From assembly GCA_030427145.1 (NCBI GenBank), contig JAUHWT010000026.1, positions 1 through 49,547 of the forward strand: DNA of 49,547 bases. Direction: 5' to 3'. This DNA is from Alphaproteobacteria bacterium (GTDB taxonomy: Bacteria > Pseudomonadota > Alphaproteobacteria > Rhodobacterales > Rhodobacteraceae). The notes beneath the pieces are model-generated. The model was not told the origin of the DNA. It searched no databases and saw nothing but the letters and a program-made list of their open reading frames with translations. The position numbers and the translations under genes are program-made. Shown in pieces: positions 1 through 49,547 of this stretch. How positions within the stretch are numbered: the stretch's first letter is position 1; the number at the start of each line of letters is the position of its first letter.

Positions 1-225
1 CTGTGGCCCGGTCGCTGGCACATTATGGGATTGTGCTGGAGCCAGGCCAGATCACCTGGACCGACGCCCTGGAGCCGCGAGTATCACGGATGCCTACTTT
101 GCACATGTCCTGAAACCAAAAATGCCAAGTGTGCCTGACGGTACGTAGGGCCCGATTGGAAACGGAGCCGTCCGCGCCAATAGTAAACTGACATGGACAG
201 GAAAGACCGCCGTAGGCCGATCCGC
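1..225. other. No confident gene in left edge
   Basis: No open frame here runs far enough to support a gene. A short forward stretch (frame 3, about positions 3-80) reads VARSLAHYGIVLEPGQI, which faintly recalls the C-terminal part of 2-keto-4-pentenoate hydratase-type enzymes, but it soon runs out of frame. I read this as degraded coding DNA continuous with the broken ABC gene to its right. Confidence 0.4.
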
Positions 226-493
226 TTAGCGCAGCCTATTTTCAGAGCCGGCATCAAAGATGCATCGCGTCCGCCGGATCAAAATCAACCAGCACTCCGG
301 TCTCTTCCGCGATTGCCTCATCGCCCCTGGTCTCGACAACGATGCGTTCACCTGTGGGAGTGTTCAGATAATCGTAAGCGACTCCGCCCATCCGCTCCCG
401 AATGTCGACCTTGACCGGAGAATCTCCTGCACGCACCGACAGATGCTGGGGGCGCAGGCCAACTATTACTTCGGAGCCCTCACTTGGGAGATC
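226..493 (-). pseudogene. ABC transporter ATPase, C-terminal (TOBE) remnant
   Basis: The reverse strand encodes the last ~89 residues of a MalK/UgpC-type ABC ATPase. It starts abruptly at DLPSEGSEVIVGLRPQHL, the usual entry into the C-terminal TOBE/regulatory domain. It continues through a strand rich in VDIRERMGG and ends with VDFDPADAMHLFDAGSENRLR and a TAA stop. The nucleotide-binding domain (Walker A, signature, Walker B) is absent, and an in-frame TAG lies just upstream at 512-514. The fragment is therefore a 5'-deleted relic. It could once have belonged to a sugar or polyol importer, but nothing else of that operon remains here. Confidence 0.75.
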
Positions 494-849
494 TGCTCGA
501 CGGACAGATCGCTACCGCACTTGGCGGGAAATCGACAGAGGAACCAAATCTTCTCGCACGTTTGGCCAAGGAGCGCAGAATCTTCGAAACTTTCTTTTTC
601 GAAAGCTTTGCCGGCGTCATTGCCGATATCGATCGGAAAATCGAAGAACATACGGTGCACGGATGGGAAACCCATCCAGCTTGGGATGAGAATGGAAATG
701 AAAGCTTCATGGACGTCCCGGCGAGCGAGATGCTGCCGGAAGCTGAAGCCCTGGCCATAGCGTCCCAACCACTCCGTGAAATGCGCGATTTTATCGCGCG
801 GATTCACGATTTGCGCGCCGCGTCCACTGCAGTCGCCGCACTTGGCTGA
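484..849 (+). CDS. Hypothetical protein, possibly truncated
   Basis: This 121-residue frame uses a TTG start without a convincing ribosome binding site, and its first codons overlap the ABC relic on the other strand. The reading frame may thus be the 3' part of a gene cut at about position 490. The sequence is acidic and looks helical (ERRIFETFFFESFAGVIADI), with a Trp/His-containing segment HGWETHPAWDENGNESF in the middle and an Ala-rich tail. I do not recognise a family. There is no signal peptide or membrane segment. The balanced composition argues for a real, perhaps inactive, coding sequence rather than a shadow frame. Confidence 0.35.
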   Translation: MGDLLDGQIATALGGKSTEEPNLLARLAKERRIFETFFFESFAGVIADIDRKIEEHTVHGWETHPAWDENGNESFMDVPASEMLPEAEALAIASQPLREMRDFIARIHDLRAASTAVAALG

Positions 850-986
850 AACATCCGTCACTGCCCGGTGAAGTTTTACCGGACAGGATCATCCTCGCAG
901 GCTCCCGCCTACGCTCCCCGCCCGGCAGGTCCGGGCGGCTTGACGGTCCGCCATTCTGGCGCACCACAACCCGAGGGGGTCCTCAC

Positions 987-1340
987 ATGAAAATGGAACC
1001 ATTCTCTGTTTCGCAGTCGGCTTTGCCGCAACTGCATGTCCGGCTGACCCGGTCTCAGCGAACGCTGATCGCCGAAGCGCAGCGTATCTTGCTGCATTAC
1101 AGCGAAGACATCATCGCGCATTGCGCGGCCGTCGCCGGCACCGCGGGCGCGAAAGTCGCCGATGAGGTCTGCAACATGCTGCTCTGGCGTCGCATGCCAC
1201 CTGAGACCTGGCCGCTCCCACGTCTTCTCCACCTGCTGTCCCAGACATCACCGGCACCCGGCACCGCCGAAAGGGCCGCACTACCGCGCGAGGCATTCGA
1301 CAATATTGTTCAAGATATCGAGCGGTTGAAGGCGCTATAG
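987..1340 (+). CDS. Hypothetical protein, 117 aa
   Basis: ATG start preceded by a G-rich stretch (gagggggtcc) about 5 bases upstream that could serve as ribosome binding site. The protein is small, without signal peptide or membrane segment, and has a helical middle part (RSQRTLIAEAQRILLHYSED) and a Pro-rich region around residues 70-95. No family is recognised. It lies in a region of decayed genes, 15 bases before another unknown frame, so the two may be a co-transcribed pair or both remnants. Nothing in the sequence suggests a function. Confidence 0.4.
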   Translation: MKMEPFSVSQSALPQLHVRLTRSQRTLIAEAQRILLHYSEDIIAHCAAVAGTAGAKVADEVCNMLLWRRMPPETWPLPRLLHLLSQTSPAPGTAERAALPREAFDNIVQDIERLKAL

Positions 1341-1355
1341 TTTCTCTACGAAACT

Positions 1356-1661
1356 GTGGCCGTTTACGAATTCGATCATCTGATAGATGCGCGGGGTCAG
1401 GCTGCTTTGTCGCTTGCCGACCTCAGCGTTCCCAGCCTGTCACAAGGCGGCATTTTCGATCCAGAGTCCCTGCGCGTCACTTACGATTGTTGTTCGGAAT
1501 CAAAAATCACCTGCGCCGCGATTCCGGTGCTTTCAAAGCACAACCCGTTCGTTCAGGGGCTCGAGAATGTCGAGGCGCTCGGACGGCGGGCGGCAGACAC
1601 TACGCTAACGGCAATAGCGGCGCCGAAGTCCGCTCAAACGAAACCGGGCGACAAACGATAG
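1356..1661 (+). CDS. Hypothetical protein, 101 aa
   Basis: Open frame with a GTG start and no clear ribosome binding site. The first ~70 residues have ordinary protein composition, with a Cys pair (YDCCSESKITC) near the middle; the tail is Ala/Lys-rich and probably disordered. It follows the 117-aa frame by 15 bases, which would allow translational coupling. No family is recognised. It could also be a non-functional remnant. Confidence 0.28.
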   Translation: MAVYEFDHLIDARGQAALSLADLSVPSLSQGGIFDPESLRVTYDCCSESKITCAAIPVLSKHNPFVQGLENVEALGRRAADTTLTAIAAPKSAQTKPGDKR

Positions 1662-1946
1662 CCCTGTGCCCACCGGCGTTGACCATCAACGGTGGCCTCG
1701 GGTTGCCGTGAAACTTCCAGAAGAGAGGCTCAAGCTGCGCCATCCGCGCCATCTGCGCATCTTGAGCCCAGAATAGACCCGGACATGATCACCGTTCGTT
1801 TTCGATCCGTGAGTCGTGATCCAGTCGAAAATCAATGAGTCCTGACCTCGAGGAGGATGTCGCGCACATTCCCGTTCACGTCCAACGCCTTCCGGTGCCG
1901 GTGTATCCGGCCCCAAGTCCGAACGACCTCCTCATCGAGATTTGGT
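1662..1946. other. Intergenic, no feature recognised
   Basis: About 285 bases between the small unknown frames and the end of the LysR gene. The frames that cross it are short and contain no recognisable protein. I see no strong hairpin followed by a T-run and no repeat. Confidence 0.5.
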
Positions 1947-2840
1947 CTACTGTTGAAACATGCCTGGCGTTCCGCCCGCCATGTTGTTGAGCCAGCGAAA
2001 AAACCGTACGGAGCGGGCCTTGGCCTGTTGTTCAGTCGAAATTTCCAGCCAGTAGCCGTTAGGGCCTTCCACCATTGTGGGCGAGATCTGAACCAGGCTG
2101 CCAGCGTCGAGCTCATATTCGATCATGTTACGATCCACCACGGCGACGCCGACCGAGTTTTTGGCAGCCTGTATGGCGAGCTCAAGTGACGCAAATTCCA
2201 TGGATGCCCCGGTGGGCAGGTCCGGGTGATTTGGCTCGAGGGCCTGCCAGTCCTCCCACAGCGGGAAGCGGACACCCTTGTCGAAAACGTGTAAAAGGCA
2301 GCCGTTGCGCATGGCTTCCCGGTCCTCGAAAAGCTCACGGGAGCAGACGGCGACATGCTGTTCGACGAACAACTGAACATGGTCCGTTCCTGGCGCCGGA
2401 TGCGAACCGAACCGGATAACGCAGTCCATATGGATGTTGGGCCGTGGCCCGGTGTGGACGGCCAGTTCGACACCTGGGAACCGCAAAGGGTATTTCGACA
2501 GACGCCGGGACAACCACCGTGAAGCCAACGTAGGGGGCGCCAACAGGTTTATCTTTTGACGCCGGAAAGACCCGGTCGCATCGTTCACCGCATCTTCCAG
2601 AAGGCCGAAGGTCGCGAAGATCCGTTGGTGAAAGGCCCGGCCTTCCGGAGTAAGCGCGATGCTGTTTCCGACGCGGTGGAAGAGCCTGAAATCCAGCGAG
2701 TCTTCCAGCGCCCTGATCTGTCTGCTGACAGCGCTTTGGGTGACTCCAAGCTGCCCCGCCGCGGCCGTGACGCTCAGGCAGTCGCCGACAACCGAAAACG
2801 CCCGAAGCGAGGTGAGGCTGGGAGAGTTTTTTAAGGTCAT
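1947..2840 (-). CDS. LysR-family transcriptional regulator
   Basis: A 297-residue protein of normal LysR length. Residues 8-67 form the winged helix-turn-helix (SLTSLRAFSVVGDCLSVTAA, then LGVTQSAVSRQIRALEDSL), close to the GcvA/AmpR type. Residues ~95-290 form the two-lobed effector-binding domain (KINLLAPPTLASRWLSRRL, then the FGSHPAPGTDHVQLFVEQ region). It is transcribed away from the methyltransferase operon starting at 3120 across 279 bases, the usual arrangement for a LysR protein controlling its divergent neighbour. The likely role is sensing a methylated amine, betaine or sulfonium compound, or a breakdown product; this is inferred from position only. Confidence 0.9.
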   Translation of the reverse strand: MTLKNSPSLTSLRAFSVVGDCLSVTAAAGQLGVTQSAVSRQIRALEDSLDFRLFHRVGNSIALTPEGRAFHQRIFATFGLLEDAVNDATGSFRRQKINLLAPPTLASRWLSRRLSKYPLRFPGVELAVHTGPRPNIHMDCVIRFGSHPAPGTDHVQLFVEQHVAVCSRELFEDREAMRNGCLLHVFDKGVRFPLWEDWQALEPNHPDLPTGASMEFASLELAIQAAKNSVGVAVVDRNMIEYELDAGSLVQISPTMVEGPNGYWLEISTEQQAKARSVRFFRWLNNMAGGTPGMFQQ

Positions 2841-2958
2841 GGAGCACTGTTCTCCCGGATGCGATCATCATGCATTTTAGTCCACTGCCCTGCAATAGCC
2901 ATTACAAAAATGAATGAGCGTTCCTAATGGTCATTTGTCTCAATCGAAAAACTGGTCA

Positions 2959-2971
2959 CAGATCTGATCTG
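2959..2971. promoter_or_regulatory. CAGATC-T-GATCTG inverted repeat, candidate LysR site
   Basis: A 13-base inverted repeat (CAGATC, one central base, GATCTG) lies in the divergent space between the LysR gene and the MttB-like gene, about 150 bases upstream of the latter. It does not follow the classic T-N11-A spacing exactly, so it is only a candidate operator. Confidence 0.25.
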
Positions 2972-3119
2972 GCAGTTCCCAATAGGAAAGGCGTCGGTTC
3001 CATGAATCATTTCAGGGGCGAGTGTAACAGCTCTCACGCGGCGGTATTGGATGATGCGGGCGGAGCCGGGTCAACTTATGCGGGTCGAGGCAACTCCTCC
3101 GTAGTGAAAGGGTCTTCGT

Positions 3120-4679
3120 ATGGCCAATGACCAGATGGTGCAGGTGGCGCATGGACGGCGTGGGCGTCGCCGTCAGAATGGAGTATCCGCTCCGGCACTC
3201 GTGCAGCGTCCGTTCAGACGGCTTGCACTGCCCTATCCGCCGGTCACTCTGATTTCTGAGGACCAGGTCGAATACATACACCAGGCATCCCTGAAACTGC
3301 TTTCGGAAACTGGTCTGGATGTGCTGCATCAGGGAGCCCGCGCCATTATGAAAAAGGCGGGGGCCGACGTCAGGGAGGGTGAACCGCGTGTGCGTTTTGA
3401 CCCCGCTCTAATCGTCGAAGTGATTGCAACCGTGCCGTCGGAGTTCACGCTGCATGCCAGAAATCCTCGGCATACCGTCACCATGGGCGGGAACAGCGTT
3501 GTCTTCAACATGATGGCGAGCGCGCCGAACTGTTCGGATACCGACCAGGGCAGGCGCGCGGGAAACCGGGAGGATTACCGCAATTTCCTGCGCCTGGCCC
3601 AGATGCACAATGTCCTCCACGTCACGGGCGGTTATCCGGTGGAGCCCGTGGATATTCACGCCTCGATCCGGCATCTGGACTGCATTCAGGATTACATCAC
3701 TCTGACCGACAAGGCCTACTGCATCTACTCGCTTGGGGAGGAGCGCGTTTCGGATGCAATGGAGATGACACGGATTGCCCATGGACTGACCCGCGAAGAG
3801 TTGCGTGACCGGGCCTGCGTGTTTTCGATCATTAATACGAACTCTCCGCTCCAACTCGACATTCCGATGATGCAGGGCGTGATGGCCATGGCTGAAATGG
3901 GTCAGCCTGTTGTCATCACGCCGTTTACGCTGGCAGGGGCGATGGCGCCGATTACGATTGCAGGTGCAGTGACGCTACAAAATGCCGAAGCCCTGGCGGC
4001 CGTGTCCCTGAGCCAAATGGTCCAGCCGGGCGCACCGGTCGTCTATGGAGGCTTTACTTCCAATGTGGACATGAAAACCGGATCGCCGGCCTTCGGCACG
4101 CCGGAATACATGAAAGCCCAGCATATCGGCGGGCAGTTGGCGCGGCGCTATGGCATTCCCTATCGCTCCTCAAATGTGTGTGCCGCCAATACGGTGGATG
4201 CGCAGGCGGCCTATGAGGCGGTCTTCTCCCTTTGGGGCGCCATCAATGGGGGCGCCAACATGCTCATGCACGGAGCGGGATGGCTCGAAGGAGGACTGTG
4301 CTGCTCTTATGAGAAGATCATGCTTGATATAGACCTTCTGCAGATGGTTTCCGAGTTCCTTCAGCCGGTTTCGACCGGTCGGGACGATCTGGCGCTGGAC
4401 GCAATCAATGAGGTCGGACCGGCGGGTCATTTCTTTGGCACTGATCACACCCAGGCGCGATACCGCGACGCATTTTATTCCCCGATTCTGAGCGACTGGC
4501 GGAATTTCGAAACCTGGTCCGAGGCCGGATCGCCGATCGCGATCGAACGGGCAAACGCGGAATGGAAAAACCGTCTTGCCGCCTACGAGGCGCCGCCGCT
4601 CGACCCTGCGATTCGAGAGGAGCTTGATGCCTTTGTCACCAGGCGAAAGGCCGAGGGTGGCGCGGCCACTGATTTTTGA
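3120..4679 (+). CDS. MttB-family (non-pyrrolysine) methyltransferase
   Basis: This 519-residue protein matches the trimethylamine/betaine methyltransferase family (MttB superfamily) in length and in conserved stretches such as LTDKAYCIYSLG, INTNSPLQLD, VVITPFTLAGAMAPIT, APVVYGGFTSNVDMKTGSP and the C-terminal GHFFGTDHTQARYRDAFYSP. The frame has no internal amber codon, so it is the non-pyrrolysine type, whose characterised members (MtgB type) demethylate glycine betaine, proline betaine or carnitine onto a corrinoid protein. An AAAGGG element precedes the ATG. It is the first gene of an operon with the FAD/GcvT dehydrogenase 38 bases downstream. No corrinoid protein gene is visible nearby, which leaves the methyl acceptor open. 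The substrate is inferred to be a quaternary ammonium or sulfonium compound. Confidence 0.88.
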   Translation: MANDQMVQVAHGRRGRRRQNGVSAPALVQRPFRRLALPYPPVTLISEDQVEYIHQASLKLLSETGLDVLHQGARAIMKKAGADVREGEPRVRFDPALIVEVIATVPSEFTLHARNPRHTVTMGGNSVVFNMMASAPNCSDTDQGRRAGNREDYRNFLRLAQMHNVLHVTGGYPVEPVDIHASIRHLDCIQDYITLTDKAYCIYSLGEERVSDAMEMTRIAHGLTREELRDRACVFSIINTNSPLQLDIPMMQGVMAMAEMGQPVVITPFTLAGAMAPITIAGAVTLQNAEALAAVSLSQMVQPGAPVVYGGFTSNVDMKTGSPAFGTPEYMKAQHIGGQLARRYGIPYRSSNVCAANTVDAQAAYEAVFSLWGAINGGANMLMHGAGWLEGGLCCSYEKIMLDIDLLQMVSEFLQPVSTGRDDLALDAINEVGPAGHFFGTDHTQARYRDAFYSPILSDWRNFETWSEAGSPIAIERANAEWKNRLAAYEAPPLDPAIREELDAFVTRRKAEGGAATDF

Positions 4680-4717
4680 GATGCGCCGTGACATGGTGAC
4701 TTGAGGAATACCGGGAC

Positions 4718-7168
4718 ATGCCGACCATTCAGACCGATGAGTTTACAGCCGGAAGAAAATTGCCGTCACACGCCAAAGTCGTAGTCATTGGTGGCGGTGT
4801 TGTCGGCTGCTCCATCCTGTTCCATCTGGCCAAATTCGGCTGGAAAGATGCGGTGCTGCTGGAAAGGAACGAGCTGACATCCGGCTCCTCATGGCATGCG
4901 GCGGGGGGCATTCACACCATCAGTTCGGATCCGAACATCTCACGGCTGCAATCCTATACGATCAATCTCTACAGGGAGATCGAGGAACTTTCCGGTCAGT
5001 CGGTTGGCCTGCATCAGACAGGTGGGTTTTATGCTGCATCCACGCGGGAATGGTATGACTTCCTGAAAGGTGAGCGGTCCAAAGCGCGTTACATGGGGTT
5101 GGATCAGGAATTCATTTCCCCCAGGGAATTGGCCGAGCGTCACCCGCTGATAGATCCGGATCACTATCATGCGGTTCTGTGGGACGCACAAGACGGCCAT
5201 CTGGACCCGTCCGGGACGACCTACGCGTTTGCCAAAGCCGCGAGGGTCCACGGAGCCCGGTATTTCACCCATTGTGGTGTCACCGGTATGAAGCAGCGCC
5301 CCAACGGCAGCTGGGACATCGTCACGCCCAAAGGCATGATCAATGCTGAGTATGTGGTGAACTGCGGCGGTCTGTGGGCGCGTGAGGTGGGCCACATGGC
5401 GGGTGTCCATCTACCCGTACAACCGATGGAGCATCATTACCTTATTACCGAGCGGATGGATGAGGTGATAAATTTCGGCCGGCAACTGCCACATGGCATC
5501 GACTTCGAGGCCAATGTATACTGTCGTCAGGAAGGTCAGGGCATGTTGCTGGGCACCTATGAAGCCCAGGCAACCCCCTGGAAGATCGGCGGCACTCCAT
5601 GGGATTTCGGTCACGAATTGCTGCCGCCGGATCTTGATCGCGTGGCGGATCGCCTGGAAACCGCTTTCGAGCGTCTTCCTGCCATGGCCAATGCCGGGAT
5701 CAAGGATGTGATCAACGGTCCCTTTACCTTTGGCCCGGATGGCAATCCGCTAATCGGTCCCGTTCCAGGTATGAGGAACTATTGGGTAGCCGTTGGCGTC
5801 ATGGCGGGCTTTTGCCAGGGCGGCGGCGTGGGCCTGACACTTGCGGAATGGTTGATCGACGAGGAGCCATCGATTGATGTGTGGGCGATGGATGTCGCGC
5901 GTTTTGGTGAGTTCGCGACACCTGACTGGGGCACGATCAAATCGTCGGAAAACTACGAACGCCGCTTCGTCATGACCTTCCCGAATGAAACCCTGCCCAA
6001 AGGCCGCAAGCAAAAAACGACCGCGCTCTATGATCGCATGATCGCCAAAGGTGCGGTGATGGATCAGAGCTTCGGCCTCGAACACGTGCTCTGGTTTGCG
6101 GATGGCCCCAACGACGCGCATGAAGTTCCAACCTTTGAGCGCAACCGGTCGCATGACTATGTGGCGCGGGAAATCAAGGCCGTGCGCGAAGCAGTCGGTG
6201 GTATCGAGATCGCCAACTTCGCCAAGCACGAATTCAAGGGCGCGGGTGCGCGCGATTTCCTGAACCACATCCTTGCGGGATACATACCCAAGCCTGGACG
6301 CCTGACGCTGACACCGATGCTTACGCCCAAAGGCAAGCTTTACGGCGATCTGTCGGTGGCTTGCCTCGCCGAGGATCATTTCATGCTGTTCGGGTCGGGG
6401 GCCATGCAGGAGGCGCACCGCCGCTGGTTCGAAAAAGACCTGCCCGCCGGCGTTGCCTACGCCAATGTTTCGGACGACTGGCACGGCATCGCCCTGTCCG
6501 GCCCGAAATCGCGGGAGCTGCTGGCTCGGATCACACGCGACGATGTGTCCAACGAAGCCTTCAGGTTCCGCGACGTGCGGCAGACGTTTGTTGGCGGGGT
6601 GCCGGTGACCCTCAACCGGATCAGCTTCTCCGGCGAGTTGGGCTATGAGATTTACTGCAAGCCGCAATACTTGATACGCCTTGCAGACGCCATCAAAGGG
6701 GCCGGTGCTGATCTGGGCTTTTGCTGGTATGGCGCGCGTGCGCTGCTGTCGATGCGGCTCGAAAAGGGTTGGGGTGTCTGGACTATGGAATACCGCCCGG
6801 ATTTCAACGCGGTCGAATCCGGGATGGATGTCTTCATCAACTGGAAAAAGGACTTTGTCGGCAAAGAGGCAACGCTGAAGGCGCGCGATGAAGGTGTGTC
6901 GCAGAAGCTGGTGACAATGACCATCGACGTCGATGGGATCGACGTCGCCCATGATGAGGCGATCCTGAAAGATGGTGAACCGGTCGGCTACGTAAGCTCG
7001 GGCGGCTATGCGCACCATGTCGGCAAGTCGATGGCAATGGGTTACGTCGTAGCCGAGTTCGCAACGCCGGGAACGACGCTCCAGGTGGAAATTTTGGGCA
7101 ACTTCTACGACGCTCAGGTTCTCTCAGGGCCAATCTACGACGCCAACGGCGCGAACATGCGTTCGTGA
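4718..7168 (+). CDS. FAD-dependent oxidoreductase/GcvT fusion (dimethylglycine/sarcosine dehydrogenase family)
   Basis: The 816-residue protein has two halves. Residues ~20-400 are a D-amino-acid-oxidase-fold FAD domain: dinucleotide motif VVVIGGGVVG (21-30), acidic residue at the end of the second strand (LLERNEL, E49), and SGSSWHAAGG, where H60 sits at the position that binds FAD covalently in dimethylglycine dehydrogenase. Residues ~420-816 are a GcvT-like tetrahydrofolate domain (FSGELGYEIY, ARALLSMRLEKGWGVWTMEY, FVGKEATLKAR). Family members oxidatively remove an N-methyl group and pass it to tetrahydrofolate as 5,10-methylene-THF. Here it would take the product of the MttB-like enzyme. 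The RBS gagg precedes the ATG. Exact substrate unknown. Confidence 0.9.
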   Translation: MPTIQTDEFTAGRKLPSHAKVVVIGGGVVGCSILFHLAKFGWKDAVLLERNELTSGSSWHAAGGIHTISSDPNISRLQSYTINLYREIEELSGQSVGLHQTGGFYAASTREWYDFLKGERSKARYMGLDQEFISPRELAERHPLIDPDHYHAVLWDAQDGHLDPSGTTYAFAKAARVHGARYFTHCGVTGMKQRPNGSWDIVTPKGMINAEYVVNCGGLWAREVGHMAGVHLPVQPMEHHYLITERMDEVINFGRQLPHGIDFEANVYCRQEGQGMLLGTYEAQATPWKIGGTPWDFGHELLPPDLDRVADRLETAFERLPAMANAGIKDVINGPFTFGPDGNPLIGPVPGMRNYWVAVGVMAGFCQGGGVGLTLAEWLIDEEPSIDVWAMDVARFGEFATPDWGTIKSSENYERRFVMTFPNETLPKGRKQKTTALYDRMIAKGAVMDQSFGLEHVLWFADGPNDAHEVPTFERNRSHDYVAREIKAVREAVGGIEIANFAKHEFKGAGARDFLNHILAGYIPKPGRLTLTPMLTPKGKLYGDLSVACLAEDHFMLFGSGAMQEAHRRWFEKDLPAGVAYANVSDDWHGIALSGPKSRELLARITRDDVSNEAFRFRDVRQTFVGGVPVTLNRISFSGELGYEIYCKPQYLIRLADAIKGAGADLGFCWYGARALLSMRLEKGWGVWTMEYRPDFNAVESGMDVFINWKKDFVGKEATLKARDEGVSQKLVTMTIDVDGIDVAHDEAILKDGEPVGYVSSGGYAHHVGKSMAMGYVVAEFATPGTTLQVEILGNFYDAQVLSGPIYDANGANMRS

Positions 7169-7174
7169 CAGGGG

Positions 7175-8182
7175 ATGGGAATTATGGCGCGACCGGAAAG
7201 AGGCATGAAAGCGGTGTCCTGCGCGCCGGTTGAAGCGAACCGTTTCGTATTCCTACTGATGCCCGGATTTTCCGCGCTCGAACTGGGTTCGGGAACCGAT
7301 TCACTGGCCGCGGCCAACGAAACTCTGGGCCGGGAGCTGTTTCAATGGGAAACAGCGAGTGAAACGGGCGACAGCGTCGCATCCTCATCCGGTCTTACAG
7401 TGGCGGTAGATGGTGCGTTACCTGAGGTTCAGCGCGGTGAATTCGTAGTTGTCTTCTGCGCCTTTAATTCGCAGATCCATCACAGGTCCGGAAAGGCCGT
7501 GGCCTGGTTACGCCGAGCGGCGCGACAGGGCGCACGGCTGTGCGGTGTGGGAGGCGGTGCCCTGTTTCTCGCCCGCATTGGTATAGCCAGCGAAGGCCGC
7601 ATCAGTGCGCATTGGAAAATGAAACCGGTCTTCGAGGAACGTTATCTGAACCTCGACCCGGCCTGCACGGTTTTTGAAATGACCTCCGATATCGTGTCCT
7701 GTGGCGGAGGCGCCGCCACGCTTGATCTTTTTTTGGAATTGATCCGCCAAAAGGCAGGCCCTGAAACCTCCGACAGGGTCGCGGATCAACTCCTGTGCGG
7801 GTCCGTGCGCGACGGGCACTGCCGTCAGAGCAATTCCAGCCTGTCCGGCATGAAAAACAGAAACGAAAAGTTATCCAAAGCGATTGCGAATATACAGGAA
7901 TACCTGGACGAGCCGGTTTCACCGTCCATCATTGCCAGCCAGGTTGGAATATCCACGCGACAACTTGAAAGACTGTTCAGACGCTACCTGGGGGTCAGCC
8001 CGAAGACCTACATGATGACCCTGAGACTCGAAAGAGCACGGACCCTTCTTCAGCAAACACCAATGCGGGCTATCGATGTTGCCACGGCCTGCGGTTTCTC
8101 AACGCAGAGCCTGTTTTCCAAACGATACAAACAGCACTTCGGAAAATCGCCCTGTGACGAAAGGGTCGTTTTATCGCGATGA
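7175..8182 (+). CDS. GlxA/CdhR-type AraC regulator (DJ-1/PfpI + HTH)
   Basis: The 335-residue protein has an N-terminal glutamine-amidotransferase-like (DJ-1/PfpI) sensor domain (VFLLMPGFSALELGSGTDSL at ~26-45; GARLCGVGGGALFLARIG near residue 120, with Gly where true amidotransferases carry a catalytic Cys). A C-terminal AraC double helix-turn-helix covers ~230-330 (VGISTRQLERLFRRYLGVSP; IDVATACGFSTQSLFSKRYK). This architecture is shared by the Pseudomonas regulators GbdR, CdhR and SouR, which control glycine betaine, carnitine and sarcosine breakdown. That fits its place 6 bases after a dimethylglycine-dehydrogenase-like gene and 25 bases before dddP. It probably activates this operon in response to a methylated compound. 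Confidence 0.9.
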   Translation: MGIMARPERGMKAVSCAPVEANRFVFLLMPGFSALELGSGTDSLAAANETLGRELFQWETASETGDSVASSSGLTVAVDGALPEVQRGEFVVVFCAFNSQIHHRSGKAVAWLRRAARQGARLCGVGGGALFLARIGIASEGRISAHWKMKPVFEERYLNLDPACTVFEMTSDIVSCGGGAATLDLFLELIRQKAGPETSDRVADQLLCGSVRDGHCRQSNSSLSGMKNRNEKLSKAIANIQEYLDEPVSPSIIASQVGISTRQLERLFRRYLGVSPKTYMMTLRLERARTLLQQTPMRAIDVATACGFSTQSLFSKRYKQHFGKSPCDERVVLSR

Positions 8183-8207
8183 GGTCGGACGCTTGCGTGG
8201 GGATGAA

Positions 8208-9563
8208 ATGAAGCAGGAACCGAACACCCATTACAGGGATCAACGCAGGATCGACCCTTGCCAGGGCGCCCGCCTTGGCGACGGGACGGTAAATGACGGT
8301 GACCGGGTCGAGATCGGGCCGACGGCGCTGGCTCTTGCTGAATGGCGCGAGGCAGGGCTTGTCCTGCCGGACCTGGCCGAGATGCGCAGGACCAGGCACC
8401 AGCGCCTGACCGACGCCGTTGTGGCCCGCGGCTATGGCGGTCTTCTGATGTTCGATCCCCTGAACATCCGCTACGCGACCGACACCACCAATATGCAGCT
8501 GTGGAACACCCATAATCCGTTCCGCGCCTGCCTGCTCTGCGCCGACGGCTACATGGTGCTCTGGGACTACAGGAACGCGCCCTTCCTCGCCGAATACAAC
8601 CCGCTCGTCCGTGAGAGCCGGTCCGGTGCGGACATGTTCTACTTCGCCCGTGGCGACCGGATCGGCCCGGCCGCCGACGCCTTTGCCGCCGAGGTGGCGG
8701 ACCTTCTGGCCAGCCACGCGCCCGGTCATACACGGATCGGGATCGACAAAATCCAGCCCGCGGGGCTCGATGCGATCCGCCGCGCGGGTCTGGAATGTCG
8801 CGACGGCGAAGAGGTGACCGAGCGCACGCGGGGCATCAAGACGGAGCACGAGCTGCGCGCCATGCGCTGTGCCATCTACTCCTGCGAGCGCGCCATGGCC
8901 GCGATGGAAGACTTCGCTCGCACGGAAATCCCCAAGGGTGGTGTGACCGAGGACGACGTCTGGGCCGTGCTTCATGCCGAGAATATCAGGCGCGGCGGCG
9001 AGTGGATCGAAACACGGCTGCTCACCTCGGGGCCACGCACCAATCCGTGGTTTCAGGAATGCGGCCCGCGGATCATTTCAGAGAATGAGATTCTCGCCTT
9101 CGACACCGATCTGATCGCACCCTATGGCCTCTGTGCGGACCTCAGCCGCACGTGGTGGATCGGAGACGATCTGGCACCTGCCCACATGCGTGAGAGCTTT
9201 ACGGAAGCGGTGGAGCACATCCGCTACAATACGGGGTTGCTTCGGCCGGGCCTTCACATGGAGGAGCTGACCCGTTCGCTGCATGTGCTTCAGGACAAAT
9301 ATGACGCACTCAAATATTCCTCTCCGATGCATGGGGTTGGGATGTGCGACGAGTGGCCGCTGATCGCCTACCCCGACCGTCTGGTCGAGGGCGCCTTCGA
9401 CGCGGTGCTCGAACCCGGCCTGACGCTCTGCGTCGAGGCGCTGGTGGGAGAGGTTGGCGGCGATCACATGGTTAAGCTGGAGGAGCAGGGCGTGGTGACC
9501 GAAGACGGCTTTGACACCATGTCGGTTTACCCTCTCGACGAACGGCTGCTTCCTGGCGGTTGA
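8208..9563 (+). CDS. dddP: DMSP lyase DddP (M24-family fold)
   Basis: The 451-residue protein closely follows DddP, the iron-dependent lyase that cleaves dimethylsulfoniopropionate to dimethyl sulfide and acrylate. It belongs to the M24 creatinase/aminopeptidase-P fold but has lost peptidase function. Signature stretches include DPLNIRYATDTTNMQLWNTH, NPFRACLLCADGYM and ETRLLTSGPRTNPWFQECGP. The six metal ligands known in Ruegeria DddP (D295, D297, D307, H371, E406, E421) fall here at D299, D301, D311, H375, E410 and E425, all shifted by +4, and the catalytic Asp377 is D381 in HGVGMCDEWP. A longer frame reaches back to 8076, but it overlaps the AraC gene; the ATG at 8208 behind gtgggga gives the correct family length. 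Last gene of the operon. Confidence 0.94.
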   Translation: MKQEPNTHYRDQRRIDPCQGARLGDGTVNDGDRVEIGPTALALAEWREAGLVLPDLAEMRRTRHQRLTDAVVARGYGGLLMFDPLNIRYATDTTNMQLWNTHNPFRACLLCADGYMVLWDYRNAPFLAEYNPLVRESRSGADMFYFARGDRIGPAADAFAAEVADLLASHAPGHTRIGIDKIQPAGLDAIRRAGLECRDGEEVTERTRGIKTEHELRAMRCAIYSCERAMAAMEDFARTEIPKGGVTEDDVWAVLHAENIRRGGEWIETRLLTSGPRTNPWFQECGPRIISENEILAFDTDLIAPYGLCADLSRTWWIGDDLAPAHMRESFTEAVEHIRYNTGLLRPGLHMEELTRSLHVLQDKYDALKYSSPMHGVGMCDEWPLIAYPDRLVEGAFDAVLEPGLTLCVEALVGEVGGDHMVKLEEQGVVTEDGFDTMSVYPLDERLLPGG

Positions 9564-9565
9564 CC

Positions 9566-9583
9566 CCGGCTCCGAAGAGCCGG
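9566..9583 (+). terminator. Hairpin after dddP
   Basis: Perfect 7-bp stem CCGGCTC/GAGCCGG closed by a CGAA tetraloop, three bases after the dddP stop. There is no T-run, so it may be a weak or factor-assisted terminator or a 3'-end-protecting hairpin. The rest of 9584-9822 up to the convergent sulfatase gene holds no recognisable feature. Confidence 0.55.
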
Positions 9584-9822
9584 AAGTCAGAGGGCTCGAA
9601 AAGGCGTACAGTCCGGGGGCTTGACCGCGTTTGAGTCACGAGAGAGCGAATGTCCAGCGAGCCGGCCTCCTTAACAATGAAACCAGACCGCCCCCGGTGA
9701 AGACGGCCATCGGCTTATGGTCGGCGTCCGCTCAGTCCGTCAAGACAGTACGCGGGACCAGCCCACGTGGAGAAAATCGCCACCAGCCCCGGCATGTCCG
9801 CCCTCAATACGTCATGCGGAAT

Positions 9823-11358
9823 TCAGGCCGCGCGGCGTGCTCCGGCGCTGTCGTGTTCAGCCACGTCCCCGATCTCGGCCATGCGGGCGTCGAGCTGCGC
9901 CAGCATGTCGTTGAACACATCCGCATATGCCGGATCCCCCGCCACGTTGACCAGTTCCAGTGGATCTTTTTCGCAGTCAAACAGCTCCCATTCGGGCGGC
10001 TCGTCAGGGCCGTGCGCACCCGGTTGGCCAAGATCCGAATTGTACCAGTAGATCAATTTGTAGCGATGACTGCGCAGCCCGTAATGCGCCCAGGCGTTGT
10101 GATGTTCGTCCTTGTGCATCCAGTAGCGGTGATAGGCGTTTGTCGGCCAGTCCTCAGGCACTTTCCGCTCAAGTAGCGGACGCATTGAACGCCCCTGCAT
10201 GTAGCTTGGAATCGCCACCCCGGCGTAATCGAGGAAGGTCGGTGCGAAATCGACGTTGGTCGCGAAGTCATACGCGACCGACCCGGGCGCAATCGCCGCC
10301 GGATAGCGGATAAGAAATGGCATCTGCAACGACTCTTCATACATGAACCGCTTGTCGAACCAGCCGTGTTCACCGAGAAAAAAGCCCTGATCGGAGGTGT
10401 AGATGACGATGGTGTTCTCGGCCAAACCTTCCTCGTCCAGCCAGTCCAGCATCCTGCTAACGTTTTCATCGACCGCGTGGATCGTCGCAAGGTATCGCTT
10501 CATGTAGCGCTGGTATTTGAAGAGCGCGAGCTCCTCCTCGGTCTCGAAGGTGAAAGTCTCGCCGGTGTGCCGGTCGATCAGAACCAGATCGCGCGGATCG
10601 GAAGGATGCGGCACCCGCCGGTCCACGTCACCGGGAGTGCAGCGCTCGCCCACTTCCGAACCGCCCTCGGGCTGGATCAGACCCAGATCTGCGTATTTCA
10701 GGTCCATCCGTACCCGCATGCGCGCTTCCTCGGCGGCACGGGCGCGGTTGGCGTAGTCGTCGTTGTACGTAGCGGGCACCTTAATGACCTGGCCCTCGAA
10801 CATGTCACGGTCACGCGGGTGCGGCTCGAAATTGCGGTGCGGCGCCTTGTGGTGACACATCAGGAAGAAGGGCCGGTCGGTATCGCGCTGCTTCAGCCAG
10901 TCCAGGCTTTTGTCAGTGATGATGTCGGTGACGTAACCAGGCTCCTCGCGTTCTTCTCCCATCTCAATCATGACCGGATCGAAATAGTCGCCCTGCCCCG
11001 GCAACACCGACCAGTAGTCAAACCCGGTCGGTTCATGCGGTTTACCTTCGCCCAGGTGCCACTTGCCCACCATCGCGGTCTGATAGCCTGACTGCCGCAG
11101 GTGTTTAGCCACGTTTGGCCAACGGTTGTCGATATGGGTGTCCAGTGTAGTGACGCCGTTCACGTGATTATATGTGCCGGTCAAAATCGAGGCGCGGGAC
11201 GGCGTGCAGATTGAATTGGTCACGTAGCAGTGGTCGAGCCGCATGCCTTCCTCGGCGATTCGGTCGATTCCCGGGGTGTGGTTGATACCGTGGCCATAGG
11301 CTGAGACCGCCTTGGAGGCATGATCGTCTGACATGATAAAAAGGATGTTTGGTCTCAA
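9823..11358 (-). CDS. Sulfatase, formylglycine-dependent (S1 family)
   Basis: An alkaline-phosphatase-superfamily sulfatase of 511 residues. It begins MRPNILFIMSDDH, where D11/D12 are calcium ligands. C51 in CTPSRASILTG is the C-x-P-S-R cysteine converted to formylglycine. GYQTAMVGKWHLG and IVIYTSDQGFFLGEHGWFDK supply the downstream catalytic Lys/His and metal residues. The longer frame back to 11463 lacks homology at its N-terminus; a TTG at 11356-11358 preceded by GGAG at good spacing is the best start. No signal peptide is visible, so it is probably cytoplasmic and acts on an imported sulfate ester. It is divergent from the IclR/ABC unit, suggesting that a sulfated substrate is imported by that system. 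The maturation enzyme (FGE) is not in the window. Confidence 0.9.
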   Translation of the reverse strand: MRPNILFIMSDDHASKAVSAYGHGINHTPGIDRIAEEGMRLDHCYVTNSICTPSRASILTGTYNHVNGVTTLDTHIDNRWPNVAKHLRQSGYQTAMVGKWHLGEGKPHEPTGFDYWSVLPGQGDYFDPVMIEMGEEREEPGYVTDIITDKSLDWLKQRDTDRPFFLMCHHKAPHRNFEPHPRDRDMFEGQVIKVPATYNDDYANRARAAEEARMRVRMDLKYADLGLIQPEGGSEVGERCTPGDVDRRVPHPSDPRDLVLIDRHTGETFTFETEEELALFKYQRYMKRYLATIHAVDENVSRMLDWLDEEGLAENTIVIYTSDQGFFLGEHGWFDKRFMYEESLQMPFLIRYPAAIAPGSVAYDFATNVDFAPTFLDYAGVAIPSYMQGRSMRPLLERKVPEDWPTNAYHRYWMHKDEHHNAWAHYGLRSHRYKLIYWYNSDLGQPGAHGPDEPPEWELFDCEKDPLELVNVAGDPAYADVFNDMLAQLDARMAEIGDVAEHDSAGARRAA

Positions 11359-11408
11359 TGTGCGGCTCCATTCCTGATGTTTTTTTGGCGAACTGTTGAC
11401 CGGTTTCT

Positions 11409-11438
11409 CAAATATGGTAATAACAAAACCAAATATGG
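11409..11438. promoter_or_regulatory. Direct repeats CAAATATGG spaced 21 bp, candidate IclR operator
   Basis: Two identical 9-mers CAAATATGG (11409-11417 and 11430-11438) start exactly 21 bases apart, i.e. two helical turns, inside the 89-base divergent space between the sulfatase start and iclR. The second ends 9 bases before the IclR ATG. Placement would let the regulator control itself and both divergent units. Confidence 0.4.
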
Positions 11439-11447
11439 GATTCAAGA

Positions 11448-12215
11448 ATGTCTGGAACATCAAGCAGAGTGATTGCGGTCCTGGAGGCCCTGGCCGGCCC
11501 CGAAGCGGACGGTTTAAGCGCCCAGGACGTTGTGGAGCGCTCGGGTCTGCCCGCTTCCACGGGTTATCGAATCATCTCGGAGTTGCAGGAAATGGGTCTG
11601 GTCCACCGCACCGCAACCCGCAGGATCATGGCCAATTTCAGCTTCCAGCGGCGGCTGCACTGCCCCGGGCTTGATCCTGAACTGCTGGCCGATGCCTGCG
11701 CCGCGCTCAGCGACAGACTGACCTCAGCGGCCGAAATCGTCATGCTGAGTGGTCACAACATGCTCTGGCACATCGTGCAGCAGCATCCCGACCAGGCCAT
11801 CCGTCTGCGCGCCTTTCCAGGCTTCATGCGCGGCGCCTATGAACTCGACAGCATCTCGCGGCTTGCGCTGGCGCATCGTCCGCTGGAGGCGATTGAGAAA
11901 TCCTGGGATACCGGAGCTTTTTACACCACCGGGGTCGACCGAAGGTCACTGGACTGGGGCGAGGCGCGCGGAATGATTACTGCCGTCGATCCTGGAGAGA
12001 TGCAGTATGACATGATGGGCAACGCAAAGGGCATTCGCCGCTATTGCGTGGCAATCCACGGACCCGACGGCCGGATGGTCTGCCTGCTGACGGTTGCCGA
12101 AGCGGCAATTCCGGTACGTGACGAAATGCAGCATGTCGCCAACGTGCGCAGCCATCTGATGACCCGGAAATCAATGATCGAAAGCGCGTTTGCCGGTTCC
12201 GCAAAGACCGGCTGA
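11448..12215 (+). CDS. IclR-family transcriptional regulator
   Basis: A 255-residue protein with the IclR layout. Residues 1-60 are a winged helix-turn-helix (SSRVIAVLEALAG, LSAQDVVERSGLPASTGYRI, then LQEMGLVHRT). Residues ~75-245 are the GAF-like effector domain (AAEIVMLSGHNMLWHIVQQH, IRLRAFPGF, RRYCVAIHGPDGRMVCLLTV). It lies between the divergent sulfatase and the ABC importer that follows 28 bases later, so it is probably the local repressor or activator of both. Its ligand is likely the imported carbohydrate or a derivative. The frame extends close to the downstream gene's RBS, which allows co-transcription. Confidence 0.9.
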   Translation: MSGTSSRVIAVLEALAGPEADGLSAQDVVERSGLPASTGYRIISELQEMGLVHRTATRRIMANFSFQRRLHCPGLDPELLADACAALSDRLTSAAEIVMLSGHNMLWHIVQQHPDQAIRLRAFPGFMRGAYELDSISRLALAHRPLEAIEKSWDTGAFYTTGVDRRSLDWGEARGMITAVDPGEMQYDMMGNAKGIRRYCVAIHGPDGRMVCLLTVAEAAIPVRDEMQHVANVRSHLMTRKSMIESAFAGSAKTG

Positions 12216-12243
12216 ACGCGCCATAATCCAAAGGGAGGACACC

Positions 12244-13500
12244 ATGAAATTCAGAATATCGGCTTTGGCCACTGCTGCTGCGCTGACGGCGCTGCCCGGC
12301 TTTGCCCAGGACCTCGTGCTATCCATCGGATCGCGCGGCTACGGCCCGGCGGTCGAACGCAATATCGAACGCTATACCGCGAAAAACCCGGATGTCAGCA
12401 TCGAGTGGAATAAGGTCTCCGACGTGCCCGGGGAAACCCGCAAGCTCTACGTCACGGGCCTGACCGCCAAAAGCCCCACACCCGACATCTATGCGGTCGA
12501 TGTGATCTGGGCCGGGGAGTTTGCGCAGCGCGGCTGGCTGGAGCCGCTCAACGGTCTGCTGGACGAGGACACCATTGATGCATTCAACCCCTCTCTACTC
12601 GCGGCCTCGAGCGTGGACGGAGAGGTACACGCCCTGCCGCTTTACGCCGACGGCATCCACTTCTTCTATCGCAGCGACCTGCTTGAGAAATACGGGCTCG
12701 ACGTACCGCAGACCTGGGAAGAGGTTGTGTCCGCGTCGCAAACCATAATCGAGGGCGAAGGCAACCCGCAGCTCTACGGTTTCGTGTCGATGTGGGCGAA
12801 AATCGAAGGTCTGTTCATGAACTGGCTTGCCTTTACCAATGGCAACGGTGGTGGATTCTATGATGCTGACGGCAATGTCGCGGTGAACTCGCCCGCCAAC
12901 ATACAGGCGACGCAGTTCATGGTCGACCTGCTGCATGAACACCGGTTGACCCCGGATTCGATCCTGAATGCCCGCCCGGACGATGCCCGTACGCTGTTCC
13001 AGCAGGGACGCGCGGCTTTCCTTATGGTGCAGGACTTCGTGCACGCACCACTGAGCGCGGACAACAGCCCCGTTGCCGGCAAGTTCGATTTCACCCGCGT
13101 GCCGTATTTCGAAGGTAATGAGGATGCAAACTCCACCACCATGGGCGGCTGGTTCCTCGGCATCAATCCAAATTCGGAAAACAGGGAAGCAGCGGCGGAT
13201 TTCCTCAATTTCTTTACGGCCGAGGAACAGCAGCTCACCGCAGCCGTTGAAGACAACCGCGCACCGACTATTCCCTCAGTTTACGAAAACGAGGCGATGG
13301 GGAGCAATGAGGTGCTCGCCAAGTTCGGTGCCAACTACGAATTCGGCGTGGTGCGCCCCTCGGCCGGAACCGGCGCGAGTTATCCCCGCGTGTCCGAAAT
13401 CATGCAGCTCGAAATCACCAATGCCCTGCACAAGCAGAAAACGGTGGAAGAAGCACTGAGCGACGCACAGGAACAGCTCGACGCGCTTCTGGCTGAATAA
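12244..13500 (+). CDS. Carbohydrate ABC transporter, periplasmic binding protein
   Basis: A family-1 extracellular solute-binding protein of 418 residues. The ATG at 12244 follows a good ribosome site (agggagg) and begins a Sec signal peptide (MKFRISALATAAALTALPGFAQ, cleavage after AQ). The mature part has the two-lobed fold seen in sugar binders: PTPDIYAVDVIWAGEFAQRG, VHALPLYADGIHFFYRSDLL and AAFLMVQDFVHAP. It captures the substrate in the periplasm for the permeases that follow. The sequence does not fix the sugar; the neighbouring sulfatase makes a sulfated sugar or sulfate ester a reasonable guess. Confidence 0.92.
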   Translation: MKFRISALATAAALTALPGFAQDLVLSIGSRGYGPAVERNIERYTAKNPDVSIEWNKVSDVPGETRKLYVTGLTAKSPTPDIYAVDVIWAGEFAQRGWLEPLNGLLDEDTIDAFNPSLLAASSVDGEVHALPLYADGIHFFYRSDLLEKYGLDVPQTWEEVVSASQTIIEGEGNPQLYGFVSMWAKIEGLFMNWLAFTNGNGGGFYDADGNVAVNSPANIQATQFMVDLLHEHRLTPDSILNARPDDARTLFQQGRAAFLMVQDFVHAPLSADNSPVAGKFDFTRVPYFEGNEDANSTTMGGWFLGINPNSENREAAADFLNFFTAEEQQLTAAVEDNRAPTIPSVYENEAMGSNEVLAKFGANYEFGVVRPSAGTGASYPRVSEIMQLEITNALHKQKTVEEALSDAQEQLDALLAE

Positions 13501-13522
13501 GCTCTCCGACACTACGAACCCG

Positions 13523-13548
13523 TGCCCGGCGGCGATGGTCGCCGGGCA
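13523..13548 (+). terminator. Intra-operon hairpin between binding protein and permease
   Basis: Perfect 9-bp stem TGCCCGGCG/CGCCGGGCA with an 8-base loop, 22 bases after the binding-protein stop. Such hairpins in importer operons typically stabilise the upstream mRNA or terminate partially, so that the binding protein is made in excess over the permeases. No T-run follows. Confidence 0.6.
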
Positions 13549-13573
13549 GCCCTGACACCCCAACGGTGGACCC

Positions 13574-14467
13574 ATGACAACCACGATCTCACCGCTCGAC
13601 AGGCGCAGGCACCTGACGGGCATGGCCTTCATCACCCCGACGATGCTCGTGATCATTGCGATCCTCGTCTATCCGATCCTGCAATCCATCGTGCTGAGCT
13701 TTGGCCAGTCCAGCATCGACGGCTCCGAACCCTGGCAGTTTGTCGGTCTGAAGCATTACGCGACCCTCGCTGGCACTGAAAGGTTCTGGAACTCGCTTTG
13801 GGTGACGTTGGTGTTCACCGCGATTTCGATTCCGCTGGAACTGGCGATGGGCATCGGCCTCGCGGTTCTGCTGAACGAACATTTCCGGTTCAAGGGCATT
13901 GCGCGACTCGCCGTGCTGTTTCCATGGGCGCTGCCCACCGCGCTGAACACCCTGATGTGGCGCTGGATGTACAACACGGACTATGGCCTCTTTAATGCGG
14001 CTGCCCTCCAGGCGGGGCTTGTCGACCGGCCGATCAATTGGCTGGGTGACGAGACCCTGGCGATGCTGTCAATGGTGGTTGTCGCGGTCTGGAAGACCTC
14101 CAGCTTCATGGCCCTGATCATCCTGGCCGGGCTTCAGTCAATTCCCCGGGATCTCTACGAGGCCGGACGCATGGACGGCATGACCCGCTGGCAGGAATTT
14201 CGCGAGATTACCCTGCCGCTGCTGAAAGGTCCGATACTGGTGGCTCTGATCGTGCGGTCGATGGATGCTTTGCGAACCTTTGAACTGCCCTTCAACCTGA
14301 CAGATGGTGGGCCGGTAACGGCGACGGAAAGCCTGTCGCTCTATGCCTACAAAGTGATCTTTGACTTCATCGAGTTCAATTACGGTGCCGCCATTGTCGT
14401 GGTCCAGTTCCTCGTGATCTTCGCCATGAGCCTGCTCTATATCCTTACCCTGCGGAACAGGGACTGA
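13574..14467 (+). CDS. Carbohydrate ABC transporter permease (MalF/UgpA type)
   Basis: A 297-residue inner-membrane protein with about six transmembrane helices; the first (residues ~17-36) contains TPTMLVIIAILVYPILQSIV. The cytoplasmic EAA loop that docks the ATPase is visible as EAGRMDGMTRWQEF. It pairs with the MalG-type permease 4 bases downstream to form the channel of a CUT1-type importer. The start is ATG after the operon hairpin. Nothing appears truncated. Confidence 0.93.
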   Translation: MTTTISPLDRRRHLTGMAFITPTMLVIIAILVYPILQSIVLSFGQSSIDGSEPWQFVGLKHYATLAGTERFWNSLWVTLVFTAISIPLELAMGIGLAVLLNEHFRFKGIARLAVLFPWALPTALNTLMWRWMYNTDYGLFNAAALQAGLVDRPINWLGDETLAMLSMVVVAVWKTSSFMALIILAGLQSIPRDLYEAGRMDGMTRWQEFREITLPLLKGPILVALIVRSMDALRTFELPFNLTDGGPVTATESLSLYAYKVIFDFIEFNYGAAIVVVQFLVIFAMSLLYILTLRNRD

Positions 14468-14471
14468 CACC

Positions 14472-15296
14472 ATGAAAAAACGTCCACGTTTCGGTCTCTA
14501 CGCTCTGGTGATCCTGTCGGTGGTCATCTCCTTTTTGCCGATCATCTGGCTGGTCCTTACCTCGCTCAAAACCACCGAAGGCATTTATGCCTGGCCGCCG
14601 CAATACATCCCCCAGCCATTCACCCTAAAAAACTACACAAACATCATCACCAACTCGCCCGAGCTTCTGCTCTATGTGCTCAACAGCTTCATTGTGGCGC
14701 TGGGGTGCACCATCGTGGCGCTCAGCTTTGGTGGAATGGCCGGGTATGCCCTGTCGCGGCTGGGAATGCGCCGCGCCGGTGTTCTGATGGTTTTCATTCT
14801 TGCCGTTTCGATGTTCCCGCCGGTGTCGCTGCTGCCCTCGCTGTTCCAGACATTCCTCAGCCTTGGACTGCTCAACACATATACTGGATTGATCATCGCC
14901 CATACCGGCCTGTTTCTGCCCTTCACGGTCTGGATGCTGGCCAGCTATTTCGCGACACTGCCACCGGAGATCGAGGAGGCCGCACGGATGGACGGTATGG
15001 GTTTCTTCCGAATCTTCTGGTCCATTGTAATCCCGCTGTCCTGGCCAGGCTTCGTGGCGACCGGGCTGATCGTATTCATTTTTTCCTGGAACGAGTTTCC
15101 CCTGGCGCTGGTTCTGATGACCCAAAACGCCATGCGCACGGCGCCGGTGGGCATTTCGCTCTACCCTGGCGAATACGCCTTCCCCTGGGAAACAATATCA
15201 ACCGCAACCGTGATCGCCATTGTTCCGATTCTGATCATCACCGCGATCTTCCAAAAGCAGATCGTCGGCGGACTGACCGCGGGCGCAGGCAAGTGA
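14472..15296 (+). CDS. Carbohydrate ABC transporter permease (MalG/UgpE type)
   Basis: A 274-residue inner-membrane protein with six predicted transmembrane helices. Typical MalG features are the first helix followed by LTSLKTTEGIYAWPPQYIPQ, the EAA loop EEAARMDGMGFFRIFWSIVI, and a C-terminal helix ending in KQIVGGLTAGAGK. It forms the second half of the translocation pore with the gene just upstream, whose stop it follows by 4 bases. Complete and of normal family length. Confidence 0.93.
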   Translation: MKKRPRFGLYALVILSVVISFLPIIWLVLTSLKTTEGIYAWPPQYIPQPFTLKNYTNIITNSPELLLYVLNSFIVALGCTIVALSFGGMAGYALSRLGMRRAGVLMVFILAVSMFPPVSLLPSLFQTFLSLGLLNTYTGLIIAHTGLFLPFTVWMLASYFATLPPEIEEAARMDGMGFFRIFWSIVIPLSWPGFVATGLIVFIFSWNEFPLALVLMTQNAMRTAPVGISLYPGEYAFPWETISTATVIAIVPILIITAIFQKQIVGGLTAGAGK

Positions 15297-15306
15297 GACC
15301 CTGACA

Positions 15307-16386
15307 ATGACCGAAGTGAAACTGGACCGTATTGGAAAATCCTATGGCGCGGTCGAGGCCGTGCAGCAGTTCGATCTGACCATCCGGGAAGGAGAGTTTC
15401 TGGTCCTGCTTGGCCCCTCGGGCTGCGGTAAATCCACAACCCTGCGCATGATTGCCGGACTTGAAAGCATCACCCGCGGCGACCTGCTGATTGGCGGTGA
15501 TCGAATGAACGATGTCGACCCCAAGGACCGCGGGGTAGCGATGGTGTTCCAGAACTATGCGCTCTACCCGCACAAATCCGTCTTCGACAACATGGCAATG
15601 GCGCTGAAGCTGCAGAAGGTTCCGGCGGCAGAAATCCAGGACCGAGTGGGGCGCACGGCTGAATTGCTGGGCCTGACAGAATATCTCGACCGAAAACCCG
15701 CCGCCCTGTCCGGTGGACAGCGTCAGCGGGTCGCCATTGGCCGGGCCATAGTCCGAACGCCGAAAGTTTTCCTGTTTGATGAGCCACTGTCCAACCTTGA
15801 CGCCAAGCTGCGTGTCAAGATGCGCCTTGAACTGCAGGAACTACACGCAAGACTTAAAGCCACCTCGGTCTACGTCACCCATGATCAGGTCGAGGCGATG
15901 ACCCTGGCCGACCGGATCGTCATTATGAACGGTGGTGTCGTGGCACAGGTCGGCACGCCGCGTGAGGTCTATGACAATCCGGCAGACGAATTTGTAGCGG
16001 GCTTCATCGGCAGCCCGGCCATGAATTTCCTCGATCTGACCCGTGACGACACGGGCGGTTGGCGAAGCACCTGCGGCAGCATGGCCCTGCCTCAACTGCC
16101 GGTAAATACCGGCCAACGACACCAGGTGCGGCTCGGGGTCCGCCCGGAACATATCGAAGTGATGCCGGGCGGTGCCGGCGCGGGCGAAATGACCTATCCG
16201 GCCCGGGTTCTTCTCGATGAGCTTTTGGGCGCGGACGCACTCCTGAACCTGGGAATAGGTGAGGCCAGGTTGCTGGCGCGGGTCGGTGGGGCCGACCATC
16301 CGGTGCAGGGCGATACCCTCGATATATGTTTGAATTCGTCGCAGTTGCATGTCTTCGACATCGAAAGCGGCAAGGCGTTGCGATAG
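15307..16386 (+). CDS. Carbohydrate ABC transporter ATPase (MalK/UgpC type)
   Basis: A 359-residue protein. The nucleotide-binding domain (1-~235) carries Walker A GPSGCGKST at 36-44, Q-loop FQNYALYPH, signature LSGGQRQR, Walker B VFLFDEP and the switch YVTHDQ. The C-terminal OB-fold/TOBE domain (~240-359; RLGVRPEHIEV) is typical of sugar-importer ATPases and may bind regulators. It is the last gene of the importer, 10 bases after the second permease. The ~84 bases to the next gene hold a separate regulatory palindrome, so the COG0523 gene is probably a distinct unit. Confidence 0.94.
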   Translation: MTEVKLDRIGKSYGAVEAVQQFDLTIREGEFLVLLGPSGCGKSTTLRMIAGLESITRGDLLIGGDRMNDVDPKDRGVAMVFQNYALYPHKSVFDNMAMALKLQKVPAAEIQDRVGRTAELLGLTEYLDRKPAALSGGQRQRVAIGRAIVRTPKVFLFDEPLSNLDAKLRVKMRLELQELHARLKATSVYVTHDQVEAMTLADRIVIMNGGVVAQVGTPREVYDNPADEFVAGFIGSPAMNFLDLTRDDTGGWRSTCGSMALPQLPVNTGQRHQVRLGVRPEHIEVMPGGAGAGEMTYPARVLLDELLGADALLNLGIGEARLLARVGGADHPVQGDTLDICLNSSQLHVFDIESGKALR

Positions 16387-16414
16387 GGCCGGGACGCAAT
16401 CTGTTGCCACTCCT

Positions 16415-16428
16415 TATGTTATAACATA
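16415..16428. promoter_or_regulatory. Perfect palindrome TATGTTATAACATA, Zur-box-like
   Basis: A 14-base perfect palindrome centred 49 bases upstream of the COG0523 GTPase ATG. It contains the ATGTTAT/ATAACAT half-sites typical of proteobacterial zinc-uptake-regulator (Zur) boxes, but the halves are overlapped rather than separated by the usual few central bases, so the fit is not exact. It is the only such element noticed in the window. A zinc-starvation response is the natural hypothesis, supported by the identity of the downstream gene. Confidence 0.5.
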
Positions 16429-16470
16429 CCAATACCCTCGATTTGTTTTCTATCGGGGCAGGTTAGTGTC

Positions 16471-17601
16471 ATGGCATTGACGGACGAGGACAGAAGGGTT
16501 CCGGTGACCCTGCTCACGGGGTTCCTGGGCGCAGGTAAAACGACCGTACTCAATCACCTGATCCGCGACCCGGATGCAGGCCGTATTGCGGTGATCATGA
16601 ACGAGTTCGGCGATGTCGGCCTGGATCACGACCTGATTGAGGAGGCAACGGAAGAAACCGTTCTCCTGCAGTCCGGCTGCCTGTGCTGTACGATCTTGGG
16701 TGATCTTGCAAAAACTCTTGGCGCCTTGATTGCCAAAAAAGCCGCCGGCAAAATTGAGTTCGATCGTGTGGTGATCGAGGCAAGCGGGATCTCTGATCCT
16801 GGACCAATCCTTCATACCCTCGTAGCCGACCGGCTGATCGCCGCGACCTACCGCCTGGACGGAGTGGTCACTTTGGCTGATGCGGTCAACGGTGTCCGCA
16901 CGCTCGACACCCAATCCGAAGCGCTTCAGCAGATTGCCATGGCTGACCTGATTATTTTGACCAAAACCGATCTTGTCGGCTCACGTGAGATCGCGACCTT
17001 TGAGGTGCGTCTGAACGCGATCAACAGCACCGCCCGGCACCTGCGCGCCACTCATGGACGCGTACCCCCGGGTAGTTTGTTCGGGCTCTCGGCCATGCGA
17101 AACAGCGTCAGCCAGGAGGACATACTGACGTGGCTCGGCACCTCGGCACCCAAGGCCAACCCGCTCGCCGGGTTGAGCGGTTTCGCACCGAAGCAGAAAC
17201 CGCCCAGTACCCTTTCAGTGATAAATGCACCTGAACAGAGCCGGCATGATCACCGGATAACCACGGCGTCCATTGAAGTCAAAACGCCCATTTCAGAAAG
17301 GGTGTTCGATTTCTGGCTCGACACGCTCATCGCCATGAGAGGCCCGGATATTCTGAGGATGAAGGGTATCGTCCACGTGGAGGAAATGGATTTCCCGTTC
17401 GTTTTTCACGGCGTGCAGCATATCTTCGACGCACCTGTTCCGCTGAAATCCTGGGCCGGGACCGACACCACCAGCCGCGTTGTCGTAATCGCACGCGACA
17501 TTCCGAAAGCTGATCTTGAGGAAAGCCTTCAGGTCCTGCTGATGCGCCGCGAAAATGCGAAAGGGCATATGCCCAAAGAAACTGCGCCTGCACCGACGTG
17601 A
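16471..17601 (+). CDS. COG0523/CobW-family G3E GTPase, putative zinc metallochaperone
   Basis: A 376-residue G3E GTPase with Walker A GFLGAGKTT (17-25), the metal-binding motif GCLCC (C70, C72, C73), Walker B-like VVIEASGISDPGP and the base-recognition motif ILTKTD. The C-terminal CobW_C domain (~265-365) includes RMKGIVHVEEMDFPFVFHGV. Members use GTP hydrolysis to deliver metal to client enzymes. CobW itself serves cobalamin synthesis, but no B12 genes are near, and the upstream Zur-like palindrome points to the zinc-starvation branch (ZigA/YciC/ZNG1-like). A His-rich tail found in some members is absent. It is followed by a putative carbonic anhydrase. Confidence 0.9.
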   Translation: MALTDEDRRVPVTLLTGFLGAGKTTVLNHLIRDPDAGRIAVIMNEFGDVGLDHDLIEEATEETVLLQSGCLCCTILGDLAKTLGALIAKKAAGKIEFDRVVIEASGISDPGPILHTLVADRLIAATYRLDGVVTLADAVNGVRTLDTQSEALQQIAMADLIILTKTDLVGSREIATFEVRLNAINSTARHLRATHGRVPPGSLFGLSAMRNSVSQEDILTWLGTSAPKANPLAGLSGFAPKQKPPSTLSVINAPEQSRHDHRITTASIEVKTPISERVFDFWLDTLIAMRGPDILRMKGIVHVEEMDFPFVFHGVQHIFDAPVPLKSWAGTDTTSRVVVIARDIPKADLEESLQVLLMRRENAKGHMPKETAPAPT

Positions 17602-17651
17602 GCGACACTCAACGCGTTCGGCGGAAACCCGCCATGGTCTCGTGAAAATGT

Positions 17652-17720
17652 GTGTGTCAGTCCGGTCAGTTACGGGGTATCAGCTTGGCGCGGAACCCGT
17701 TAGGGTTTTCCCGGACAGAC
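17652..17720 (+). promoter_or_regulatory. Possible structured leader upstream of the carbonic-anhydrase-like gene
   Basis: The 175-base gap between the GTPase and the next gene contains a long-range inverted repeat, GTGTCAGTCCGG (17652-17663) against CCGGACAGACAC (17709-17720), 11 of 12 pairs matching. It encloses a 45-base apical region that holds a second hairpin AACCC-gtta-GGGTT (17692-17705) and an alternative pairing ACGGG/CCCGT. It matches no riboswitch class I can recall (no B12 box). It ends 56 bases before the TTG start. It could be an RNA element, an attenuator, or an operator-type repeat. Confidence 0.4.
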
Positions 17721-17776
17721 ACCACAATCGGTATGGAACGCTTTCCAGCACCGAACCTGCGAAGGAGAATACGCCT

Positions 17777-18247
17777 TTGATATCCTCAGACGACATTGCT
17801 GCAGCCCTCAAAATCTGGGGCGACCAGAAAATCGCCATCTCAAAGGCCTTCGAAGAAGGTGGAATTGAAGCCGCGCGTGAAGCCGCCAGGGCTCATCTCG
17901 AAACGAACTACGCCTATAATCTTGGACCCGTTCTGTTCAAACCGACTCTGGCGAGCGGAGATCAGACCTTTCGTCCAACAATGGACGGAGCCCTTGCCTA
18001 CTTTTGTGGCCATTCCGACGAGTACCCGCTTGACGCGGGTTTCGCGATCAGGGGATGGCGGGCCATGGAAAGCGTGACATCGGCGGAGTTCATTGAGGGT
18101 GATATCGCCATGTGGATGGGATGGGTCAGCCTGACCGACCGGGACGGGAACGTGACCAAGGTCGACAAAAGCTTTGGCTACCGAAAGGACGACAACGGAC
18201 ACCTGCGCATCGTCCTGCACCATTCATCGCTCCCCTATCAGCCCTGA
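17777..18247 (+). CDS. Iota-class carbonic-anhydrase-like protein (SnoaL/CaMKII-AD fold, COG4337)
   Basis: A 156-residue protein starting at a TTG behind aaggaga; the longer frame from 17555 overlaps the GTPase and lacks a plausible N-terminus. An N-terminal helix pair (MISSDDIAAALKIWGDQKI) is followed by an NTF2-like cone fold with GPVLFKPTLASGDQTFRP, DAGFAIRGWRAMES, AMWMGWVSLTDRDGN and a terminal RIVLHHSSLPYQP. The closing HHSS-x-P motif (residues 148-153) with the preceding FGY strand is the hallmark of iota-carbonic anhydrases, which hydrate CO2 with Mn or without metal. Unlike many homologues it has no signal peptide, so it should be cytoplasmic. Some such proteins are mislabelled phosphoribosyl-AMP cyclohydrolase or DUF4440. 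The link to a zinc-type GTPase supports a zinc-sparing role. Confidence 0.65.
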   Translation: MISSDDIAAALKIWGDQKIAISKAFEEGGIEAAREAARAHLETNYAYNLGPVLFKPTLASGDQTFRPTMDGALAYFCGHSDEYPLDAGFAIRGWRAMESVTSAEFIEGDIAMWMGWVSLTDRDGNVTKVDKSFGYRKDDNGHLRIVLHHSSLPYQP

Positions 18248-18260
18248 ACACTGAACCGAC

Positions 18261-18289
18261 GGACTGCCACGCCGAACCCGTGGCAGTCC
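18261..18289. terminator. Bidirectional terminator hairpin
   Basis: Perfect 11-bp inverted repeat GGACTGCCACG/CGTGGCAGTCC around a 7-base loop. It sits between the stop of the carbonic-anhydrase-like gene (18247) and the stop of the convergent protease gene (18304), so it probably ends both transcripts. Confidence 0.8.
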
Positions 18290-18303
18290 GCAGGCCCGTT
18301 GCA

Positions 18304-21300
18304 TTAGACAAACCAGTCACCGCTGATTTCATCGCCGGAAACGCCTCTAAACAAAGCCAGTTCGACACCGCCGCCAGCGGCACTTTCGTCAAACATCAGA
18401 ACTCCGCCCTTCCTGTCTTCCGTGAAATGGAAATAGCCCTCCACTACCGGGTCGCCGTTCAGGCCAAACGCTTCCATAATGCCGGTGACATCAATGCGGT
18501 CATTTTGGTTTTCCCTGAAATCCCTGACCGTATCGAAGCCGTTTCCTACGTCCTGCCCGACAAAGACAAACGTATCCGCTCCGGACCCGCCTGACAGCTG
18601 ATCGTCGCCCCCGCCGCCGATCAGAACGTCATCTGCCCTGCCTCCACGAAGCGCGTCATCCCCGGCACCGCCATCGAGAAAACTGTTTTGATCCGAGGCC
18701 GTTAGCCGATCGTCGCCGGAGCCGGATCGAATTGTTTCGATTGAACTCCCTTTCTCGAGTTTGATCGAGGTCCTGCCGATCTTGCCACCCCGGTCGAGGT
18801 CAAAAGTCACATTGTCCTGGCAGTCCGAGAAATCAATCTCATCATTGCCGGATTGGTCGCTCAGACTGAACCTCCCGCGTCCCATAGTGCTGATCACGCC
18901 GTTTGTGTAATCATGGTAGGTGTCGCCGTGGTTGTCAGCGTCGCCAAGGGCACCGGGATCCCCCGGATTGATACCCTTGATGAAGCCCAGTTCGACGACA
19001 CCGCCCTCATCAGCACCGTTCGTGTCGAGCAGCACCTGCGCACCCCCAATGGCCGCCGTGCAGTAAAAGAGCCCGGCCGATATCGGGTCCAGTCCCGCGG
19101 CCGCACCGGTTAGAAGGCCGGACACATCGAGAACATCCCCTTCTGAAGCGTCGTAATCAAGGATGCCCATGCCGGAATTGGCGTCCACAAAGACAAACCG
19201 GTCCGCGCCCTTGCCGCCCTCCACTTCATCCGCGCCGTCACCAACGTAAATGATGTCGTCGCCCTTTCCACCTTCGAGCGTGTCGGCACCGGCACCGCCA
19301 GTTATGGTGTCGTCCCCGTCCTCTCCGGCAACCAGGTCATCGCCATCATTGCCGTAGAGAACGTCATCACCCTTGCCACCGTAAACGGAATCGTCTCCCA
19401 TCCCGCCGGAGACGGTGTCATTGCCATTATCGCCATCGACCTTGTCGTCTCCGGCGCCGCCCTCAATCAGATCCTCACCGTCATCGGAACTGATGGCGTC
19501 ATCGCCCACGCCGCCCAGCAAGGTGTCGTTTCCGTCACCACCGTCCATGCGGTCGTCGCCATCACCGCCGCTAAGCCAGTCCTCTCCATCATCTCCAGCC
19601 AGCCGGTCATTGCCGCTGCCGCCAAAAAGCGTGTCATTGCCTTCGTCGCCGCCAATTCTGTCCTTGCCCGCACCGCCTTCGACATAGTCATCGCCCTCCA
19701 GTCCATCGACTCGGTCGTTTCCGTCACCGGCCAGAATGATGTTTGAGGCTTCGTCCGCCTTGAAGCTGTCATTGCCTGAGCCGAGAGCGACCTTGTAAAA
19801 GACCGAGCCCTGGGAAATATCGAGTTGGGCCTTGATGATCCTGATAATCTTGCCGGATCCGAGGGTGATCCGCACACCCTTCGTCATATCGGACAGGTCC
19901 AGAGCCGCGTTGCCGCTGTCGTCATCGATGCCATGCCGGAGCCGTGTCGCAAAATCCGGGTCCCCATATTTGTAAACCGTATTCCCCGTGAAATCCCACG
20001 GATCGAAAGGCAGGTCCGGGTCCGGCGTCGGATCGACGGGGTCGGGATCGGCGGGATCAGGATCGGGATCGACGGGGTCAACCGGAACAAGCGGATCGCC
20101 CAGTCCAAGCACCGCCTCGATACCGACGGCATGGGAAATGCCGGAGAGAAACGCAAGCTCCACGGCCGGTCCGGTGTCCGGTGTGTAAACCACTGCCGAT
20201 CCCCCAGGCCTGTCCTCAAGTGTGATATGGCCACCGAGCGGCTCGATACCAAGAGCCTCGCACAGAACATCAACGCTTATACTGTCCCCGTCGCTGAAGG
20301 AGAAATCGGAAACCGTATCTCCGGCCTCGCGCAGGTCACGCACTGCGAAAACGTCAGCACCATCACCACCCGAGAGGGTATCGGAACCGCGTCCGCCAAT
20401 TATCATGTCGTCACCGGCACCACCGTCAATCGTGTCCTGACCGCGACCGCCGTCGATCATGTTGTCGACTTGGTTGCCCTGAACCTCATCGTCGCCCGAG
20501 CCGAGATAAACCCGCTCCACCTGGGTCCCGGATGCAACCTTAAGTGTTTTGGCGCCAATCGCGCCTGAAGCTCCCGAATTCATGTCGAAGTCGATGTCTT
20601 CCGTGACCGCCGACATGTTGACGGTATCGGTTCCACCGTCCGTGTCCTCCAGTTCCTGACGGGCGGCTTTCCAGCCGGAAACGAATTCGTCGGTATAGAC
20701 ATGCAGGGTGTCGGCAGTGTCGGCATCGCCAAGGATTGTCAGGGACCAGTCATGCAGGGTTCCCGAAGTCGTCCCCGCATGGTCCCGGATTTCCAGGGAC
20801 CACTCACCGGCGTCGGACTCACCCCAAAAAGTGTTGGCAGTAGTCTCGAAAACCAGGCCACCGGCCCCGTTCGTGCCATTATCCGGCCGCGCGATAAGAA
20901 CCGCCTCCGTGCCGGACGGCGACGTCAGTTTCACAGTCAATTCGTTTGTTTTTCCATGAGAAATATTGAGATAGACCTCAACTTTCTCGACGTGATCGAC
21001 CGTTTTCGCTGTGGTGACGGTCGTGGTGTATCTGCCGGTTGATGACAGGACATGAGAGGTGTTATTTTCGATATTCGTCGTGATCAGGTTGTCGGCCGTC
21101 TGGGTCTTTTCCCAGGTTTCCGCAAGGCGCACGGCAGCGGTTGCGTTCACGACGCCAAATCCGACCTCATCGGAGAAATGCATGCCCCCACCGTTATAGG
21201 TACCGGCCGCGTTATCCTCGAAATTATTCCTGGTTCCCGTTTTGCGCGCGGCGAGAGCGAGGATCTCCTGAACGTCGCGATAGCCGAGCTCGGGATTGGC

Positions 21301-22146
21301 CTCCAGCATCAGGGCCACAACGCCCGCAATCTGCGGTGCCGCATAGGATGTGCCAGATCCCATCTTGTAGTCGCCACCAAAGGCACCCGCAGCGCCGGAC
21401 AAATCGGCGACAGTCGCCAAGGTTGCACCGGCAGAGACCAGAACGGACGCCCCCGGAGAAGAGTAGTCGGATGCGTCGCCAAGGGAATCGACGGAGCCAA
21501 CCACAACGACCTCAACGGCATTCTTCTGGCCGTGATAGTTGGTGTTGTCGTCATCCTCCTTATAGTTGCCTGCCGAGTTGACGATCACCGTGCCAAGTCC
21601 GTCGCGACCATTTGCCACCGCGGCCTCGAACACCGCACTTCGCGCGCTAATAAAACTCGCATGCAGCGGATTGTCCGAAAAGTGCGTAGAGGCTCCCCAG
21701 GAATTGTTTATTACGTCCGCGTTTTGCCATCCATATGTGAGAGCCGCGCTGGTCGCCGCGCTGCTGAACTCACTTCCAAATCCGATGCGGAGACCGATGA
21801 GGTTTGCGTTTTCGGCAACACCATCCATTCCGTTGTTATCCCGTGCACCAAAGATCAGGGACGCAACCGCCGTTCCATGTGTGTTACTGGCACTCGCGGA
21901 CGCGTCATTGTCGTCATCCAGAAAATCCCTGTCCGCGCCGGAATCATAGGCGTGAGCCAGTTCCGCATGACCTGCCTCGAACCCGTCATCAATTACCGCT
22001 ACCGTGACACCGGATCCTGAATAATCCTGCCATGCACCGGCCACTTTTAATCCGGCTTCCGCACCATTCAAATTGTACTGGTCAAAATTCGCTTCCAGAT
22101 AGACGAAGGTCTCTTCGACCCTGCCTGCAACAGTTCCGTTTCGCAA
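18304..22146 (-). CDS. Secreted subtilisin/kexin-like serine protease with P domain and three RTX modules
   Basis: A 1280-residue protein. Residues ~45-345 are an S8 peptidase domain with catalytic D53 (VAVIDDGF), H90 (NTHGTAVASL), oxyanion N194 (VNSAGNYK) and S267 (GSGTSYAAPQ). Residues ~350-475 are a P/proprotein-convertase domain ending HDWSLTILGD. Three RTX modules follow (~505-672, ~745-1060, ~1100-1280), each with calcium-binding GGxGxDxxx nonapeptides and a serralysin-like C-terminal cap. A Pro/Asp linker (~688-715) separates the first two. There is no N-terminal signal peptide; the C-terminal RTX array implies type I secretion, though no transporter genes are nearby. Expected to be an extracellular, calcium-stabilised protease. 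The gene stands alone with a long AT-rich upstream region. Confidence 0.93.
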   Translation of the reverse strand: MRNGTVAGRVEETFVYLEANFDQYNLNGAEAGLKVAGAWQDYSGSGVTVAVIDDGFEAGHAELAHAYDSGADRDFLDDDNDASASASNTHGTAVASLIFGARDNNGMDGVAENANLIGLRIGFGSEFSSAATSAALTYGWQNADVINNSWGASTHFSDNPLHASFISARSAVFEAAVANGRDGLGTVIVNSAGNYKEDDDNTNYHGQKNAVEVVVVGSVDSLGDASDYSSPGASVLVSAGATLATVADLSGAAGAFGGDYKMGSGTSYAAPQIAGVVALMLEANPELGYRDVQEILALAARKTGTRNNFEDNAAGTYNGGGMHFSDEVGFGVVNATAAVRLAETWEKTQTADNLITTNIENNTSHVLSSTGRYTTTVTTAKTVDHVEKVEVYLNISHGKTNELTVKLTSPSGTEAVLIARPDNGTNGAGGLVFETTANTFWGESDAGEWSLEIRDHAGTTSGTLHDWSLTILGDADTADTLHVYTDEFVSGWKAARQELEDTDGGTDTVNMSAVTEDIDFDMNSGASGAIGAKTLKVASGTQVERVYLGSGDDEVQGNQVDNMIDGGRGQDTIDGGAGDDMIIGGRGSDTLSGGDGADVFAVRDLREAGDTVSDFSFSDGDSISVDVLCEALGIEPLGGHITLEDRPGGSAVVYTPDTGPAVELAFLSGISHAVGIEAVLGLGDPLVPVDPVDPDPDPADPDPVDPTPDPDLPFDPWDFTGNTVYKYGDPDFATRLRHGIDDDSGNAALDLSDMTKGVRITLGSGKIIRIIKAQLDISQGSVFYKVALGSGNDSFKADEASNIILAGDGNDRVDGLEGDDYVEGGAGKDRIGGDEGNDTLFGGSGNDRLAGDDGEDWLSGGDGDDRMDGGDGNDTLLGGVGDDAISSDDGEDLIEGGAGDDKVDGDNGNDTVSGGMGDDSVYGGKGDDVLYGNDGDDLVAGEDGDDTITGGAGADTLEGGKGDDIIYVGDGADEVEGGKGADRFVFVDANSGMGILDYDASEGDVLDVSGLLTGAAAGLDPISAGLFYCTAAIGGAQVLLDTNGADEGGVVELGFIKGINPGDPGALGDADNHGDTYHDYTNGVISTMGRGRFSLSDQSGNDEIDFSDCQDNVTFDLDRGGKIGRTSIKLEKGSSIETIRSGSGDDRLTASDQNSFLDGGAGDDALRGGRADDVLIGGGGDDQLSGGSGADTFVFVGQDVGNGFDTVRDFRENQNDRIDVTGIMEAFGLNGDPVVEGYFHFTEDRKGGVLMFDESAAGGGVELALFRGVSGDEISGDWFV
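19192..19749 (-). repeat. RTX nonapeptide array (central block of the protease)
   Basis: Coding tandem repeats specifying about 20 consecutive GGxGxDxxx-type nonapeptides (protein residues ~800-985), visible in DNA as a degenerate 27-base periodicity rich in gcc/cgtcatcgcc. Such parallel beta-rolls fold on binding calcium after secretion. Shorter blocks of the same unit occur in the first and third modules of this protein. Confidence 0.9.
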
Positions 22147-22377
22147 TTTCAGCCCCCCGCGTGAAACAACGTCAATTAATCTGAATTCGGGAGCTATATT
22201 TGCCGATATCTATAAATAAATAATGTGCGGTAGTTTCTTTAAAACCTGACAATTATTTCATTTACGATGATTGTTTGAGTTTTTGTTGATCAGAATTTTC
22301 AATACCGATCGCAGAATTCGCATGACGGATGTCCGCGGTTCTCTCCACCGGGCAGGCGGCCGGATTTCCCTGAAACC
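22147..22377. other. AT-rich region upstream of the protease gene
   Basis: A 231-base gap noticeably richer in A/T than its neighbours, including tataaataaataatg and several T-runs at 22200-22300. It should contain the protease promoter (reverse strand), and its composition would suit binding by a nucleoid protein. No clear inverted repeat was found. Confidence 0.45.
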
Positions 22378-22767
22378 CTACTCGGCTAAAGGCGCAGCTT
22401 CAGGACGGCCAATACGAAGCGGCCCCTCGCCGCAGACCTGAAACGCGCCCTCCTCCAGCTTCCCCAAACGCTGCAACCGCGACCTGTCAACGACAACCGG
22501 CCCCTGAACTTCCACGCATTCACCTTTCCCGAGGAAAACAAACCCCTCCGCGTCGGCCCGGGTGACTGTCAACCTGCCGTCGACACCAATGACGTCATAG
22601 GTAAGGGGGTGGGAGAAATCGGCACTGCGGATTTCCCCTGACCCCGCCGGGGACGGGTTCACAAAAAGCGCCGCCAGAAATAAAACCGCATCAACGAATA
22701 CGCCAGACAACGCGACAAACCCCGACCGGGGCAACCACACCGGGTTTGGGACTTTCGGGTCAACCAT
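22378..22767 (-). CDS. Small membrane-anchored hypothetical protein, 129 aa
   Basis: A single hydrophobic segment at residues ~14-36 (SGFVALSGVFVDAVLFLAAL, ending near FVNPSPAG) suggests an uncleaved signal anchor or signal peptide. It is followed by a ~90-residue extracytoplasmic part with two Cys (GKGECVEVQGP; FQVCGEGPLRI) that could form a disulfide. The ATG at 22767 has gtgagg upstream; a GTG four codons earlier overlaps the GntR stop and is possible. It is 8 bases downstream of the GntR gene on the same strand, so they are co-transcribed. No family is recognised. Confidence 0.55.
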   Translation of the reverse strand: MVDPKVPNPVWLPRSGFVALSGVFVDAVLFLAALFVNPSPAGSGEIRSADFSHPLTYDVIGVDGRLTVTRADAEGFVFLGKGECVEVQGPVVVDRSRLQRLGKLEEGAFQVCGEGPLRIGRPEAAPLAE

Positions 22768-22775
22768 GCGCGACC

Positions 22776-23438
22776 TCACCGAAACCCCAAGTGGGCTTCC
22801 AGCGCTCTGCCCGCCCCATCGATATGTTCGGTTATCACCTCCATCGCCCGGACATGATCATTGGCCCGGAATGCCTCGATCAGCATTTCGTGCTCGCGCA
22901 AAATGTCCTGGTGTCTGCCCTTTGTCAGGCTTTGACGCATCGTCAGAGTGTTGAGCAACTGCCGCTGGTTCAACCAGGTCCGCCTCGCCCGGTCGTTATA
23001 GTGCTTCAGCGCAATCGTCTCGTGAAACGCCATGTCCAGCGGACCAAAACTTGGCTTATCGATTGCGGGGGTTTCTCGGATCCGCTTCTGTATCCGTTCA
23101 AGTTCGTCCACATCCGCACTGGTGCAGCTTCGTGCAAAACCGGTGACGAGGTAGGGTTCGACGAGGCGGATCAGCTCAAACACATTGATCACCGCCTGGC
23201 GGTCCAGCGTTGTGATCGTGGCGCCCTTGTTCTTCTCAAAACGGACGAGACCCTCCCCTTCCATGCGTCTCAGGACCTCCCGCACGGGGTTCACACTGGT
23301 CCCGTATTCGGTCGCAATGGCCTTAACCCTGAGCCGCGTACCATTGCGGAAACGTCCTGCCGTCATGTCGGACAGCAACCGCTGATAGAGCGACTCACCG
23401 CTCAGGACCTCTTCGGGATTACCTTCCATTTTTTTCAT
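22776..23438 (-). CDS. GntR-family regulator (FadR/FCD subfamily)
   Basis: A 220-residue protein with an N-terminal winged helix-turn-helix (~12-75: LYQRLLSDMTAGRFRNGTRL, IATEYGTSVNPVREVLRRME, GLVRFEKNKGATI) and a C-terminal all-helical FCD ligand domain (~85-215). Candidate metal/ligand residues lie in DMAFHETIAL, REHEMLIEAF and TEHIDGAGRAL. FCD regulators bind carboxylates and sugar acids. It is divergent from the second carbohydrate importer and the enolase/RraA genes, so it most likely controls that whole operon as a sugar-acid-responsive repressor. Confidence 0.92.
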   Translation of the reverse strand: MKKMEGNPEEVLSGESLYQRLLSDMTAGRFRNGTRLRVKAIATEYGTSVNPVREVLRRMEGEGLVRFEKNKGATITTLDRQAVINVFELIRLVEPYLVTGFARSCTSADVDELERIQKRIRETPAIDKPSFGPLDMAFHETIALKHYNDRARRTWLNQRQLLNTLTMRQSLTKGRHQDILREHEMLIEAFRANDHVRAMEVITEHIDGAGRALEAHLGFR

Positions 23439-23601
23439 CGTCCTGTCTGCGTTCAGGTTGCGATACGTGGTCTCCTCCGATCCCGCAAAGCGGGAAACTC
23501 AAGGAAAACCACGGTGTTTCAGCACATCTTTACATCCTTTTCCGACCCGGCCGCCAGCGTACTGGATCCAGTCCTATTAGGGTTCGGGTCAAACAATTTT
23601 C

Positions 23602-23631
23602 TTGACACGGGCCTCGCTCAAATCAAATGAT
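23602..23631 (+). promoter_or_regulatory. Candidate promoter of the second ABC operon
   Basis: A consensus -35 hexamer TTGACA at 23602-23607, followed at an 18-base spacing by AATGAT (23626-23631) as a weak -10, about 40 bases upstream of the binding-protein start. It lies in the divergent region controlled by the GntR gene. Confidence 0.45.
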
Positions 23632-23669
23632 GTGCTAAAAACGAACAAAAATTACAAGTGGAGGATGCA

Positions 23670-25160
23670 ATGTTTTCTTTAATTGCTGCATCGCGGCATA
23701 AAACTGTTGGCGGGATCGGCACACTGCTGACCACGTCGGCAATGGTGCTCTCGGGCACCGCCATGGCACAGGAGACGAAAACCGGTATTGATCCGGAAAC
23801 CTGGACGCCTGAACACGTCATGAGCATTGCGGGCACCGAGGATGTGAACACCGCGGAGGAATGCTCAAAAATCACACCGCTCGATTACGAGGGAAAGGTA
23901 TCCTACTGGTTCTATGGCACGACCGAGGCGCATCCGCAGATTGAACGTGACATGGAGCAGGCGTTTTTCGACGACTTCGCTGCAACCTATCCGAACATCG
24001 AACTGGACGCGCAGAACATTGGCTACAATGATCTGCTGAACAAACTGCGCACCGCGGCCCTGGGAAATGCGGCACCCATGGTCGCCCGGCTTCCCATCCT
24101 CTGGGGCTCGGAATTTGCTTCCAAGGGACAACTGAGCGAACTTGGACCCGAAGATGTGGGCTACTCCGTCGATGAATTCTGGCCGGGTGCAATGAAGTCC
24201 GTGACACTCAACGGCAAGACCTGGGGCATCCCGACCAACAACGAGACCATGGCATTTATCTGGAACGCCGGCATCTTTGAGGAAGCGGGCCTCGATCCGG
24301 ACACGGCTCCCGAGACCTGGGACGATGTTGTCGAGTACTCAAGGATCATCAAGGAAGAGACCGGCAAGAACGGCTACGGCCTGGTTGCCAGGGTAAACGC
24401 GGGTAACACGCCGTTCCGCTTCATGCCCATGATGTGGGGCGAAGGCGGGGGCGCGCTTGACGAGGCCCAGGCGGAACCAACCCTGCAGGAGATTGAGATC
24501 AACACCCCCGGCGCCCGAAAAGCCGTGCAGAACTACTACGACATGTATGTTCGGGACAAATCCGTGCCGGTTTCGGCCCTGACCAACACACAGACGGAAA
24601 ACCAGGACCCGTTCATCGCCAACGAGCTTGCAATGGTGATCGCACATCCCAGCGAATACGGCACCATGCTCGACCGCGCCAATAATGCCACCGGCAGCGA
24701 CAAGGAGGCCGCCATGAAGGTGGTGGAGAACATGCGCTACGGGAAAATCCCGCGCGGTGCGGAGCGCCGGGCCGTGGTATTTGGCGGCGGCAACGTCCAT
24801 CTGATGAATCCGGATGTTGTTGAGGGTGAAATGGACAGGGATGCCGCTCTGGCGCTGATCTGCTTCATGACCGGTCCGGAATGGTCCACAAAACTACACT
24901 GGACCGGCTCGAACCCGGGCAATATCCGCGGCTTTAAGACCACCGCCATGAAGGAGCGCCTGGACTCGATCAAGTTCCTTGATGTCTCGACCTCGATGCT
25001 GCCGAGCGGAATTCCGTTCCCTGTGGTCGCCGAGAGCACGGAAATCATGAACATCATCATTCCGGAAATGCTTCAGAACGTCATGACGGAGAAGATGTCG
25101 GTTGAGGAGGCGACGGCCGACGCCGAGCAGCGCATCCAAAGCCTGCTTGACGGGTTCTGA
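23670..25160 (+). CDS. ABC transporter extracellular solute-binding protein (family 1)
   Basis: A 496-residue periplasmic binding protein, longer than usual for the family. The ATG at 23670 lies 6 bases after a perfect GGAGG; an in-frame GTG four codons earlier would bury that site. A signal peptide (AASRHKTVGGIGTLL...MVLSGTAMAQ) ends at an AMAQ-E cleavage site. The mature protein contains KVSYWFYGTTEAHPQIERDM, KTWGIPTNNETMAFIWNAG and the late WTGSNPGNIRGFKT region typical of sugar/oligosaccharide binders. It feeds the permease pair that follows. The ligand is unknown; the downstream acid-sugar enzymes suggest a uronate, aldonate or similar compound. Confidence 0.92.
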   Translation: MFSLIAASRHKTVGGIGTLLTTSAMVLSGTAMAQETKTGIDPETWTPEHVMSIAGTEDVNTAEECSKITPLDYEGKVSYWFYGTTEAHPQIERDMEQAFFDDFAATYPNIELDAQNIGYNDLLNKLRTAALGNAAPMVARLPILWGSEFASKGQLSELGPEDVGYSVDEFWPGAMKSVTLNGKTWGIPTNNETMAFIWNAGIFEEAGLDPDTAPETWDDVVEYSRIIKEETGKNGYGLVARVNAGNTPFRFMPMMWGEGGGALDEAQAEPTLQEIEINTPGARKAVQNYYDMYVRDKSVPVSALTNTQTENQDPFIANELAMVIAHPSEYGTMLDRANNATGSDKEAAMKVVENMRYGKIPRGAERRAVVFGGGNVHLMNPDVVEGEMDRDAALALICFMTGPEWSTKLHWTGSNPGNIRGFKTTAMKERLDSIKFLDVSTSMLPSGIPFPVVAESTEIMNIIIPEMLQNVMTEKMSVEEATADAEQRIQSLLDGF

Positions 25161-25164
25161 TACC

Positions 25165-25217
25165 GCCGGGCGCACGCCCTTACCATTCAGCCCGGCCGGA
25201 CACCCGTCCCGCCGGGC
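25165..25217 (+). terminator. Alternative hairpins between binding protein and permease
   Basis: GCCCGGC at 25190-25196 can pair either with GCCGGGC at 25165-25171 (upstream) or with GCCGGGC at 25211-25217 (downstream). The two hairpins are mutually exclusive and the second ends 28 bases before the permease start. As in the first importer operon, this could tune expression of permeases relative to binding protein. Confidence 0.45.
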
Positions 25218-25245
25218 CATCCATCCCCCCACCGGAGAGAATACC

Positions 25246-26211
25246 TTGACCAATACCGTTCCGGACGGTCCGGATAACCTGTCCCCGCCGCATGACCATG
25301 TCGCTGATCGCGGACTGTTTGGCCGGATCTGGGACGGTCGCTGGGATTATATGTACATCGCGCCGGCACTGATCGTCATGCTGCTCGTGATCGCTTACCC
25401 GATCTACTACACCTTCGTCCTTTCCTTCTACAAAACACCGCCCAGCCTTGCGATGTCGGAGAAGATCTTCAATGGCATCGACAATTACATCCGGCTACTG
25501 AATGCCAGCAGTTTCTGGGACGTCACCGTAAACACCATGGTCTGGACAATCTGGTCGACCTTTTTCGCGGTGGTGCTCGGATTTGGCGCGGCACTTGTTC
25601 TGAACCGTGAATTTATCGGGCGCGGACTGCTGCGCGGACTGCTCCTGATCCCATACGTCATCAGCGCGGTGGCGGCGTCCTATGTCTGGCGCTGGATTTA
25701 CCACAGCGATCTTGGCGTTTTGGGGTCCGCCCTGATCCGGATGGGGATCATGGATGAAAAACTCAACCTCCTGGATAATGTCGACCGCGTCCTTCCATCC
25801 CTGATCGTGGTCAATGTCTGGAAAGAATTCCCCTTCGCCATGATCATGATACTTGCAGGCCTGCAGACCGTACCGCAGCAGCTTCTGCGGGCCGCACGTG
25901 TGGATGGGGCCAGCCCCCTGAACCAGTTTATCCATGTTACACTTCCGCATCTCAAAGGCGTTCTGATCATCACGGTGCTGTTGCTGTTCGTGGCAAACCT
26001 GAACCATTTTACCATTCCGTGGATCATGACTGGAGGCGGCCCGGCCGGAGCCAGTGACATCTGGATCACCCAGATCTACCAGATTGCCTTTGGCCGCATC
26101 CGCTTCGGCATAGCATCGGCATATTCCGTAATCCTTTTCGCCGTGATGGTGGTGCTTGGATACTTCTACGTCCGGGCGCTTACGTCAGGCGACGACAGGA
26201 GGTACTCCTGA
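25246..26211 (+). CDS. ABC transporter permease (MalF/UgpA type)
   Basis: A 321-residue inner-membrane protein. The TTG at 25246 behind ggagag is preferred over a frame reaching back into the binding-protein gene, because the upstream residues do not look like a permease N-terminus. The first transmembrane helix is APALIVMLLVIAYPIYYTFV, with about six helices overall, and the ATPase-docking EAA loop appears as RAARVDGASPLNQFIHVTLP. It overlaps the next permease by one base (TGATG), showing translational coupling. Confidence 0.92.
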   Translation: MTNTVPDGPDNLSPPHDHVADRGLFGRIWDGRWDYMYIAPALIVMLLVIAYPIYYTFVLSFYKTPPSLAMSEKIFNGIDNYIRLLNASSFWDVTVNTMVWTIWSTFFAVVLGFGAALVLNREFIGRGLLRGLLLIPYVISAVAASYVWRWIYHSDLGVLGSALIRMGIMDEKLNLLDNVDRVLPSLIVVNVWKEFPFAMIMILAGLQTVPQQLLRAARVDGASPLNQFIHVTLPHLKGVLIITVLLLFVANLNHFTIPWIMTGGGPAGASDIWITQIYQIAFGRIRFGIASAYSVILFAVMVVLGYFYVRALTSGDDRRYS

Positions 26212-27062
26212 TGAGCGACAGACGTATCGGTGGATGGAGTCTCACCGGATGGATTTTTCTCTTTCTGCTCCTGCTTTTCTCAGTGCTTCCAATGCTTTGG
26301 ATGCTCATCACATCGGTGAAAAGCCAGTTTGCGGCAATCCAGTATCCTCCGGAATTCATACCCTCAAACCCAACGCTTGAGCAGTACTACCGGCTGCTTT
26401 CGCCATCGAGCGACATCGGGATCCAGTTCCTGCGCTACATGTGGAACTCAATTTACGTCTCCACCCTGACAACGATCTTTGGCGTGGCGGTCGCTGTCCC
26501 TGCGGCCTATGCCTTCGCACGCTTCCGGTTTCCTGGACGAAACGCGCTCTTCTTCTCGGTGCTGTTTCGCAACATGTTCCCTGCCGTCGTTTTCCTGATG
26601 CCGCTCTTCATCATGATGCGGTGGATGGGTCTCGTGAACACACATGCCTCCCTGGTGATCACATACCTGACCTTCGGCCTTCCACTGTCCATCTGGCTGC
26701 TCAAGGGGTTCTACGACAATATACCCGTTGAGTTGGAACAGGCGGCGCGTATCGACGGCTGCACACGCTTCCAAGCGTTTTGGATGATTGTCATGCCCCT
26801 GTCCGCGCCAGGCATCATCGCAACGGCAATCTACTCCTTCATCACGGCATGGAACGAATATGTCTACGCGCTGACCTTTCTCAACAGCGATGAAAAGCTG
26901 ACGCTCCCGGTCGGGCTGCAACGCTTTTTCACCGAATACGCCACCAACTGGCCCGGCCTCATGGCCGCGTCGTTTATCATGAGTGTTCCGGTCGTCGTGA
27001 TGTTCCTGGTGCTGCAGAAATACTTCGTCCGGGCACTGACCGAGGGAGCGGTCAAGGCATGA
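26211..27062 (+). CDS. ABC transporter permease (MalG type)
   Basis: A 283-residue inner-membrane protein with an N-terminal helix (GWIFLFLLLLFSVLPMLWML), five further membrane segments and the EAA loop EQAARIDGCTRFQAFWMIVM. It forms the second pore subunit of the importer and is translationally coupled to the preceding permease through the overlapping stop and start. Normal family length, no anomalies. Confidence 0.93.
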   Translation: MSDRRIGGWSLTGWIFLFLLLLFSVLPMLWMLITSVKSQFAAIQYPPEFIPSNPTLEQYYRLLSPSSDIGIQFLRYMWNSIYVSTLTTIFGVAVAVPAAYAFARFRFPGRNALFFSVLFRNMFPAVVFLMPLFIMMRWMGLVNTHASLVITYLTFGLPLSIWLLKGFYDNIPVELEQAARIDGCTRFQAFWMIVMPLSAPGIIATAIYSFITAWNEYVYALTFLNSDEKLTLPVGLQRFFTEYATNWPGLMAASFIMSVPVVVMFLVLQKYFVRALTEGAVKA

Positions 27063-27098
27063 AGACACCATCAATACAAGATTTGAACGGGGGCCTGA

Positions 27099-28193
27099 AT
27101 GGCGCAGGTTGATTTTCGCAACGTAGTCAAAAACTACGGCGCATTTAAGGCGGTGAAGGATGTGTCCTTTGAAGTGGGCGACGGCGAGTTTGTCGCACTT
27201 GTAGGCCCATCAGGCTGTGGCAAGACGACAACCCTTAACCTGATTGCGGGCCTGCTGGATATCACCAGCGGTGAAATCAACGTTGGTGGCCGGCGCATCA
27301 ATGATCTCGACCCCAAGGACCGCGACATCGCGATGGTCTTTCAGAACTACGCGCTCTACCCCAACAAGACCGTGAAGCAAAATCTTGGCTTTCCGCTCAA
27401 AATGCGGAAGGTCCCCAAACCGGAGATCGAAAAGAAGGTCTCCGAGGCCGCGAAACTGCTGGATATCACCCATCTTCTCGACAGGCGGCCACGCGAACTT
27501 TCCGGCGGCCAGCAACAACGGGTTGCACTCGGCCGCGCGCTCGTCCGCGATCCGCAGGTCTTCCTGATGGACGAACCACTCTCGAACTTGGATGCAAAGC
27601 TGCGCGTGCAGATGCGCGCGGAATTGAAACGTTTCCACCAGGACCTCAACGCCACCATCATATACGTCACCCACGACCAGCTTGAGGCAATGACGATGGC
27701 CGACAAAATGGCCGTAATGAGTGGCGGCAGCCTGCAACAGTACGATTCACCCGAACGGGTCTTCGAGGAACCCGCCAACCTCTTTGTCGCAGGCTTTGTC
27801 GGCAGCCCAGCCATGAACCTTCTTCCCGCCCTGGCAACCGAGCGAGACGGCAGGGTTGTCGCCACCGGCGACGGATGGGAGCTGGAACTCGCCCCGCGCA
27901 ACGCCGCCTGCGCCCGCGCTTCCTCAACCGATAAAATCATACTCGGCGCACGACACAGCAGCCTTAGCCTCCATGACGGCGAAAAGCCGGGATCCATCCC
28001 GGCGCGGATCTACACCGTGGAACCTACGGGGGACCTGACCTATGCGCACGCCAATATCGGCGGCAAAACCTTCGTGATCAGCACCGATCCACAGCATCGG
28101 CTAAATGCGGATCAACAGGTCTGGATCGGATTCGACCAGGAGCGGCTGCACGTCTTCGACGCCGAAACCGAACAGCGAATTCCACCCGGCTGA
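27099..28193 (+). CDS. ABC transporter ATPase (MalK/UgpC type)
   Basis: A 364-residue protein with Walker A GPSGCGKTT, Q-loop FQNYALYPN, signature LSGGQQQRVALGRAL, Walker B VFLMDEP and switch YVTHDQ, followed by a C-terminal TOBE domain (~240-364; LGARHSSLSL, TYAHANIGGKTFVI). Starts with ATG 36 bases after the second permease. It energises the second carbohydrate importer. Compared with the first-cluster ATPase its regulatory domain differs markedly, so the two systems are not recent duplicates. Confidence 0.94.
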   Translation: MAQVDFRNVVKNYGAFKAVKDVSFEVGDGEFVALVGPSGCGKTTTLNLIAGLLDITSGEINVGGRRINDLDPKDRDIAMVFQNYALYPNKTVKQNLGFPLKMRKVPKPEIEKKVSEAAKLLDITHLLDRRPRELSGGQQQRVALGRALVRDPQVFLMDEPLSNLDAKLRVQMRAELKRFHQDLNATIIYVTHDQLEAMTMADKMAVMSGGSLQQYDSPERVFEEPANLFVAGFVGSPAMNLLPALATERDGRVVATGDGWELELAPRNAACARASSTDKIILGARHSSLSLHDGEKPGSIPARIYTVEPTGDLTYAHANIGGKTFVISTDPQHRLNADQQVWIGFDQERLHVFDAETEQRIPPG

Positions 28194-28312
28194 CACCGAT
28201 CGGCCCCTCACCGGCGCACGGGCCCTGCCGGAGCCCTGCCCCCAATTACAGTGAAAACTCTCGGCACCCACCGCTACTTCGCGGGGACCCCAAATAAGCG
28301 GGATTGGAAAAA

Positions 28313-29512
28313 ATGAAAATTACTGACGTCAAATGCGCCGTGATCGGGGACAACCCGGTAGTTCGCATCATTACCGACGAGGGAATATCAGGATACGGCG
28401 AGGGAGAGTATTTCAAACCATTCCTCAAACCGTTCGTGCTGCATTTCCGCGACGCCATCATTGGCGAGGATCCCACGGATGTCGAACGGGTCATGATGCG
28501 AATCCGCCGCCGAGGCGCATTCAAGCCCTGGGGCGCAGCCATCAGCATGATCGAGCACGCGCTGTGGGACATTGCCGGGAAAGCCGCCGGTGTCCCCGTC
28601 TACAAACTCCTTGGCGGCAAGGTCCGCGATCACGTCCGCGTCTACAATGGCGCGATCCGTACTGAAATGGCCGGGACCCGGCCCGAGGACTACGCCGATG
28701 CGGTCCGGAAAATGATGGAGCTTCCCCACGGGTTTTCCTTTATCAAGATGGGCGTGGCATTTCACAGCCCCATGAAGAACCAGGTCGAGAATTTCCACTA
28801 CGGCGAGGTCCAGAAACCCAACCCCTTCCACGGTTTCAACGAAAGCGGCCTGATGACCGAGCGGGGCATGGCACACCTGCTGGAATGTGTCGCCGCAATG
28901 AAGGAGGTGCTGGGCGATGAAACCGGTCTCGCGCTGGATTGCGGTCCAGGCTTCACGCCCATTGACGCCCTGAAATTCGCGAAAGCCGTGGAACCCTTCA
29001 ACCTGATGTGGCTGGAGGACATGATCACCGGTGACTACACGCCATGGGTCAACGCGGACGTCTACCGCGACGTGACCCAGGCAACCACCACACCGATACA
29101 CACCGGCGAACAGATCTATCTGCGGCAGAATTTCAAGTCACTGATCGAGGGCCACGCCGTCAACGTCATCGGGCCCGACCCCTGCGATGTCGGCGGCCTC
29201 GCTGAAATCAAATGGATCGCGGAATACGCAGACCTGCACGGGATCATGATGGCACCGCACGGCACCGGCAATGGGCTTCTCGGCCTGGCCGCCCTCGTCC
29301 AGGTCTGTGCCACCATGCCGTTGAACTATATCGGCTTTGAACTCCCGACCGGCCGCCCCGAATGGTGGTTCGACATTGTGGACGGTCTTCCGGATCCTCT
29401 TGTCAGCGATGGACTGATTGAGGTGTGGGACCGCCCGGGTATGGGCGTGGAACTCAACGTGGATAAAACGCAGGAATACCTGCGCGAAGAGGATAAGGAC
29501 TTCTTTGAATGA
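28313..29512 (+). CDS. Enolase-superfamily dehydratase (mandelate racemase/muconate lactonizing group), copy 1
   Basis: A 399-residue protein with an N-terminal capping domain (MKITDVKCAVIGDNPVVRII, EHALWDIAGKAAGVPVYKLL) and a C-terminal barrel. Metal ligands are inferred as D209 (LALDCGPGF), E235 (MWLEDMI) and E266 (HTGEQIYL); catalytic bases could be K145 (SFIKMG) and H316 (MAPHGTGN). In most of this group the first ligand sits in a D-x-N motif; here the Asn is Gly. Such enzymes usually dehydrate acid sugars to 2-keto-3-deoxy acids, and the genomic context supports that. The ATG at 28313 matches the start of its paralogue. The stop overlaps the next gene's ATG. Confidence 0.88.
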   Translation: MKITDVKCAVIGDNPVVRIITDEGISGYGEGEYFKPFLKPFVLHFRDAIIGEDPTDVERVMMRIRRRGAFKPWGAAISMIEHALWDIAGKAAGVPVYKLLGGKVRDHVRVYNGAIRTEMAGTRPEDYADAVRKMMELPHGFSFIKMGVAFHSPMKNQVENFHYGEVQKPNPFHGFNESGLMTERGMAHLLECVAAMKEVLGDETGLALDCGPGFTPIDALKFAKAVEPFNLMWLEDMITGDYTPWVNADVYRDVTQATTTPIHTGEQIYLRQNFKSLIEGHAVNVIGPDPCDVGGLAEIKWIAEYADLHGIMMAPHGTGNGLLGLAALVQVCATMPLNYIGFELPTGRPEWWFDIVDGLPDPLVSDGLIEVWDRPGMGVELNVDKTQEYLREEDKDFFE

Positions 29513-30252
29513 CCCATACACCGGACATCTCAAGGCCGGACCCGTCCGTTATCGCCTCTCTCCGGGGCATCGGCGCCGCAACGGCCAGCGCGGAACTGCA
29601 CCGGCTCGGCATCCGAAACACCCATCTCGAGGGAATAAAAAGCTGGACCCCCGGCCGCTCCATCGTTGGGCCCGCACTGACGCTGCAGTTCATGCCCCTG
29701 CGGGAGGACGTCTACCAGGACGACGAGTACGGTGACCCGGAGGCGCAACTTCACCGCCACGCCCTGTATCATGCGCAGTCAGGCGACGTGGTGGTCGTCG
29801 ACGCACGCGGCAGAATGGACAGTGGTGTTTTTGGCGAGATGATGATGACCTACCTGAAAGGCCGCGGCGGCGAGGGTGTCATTATTGACGGTTGCCTGCG
29901 CGACTGGCCCAATATCCAGGAGGTCGACATCGGGTGCTGGATCAGGGGCGTGACACCGAACTACCACACCCAGCGCAGCATCTTTCCCTACGCCGTCAAC
30001 GTGCCCATTGCCTGCGGTAACTGTTACGTGGCGCCGGGTGACATCATCATCGCCGATGACGACGGTGCGGTCGTGGTTCCCGTTGGCATGGTCGACAAAC
30101 TTCTTGGCCGGGCCAGGGGACACGTCGAGTGGGAGGAATTCTCCCGCCTGCGCCTGAGCGAGGGCGGCGACCTGCGCCGGTACTATCCGATGAAGGAGGG
30201 GACTGAGGCCTGGGACGAATATCTCGAGTGGAAGGCGGAACAGGGGAAGTAA
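29509..30252 (+). CDS. RraA/HMG-aldolase-family protein
   Basis: A 247-residue protein of the RraA-like fold. Diagnostic stretches are GRSIVGPALTLQF, SGDVVVVDARGRMDSGVFGE and GVIIDGCLRDWPNI, where the Arg-Asp pair corresponds to the catalytic residues of 4-hydroxy-4-methyl-2-oxoglutarate aldolases, followed by APGDIIIADDDGAVVVPVGM. Family members split hydroxylated 2-keto acids to pyruvate plus an aldehyde or keto acid; others (true RraA) inhibit RNase E. Lying between two sugar-acid-dehydratase paralogues and overlapping the first by 4 bases, an aldolase role on the 2-keto-3-deoxy product is the better guess. Confidence 0.88.
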   Translation: MTHTPDISRPDPSVIASLRGIGAATASAELHRLGIRNTHLEGIKSWTPGRSIVGPALTLQFMPLREDVYQDDEYGDPEAQLHRHALYHAQSGDVVVVDARGRMDSGVFGEMMMTYLKGRGGEGVIIDGCLRDWPNIQEVDIGCWIRGVTPNYHTQRSIFPYAVNVPIACGNCYVAPGDIIIADDDGAVVVPVGMVDKLLGRARGHVEWEEFSRLRLSEGGDLRRYYPMKEGTEAWDEYLEWKAEQGK

Positions 30253-30320
30253 CCCCCTACCCTGCAACGGATGGCCGAAACCAGCCGCCACAACATGCCA
30301 ACAAAAAAGGAGAAGACACG

Positions 30321-31520
30321 GTGAAAATCACCGATCTCAAATGCGCGGTCATCGCGGACAGCCCGGTCATCCGGATCACCACGGATGAGGGCATAACGGG
30401 CTGGAGCCAGATCGAGACACCCAAGCCCTACGTTAAACCACAGGTGCTGGACCTGCGCGACTGGATCGTCGGACAGGATCCCCGCGATGTGGAACGCGTC
30501 ATGCGGCGCATCCGGGTCCGCGGCGGATTCAAACCTTTTGGCTCGGCGGTTAGTGCCATCGAGCACGCACTGTGGGACATTGCAGGCAAGGCCGCCGGCG
30601 TTCCGGCCTATCGGCTCCTGGGCGGCAAGGTACGCGACAAGGTCCGTACCTACCGCACGCTCTATCAGCGCGAACTCGGCGTCGGTCATTCGCCGGAGGA
30701 CTATGTGAAATGGGCGGAATACGGCCGGGCCCTGCCTGAAGGTTTCACAATGTTCAAACTGCCGACCTCTTTCCATTCCTCAATGGTGCGGGACGTTCCG
30801 AATTTCTTCTATGGCGACGTTCAGGAAAACGCGCCGTTTCCCTATCCACACAAGGGGGTCATCACCGAAGACGGCATGAAGTTCCTCGTGGACTGCGTTA
30901 CGGCCGCCAAGGAAACACTGGGCAGCAGCATCGGCCTCGCCGTCGACGCGGGACCAGGCTACATGCCTCTCGACGCACTGAAATTTGCCCGGGCGGTGGA
31001 ACATCTCAATCTTCTCTGGATCGAGGACACGGTCACCGGCGACTACTCGCCTTACGTGAATCACGACGTCTACCGCGATGTGACCCATGCGACGACAACA
31101 CCGATCCATTGCGGCGAACAGATCTATCTCCGTCAGAATTACAAACACCTGATCGAAAGCCACTCCGTCAACGTGATCGGTCCCGACCCCTGCGACGTCG
31201 GAGGTCTGGCGGAAATAAAGTGGGTGGCCGAGCATGCGGATTTGCACGGCATAGCGGTTGCACCTCACGGCACGGCCAACGGTATCCTTGGCCTGGCGGC
31301 GCTCGTGCAGGTCTGCGCGACCCTGCCCGACAACCTGATTGCCTTTGAGTACCCCGCCCGCTTCGATCCGTTCTGGTATGACATAACCGAAGGCTTCGAC
31401 GGCGTGCCCGTCAACGGAGGCCTGATCGAGGTTTCCGACCGCCCAGGTCTCGGCGTCAACCTCATTCCGAAGGAAGCCCGCAAATATCTTACGGACGGAG
31501 ACAGCGACTTCTTCGACTGA
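30321..31520 (+). CDS. Enolase-superfamily dehydratase, copy 2
   Basis: A 399-residue paralogue of the enzyme at 28313, sharing long identical stretches (EHALWDIAGKAAGVP, LIGPDPCDVGGLAEIK-like VIGPDPCDVGGLAEIKW, EQIYLRQN). GTG start behind aaggaga; the longer frame overlaps the RraA-like gene. Metal ligands are D (AVDAGPGY), E (LWIEDTV) and E (HCGEQIYL), again with Gly in place of the usual D-x-N Asn; the His of VAPHGTAN is kept, and FKLPTSFHSS aligns with the KMG region. Differences around residues 110-180 (YRTLYQRELG versus YNGAIRTEMA) suggest a different substrate, epimer or reaction step. Last gene of the operon. Confidence 0.88.
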   Translation: MKITDLKCAVIADSPVIRITTDEGITGWSQIETPKPYVKPQVLDLRDWIVGQDPRDVERVMRRIRVRGGFKPFGSAVSAIEHALWDIAGKAAGVPAYRLLGGKVRDKVRTYRTLYQRELGVGHSPEDYVKWAEYGRALPEGFTMFKLPTSFHSSMVRDVPNFFYGDVQENAPFPYPHKGVITEDGMKFLVDCVTAAKETLGSSIGLAVDAGPGYMPLDALKFARAVEHLNLLWIEDTVTGDYSPYVNHDVYRDVTHATTTPIHCGEQIYLRQNYKHLIESHSVNVIGPDPCDVGGLAEIKWVAEHADLHGIAVAPHGTANGILGLAALVQVCATLPDNLIAFEYPARFDPFWYDITEGFDGVPVNGGLIEVSDRPGLGVNLIPKEARKYLTDGDSDFFD

Positions 31521-31638
31521 CTTGTGCTGTGCCGCCGTTCGTTGCTCGAGTGGTTAACACTGTCGAAATCGCGGCAGTCGCCTCCGTCCCGAATACTTTG
31601 CCGTTCCAGATCAACCAGCCTTCACCGGAGCTTCATTC

Positions 31639-32838
31639 GTGATCCCCGCTGGCCTCGCGTGGACCAGGGGCTTAAAAATATCAACAGGGATCGCATACGC
31701 GGAACCCATACCAGCCATTGCAGAGCCGCCAGCCGCAGCTATTCTCCAATACATTGGGACCGGCTGTACGGAGCGGAATAAATTGGGACAAACGCTGGTA
31801 GACCTTGGCGCACCACGTGACGGAGTATTACTTGCCGCAGCACTACTCGTTCCGTTCATCACGTGGAGCATTATGAAACGGCTCCGCAGGGCACGTGGTG
31901 TTCTTTCGAGATACCCGTGGGGTGGAGCGGTTGTCGATCTGATACTGTTTCCGACCGCGGCATACGGGTTCGGCGTCCTTGTAATCCATCTGTTCAGTTC
32001 GTTCGATCTTTTCGGAGCGGTAGGCCCGGCGCGCCAGATCACTCAATTGCTCATTTTTCTTTCCGTTGCCTCAGGATGTGCGCGGATCGCCGAAATTTGG
32101 CTGGTGGCACAGGATCAGTCGAAGCTTCGCGGCAAGCTGTCACAGATGGCAAGGAGTGTCCTCCATGGATTATTCCTCTTCGTTGGTCTCATAGTTTTTC
32201 TGATAGTAAACGATTACTCACCGACGAAAATCTATGTTTCCACCGGGGCCGCGGCCGCACTTGTTGCAATTGTAACGCAACAAACACTGGGAGACTTCTT
32301 CTCCGGTGTGGCACTGAGTGTTGAACGACCTTTCAATATCGGAGACTGGCTTCGCTTTACGGATGGGGAGGAAGGGCAGGTCACGGACATAAACTGGCGG
32401 GCCACACACCTGAAAAAATGGGACAACACAACCTTCGTGGTTCCAAACAGTCAGCTTGCGCGCCTGAGTTTCACCAATCTGTATGGACCAAGCCACGTGT
32501 ACGCTCCCTGGTATCACATTCAGATAAGCGAGAAAGTGGATCCAAACGAGGTCAATGAATGCCTGCTGCGGGCCGCAAAACGCTGCATCAGTGTATTGTC
32601 AGAACCTGGACCGGTAGCACGTCTGGTCGATGGGACCCGCCCTCCTTACACCTATATGGTCTGGGTTCACTTTGAGAATTATCCGGCAATGTTTGCCGGA
32701 AGGGAGGAATTATATCGGGAGATCCATCAGGCACTGCAATCGAATGGCATCTCCGCGGCCGCGGAAATTTATGAAGTCAGGTACAACTCACCTGGTGGGC
32801 TTCCCGGACCGGTTCAAAGCAGTTGCAAACTGAGTTAG
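31639..32838 (+). CDS. MscS-family mechanosensitive ion channel
   Basis: A 399-residue membrane protein with about four transmembrane segments (DGVLLAAALLVPFITW, VVDLILFPTAAYGFGVLVIH, ITQLLIFLSVASG, LHGLFLFVGLIVFLIV). The pore-lining TM3 (KIYVSTGAAAALVAIVTQQT) is followed by LGDFFSGVALSVERPFNIGD, the diagnostic start of the MscS beta domain, and a cytoplasmic vestibule with NSQLARLSFTNLYGPS. Such channels open on hypo-osmotic shock to release solutes; some have ligand-binding tails, absent here. It stands alone between the sugar-acid operon and a rearranged region. The start is uncertain, as an ATG further in is possible. Confidence 0.9.
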   Translation: MIPAGLAWTRGLKISTGIAYAEPIPAIAEPPAAAILQYIGTGCTERNKLGQTLVDLGAPRDGVLLAAALLVPFITWSIMKRLRRARGVLSRYPWGGAVVDLILFPTAAYGFGVLVIHLFSSFDLFGAVGPARQITQLLIFLSVASGCARIAEIWLVAQDQSKLRGKLSQMARSVLHGLFLFVGLIVFLIVNDYSPTKIYVSTGAAAALVAIVTQQTLGDFFSGVALSVERPFNIGDWLRFTDGEEGQVTDINWRATHLKKWDNTTFVVPNSQLARLSFTNLYGPSHVYAPWYHIQISEKVDPNEVNECLLRAAKRCISVLSEPGPVARLVDGTRPPYTYMVWVHFENYPAMFAGREELYREIHQALQSNGISAAAEIYEVRYNSPGGLPGPVQSSCKLS

Positions 32839-32892
32839 GAGTGGCGCAATTGGGCCCGGAACACGCCAAACGTGCCCATGCACACGCACGGA

Positions 32893-33345
32893 TTAAGCCG
32901 GAAATCTGTTGCGAAATTCCAGAGGAGAGAGGCCAACGTTTTTCCGGAACGCACGCGCGAAATGCGCGGACGATGAATACCCCAGCGTTGAGGATATGGC
33001 GGTTACCGTGTTTTGATTGTCCCGCAACAACTCGATTGCACGTTCCACACGCGCCTCACTGACCATGTCACGAAAATTTCGTCCCGAGGCATTCATCTCG
33101 CGCTGAAGGCTCCGGACACTGGTGCCAAGGGACTGCGCCGTGTACTCGATGGACGTTCTGCCGGACAGTACCTGGCAGCGGATATGGTTCATCACCGCAC
33201 CGATCATGTTTTATCGCGATTTTGGCGCCAGGCGCGCCCTGGCAACGTCCTCAATCGTTGTCAAAGCAACTCTTGGCTTTTCTCTGGCTTGCCTCACCAG
33301 ATCTGAGGCATCGAACACGACACAGAGGTGATTTCCAACTCCGCC
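32893..33345 (-). pseudogene. AraC-family regulator, 5'-truncated with internal stop
   Basis: The reverse strand encodes the C-terminal half of an AraC regulator: a double helix-turn-helix (SIEYTAQSLGTSVRSLQREM; AISSTLGYSSSAHFARAFRK) ending NVGLSPLEFRNRFPA. Upstream in the same frame the sensor domain is still readable (GNHLCVVFDASDLVRQARE, then TTIEDVARARLAPKSR), but a TAA at about 33211-33213, probably from a Tyr codon, interrupts it. At about 33342 the homology stops abruptly where the arylsulfatase remnant of the other strand begins. The gene is therefore doubly broken; only a 104-residue DNA-binding fragment could still be translated from the ATG at 33207. Confidence 0.8.
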
Positions 33346-34727
33346 TGATGGAGGTCTTTGCCGGTTATACCGAACACGCTGATACCCAGGCGGGACGCCT
33401 GTTGAACGCTCTCGACGATATGGGCGTACGGGAAAATACCCTGATCTTCTACATTTGGGGGGACAACGGCTCCAGCGCAGAGGGGCAGAACGGAACCATC
33501 AGCGAACTCCTTGCTCAGAACGGTATCAGAACCGAAATCAAGGACCACATTAAGGTTATGAACGAACTTGGCGGACTGGACGTGCTTGGCTCTCCAAAGG
33601 CCGATAACATGTACCACGCCGCATGGGCATGGGCGGGATCCACACCGTATCGCTCAACAAAACTCGTTGCGGCCCATTTCGGCGGTACACGGACGCCACT
33701 GGTCGTTTCATGGCCAAAACAGATCGACCCCGACGACACCCCTCGTCCCCAATTTCATCATGTCAACGACATCGTTCCCACGATTTACGACGTTTTGGAC
33801 ATCACCCCGCCGGAAACCGTTGACGGGATCACGCAAGACCCGTTGGATGGTGTCAGCCTCGCATATTCATTTGGCGATGCGGATGCAAAGGGCCAGAAAC
33901 CGCACCAGTATTTTGAGGTTATGGGTAGCCGTGCATATTACGAGAACGAATGGATCGCATCGGTTTTCGGCCCCCGCACACCCTGGACGCCCGGCATCAG
34001 CCCGTCCATCTTCAAATGGACACCCGACGGTGACACATGGGAACTCCATGACCTGAGCACCGACCATTCGCAGGCGCACAATCTGGCGGAGGGGAACACG
34101 GATAAGGTTACGGCACTAAAAGATGCATTCCGCGAAACCGCGAAAGACAACAAGGTGTTCCCGATTGGCGGAGGTCTGTGGTCGCTTGTGTTCCATCCCG
34201 AAGATGCGCCATCGAATCCGGCGACCGAGTTCACCTACACACAGGAGGTAATCGGGGTCCCTGAATTCACCGCACCCAAAGTCGGAGCAAGAAGCAACCT
34301 CGTGAAGATTGAGGCTGAACTTTCCGACGACTCGGAGGGTGTACTCTATGCACTGGGCGCATTCTCCGGCGGCCTCGCGTTGTGGGTCGATGAGGGCAAA
34401 CTGACCTACGAATACAACCTCTTTGAAATAGAACGTACCCGCATAGAAACCACAGATCCGCTGCCCACCGGAAAGGTCACAATTGAGGTCGATACAACGG
34501 TGGCCAATGATGCAAGACCACCAGCCCTCGACGTGGCAATACGCGTCAATGGTACGCAGATGGCCGAAGGAACAGTGCCACGGTCTGCTCAGCTTACATT
34601 TACTGCGAACGACGCTTTTGATGTCGGCAGGGACAGCTACTCCCCGGTTTCCGAAGCCTACTACGACCGTAAACCTTTTGCTTTCAACGGTGAAATCAGC
34701 CAGTTGAAGGTCACGTACAAGCAATAG
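33342..34727 (+). pseudogene. Arylsulfatase (AtsA-type), 5'-truncated
   Basis: About 460 residues corresponding to the C-terminal ~60% of the large (~780-aa) arylsulfatase family: RLMEVFAGYTEHADTQAGRL, LIFYIWGDNGSSAEGQNGT (metal/catalytic region), RTPLVVSWPKQID, HHVNDIVPTIYDVLDI, and the C-terminal beta domain ending NGEISQLKVTYKQ. The N-terminal part with the formylglycine C-x-P-S-R motif and first metal ligands is missing, so no activity is expected. An ATG-type frame extends upstream to 33222, but that part is antisense to the AraC remnant and is accidental. The body is intact and uninterrupted, suggesting that the deletion is recent. Confidence 0.85.
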
Positions 34728-34741
34728 GACGGCACCAGTCT

Positions 34742-34767
34742 CGGGCGACATCACGGTTTGTCGCCCG
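34742..34767 (+). terminator. Terminator-like hairpin after arylsulfatase remnant
   Basis: Perfect 8-bp stem CGGGCGAC/GTCGCCCG with a 10-base loop, 15 bases after the stop. It is probably the original terminator of the arylsulfatase gene. The remaining ~230 bases to the convergent hydrolase gene include a T-rich patch near 34797 but no other recognised feature. Confidence 0.6.
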
Positions 34768-34999
34768 GACGATCCTGGCCTAATTTGAAAAATGACTTTT
34801 TTGTCGTTCTGCCCCTCGATCTGAGAAGCTTGGATCCGGGATCATTTTCGTCTTTTTTGCTGTTGATGCGGCGACAAAGTCGCTCTTTGACCTAATGGGA
34901 TGAGCTGCCGATCGGGCAGAGGCCTATAGGCGGAGCTTACCTTCAGGCAGCTTCCGGGGCGCCAGATCAATAGCGCACCGGAACGGAATTCTCAGCGAA

Positions 35000-35683
35000 T
35001 CAAATGACCGTTACAGTCAGCGATCCGACGCCCTCAATGGTCGCTTCCATCACATCGCCCTTGACGATCGCGTTCACCCCCGATGGGGTGCCAGCCATGA
35101 TCACGTCACCTGCAGCCAGTTCGAAATAGTTCGAGAGATACGAGATCATTTCCGGCACCTTCCAGATCATCTGGTTGAGATCGCCATCCTGACGCAGATC
35201 TCCGTTGACAAGCAGCGAGATACGCCCCTGATCCGGATGCCCAACTTCGGCTACCGGTAGCAAGGGACCGACCGGGCCGGACCGTTCGAAGGCTTTTCCG
35301 ATCTCCCACGGACGGCCCATTTTCTTCATCTCGCCCTGTAGATCGCGCCGCGTCATGTCCAGCGACACGCCGTAGCCCCATACGTGGTCCAGCGCGGTCT
35401 CCAACGGGATGTTGGTACCGCCTGATTTCAGGCCGACCAGCAGTTCCACCTCGTGATGCACATCGGATGAATGTGGCGGATAGGGAAACTCGCCCGACGC
35501 GTCCAAATTGTTGGGGTTCTTCTGGAAAAAGAACGGCGGTTCCCGGTCTGGATCGTGCCCCATTTCAACGGCATGCGCCGCGAAATTGCGGCCAATGCAG
35601 TACACCCGTCTGACGGGGAAGGTTCCACCGTCCTGGGTTGGTATTGCATGCACCTGTGGCGCGGGAATGACATGATCGGACAT
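35000..35683 (-). CDS. Fumarylacetoacetate-hydrolase-family enzyme (fumarylpyruvate hydrolase-like)
   Basis: A 227-residue protein close in size and sequence to fumarylpyruvate/acylpyruvate hydrolases: VRRVYCIGRNFAAHAVEMGH, the metal-binding HHEVELLVGL, SLDMTRRDLQGEMKKMGRPW (substrate lid), VNGDLRQDGDLNQMIW and ELAAGDVIMAGTPSGV. These divalent-metal enzymes hydrolyse C-C bonds in 3-acyl pyruvates or act as oxaloacetate decarboxylases. A perfect aggagg precedes the ATG. It is downstream of, and in the same direction as, the GntR gene (157-base gap), and a second FAH-family gene lies on the other side of that regulator. Confidence 0.9.
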   Translation of the reverse strand: MSDHVIPAPQVHAIPTQDGGTFPVRRVYCIGRNFAAHAVEMGHDPDREPPFFFQKNPNNLDASGEFPYPPHSSDVHHEVELLVGLKSGGTNIPLETALDHVWGYGVSLDMTRRDLQGEMKKMGRPWEIGKAFERSGPVGPLLPVAEVGHPDQGRISLLVNGDLRQDGDLNQMIWKVPEMISYLSNYFELAAGDVIMAGTPSGVNAIVKGDVMEATIEGVGSLTVTVI

Positions 35684-35840
35684 CGCTTTCCTCCTGAGCG
35701 TTTCATTCTAAAGGGTCTGTTCCGGGAGAGCTTCGTGCCCCTCAGGGTTTCCCTCACGGCCCGACCAATCCGGCGCAGCCGTCACCAATGTAATCACGAA
35801 AGTCGCCAGGCTTTTGCAAGGTTTCAGGATGACGGGAGCC

Positions 35841-36554
35841 TCAACCATTTTCTAAATTGGTCGAACCCTGTGACCCGAACGCAGGGATTTCGCACTCTGG
35901 CATAATGCGTGAATAAACCGACGCAAGGTGCACATGCATCGCGTTCGCGGCCAACTCCGCGTCACCGGCCCCGATGGCGGCAACAATCACATCGTGCTCG
36001 TAAAAACTGCTGTAGTTTTCCGACGGTTTGCGCGTGACCCGTGGCTGTCCCCAAAGTATCATACGCCGCACCGCGTTTAGTGTTTCAAAGAAGTAGAGAA
36101 AAAGCTGGTTGCGCGTCGCACGGGCGATTGCGTGGTGAAGGTTATTATCCCAGGCCTCATAGGAACGCCAATCGTCCGCTTCACGGCATCTCTGTGCACA
36201 AAGCCGCATTTGTTCGCGATCTGAGCGTGTTGCATGCGCCGCTGCAAGACGGCACAGCTGCGGTTCAATGGTGAACCTCACGGCCACCACCTGTTCGGGT
36301 TTGAACTGATCCCCCAAATAGGTCACGTCCTGCAGGTTCAGCACGGGGCGCGGGCCGACGAAGGTGCCCCGCCCAACATGCCGCCAGATGCGCCCCTGCG
36401 CCTCAAGTTCGGCCAGGGCCTTGCGCAACTGGTTACGCGTCGTGCCAAGGGACCTGCACAACTCGCGCTCCGGCGGCACCCGGTCACTGTGACGATATCC
36501 CGCCGTGTCAATCAAATCCCGCAGCCTTTGTGTCAGGTCGTCGTTTGAGGTCAT
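35841..36554 (-). CDS. GntR-family regulator (FCD subfamily)
   Basis: A 237-residue regulator with an N-terminal winged helix-turn-helix (RLRDLIDTAGYRHSDRVPPE, ELCRSLGTTRNQLRKALAEL, GRIWRHVGRGTFVG) and an FCD effector domain (~80-220; VAVRFTIEPQLCRLAAAHA, NLHHAIARATRNQLFLYFF, EHDVIVAAIGAGDAELAANA). It is divergent from the second hydrolase and the taurine-type importer and upstream of the first hydrolase, so it probably governs both arms. The ligand is likely a small dicarboxylate or keto acid. Confidence 0.92.
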   Translation of the reverse strand: MTSNDDLTQRLRDLIDTAGYRHSDRVPPERELCRSLGTTRNQLRKALAELEAQGRIWRHVGRGTFVGPRPVLNLQDVTYLGDQFKPEQVVAVRFTIEPQLCRLAAAHATRSDREQMRLCAQRCREADDWRSYEAWDNNLHHAIARATRNQLFLYFFETLNAVRRMILWGQPRVTRKPSENYSSFYEHDVIVAAIGAGDAELAANAMHVHLASVYSRIMPECEIPAFGSQGSTNLENG

Positions 36555-36574
36555 TTTTCGCCCAATTTGATGAT

Positions 36575-36594
36575 TGGTTGATTGATTGAAACCA
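36575..36594. promoter_or_regulatory. Inverted repeat TGGTT-N10-AACCA, candidate GntR operator
   Basis: In the 138-base divergent space between the GntR gene and the second hydrolase, TGGTT (36575-36579) and AACCA (36590-36594) flank a GATTGATTGA core containing a GATT direct repeat. It lies 20 bases upstream of the GntR start codon, a sensible site for autoregulation. Confidence 0.35.
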
Positions 36595-36692
36595 TAGGAC
36601 CGCGAAATATGAATGGAAAGGGAGAGGTGCCAGTGAGTCGCGCAATAAACAGAGCGACGTGACGTGGCACCAGTACGAAGGAGGATTGCCGA

Positions 36693-37580
36693 GTGCGATT
36701 GGCAACCATTTCAGTGGATGGAGACCCCATCTGCGTTGCGTATCTGTCAAACGGAAACCTGCTGAACCTGTCCGAAGTCGCCAGGTCCATGCAGGCATTG
36801 ATCGAGGGTGGAAAGCCCACTCTCGACGCTGCACGCAAACTCGTGGCCGAGGCCGGTGAAGGAATGCACCAGGACAAGGTGATCCAGCGGGAAGCGCCGC
36901 TTATGGCGCCAATCCCACGGCCTTCAAAAAACATCTTTTGTATCGGGCGCAACTATGCCGAGCACATCGCTGAAGGTGACCGGGCCCAAAACCAGAATGT
37001 CGGGGTGACCGAGCATCCCGTGGTCTTTACCAAACCGCGGACCGCGGTGGTCCCGCCGGAAGGCGACGTTCTGATCTTTCCCGAAGTGTCGACATGCATC
37101 GACTACGAGGTCGAGTTGACCGTGGTTATCGGCAAAGCGGGCCGCAACATATCCAAAGCGGACGCGATGGATCACATCTTCGGATACACCATCGTCAACG
37201 ATATTTCCGCAAGGGACATCCAGCGCCGCCACGGGGGGCAGTACTTTAAGGGAAAGGGTCTCGACGGTTCCTGCCCGATCGGCCCGGTGATCGTCACTGC
37301 TGACGAAATCGACGACCCGCATGCCCTGTCCATCGGTCTCACGGTCAATGGCGAACAGCGTCAGGACGGCAACACGAAGGACATGATCTTCGACATACCA
37401 ACATTGATCGCATCCGTGTCCGAGGGTCTTACGCTCGAACCCGGAGACATGATCGCCACCGGCACACCTTCAGGCGTCGGCTACGCCATGGATCCACCAC
37501 AGTATCTAAGGGACGGAGATACCCTGGAATGCTCCGTGGAGGGAATCGGAACGCTCAGGAACTTCGTGCGCTCCGTATAA
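36693..37580 (+). CDS. Fumarylacetoacetate-hydrolase-family enzyme (larger type)
   Basis: A 295-residue protein starting at GTG behind aaggagg. The N-terminal ~75 residues form the small extra domain of the larger family members (MRLATISVDGDPICVAYL). The catalytic domain follows: NIFCIGRNYAEHIAEG, TCIDYEVELTVVIG with its metal-binding Glu pair, GYTIVNDISARDIQRRH, KGLDGSCPIGPVIVTADEI and LEPGDMIATGTPSGVGYAM. This resembles 2,4-didehydro-3-deoxy-L-rhamnonate hydrolase, ureidoglycolate lyase and 5-oxopent-3-ene-tricarboxylate decarboxylase relatives. It is the first gene of the importer operon, suggesting that it acts on the imported compound or its first metabolite. Confidence 0.9.
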   Translation: MRLATISVDGDPICVAYLSNGNLLNLSEVARSMQALIEGGKPTLDAARKLVAEAGEGMHQDKVIQREAPLMAPIPRPSKNIFCIGRNYAEHIAEGDRAQNQNVGVTEHPVVFTKPRTAVVPPEGDVLIFPEVSTCIDYEVELTVVIGKAGRNISKADAMDHIFGYTIVNDISARDIQRRHGGQYFKGKGLDGSCPIGPVIVTADEIDDPHALSIGLTVNGEQRQDGNTKDMIFDIPTLIASVSEGLTLEPGDMIATGTPSGVGYAMDPPQYLRDGDTLECSVEGIGTLRNFVRSV

Positions 37581-37640
37581 AAGACCCTGCGCCGCCGAAA
37601 CGCTGCGAAACGGGTCGTCAAAATTGGGAGGACAACCATC

Positions 37641-38669
37641 ATGATCAACAGAAGAACACTCACGGCCACACTGTTTGCCGCTCTTCCGGCCGCAGGCCTG
37701 ATGGCGACATCGGCACTGGCACAGGACCTGCGCGAAATCACCTTCGTGCAGCCAAGCCCGTCGGCCATCAATTCGTTCCCGGTTTTTGTCGCAATCGGTG
37801 AAGGCTTCTTTGAGGAAGAGGGCCTGAATGTAACGGTCGAAGCCATCAATGGCTCGGGAGCGGTTCTGCAGGCGCTCTCCGCAGGTCAGGCCCACTTCGG
37901 CCGTCCAGGCCCCGGTCCCCTGATCGCAGCCCGCACGCGCGGTGTGGACGCGGTTCACATCTACAACGTCGCCGCGCGCAGCAACTTTGGTATCGCGGTG
38001 CAGGAGGACAGCGAAATCCAAAACATCGAGGAACTTTCCGGCAAGGTGATCGGAACCGGAACGGCTGACGGAGCGGAAGTGGGCTTTGCCCGCAATGTCA
38101 TGTCAGGCGCGGGCATGTCTGCGGGAGAAGATTACGAATTCCTCACGGTCGGTGACGGTGGCCCGGCAACTGCAGCCTTCCTGAATGGTGAGATCGACGC
38201 CTATTCCTCATCGACCGCGGACACCGCGATCCTCAACCAGCGCGGCATGGCCGTTCGCGATATCACGCCGGCTGAATTTGCCCGCTTCTTCGGTAATGGT
38301 ATCGCGACGATGGCCGATACTATCGCAAATGACCGCGAGTTGGTGGAAGCGTGGAGCCGTGCATTTGCCAAAGGCCACGCCTTTGCCCTGGACGATGCAA
38401 ACCGGGAGGCGGTCCTGTCCCACCTCGCGGAGGGCAACCCCCAGGAAGGCGAGGACAAGGAGTTCCAGTCCGCTCTCTTTGACGCGGTCCGCTCCAAGAC
38501 AATCCCGACCGACGAGGCCCCTCATCTGGGCTGGTACCCGGCCGAAGTCTGGGAAGAATGGCAGGAAGCCCTCATTGCGGGAGGCGAGATCTTCGGGCCT
38601 CTCGACGATTTGAGCGCGGCTTGGACGAACGAATTCGCTGAAATCGGTAGCGCGGCGGCGGGCAGATGA
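37641..38669 (+). CDS. ABC transporter binding protein (nitrate/sulfonate/taurine type, NMT1-like)
   Basis: A 342-residue periplasmic protein with a signal peptide (TLFAALPAAGLMATSALAQ, cut before DLREI). The mature domain is of the SsuA/TauA/NMT1 class: ITFVQPSPSAINSFPVFVAI, GEGFFEEEGLNVTVEAINGS, VLQALSAGQAHFGRPGPGPL, LSGKVIGTGTADGAEVGFAR and AAFLNGEIDAYSSSTADTA. A tggga/ggagg site precedes the ATG. Its stop overlaps the ATPase start (ATGA). Such proteins bind sulfonates, nitrate, pyrimidine precursors, aromatic acids or riboflavin; the flanking enzymes suggest an organic acid, not necessarily a sulfonate. Confidence 0.92.
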   Translation: MINRRTLTATLFAALPAAGLMATSALAQDLREITFVQPSPSAINSFPVFVAIGEGFFEEEGLNVTVEAINGSGAVLQALSAGQAHFGRPGPGPLIAARTRGVDAVHIYNVAARSNFGIAVQEDSEIQNIEELSGKVIGTGTADGAEVGFARNVMSGAGMSAGEDYEFLTVGDGGPATAAFLNGEIDAYSSSTADTAILNQRGMAVRDITPAEFARFFGNGIATMADTIANDRELVEAWSRAFAKGHAFALDDANREAVLSHLAEGNPQEGEDKEFQSALFDAVRSKTIPTDEAPHLGWYPAEVWEEWQEALIAGGEIFGPLDDLSAAWTNEFAEIGSAAAGR

Positions 38670-39475
38670 ACACGGCCGTTGCACACGACTACTCCGGCGC
38701 GCCTCTTGGCGCGCCGGTCTACGAGTTGACGGAGGTCAGCAAGACCTACGCGCGCAATCATGTGATCGCGCTTGAAAACGTGAGCCTCACCCTGCGTAAA
38801 GGTAGCTTTACCTCGGTTATCGGGTCCAGCGGCTGCGGCAAATCCACTCTGCTCAAAATCATGGCTGGGCTGATCCCGCCGACCACCGGCCGGGTGATGT
38901 TGCAAAACAGAGCCGTGACGGGGCCCCGCCGGGACATTGGCATGATGTTCCAGCAGGCGACGCTTTTCCCCTGGAAAACCGCCGTTGAGAACATCGTACT
39001 CCCCATCGAAATCCGCGATGGCAAGGCTGCGGCCAACAAGGCGTTGGACAAGGCGACCGAACTTCTCGACATCGTTGGGCTGAAGGGCTTTGAAAACGTC
39101 TATCCAAATGAACTTTCGGGTGGAATGGCGCAGCGCGCTTCGATCTGCCGGATGCTGATCACCGAACCCGCGGTTCTGCTGCTGGACGAGCCGTTCAGCG
39201 CGCTCGATGAGCTGTCACGCGACATGATGAACATGGAACTTCAGAGGATCTGTCGCGAACAGGAAGCAACCGCCTTCCTTGTTACCCACTCCATTCAGGA
39301 AGCCGTGATCCTCTCCGACGAGATAGTCGTGATGAAACCACGCCCCGGACGGATCGCGGAAGTCGTGACGGTCGACCTGCCGCGGCCACGGACACTCGAC
39401 ATGATGACCACGCCGAAATTCGGTGAAATCGTCGACCGGATCCGGGGCATGCTGGACAAGGGAGAAGACATGTGA
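38666..39475 (+). CDS. ABC transporter ATPase (TauB/SsuB type)
   Basis: A 269-residue ATPase with Walker A GSSGCGKST, Q-loop MFQQATLFPWKTAVEN, signature LSGGMAQRASICRML, Walker B LLLDEPFSALDEL and switch FLVTHSIQEA. The FQ-x-x-x-L-x-PW element and the absence of a TOBE domain place it in the nitrate/sulfonate (TauB/SsuB) branch. It overlaps the binding-protein stop by 4 bases and its own stop overlaps the permease GTG, so the three genes are tightly coupled. Confidence 0.94.
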   Translation: MNTAVAHDYSGAPLGAPVYELTEVSKTYARNHVIALENVSLTLRKGSFTSVIGSSGCGKSTLLKIMAGLIPPTTGRVMLQNRAVTGPRRDIGMMFQQATLFPWKTAVENIVLPIEIRDGKAAANKALDKATELLDIVGLKGFENVYPNELSGGMAQRASICRMLITEPAVLLLDEPFSALDELSRDMMNMELQRICREQEATAFLVTHSIQEAVILSDEIVVMKPRPGRIAEVVTVDLPRPRTLDMMTTPKFGEIVDRIRGMLDKGEDM

Positions 39476-40338
39476 CTGACTATGTGACAAACGCGCCCGC
39501 CGACGACGAAACCGTCCAGGATACTGTCTGGACGCAGGAGGTCGCCTTTATCGACTCGGTCCCGCGCTGGATTGCAATGACTTTTGTCTTTGTGGTGTTC
39601 ATCGGGACCTGGCAACTGGTGACAAGTCTGGGCCTCGTCTCGCCGATCATCCTGCCCACACCGATGGAAACCCTGAAAGACATGATCTTTGTCGGGGCAA
39701 ACCTTCTGACAGGCGATTACATGCTCGTGTCGCTTTGGATCACGATTCAGGAAGTGATCATTGGGTTTGCGCTGGCCATCGCCATTGGCTTCTCGTTGGG
39801 TGTACTCGTGGGAGAGACCGCGTTCGGAGAGAAAGCGGTGATGCCATACCTTGTGGCCATTGATACCATGCCCAAAGTAGCCTTCGCACCACTCTTCGTG
39901 GCGTGGTTGGGCTTCGGCATTGAATCCAAGGTTGCACTGGCCGCATTTATCGCGACCTTCCCCATCGTGGTGGGCACGGCGGCAGGACTGCACGCGGCGG
40001 ATGAAAATGCACGGATGCTATTCAAGACCATGGGTGCCAGCCGGATGCAGACGCTCATCAAGATGAAGCTGCCCACCGGCCTTCCACAGATATTCACCGG
40101 TCTTAAGATTGGCGCAGTGGGTGTGATGGCAGGTGCGATCACAGGCGAATTCCTCGGTGGGGGTAAAGGGTTTGGTGAATTGATCCGCGTTGCCGCATCG
40201 CAATTGAATACGCCACGCGTGTTTTCGCTGATCCTGTATCTCAGCCTGGTTGGGCTTGCTCTGTACGTAATCGTGCAGTGGACACAACGGCGGGTTGTTT
40301 TCTGGCAGAAAGAAACCGTGGGGTCCTACGATGGCTGA
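39472..40338 (+). CDS. ABC transporter permease (TauC/SsuC type)
   Basis: A 288-residue membrane protein starting at GTG within the ATPase stop region. Six predicted helices, beginning with RWIAMTFVFVVFIGTWQLVT. The TauC/SsuC hallmark LPTPMETLKDM follows the first helix. The coupling loop is AADENARMLFKTMGASRMQT, with KMKLPTGLPQIFTGLKIGAV behind it. It forms a homodimeric channel with the ATPase above. It overlaps the next gene by 8 bases. Confidence 0.93.
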   Translation: MTDYVTNAPADDETVQDTVWTQEVAFIDSVPRWIAMTFVFVVFIGTWQLVTSLGLVSPIILPTPMETLKDMIFVGANLLTGDYMLVSLWITIQEVIIGFALAIAIGFSLGVLVGETAFGEKAVMPYLVAIDTMPKVAFAPLFVAWLGFGIESKVALAAFIATFPIVVGTAAGLHAADENARMLFKTMGASRMQTLIKMKLPTGLPQIFTGLKIGAVGVMAGAITGEFLGGGKGFGELIRVAASQLNTPRVFSLILYLSLVGLALYVIVQWTQRRVVFWQKETVGSYDG

Positions 40339-41404
40339 CGGTTCTCCCATCGAGACCGAAGACCTGATCGACTTCGTCGCCCGCGCGCTCATGGCGCGCG
40401 GGGTGCCAAAAGCTGACGCGACCAGTGTCGCAGGCTTGATGGTCGAGGCTGACATCTTCGGTTACAGCACCCACGGTGTCTTCCGTCTTCGTCAATACCT
40501 TGCGCGACTGGCCGGTGGCGGGTGCAATCCGACACCAAAAATCTCCGTGGTGCAGGAAACCGTGGCAACCGCAGTCGTCGACGGTGACAACGGGCTGGGC
40601 CATCTCGCAATGGCAGCCGCCCGCGATCTGGCAATCGAAAAGGCGCGGAATACCGGTATTGGCTGGGTCGGCGTGCGGGGCGGCAACCACGCCGGGCCCC
40701 TGGCGCTTTACGTACGACCACAGGCTGAGGCGGGACTGCTTGGCATGGCGGCTGCGGTGGGCAGCGCAAACCACGTGCCACCCTATGGCGGCTCGGACCT
40801 TCTGATCGGCACGAATCCGATCGCTTTTTCGGCTCCCGCCACAGGGCCGGATCCCTTCGTGTTCGACATGGCCACCACGGTGGCCGCCATGGGCAAGATC
40901 AAGACGCTTCTTCAGCGGGGTGAACCGATGCCCGAGGGCTGGATGGTCGGGCGCGATGGCAAGCCCCTGACCGATCCGGCGCGCAAATCCGAAGGCTTCC
41001 TTCTGCCAATTGGCGGGCCAAAAGGGTTTGGCCTGTCGGTCGCCATTGGCCTGATGGCAGGCGTTCTGAACGGTGCAGCGTTTGGCTCGGACGTGGTCGA
41101 TTTCACGAAGGACACAACATCACCCACAAACACGGGGCAGTTCGTCGTAGCGATTGACCCCGCCGCCTTTGGCATCGGGGATGGTTTCGCCGAGGAGGCC
41201 GCGCGCGTGTTCTCGGAAATGCGCGCCTCCACACCCCTGCCCGGCCACGATCCGGTGCGTCTGCCTGGTGACGGCAAGACCGCGCTCGCAGCAAGCCGCC
41301 GCGAAAACGGTCTGACGCTCAACGCCGCTTTGCGCAGGGACCTAAACGCCCTCGCTGGCGACTGCGACATATCGCCACCCTTTCCAAACGACCCGGCGGC
41401 CTGA
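40331..41404 (+). CDS. Ldh2/MDH2/ComC-family NAD(P)-dependent dehydrogenase
   Basis: A 357-residue protein of the malate/L-lactate dehydrogenase type-2 family (distinct from classical Rossmann LDH). Typical segments are VEADIFGYSTHGVFRLRQYL, VDGDNGLGHLAMAAARDLAI, WVGVRGGNHAGPLALYV (catalytic His in a GGNH motif rather than the common SNH), PYGGSDLLIGTNPIAFSAPA and LLPIGGPKGFGLSVAIGLMA. Members oxidise ureidoglycolate, (R)-sulfolactate, malate, delta-pyrroline carboxylates or 2,3-diketo-gulonate. The ATG at 40331, overlapping the permease stop, is preferred over a longer frame. Cotranscription with a taurine-type importer makes a 2-hydroxyacid (sulfolactate among the options) a plausible substrate. 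Confidence 0.9.
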   Translation: MADGSPIETEDLIDFVARALMARGVPKADATSVAGLMVEADIFGYSTHGVFRLRQYLARLAGGGCNPTPKISVVQETVATAVVDGDNGLGHLAMAAARDLAIEKARNTGIGWVGVRGGNHAGPLALYVRPQAEAGLLGMAAAVGSANHVPPYGGSDLLIGTNPIAFSAPATGPDPFVFDMATTVAAMGKIKTLLQRGEPMPEGWMVGRDGKPLTDPARKSEGFLLPIGGPKGFGLSVAIGLMAGVLNGAAFGSDVVDFTKDTTSPTNTGQFVVAIDPAAFGIGDGFAEEAARVFSEMRASTPLPGHDPVRLPGDGKTALAASRRENGLTLNAALRRDLNALAGDCDISPPFPNDPAA

Positions 41405-41412
41405 GCCGCCGG
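41393..41412. terminator. Bidirectional terminator hairpin overlapping a stop codon
   Basis: Perfect 8-bp stem CCGGCGGC/GCCGCCGG with the tetraloop CTGA. The TGA stop of the dehydrogenase gene is in the loop. It separates this operon from the convergent GntR gene ending at 41423. Confidence 0.65.
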
Positions 41413-41422
41413 AGACCCGGAC

Positions 41423-42100
41423 TCAGCCGTCTTCGCCTGGGCAGGCATCAAGCGCCTTGAGATAAGCCGCGCACTTGTTCATCATGTGCCGCTTCATCAA
41501 CTGGCCAAGTCCCTTACCGTCGCGCCTGCGCAGGCAGTCCATCATCGCTCCGTGCTCCTCGACCGCCTGCGTCCAGCGATCTTCGGACAGGTTGACGAGA
41601 AACCGGGCGCGGCGCACCCTTGCGTCAAGAAGCCTGTGATGGGTTGCGAGCTGGGTATTTCCTGAAGCGCGAATTACTTCCAGATGAATGTCCTGATTGG
41701 CCTGAAAATACTTCTCCCGGTCGCGTTGAGCATAGGCTGACATCATGGCGGCATGAAGCTCCTCAATCCGGGCAACGGTCTGGTCGTCGATATTCCGACC
41801 GGCTTGCTCACCGGCCAGTTGTTCGAGCACTGCGATCAGGGCAAAACTGTCTTCGAGCTCCTTGCGGGTCACCCGCGCGACACGGGCACCCCGGTTCGCC
41901 TCCAAAACGACGAAACCTTCGAAGGCCAACACCTTGAGCGCCTCACGCAAAGGCGTGCGCGACACGCCGAATGTTTCGCAGAGGTGTTTTTCCGGGACCT
42001 TTTCTCCCGGCTTCAATCCGTCCTGAACGATCAGGTCTCGCAACCGCTCAACCAGTTCCTCGTGCAGGGTTGAGCGCTGAATCGGGCCAGCAAGGGTCAT
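41423..42100 (-). CDS. GntR-family regulator (FCD subfamily)
   Basis: A 225-residue regulator starting at the ATG at 42100 (MTLAGPIQRSTLHEELVERL); a longer frame runs into the dehydrogenase gene. Winged helix-turn-helix at ~10-75 (LCETFGVSRTPLREALKVLA, FVVLEANRGARV) and FCD domain at ~85-215 with likely metal-site residues in NQDIHLEVIRASGN and VEEHGAMMDCL. It follows the FAD dehydrogenase gene by one base, so both are transcribed together, and it probably regulates the divergent dld-like and aminotransferase genes in response to a 2-hydroxy or keto acid. Confidence 0.92.
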   Translation of the reverse strand: MTLAGPIQRSTLHEELVERLRDLIVQDGLKPGEKVPEKHLCETFGVSRTPLREALKVLAFEGFVVLEANRGARVARVTRKELEDSFALIAVLEQLAGEQAGRNIDDQTVARIEELHAAMMSAYAQRDREKYFQANQDIHLEVIRASGNTQLATHHRLLDARVRRARFLVNLSEDRWTQAVEEHGAMMDCLRRRDGKGLGQLMKRHMMNKCAAYLKALDACPGEDG

Positions 42101-42101
42101 G

Positions 42102-44981
42102 TCAAACTCCCGGTTGCAACAGTTGATCCAGTAAACGGGCCACGTGAATGGCCTGACGGGTGGTCCCATCCGCTATCTGATGGCGACAGGACGTGCCGTC
42201 AGCGACAAAAATGGCGTCATCGGGTGTCGCCGCGAGTGCCGGAAACAGATCAAGGCCCGCCATCTTCAACGATATGTCGTAGGTTTCCTTACCATAGCCG
42301 AAAGCGCCGGCCATTCCGCAACAGCCGCTGTCGATCAGCGATACCTGCGCGTCCGGAATACGCCGCAGCAGCGCTATCACCGGGGAAACGGCGTCCTGGG
42401 CCTTTTGGTGACAATGGCCATGAACATGGATCGGAGCCACCGCGGGCTTCAGCGGCAGATCAACGTCCCGGACAAGGAATTCCTCAATTGTCAGGGTCGC
42501 CGCCGCCAGCGCCTCAGCCTCCGGTCCCGGGCACATGGCGGGGAATTCATCCCGGAAGGTCAGGATCGAAGACGGCTCAAGCCCAACCACGGGCACGCCC
42601 TGTCGCACGGCAATACGCGTCGCGGCAATCACCCGCCGAGCCTCGGCCCGTGCCTCATCCACGCATCCGACCGACAGCAGGGTGCGCCCGCAGTCCAGCG
42701 ATCTTCCCGAGCCATCCCGAGCGATCGCGACACGCAGGCCGGCAGTGCGTAGAACGCGAACAGCGGCCCTCAGATTTTCGGGCTCGAAGTAGCGGTTGAA
42801 TACATCCGCAAACAGCAAAGCATCGGGATCGGCATCCTGCGCCTCATCGTCGCGAAAGGGGTTTGACGACCAGATCGGAATGTCCCGCTTACTTGAGATG
42901 CCGGTCAGCCCTTCCGTCCACTTTCGCAGCGGGCGGATTCTGTTGCGCAGATTAATCAGCCACGCGACACGCGCTGCATACGGGGCGTAGCGTGGCAGGT
43001 AAGCAACCAGCTTTTCGCCAAAGGCAAGTCCGCGCTCCCTGCGCCGCGCGGCCAGCACCTCGATTTTCATCCGCGCCATGTCCACGCCGGTCGGACACTC
43101 CCGCCGACACGCCTTGCAGGACACACAGTATTTCAGGGTTTCGGCCATCTCATCCGAGGCAAGTCCACCCGGCAACCGCCCACTGATCGCAAAGCGCAGC
43201 GTGTTTGCCCGGCCTCGGGTCACATCCCGTTCGTTGCGGGTAGCCCGGAACGAAGGGCACATCACCCCAGCCTTCAGTTTCCGGCAGGCCCCGTTGTTGT
43301 TGCACATCTCCACTGCGCCCTGAAAACCGCCCCCCGAGCCTGGCCAGGCCGACCAGTCCAGTGCCGTTTCGAACTCAGGCACCGCATAATCCGGACTGTA
43401 CCGAAACAGGCGCCGGTCATCCATCGCCGGCGCATTGACGATCTTGCCAGGGTTCATCAACCCGTCCGGGTCAAAGAGCGCTTTCACTTCCTCGAATGCC
43501 TTGACGATGCGCGGCCCGAACATTTTTTCGTGGAACTCGGAGCGCACGATCCCATCGCCATGTTCACCCGAATGGGAACCTTTGTAGCGTTTGACAAGAT
43601 CGAACGCTTCCTCGGCAATCGCACGCATCTTCCGAACATCACTGTCCTGCCGCAGGTTCAAAACCGGGCGCACGTGAAGGCAACCAACGGAAGCGTGGGC
43701 ATACCAGGTGCCCCTCGTTCCATGCCGCGCAAAGATATCGGTGAGGCCCTCGGTATAATCCGCCAAATCGGGAAGCGCGACGGCGCAATCCTCAACAAAC
43801 GAGATCGGTTTGCCAGCCTCTTTCATCGACATCATGATGTTGAGCCCGGCCTTGCGATACTCTCCGATAGCCACCTGCAGCCCCATATCCACTACGGGCA
43901 CGACACCGCCCCAGCGTGCGTCGGTTCCATTGAACGAAAATCCCAAATCCCCCATCAGTTCCGTGAGAGCCGCCAGTTTGCCCGTGTTAGCCGCCGCGTC
44001 GCCCTCGGCAAATTCCACCAGCAGCAAAGCAGCGGGATCGCCCTCGACAAACGCATTGATCGTTTTGCGGAATAGCGGGATTTCCCTCCCCAGCCCGATC
44101 ATTGTGTCATCGATCAACTCCACGGCCAGCGGGCCAAGTTTGACGAGATACTGCGCGGCGTCCATCGCACTCCGGAACGTCGGGAAGTGACATACACCCG
44201 TGACCTTTTCTCCAGGTAATGGCGCGAGGCTCAACTCCAGTTCCGTAAAATAGGCCAGTGTGCCTTCCGACCCCACCAGCAGATGTGCCATGTTCACGTC
44301 ATTGCCGGTCAAGGCATCGATATTGTAGCCTCCTACGCGCCGAAGCAGATCGGGGAAGCGGGCCTTGATCTCGGATGCCTCCCGCTGACCCAAAGCGCGC
44401 AGGTGGGTCACCAGATCGGCATACGGTCCAGGCGCCGGGCCGGTTCCGTTGAAACGCGCCGTGGTTCCATCAGGCAGGATCGCCGAAATCGCTCTTACAT
44501 TGTCCCGCATGACCCCGTAGCGCAGGGACTTTCCCCCTGAAGAGTTGTTCGCGGCCATACCTCCCAGCGTGCAGCGCGACGCCGTCGACGGATCGACGGG
44601 AAACCACAAACCATGTGGCTTCAGCGCCCGGTTAAGCTCGTCAAGCACCAAGCCTGGTTCCACCCAGGCTCGCATCGTTTCCGTATCGATTTCAAGGATC
44701 CGGTTCAGGTGGCGGGAATTGTCGAGCACGACGGCATGATTCACGGTCTGACCGCATTGCGAAGTACCGCCACCACGCGGCAGCACCTGCACGCCCTCTT
44801 CCCGGGCCACTACCATCGTAGCCTCGATGTCCTGCACCGTACGGGGAACGACCACAGCCTTCGGCACCATCTGATAGATCGATGCATCAGTTGCATATCG
44901 GGCCCGGGAGGCTTCGTCGGCCATAACATCACCAGAGATGGCAGCGGATACACGTCTGACAAGACGGTGTTCTGCCTGCAT
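42102..44981 (-). CDS. FAD-linked D-2-hydroxyacid (D-lactate) dehydrogenase with Fe-S domain
   Basis: A 959-residue protein. The N-terminal FAD_binding_4 domain (~35-210) contains VVVPRTVQDIEATMV, VLPRGGGTSQCGQTVNHAVV and LGGMAANNSSGGKSLRYG. An FAD-oxidase C domain (~270-540; HASVGCLHVRPVLNL, SGEHGDGIVRSEF) follows. A ferredoxin-like segment supplies YCVSCKACRRECPTGVDM, and a GlpC/CCG-type heterodisulfide-reductase-like end holds HGHCHQKAQDA and IDSGCCGMAGAFGYG. The fusion resembles bacterial quinone- or cytochrome-linked D-lactate/2-hydroxyglutarate dehydrogenases. The true start is the ATG at 44981 after gaggtg; a 46-codon longer frame crosses the divergent promoter. Membrane association through the electron acceptor is likely. 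Confidence 0.9.
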   Translation of the reverse strand: MQAEHRLVRRVSAAISGDVMADEASRARYATDASIYQMVPKAVVVPRTVQDIEATMVVAREEGVQVLPRGGGTSQCGQTVNHAVVLDNSRHLNRILEIDTETMRAWVEPGLVLDELNRALKPHGLWFPVDPSTASRCTLGGMAANNSSGGKSLRYGVMRDNVRAISAILPDGTTARFNGTGPAPGPYADLVTHLRALGQREASEIKARFPDLLRRVGGYNIDALTGNDVNMAHLLVGSEGTLAYFTELELSLAPLPGEKVTGVCHFPTFRSAMDAAQYLVKLGPLAVELIDDTMIGLGREIPLFRKTINAFVEGDPAALLLVEFAEGDAAANTGKLAALTELMGDLGFSFNGTDARWGGVVPVVDMGLQVAIGEYRKAGLNIMMSMKEAGKPISFVEDCAVALPDLADYTEGLTDIFARHGTRGTWYAHASVGCLHVRPVLNLRQDSDVRKMRAIAEEAFDLVKRYKGSHSGEHGDGIVRSEFHEKMFGPRIVKAFEEVKALFDPDGLMNPGKIVNAPAMDDRRLFRYSPDYAVPEFETALDWSAWPGSGGGFQGAVEMCNNNGACRKLKAGVMCPSFRATRNERDVTRGRANTLRFAISGRLPGGLASDEMAETLKYCVSCKACRRECPTGVDMARMKIEVLAARRRERGLAFGEKLVAYLPRYAPYAARVAWLINLRNRIRPLRKWTEGLTGISSKRDIPIWSSNPFRDDEAQDADPDALLFADVFNRYFEPENLRAAVRVLRTAGLRVAIARDGSGRSLDCGRTLLSVGCVDEARAEARRVIAATRIAVRQGVPVVGLEPSSILTFRDEFPAMCPGPEAEALAAATLTIEEFLVRDVDLPLKPAVAPIHVHGHCHQKAQDAVSPVIALLRRIPDAQVSLIDSGCCGMAGAFGYGKETYDISLKMAGLDLFPALAATPDDAIFVADGTSCRHQIADGTTRQAIHVARLLDQLLQPGV

Positions 44982-45044
44982 CTGTCTCACCTCTTTCGTT
45001 CCTTTCTCACCGGGCCTGTCTGCCCGGTTCTTTGCTATTGACTG

Positions 45045-45062
45045 AATTATGAATTCATAATT
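45045..45062. promoter_or_regulatory. 18-bp perfect palindrome, candidate GntR operator
   Basis: AATTATGAATTCATAATT is perfectly self-complementary and is the most AT-rich patch of the 137-base divergent space between the D-2-hydroxyacid dehydrogenase and the aminotransferase. It lies 64 bases from the first and 57 from the second start codon, well placed to overlap both promoters. The GntR gene of this cluster is the obvious candidate binder. Confidence 0.5.
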
Positions 45063-45118
45063 ACGTTTACGCAATACCATAGCGTGAACCGCAATCGAAA
45101 CAGGAAAGAGACACTTCA

Positions 45119-46288
45119 ATGCGCCAACCCGGACGACATTTTCTGCAAATCCCGGGCCCCAGCGCGGTGCCCGATCGCATACTCAGGGCCATCGGCCAAC
45201 AGACCATCGACCACCGCGGTCCAGATTTCGCAGCAGTTGGCCAGCGCGCGCTCGATGGCATGAAGTCGATTTTCAGGACACGGCAGAACGTGTTCATCTT
45301 TCCCTCCTCCGGCACGGGCGCCTGGGAAGCCGCTCTTGTGAATACCCATTCCCCGGGCGACAGGATCCTGATGTTCGAAACCGGTCACTTCGCTTTCATG
45401 TGGGGCAAACTGGCCCGCAGGATCGGGCTGAACCCGGAGATCATCGAAGGTGATTGGCGCGGCGGCGCCGATCCCGATCAGATCGAAGACCGGTTGCGGG
45501 CGGACAGGGCACACGGGATCAGGGCTGTCTGCGTCGTACACAACGAGACGTCGACCGGGTCGGTGTCTCCCATCTCTGAAATCCGCAAAGCGATGGACGC
45601 CGCCGGGCACCCTGCCCTGCTTATGGTCGATACAATTTCGGGTCTTGCATCCATTGACTTTCAATTTGACGACTGGGGCGTCGACGTTGCGGTCTCCGGA
45701 TCGCAGAAAGGGCTGATGCTGCCGCCAGGGCTCAGCTTCAATGCGGTCAGCGACAGGGCCATGGAAACGGCGAAGCAAGCGTCCCTGCCGCGCAGTTATT
45801 GGGATTGGCATGACATGGCCGGGCCAAACAAGACCGGATACTTTCCCTACACTCCCGCGACCAACCTTCTCTATGGCCTGAACGAAGCCATCGACATGCT
45901 GCACGAGGAAGGATTGGACGCGGTATTTGACCGTCACGCGCGCAATGGCGCAGCGGCACGCGCCGCTGTCCGGGCATGGGGGCTCGAGGTGCTCTGCAAT
46001 CGGCAAGGTCAGGAATCCGGCGTCTTGACAGCAGTCCTGATGCCCGAGGGCCACTCGGCAGACGCGTTCCGCGCCAAGACGCTGGAGCTCTATGACATGT
46101 CCTTGGGCAACGGGCTGTCGAAAGTCGCGGACAGGGTCTTCCGCATTGGCCATCTGGGAGATTTTAACGACCTCATGCTAATGGCAACGCTGTCCGGCGT
46201 CGAAATGGGCCTCGCAAACTCCGGGGTCCCTCACACACCGGGAGGTGCGCAGGCAGCCATGGATATCCTGAAAGCGAACGCTGCATAG
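45119..46288 (+). CDS. Class-V aminotransferase (serine-glyoxylate type)
   Basis: A 389-residue pyridoxal-phosphate enzyme of the SgaA/AGXT family. Features are the N-terminal HFLQIPGPSAVPDRILRAIG and TIDHRGPDF, FPSSGTGAWEAALVN (cofactor phosphate loop), VCVVHNETSTGSV, the aspartate of LMVDTISGLAS and the Schiff-base lysine in SGSQKGLMLPPG. These enzymes transfer the amino group of serine (or alanine, aspartate) to glyoxylate, giving glycine and hydroxypyruvate in the serine cycle and photorespiration-like pathways. Divergence from a hydroxyacid dehydrogenase that could make glyoxylate or another keto acid suggests joint action. It reads ATG directly after an aagaga site. Confidence 0.92.
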   Translation: MRQPGRHFLQIPGPSAVPDRILRAIGQQTIDHRGPDFAAVGQRALDGMKSIFRTRQNVFIFPSSGTGAWEAALVNTHSPGDRILMFETGHFAFMWGKLARRIGLNPEIIEGDWRGGADPDQIEDRLRADRAHGIRAVCVVHNETSTGSVSPISEIRKAMDAAGHPALLMVDTISGLASIDFQFDDWGVDVAVSGSQKGLMLPPGLSFNAVSDRAMETAKQASLPRSYWDWHDMAGPNKTGYFPYTPATNLLYGLNEAIDMLHEEGLDAVFDRHARNGAAARAAVRAWGLEVLCNRQGQESGVLTAVLMPEGHSADAFRAKTLELYDMSLGNGLSKVADRVFRIGHLGDFNDLMLMATLSGVEMGLANSGVPHTPGGAQAAMDILKANAA

Positions 46289-46307
46289 CTGGATTTGTGC
46301 TTAAACT

Positions 46308-46364
46308 GTGTGGCCGAGCCGCAAAAAATCGGCTTTAGGCGGCCCGATGCCGGCTCGGCCACAC
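46308..46364. terminator. Long inverted repeat between convergent genes
   Basis: Perfect 14-bp arms GTGTGGCCGAGCCG (46308-46321) and CGGCTCGGCCACAC (46351-46364) separated by 29 bases. It lies between the aminotransferase stop and the convergent rhodanese stop, so a shared terminator is likely. The unusually long loop is rare for an intrinsic terminator. Confidence 0.6.
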
Positions 46365-46373
46365 GTCCCACGT

Positions 46374-46736
46374 TCACGAATCCGCATTCATTGCCGTGGG
46401 CGCGCCCGTGGCCATGTCGGTTCCAGTATACGCCAGACCGGCCTGCTTCCATGCGCCAAAGCCGCCCTCCATATGCGCGAGTGGCGAGAGCCCGGCCTCG
46501 ATGGCTATTTCTCCCATCTTGGCGGACCGGACGCCCGAACCGCAGTGTAACACGACACGCTTTCCGTCCTGCGTAGGCAGCGCCTCCGGCCGAAAGAACG
46601 CCATTGGCATCAGCAGAGCCCCTTTAATATGCTCCATCATGTATTCTGGCGGCGTGCGCACATCGATCAAAACGATCTCCTGCGCGTCGAGCGCCGTCTT
46701 TACGCGTTCTGGCGTCCAGTTTTCGAGTTTTGTCAT
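46374..46736 (-). CDS. Single-domain rhodanese-like protein
   Basis: A 120-residue rhodanese-fold protein with EIVLIDVRTPPEYMMEHIKG (CH2A-like) and the active-site loop RVVLHCGSGVRSAKMGEIAI, where the Cys of H-C-G-S-G-V-R-S is the persulfide carrier. It ends with MEGGFGAWKQAGLAYTGTDM. Cytoplasmic, no signal peptide. Such proteins move sulfane sulfur or detoxify sulfide/cyanide; here the role cannot be fixed from context. Genes of this type often sit beside the DUF4437/cupin genes or beta-lactamase-fold sulfur dioxygenases, and a broken cupin gene does lie next to it. Confidence 0.88.
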   Translation of the reverse strand: MTKLENWTPERVKTALDAQEIVLIDVRTPPEYMMEHIKGALLMPMAFFRPEALPTQDGKRVVLHCGSGVRSAKMGEIAIEAGLSPLAHMEGGFGAWKQAGLAYTGTDMATGAPTAMNADS

Positions 46737-46762
46737 TATAGGTACCTGTTTTTTGATGTCAT

Positions 46763-47076
46763 AAAGTAACCCTTTCCATCAGCCCCCGGTTCCTGCAGCC
46801 GGATACCGCCGCCAACGGACCCGATGGCGAACGCACAACGATTTTCCTTGAAATCCTGTCCGGGCCCTACCTTGTACAGCCAATCGACGCCCGCTTCGAC
46901 GGTGGCGAGCTTCCAATCAATATCGATGCAGAAACATCGTGTGGCTGGATGCCGGGGCCGCGCAGTGGATCCAGGGCGATGGCGACGCCGAGATGGCGTT
47001 TCTCTGGGGCAGCCTGAAGGGCACCGACAAAAACGGCACCTTTCTGAGACTACCCGCAGGCTACACCGGGTCGCTC
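46763..47076 (+). pseudogene. DUF4437/ChrR-like cupin gene, frameshifted and cut by IS21 element
   Basis: Two frames together read as the middle of a DUF4437 cupin. Frame A (46763-~46934) gives GERTTIFLEILSGPYLVQP and FDGGELPINIDAE. Frame B (~46936-47076) gives IVWLDAGAAQWIQGDG, AEMAFLWGSLKGTDKNGTFL and RLPAGYTGSL. Restoring one A in the AAA run at 46932-46934 would join them as NIDAENIVWLDAG, so a one-base deletion broke the gene. Homology stops exactly at 47076, where the IS left end begins; the rest of the gene should lie beyond the right end of the window. The N-terminus is also missing or unclear. Confidence 0.75.
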
Positions 47077-47139
47077 TGTGAAACGGCATGCAATTTTGAC
47101 CCTCATATTGGGGTAATCGGCGTCCAAAAGTGACCCCCC
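47077..47139 (+). repeat. IS21 left terminal inverted repeat region
   Basis: The outer tip begins TGTGAAACGGCATGC, with the inner block CGGCGTCCAAAAGTGACC at 47118-47135 followed by CCCC. The corresponding right-end blocks are inverted at 49495-49547. The left end carries about six extra bases (attgggg region) between outer and inner blocks, so the ends are similar but not identical. Confidence 0.8.
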
Positions 47140-47190
47140 TTATAAATCTGTTCAGAAGCTTCCTCAAAAGCATGGGGGAGCAGTCAGGGG

Positions 47191-48756
47191 ATGTTGGTTG
47201 TGGAGACGATCGCGAAGATCAGGCGTGCGCATTTTATCGAAGGCAAGTCGATCAAGCAGATTTGCCGTGAACTGCGGTTATCCCGCAATACGGTGCGTAG
47301 AGTCATCCGATCCGGTGCGACCGAGTTCAGTTATGACCGCACGACGCAGCCCCGCCCAAAGATTGATCCCTGGCGTTCTGAGTTGGACGGGATGCTGGCC
47401 GAGAACGTCCGGCGGCCGAAGCGGGAACGCCTGACGCTCATCCGGATCTATGAGGAACTGCGTAACCGTGGCTATGGAGGCGGCTATGATGCGATACGCC
47501 GATATGCGGCGGGCTGGTCGAAGGCGACACGGGAAGCGTCGGCCAGTGCGTATGTTCCGCTGAGCTTCGATCCGGGCGAAGCCTACCAGTTCGATTGGAG
47601 CCATGAGATCGTGATCCTCGATGGCGTGACGGTGACGGTCAAGGTTGCCCATGTCCGCCTGTGCTACAGCAGGATGCCATATGTCCGGGCCTATCCCCGT
47701 GAAACCCAGGAGATGGTGTTCGACGCGCACGACAGGGCGTTCGCCTTCTTTGGCGGTGCCTGTGCGCGGGGCATCTACGACAATATGAAGACCGCCGTTG
47801 ATGCGATCTTTGTCGGCAAGGACCGTGCCTATAACCGGCGTTTCCAGCAGATGTGCGGGCATTATCTGGTCGATCCGGTTGCCTGCACGCCTGCCTCGGG
47901 CTGGGAGAAGGGTCAGGTTGAGAACCAGGTCGGCGTGATCCGGCGGCGGTTCTTTGTGCCGCGCCCGAAGTTCAAATCCCATGCCGAGTTGAATGCCTGG
48001 CTGGAAGATCGTTGCGTGGCCCATGCCCGGGCGAACACGCATCCTGAGATGCGGGACAAAACGGTCTGGGAGGTGTTCGAAGAAGAGCGCCCGAGCCTCG
48101 TGCCCTATGTTGGCCCGTTCGATGGGTTCCACGCGGTTACGGCGTCTGTCTCCAAGACCTGCCTCGTGCGGTTTGACAAAAACAGATACTCGGTTGACGC
48201 CCGTGCCGTGGGGCGGCCGGTCGAGATCAGAGCCTACGCAGATCGGATGGAATGCTGGCAGGATGGCCGGATCGTCGGTCGCCATGCGCGTGCTTTCGGG
48301 CGCGACAACACCGTCTACGATCCCCTGCATTACATACCTGTTCTGGCCCGCAAGCCCGGCGCCCTTCGTAACGGTACGCCATTCAAGGAGTGGGACCTGC
48401 CGGTTGCGATCCGCCGGGTGCAGCGTAAGCTGGAACGCCAGCCCGGCGGCGACCGCCAGATGGTCGAGATCCTGAGCGCTGTGCTGACGGATGGCATTGA
48501 TGCTGTAGAAGCCGCCTGTACCGAGGCGCTGTCCCACAACGTCCATTCTGCGGGCGTCGTGCTGAACATCCTGGCCCGCCACCGGGAACCGCCGCCACCC
48601 CTGACAATCACCACACCGGACGCGCTGCGGCTGAACTGCGAACCCACGGCGAATTGCGACCGATATGACAGCTTGAGGAGACAGACAGATGGAACGCTCA
48701 GACGTGCTCGACGCGATGGGAAAGCTGAAGCTCTACGGGATGAGAGCCGCCTATGA
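47191..48756 (+). CDS. istA: IS21-family transposase IstA
   Basis: A 521-residue DDE transposase. N-terminal helix-turn-helix at ~16-42 ([20 protein letters not shown]). The retroviral-integrase-like core has catalytic D135 (YQFDWSHE), D197 (GIYDNMKT) and E244 (KGQVENQVG). The C-terminal domain contains the [20 protein letters not shown] segment found across IS21 transposases. ATG start after agtcagggg. Full length, no stop or frameshift. Its 3' end overlaps istB by 68 bases in another frame, the standard IS21 layout. Confidence 0.95.
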
Positions 48757-49417
48757 CGAGATTCTGACCACCGCCGTCAAACGCCAGCATGAGCCCCAGC
48801 AGATCATCGGCGAATTGCTGACGGCTGAGATCTCGGAGAAGCAGGCCCGCTCGATCAAATACCAGATGACCATCGCCAAACTGCCTCTGGCCAAGGAACT
48901 GGAAGAGTTCGACTTCGAAGCAGCCGAGGTCAACGAGACCCTGATCCGTGATCTGGCCGCCGGGGACTTCCTTGATCATCAGCGCAACCTGGTCCTGATC
49001 GGCGGCACCGGAACGGGCAAAACCCATCTCGCCGTCAGCATCGCCAGGGCTTGCATCCGGAACGGGCGGCGCGGGCGGTTCTTCAATGTCGTCGATCTGG
49101 TAAACAAGTTGGACGCCGAAGCCCGCGCCGAGCGTCAGGGACGAACCGCCGATTTGATATCGCGCTTGGATTTCCTGATCCTCGATGAACTCGGCTACCT
49201 CCCGTTCGCCCAGACCGGCGGCCAGCTCCTGTTCCACCTGATCAGCAGGCTCTACGAACGCACCTCGATAATCGTCACAACCAATCTGGCATTCGGTGAA
49301 TGGCCAAGCGTCTTCGGCGACGCCAGGATGACAACCGCGCTGCTCGACCGGCTGACGCATCACTGCGAGATCGTCGAAACCGGCAACGAAAGCTGGCGCT
49401 TCAAAAACCGGGCATAA
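48689..49417 (+). CDS. istB: IS21-family helper ATPase IstB
   Basis: A 242-residue AAA+ ATPase related to DnaC. The N-terminal adaptor region (1-~90) includes [20 protein letters not shown]. Walker A GGTGTGKT falls at 105-112 and Walker B within [14 protein letters not shown], with sensor region [19 protein letters not shown] and terminal [19 protein letters not shown]. IstB assembles on target DNA and directs IstA. The ATG follows gaggagacagacag and lies inside the end of istA. Full length. Confidence 0.95.
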
Positions 49418-49494
49418 TACCAGGCCGCCCCCACACTGGCCCGGCGCCGCTGCGGTAATCGGAGACTGCGCAGCACCGGGCCAGCTTAGCACCA

Positions 49495-49547
49495 GGGGGG
49501 TCAATTTTGGACGCCGATGAGGGGTTAAGATTGGATGCCGATTGACA
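49495..49547 (-). repeat. IS21 right terminal inverted repeat region
   Basis: Read on the reverse strand it begins TGTCAATCGGCATCCAATCT and continues into CGGCGTCCAAAATTGACC followed by CCCC, mirroring the left end. The last base of the window is the last base of the element. Confidence 0.85.

Follow-up and report, generated by a model that had tools for sequence, protein, structure and literature searches.

A candidate Zur-controlled gene pair of a COG0523 GTPase and an iota-class carbonic anhydrase of the metal-free type in a Rhodobacteraceae genome

The genes for a COG0523 GTPase and an iota-class carbonic anhydrase (CA) lie one behind the other on the (+) strand of the stretch of DNA analysed here (the window, 49,547 nucleotides), where they occupy positions 16413-18247 together with a leading Zur-type box. 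We consider it probable (roughly 0.77) that they form a zinc-starvation unit, in which a Zur-repressed GTPase would be made along with an iota-CA standing in for the beta-CA of the cell. The original prediction, that zinc starvation leads to the synthesis of a chaperone and a zinc-sparing CA, is largely supported by the sequence analysis: the type of CA, the box, the presence of zur and znuABC and the conservation of the cluster speak for it, but the clusters of relatives turned out to be longer. The features of the locus are as follows.

16413..16430, no strand: Zur-type box, two overlapping 15-bp dyads (pattern match, kept in relatives)
16471..17601, + strand: COG0523 (CobW/YjiA-like) G3E GTPase, 376 aa, predicted zinc metallochaperone (Pfam, PDB match)
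16678..16689, + strand: CxCC metal motif, C70-L-C-C73 (translation)
17602..17776, + strand: intergenic gap of 175 bp (sequence)
17762..17767, + strand: ribosome binding site AAGGAG, 9 bp 5' of TTG (sequence)
17777..18247, + strand: iota-class CA, COG4337 type, 156 aa, TTG start (NF047901, 7c5v, fold, residues)

A gene on the (-) strand (18304-22146) converges on the CA gene; its 1280-aa product combines subtilase, proprotein convertase P and RTX calcium-binding repeat domains.

Sequence, modelled fold and predicted catalytic residues identify the 156-aa protein as an iota-class CA of the metal-free COG4337 type. A sequence search of the PDB up to E 1 returned only 7c5v (all2909, E 9e-42), a cyanobacterial enzyme to which the protein is 46% identical, and 7c5x (Bn86287, E 3e-64). 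No Pfam family matched it, and NF047901 (metal-independent carbonic anhydrase) was its sole NCBIfam match at E <=0.001 (E 5e-52), a threshold at which all 33 related sequences matched this model as well. Because its score of 176 bits, from an alignment to positions 51-204 of the 205 in the profile, does not reach the curated cut-off of 350, the protein was filed as a COG4337-type homologue outside the NF047901 equivalog. An AlphaFold2 model built from 33 related sequences (pLDDT 94.3) had 7c5v as its best PDB match in Foldseek (TM 0.97/0.92, rmsd 0.9). Residues T57, Y75, H148 and S150 correspond to T106, Y124, H197 and S199 of all2909 in an ungapped alignment with the same spacing (18-73-2), and their equivalents were invariant in 106 of 106 sequences used for the CA tree. 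The identity as an iota-CA, predicted earlier, is thus borne out by homology to the COG4337 enzymes, by the 7c5v-like fold and by the catalytic residues, and the HHSSLP end was found as described, the full C-terminus reading HHSSLPYQP. A check for membership in some other NTF2-like family, one without the iota-CA residues, turned out negative. An unrelated SnoaL/NTF2 protein was rejected as a candidate; among the 50 Foldseek matches listed, structures other than iota-CAs reached TM values of 0.33-0.57 by query length.

The four residues are necessary or important in all2909, and COG4337 enzymes kept their activity when metal was removed and did not bind any of six metals, as reported in the accessible part of the work of Hirakawa et al. 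(2021, PMC8132391). Metal-free activity is accordingly predicted, by homology, for the window CA. In the same source 2 mM added zinc appears to lower the activity of a COG4337 enzyme; by analogy, activity without metal and an apparent loss with zinc would fit an enzyme for low zinc (PMC8132391). Most bacterial COG4337 members are predicted there to carry a signal peptide (PMC8132391), whereas none was found in the window CA, and the N-terminus of the 156-aa protein agrees with the cytoplasmic form proposed at the outset. Judged by eye, close relatives mostly start with a short (M/L)-(P/Q)-I-T, and several more distant CAs of the order have an apparent signal peptide.

The GTPase was predicted as a G3E GTPase with a GCLCC motif, and translation and Pfam confirmed this: Walker A, GCLCC (C70-C73) and CobW_C are all present (cobW 163 bits, CobW_C 68 bits), and 1nij was matched in the PDB (E 1e-46). 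It scored 121 bits against the ZigA model NF038288, below the curated cut-off of 600. The other GTPase of the genome (L005:4062-5276) scored 581 bits against this model and is called ZigA-like here, since it falls just short of the same cut-off.

The perfect palindrome predicted just upstream of the GTPase, TATGTTATAACATA, was confirmed at 16415-16428; 42 bp separate it from the ATG, it is 14 bp long, and the 4.54-Mb genome holds no second copy of it. It lies within two dyads on opposite strands, at 16413-16427 (+) and 16416-16430 (-), with the sequences CTTATGTTATAACAT and GGTATGTTATAACAT, each of which differs by one mismatch from the Zur-type pattern GTWAYRTWATAACAT. The form GTTA-N5-TAAC has been searched for in Caulobacter as an alpha-proteobacterial Zur site, according to the accessible part of that paper (PMC4176598), and CTTATGTTATAACAT is of this type with a single mismatch in the left half. 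The window box is also close to tested Paracoccus Zur sites, which include GTAATGTAATAACAT (PMC5387054, Table 7, the source being available in part). The notion of the palindrome as a Zur site has to be adjusted: the other boxes of the genome and the 15 conserved loci described below speak for it, but the dyad that fits is the 15-mer CTTATGTTATAACAT, of which the 14-mer is merely part. The stretch 16413-16430 is supported as a candidate Zur box of the promoter.

Counts of the motif were at or little above control and led nowhere as evidence: TATGTTATAACATA at <=2 mismatches had five places in the genome versus five for a reversed-pattern control, and strand matches to GTWAYRTWATAACAT numbered 10+10 versus 8+4. 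What stands out in the genome is the location of the boxes rather than their number. Six places were found within one mismatch of GTWAYRTWATAACAT, and four of them lie 5-80 bp from zinc-type genes: before the window GTPase, before the ZigA-like COG0523 gene (L005), before an AztD-like gene (L006; 355 bits, below the cut-off of 400) and between zur and znuA (L111, box GTAATGTTATAACAG). The box of the window and that of the ZigA-like gene have 18 consecutive bases in common, ATGTTATAACATACCAAT. The fifth place is located 0.2-0.4 kb before a DUF1826 gene that is followed by an apparent peptide/nickel ABC transporter (L008). The sixth (L007:3975-3992, equal to G000:C32:250174-250191) is about 12 bp upstream of a methyltransferase gene, which is possibly another Zur target. 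At L111 the gene order is zur-znuC-znuB with znuA divergent; zur was recognised as a FUR-family gene (25.4 bits versus a cut-off of 23.1), and its best NCBIfam model was Zur PRK11639, at 102 bits and hence below the cut-off of 167.

It is most improbable that the palindrome is a site of some other regulator or a chance AT-rich palindrome, a reading consistent with the count at two mismatches being no higher than control but opposed by the recurrence of the core in the zur-znuA interval and upstream of the AztD-like and ZigA-like genes, by the likeness to sites tested in Paracoccus, GTAATGTAATAACAT among them (PMC5387054, in its accessible part) and by the conserved position of the box in 15 loci.

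Conservation was followed in 390 genomes of the order, 40 of which contain iota-CA (44 matches). Neighbourhoods were read at 41 loci, namely the window and 40 stretches, mostly of 12 kb, that hold 41 matches; this covers 42 of the 44 matches, the other two being G145:C4 (a 52-residue fragment) and G174:C36. A GTPase upstream of the CA, on the same strand and within 5 kb, was found at seven of the 41 loci, and the proteins of the six other loci are 60-68% identical to that of the window. At all seven, a box with at most one mismatch precedes the GTPase by about 50-65 bp. A GTPase of this kind was missing from the remaining 34 CA loci, and a box at <=1 mismatch from 33 of the 34; at the exception, L084, it is 5.7 kb away from the CA. 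The only other genome belonging to the genus of the window genome had neither the CA nor a close GTPase. A separate search of 385 genomes gave eight that match at E <=1e-30, six of them new. Three small genomes (1.4 Mb) from one genus of the class (G418, G645 and G722; L232-L234) hold an iota-CA with 50-53% identity; its open frame is hardly long enough to include a signal peptide.

When the GTPase was taken as query, 41 of the 390 genomes matched at E <=1e-90, and the top seven by bit score were precisely the seven encoded upstream of a CA. Its promoter was read at 30 loci of these 41 matches, with orientation taken into account, and a box with at most one mismatch was present at 17 of the 30 compared with 4 of 577 background windows (Fisher 1e-21); at <=2 mismatches the figures were 21 of 30 and 8 of 577. 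No box at <=1 mismatch was found in the other 13 promoters read.

A scan of GTDB contigs for named genomes confirmed at least 574 candidates, of which 79 loci were kept. Among these 79, a GTPase at least 48% identical to that of the window was encoded upstream of the CA at 12 loci, and the box was present with at most one mismatch at 10 of the 12; L152 ends at the contig edge, and L193, which has GTPase, ZigA-like, DUF1826 and CA genes, showed no box even at two mismatches. Together the two surveys give at least 15 loci, the window included, with a box at <=1 mismatch, the GTPase and a downstream CA on the same strand; the number is the sum of 7 and 10 minus two shared contigs, and some of the loci are close relatives. 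They are the window, L059, L060, L061, L062/L154, L065/L178 and L066 from the first survey, and L150 (Mameliella), L153 (Pseudooceanicola), L156 and L167 (Celeribacter), L159 (Thalassobius), L160 (Roseovarius), L176 (Mangrovicoccus) and L182 (Pararhodobacter) from the named genomes. The neighbouring genes, whose combination varies, are HisI, oriented divergently across the box, ThrRS, a GTPase of the ZigA-like kind, and DUF1826, which follows the CA. Over the 79 loci kept from at least 574, the box at <=1 mismatch occurred at 15 of the 20 that have a zinc-cluster gene and at 0 of the 59 that have none (p 3e-12). At L157 and L206 the box is downstream of the CA and so cannot be its promoter.

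The HisI, ThrRS, ZigA-like and DUF1826 genes are all absent beside the window pair. The description of the locus as a mini-operon holds for the window genome only; relatives add these four genes. The ThrRS paralogue of the clusters looks decayed: in L066 it lacks an internal part, and in L065/L178 and L062/L154 the match is spread over two reading frames, with the GTPase and CA genes open in all three. The 175-bp gap of the window was also considered as the remains of a ThrRS gene, and this was rejected (best frame score 30, shuffle mean 31). Genes resembling zur, 34-35% identical to the Zur of the window genome, were observed in or near the CA cluster of L155 and L173 and about 2.5 kb after the CA in L150.

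The CA tree was calculated from 106 sequences, leaving out 11 identical ones and the low-scoring L096-L098 and keeping one of two L087 copies; its root is drawn at the midpoint only. A branch with support 100/99 separates 26 of the 106 sequences, the window CA among them. Zinc-linked labels apply to 21 of these 26 rows, including the window. The label is a generous one: downstream of the CA, L163 has no more than a fragment of DUF1826, L157 is weak and L158 is without the GTPase. The five other rows (L151, L161, L162, L165 and L166) showed no box at <=2 mismatches. Two zinc-linked rows, L193 and L206, stand outside the group. Over the whole tree the zinc label changes 7 times, compared with 20.9 for shuffles. 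Nearly all cytoplasmic iota-CAs that fall outside the group lack a box, and the enzyme itself is therefore not tied to zinc.

The GTPase alone might be Zur-controlled and the iota-CA be a general supplier of bicarbonate, expressed from a zinc-blind promoter of its own in the gap. We regard this as unlikely. The 175 bp between the window genes would leave room for it, and unlinked iota-CAs are found in settings without zinc genes: at L161 and L165 the CA follows fabA, near an apparent Fur-family gene and fabB and with no Zur box (the same fabA neighbourhood in the window genome, L112, has no CA), and at six loci it lies near a BicA/SulP-type transporter. These related anion transporters are located 518-836 bp after the CA start at L200, L210, L211, L220 and L225 and just upstream of the CA at L226; the one at L220 is a SulP protein with the bicarbonate transporter BicA as its best model (507 bits, cut-off 880). 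The same six neighbours lend independent support to a role of the CA in bicarbonate supply. Against a separate promoter, a consensus scan of the gap found no promoter-like or terminator-like site, and the distance from the preceding cluster gene to the CA is 26-85 bp in 8 of the 12 relatives measured (of the other four, two have intervening genes and two gave no usable value). The linkage of GTPase and CA is, moreover, kept across genera though the intervening genes differ. Since 175 bp separate the genes of the window pair, co-transcription is put forward as a presumption.

A dedicated role of the GTPase as metal chaperone of the iota-CA, loading manganese or another metal, is less credible still. 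Its attraction is that the seven GTPases with the top bit scores in the 390 genomes are exactly the seven upstream of an iota-CA, and that iota-CAs of the other type, COG4875, are manganese enzymes. The window CA, however, carries the residues of COG4337, whose enzymes bind none of the six metals and are active without metal (PMC8132391, accessible part), and 34 more of the 390 genomes encode GTPases like that of the window with no CA adjacent. As a COG4337-type CA needs no metal, the GTPase is unlikely to serve it; the window GTPase probably does not metallate the iota-CA beside it.

The preferred reading is thus that of a zinc-starvation unit under Zur. When zinc is plentiful, zinc-loaded Zur would occupy the box at 16413-16430 and keep both genes off; when zinc is low, Zur would leave the box, and the GTPase and the iota-CA would be made. 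The GTPase would presumably bring scarce zinc to chosen clients. The cytoplasmic iota-CA would hydrate CO2 through its Thr-Tyr-His-Ser pocket without metal, and may so cover the bicarbonate supply for the one beta-CA of the genome. We infer Zur binding, the zinc response, co-transcription over the 175-bp gap, activity of this CA without metal and replacement of the beta-CA. Beta-CAs are a zinc class, and the window genome has one of them and no alpha-CA, as was found in seven of seven genomes in a count that covered the alpha and beta classes. The substitution would resemble that of the zinc-dependent FolE1 by FolE2. With less confidence than for the unit itself, we lean towards the wider view that in relatives of the Rhodobacteraceae a cytoplasmic, metal-free iota-CA was recruited into the Zur regulon and replaces the bicarbonate supply of the beta-CA under zinc starvation.

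YtiB of Bacillus subtilis is a beta-class CA. It is listed as a member of the Zur regulon (PMC6103462, accessible part), as is proposed here for the iota-CA; the group of organisms and the class of CA are different. Haas et al. (2009) described nine zinc-enzyme families with Zur-linked paralogues by COG0523 genes: HisI, ThrRS, CysRS, PyrC, HemB, DksA, AmiA, QueD and the gamma-CA Cam; DUF1826 also occurs with Zur-linked COG0523 (PMC2770081, as far as the accessible text goes). The present clusters are like these in combining a Zur site and COG0523 with an alternative CA and, in relatives, with HisI, ThrRS and DUF1826 neighbours. They differ in that those of Haas et al. are from beta- and gamma-proteobacteria and hold a CA of the gamma class, for which iron was proposed as the metal (PMC2770081, same text), whereas ours are from relatives of the Rhodobacteraceae and hold an iota-class CA of a kind needing no metal. 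The Zur regulon of Paracoccus denitrificans, induced by zinc depletion, has similar 15-bp boxes at pden1338 (COG0523), aztABCD, zur/znuABC and a Ni/dipeptide ABC operon; in the accessible text, which also names the hypothetical genes pden1339 and pden1340, the term carbonic anhydrase is absent (PMC5387054). The accessible text on Zur of marine Synechococcus names neither COG4337 nor COG0523 (PMC9337993). In the literature searched, to which most subscription papers did not belong, we found no iota-CA joined to Zur. Zur-linked CAs are thus known in other classes (PMC2770081, PMC6103462, both in part), and the combination of an iota-CA with Zur was not found in that literature. The window CA shares with all2909 and Bn86287 the fold, the Thr-Tyr-His-Ser pocket and the HHSS end; unlike them, its group is Zur-linked, which would supply a physiological reason for such an enzyme (Hirakawa et al., 2021, PMC8132391, accessible part).

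In the proposed unit the stand-in CA is unrelated to the enzyme to be replaced and of a kind needing no metal at all. Several of the genera with the cluster (Roseovarius, Celeribacter and Thalassobius) live in the sea, whose surface water is poor in zinc. We know of no established reason why bacteria keep a metal-free CA. If the reading is true, the Zur-linked group of iota-CAs would give the bacterial metal-free CA a directly testable purpose, the sparing of zinc.
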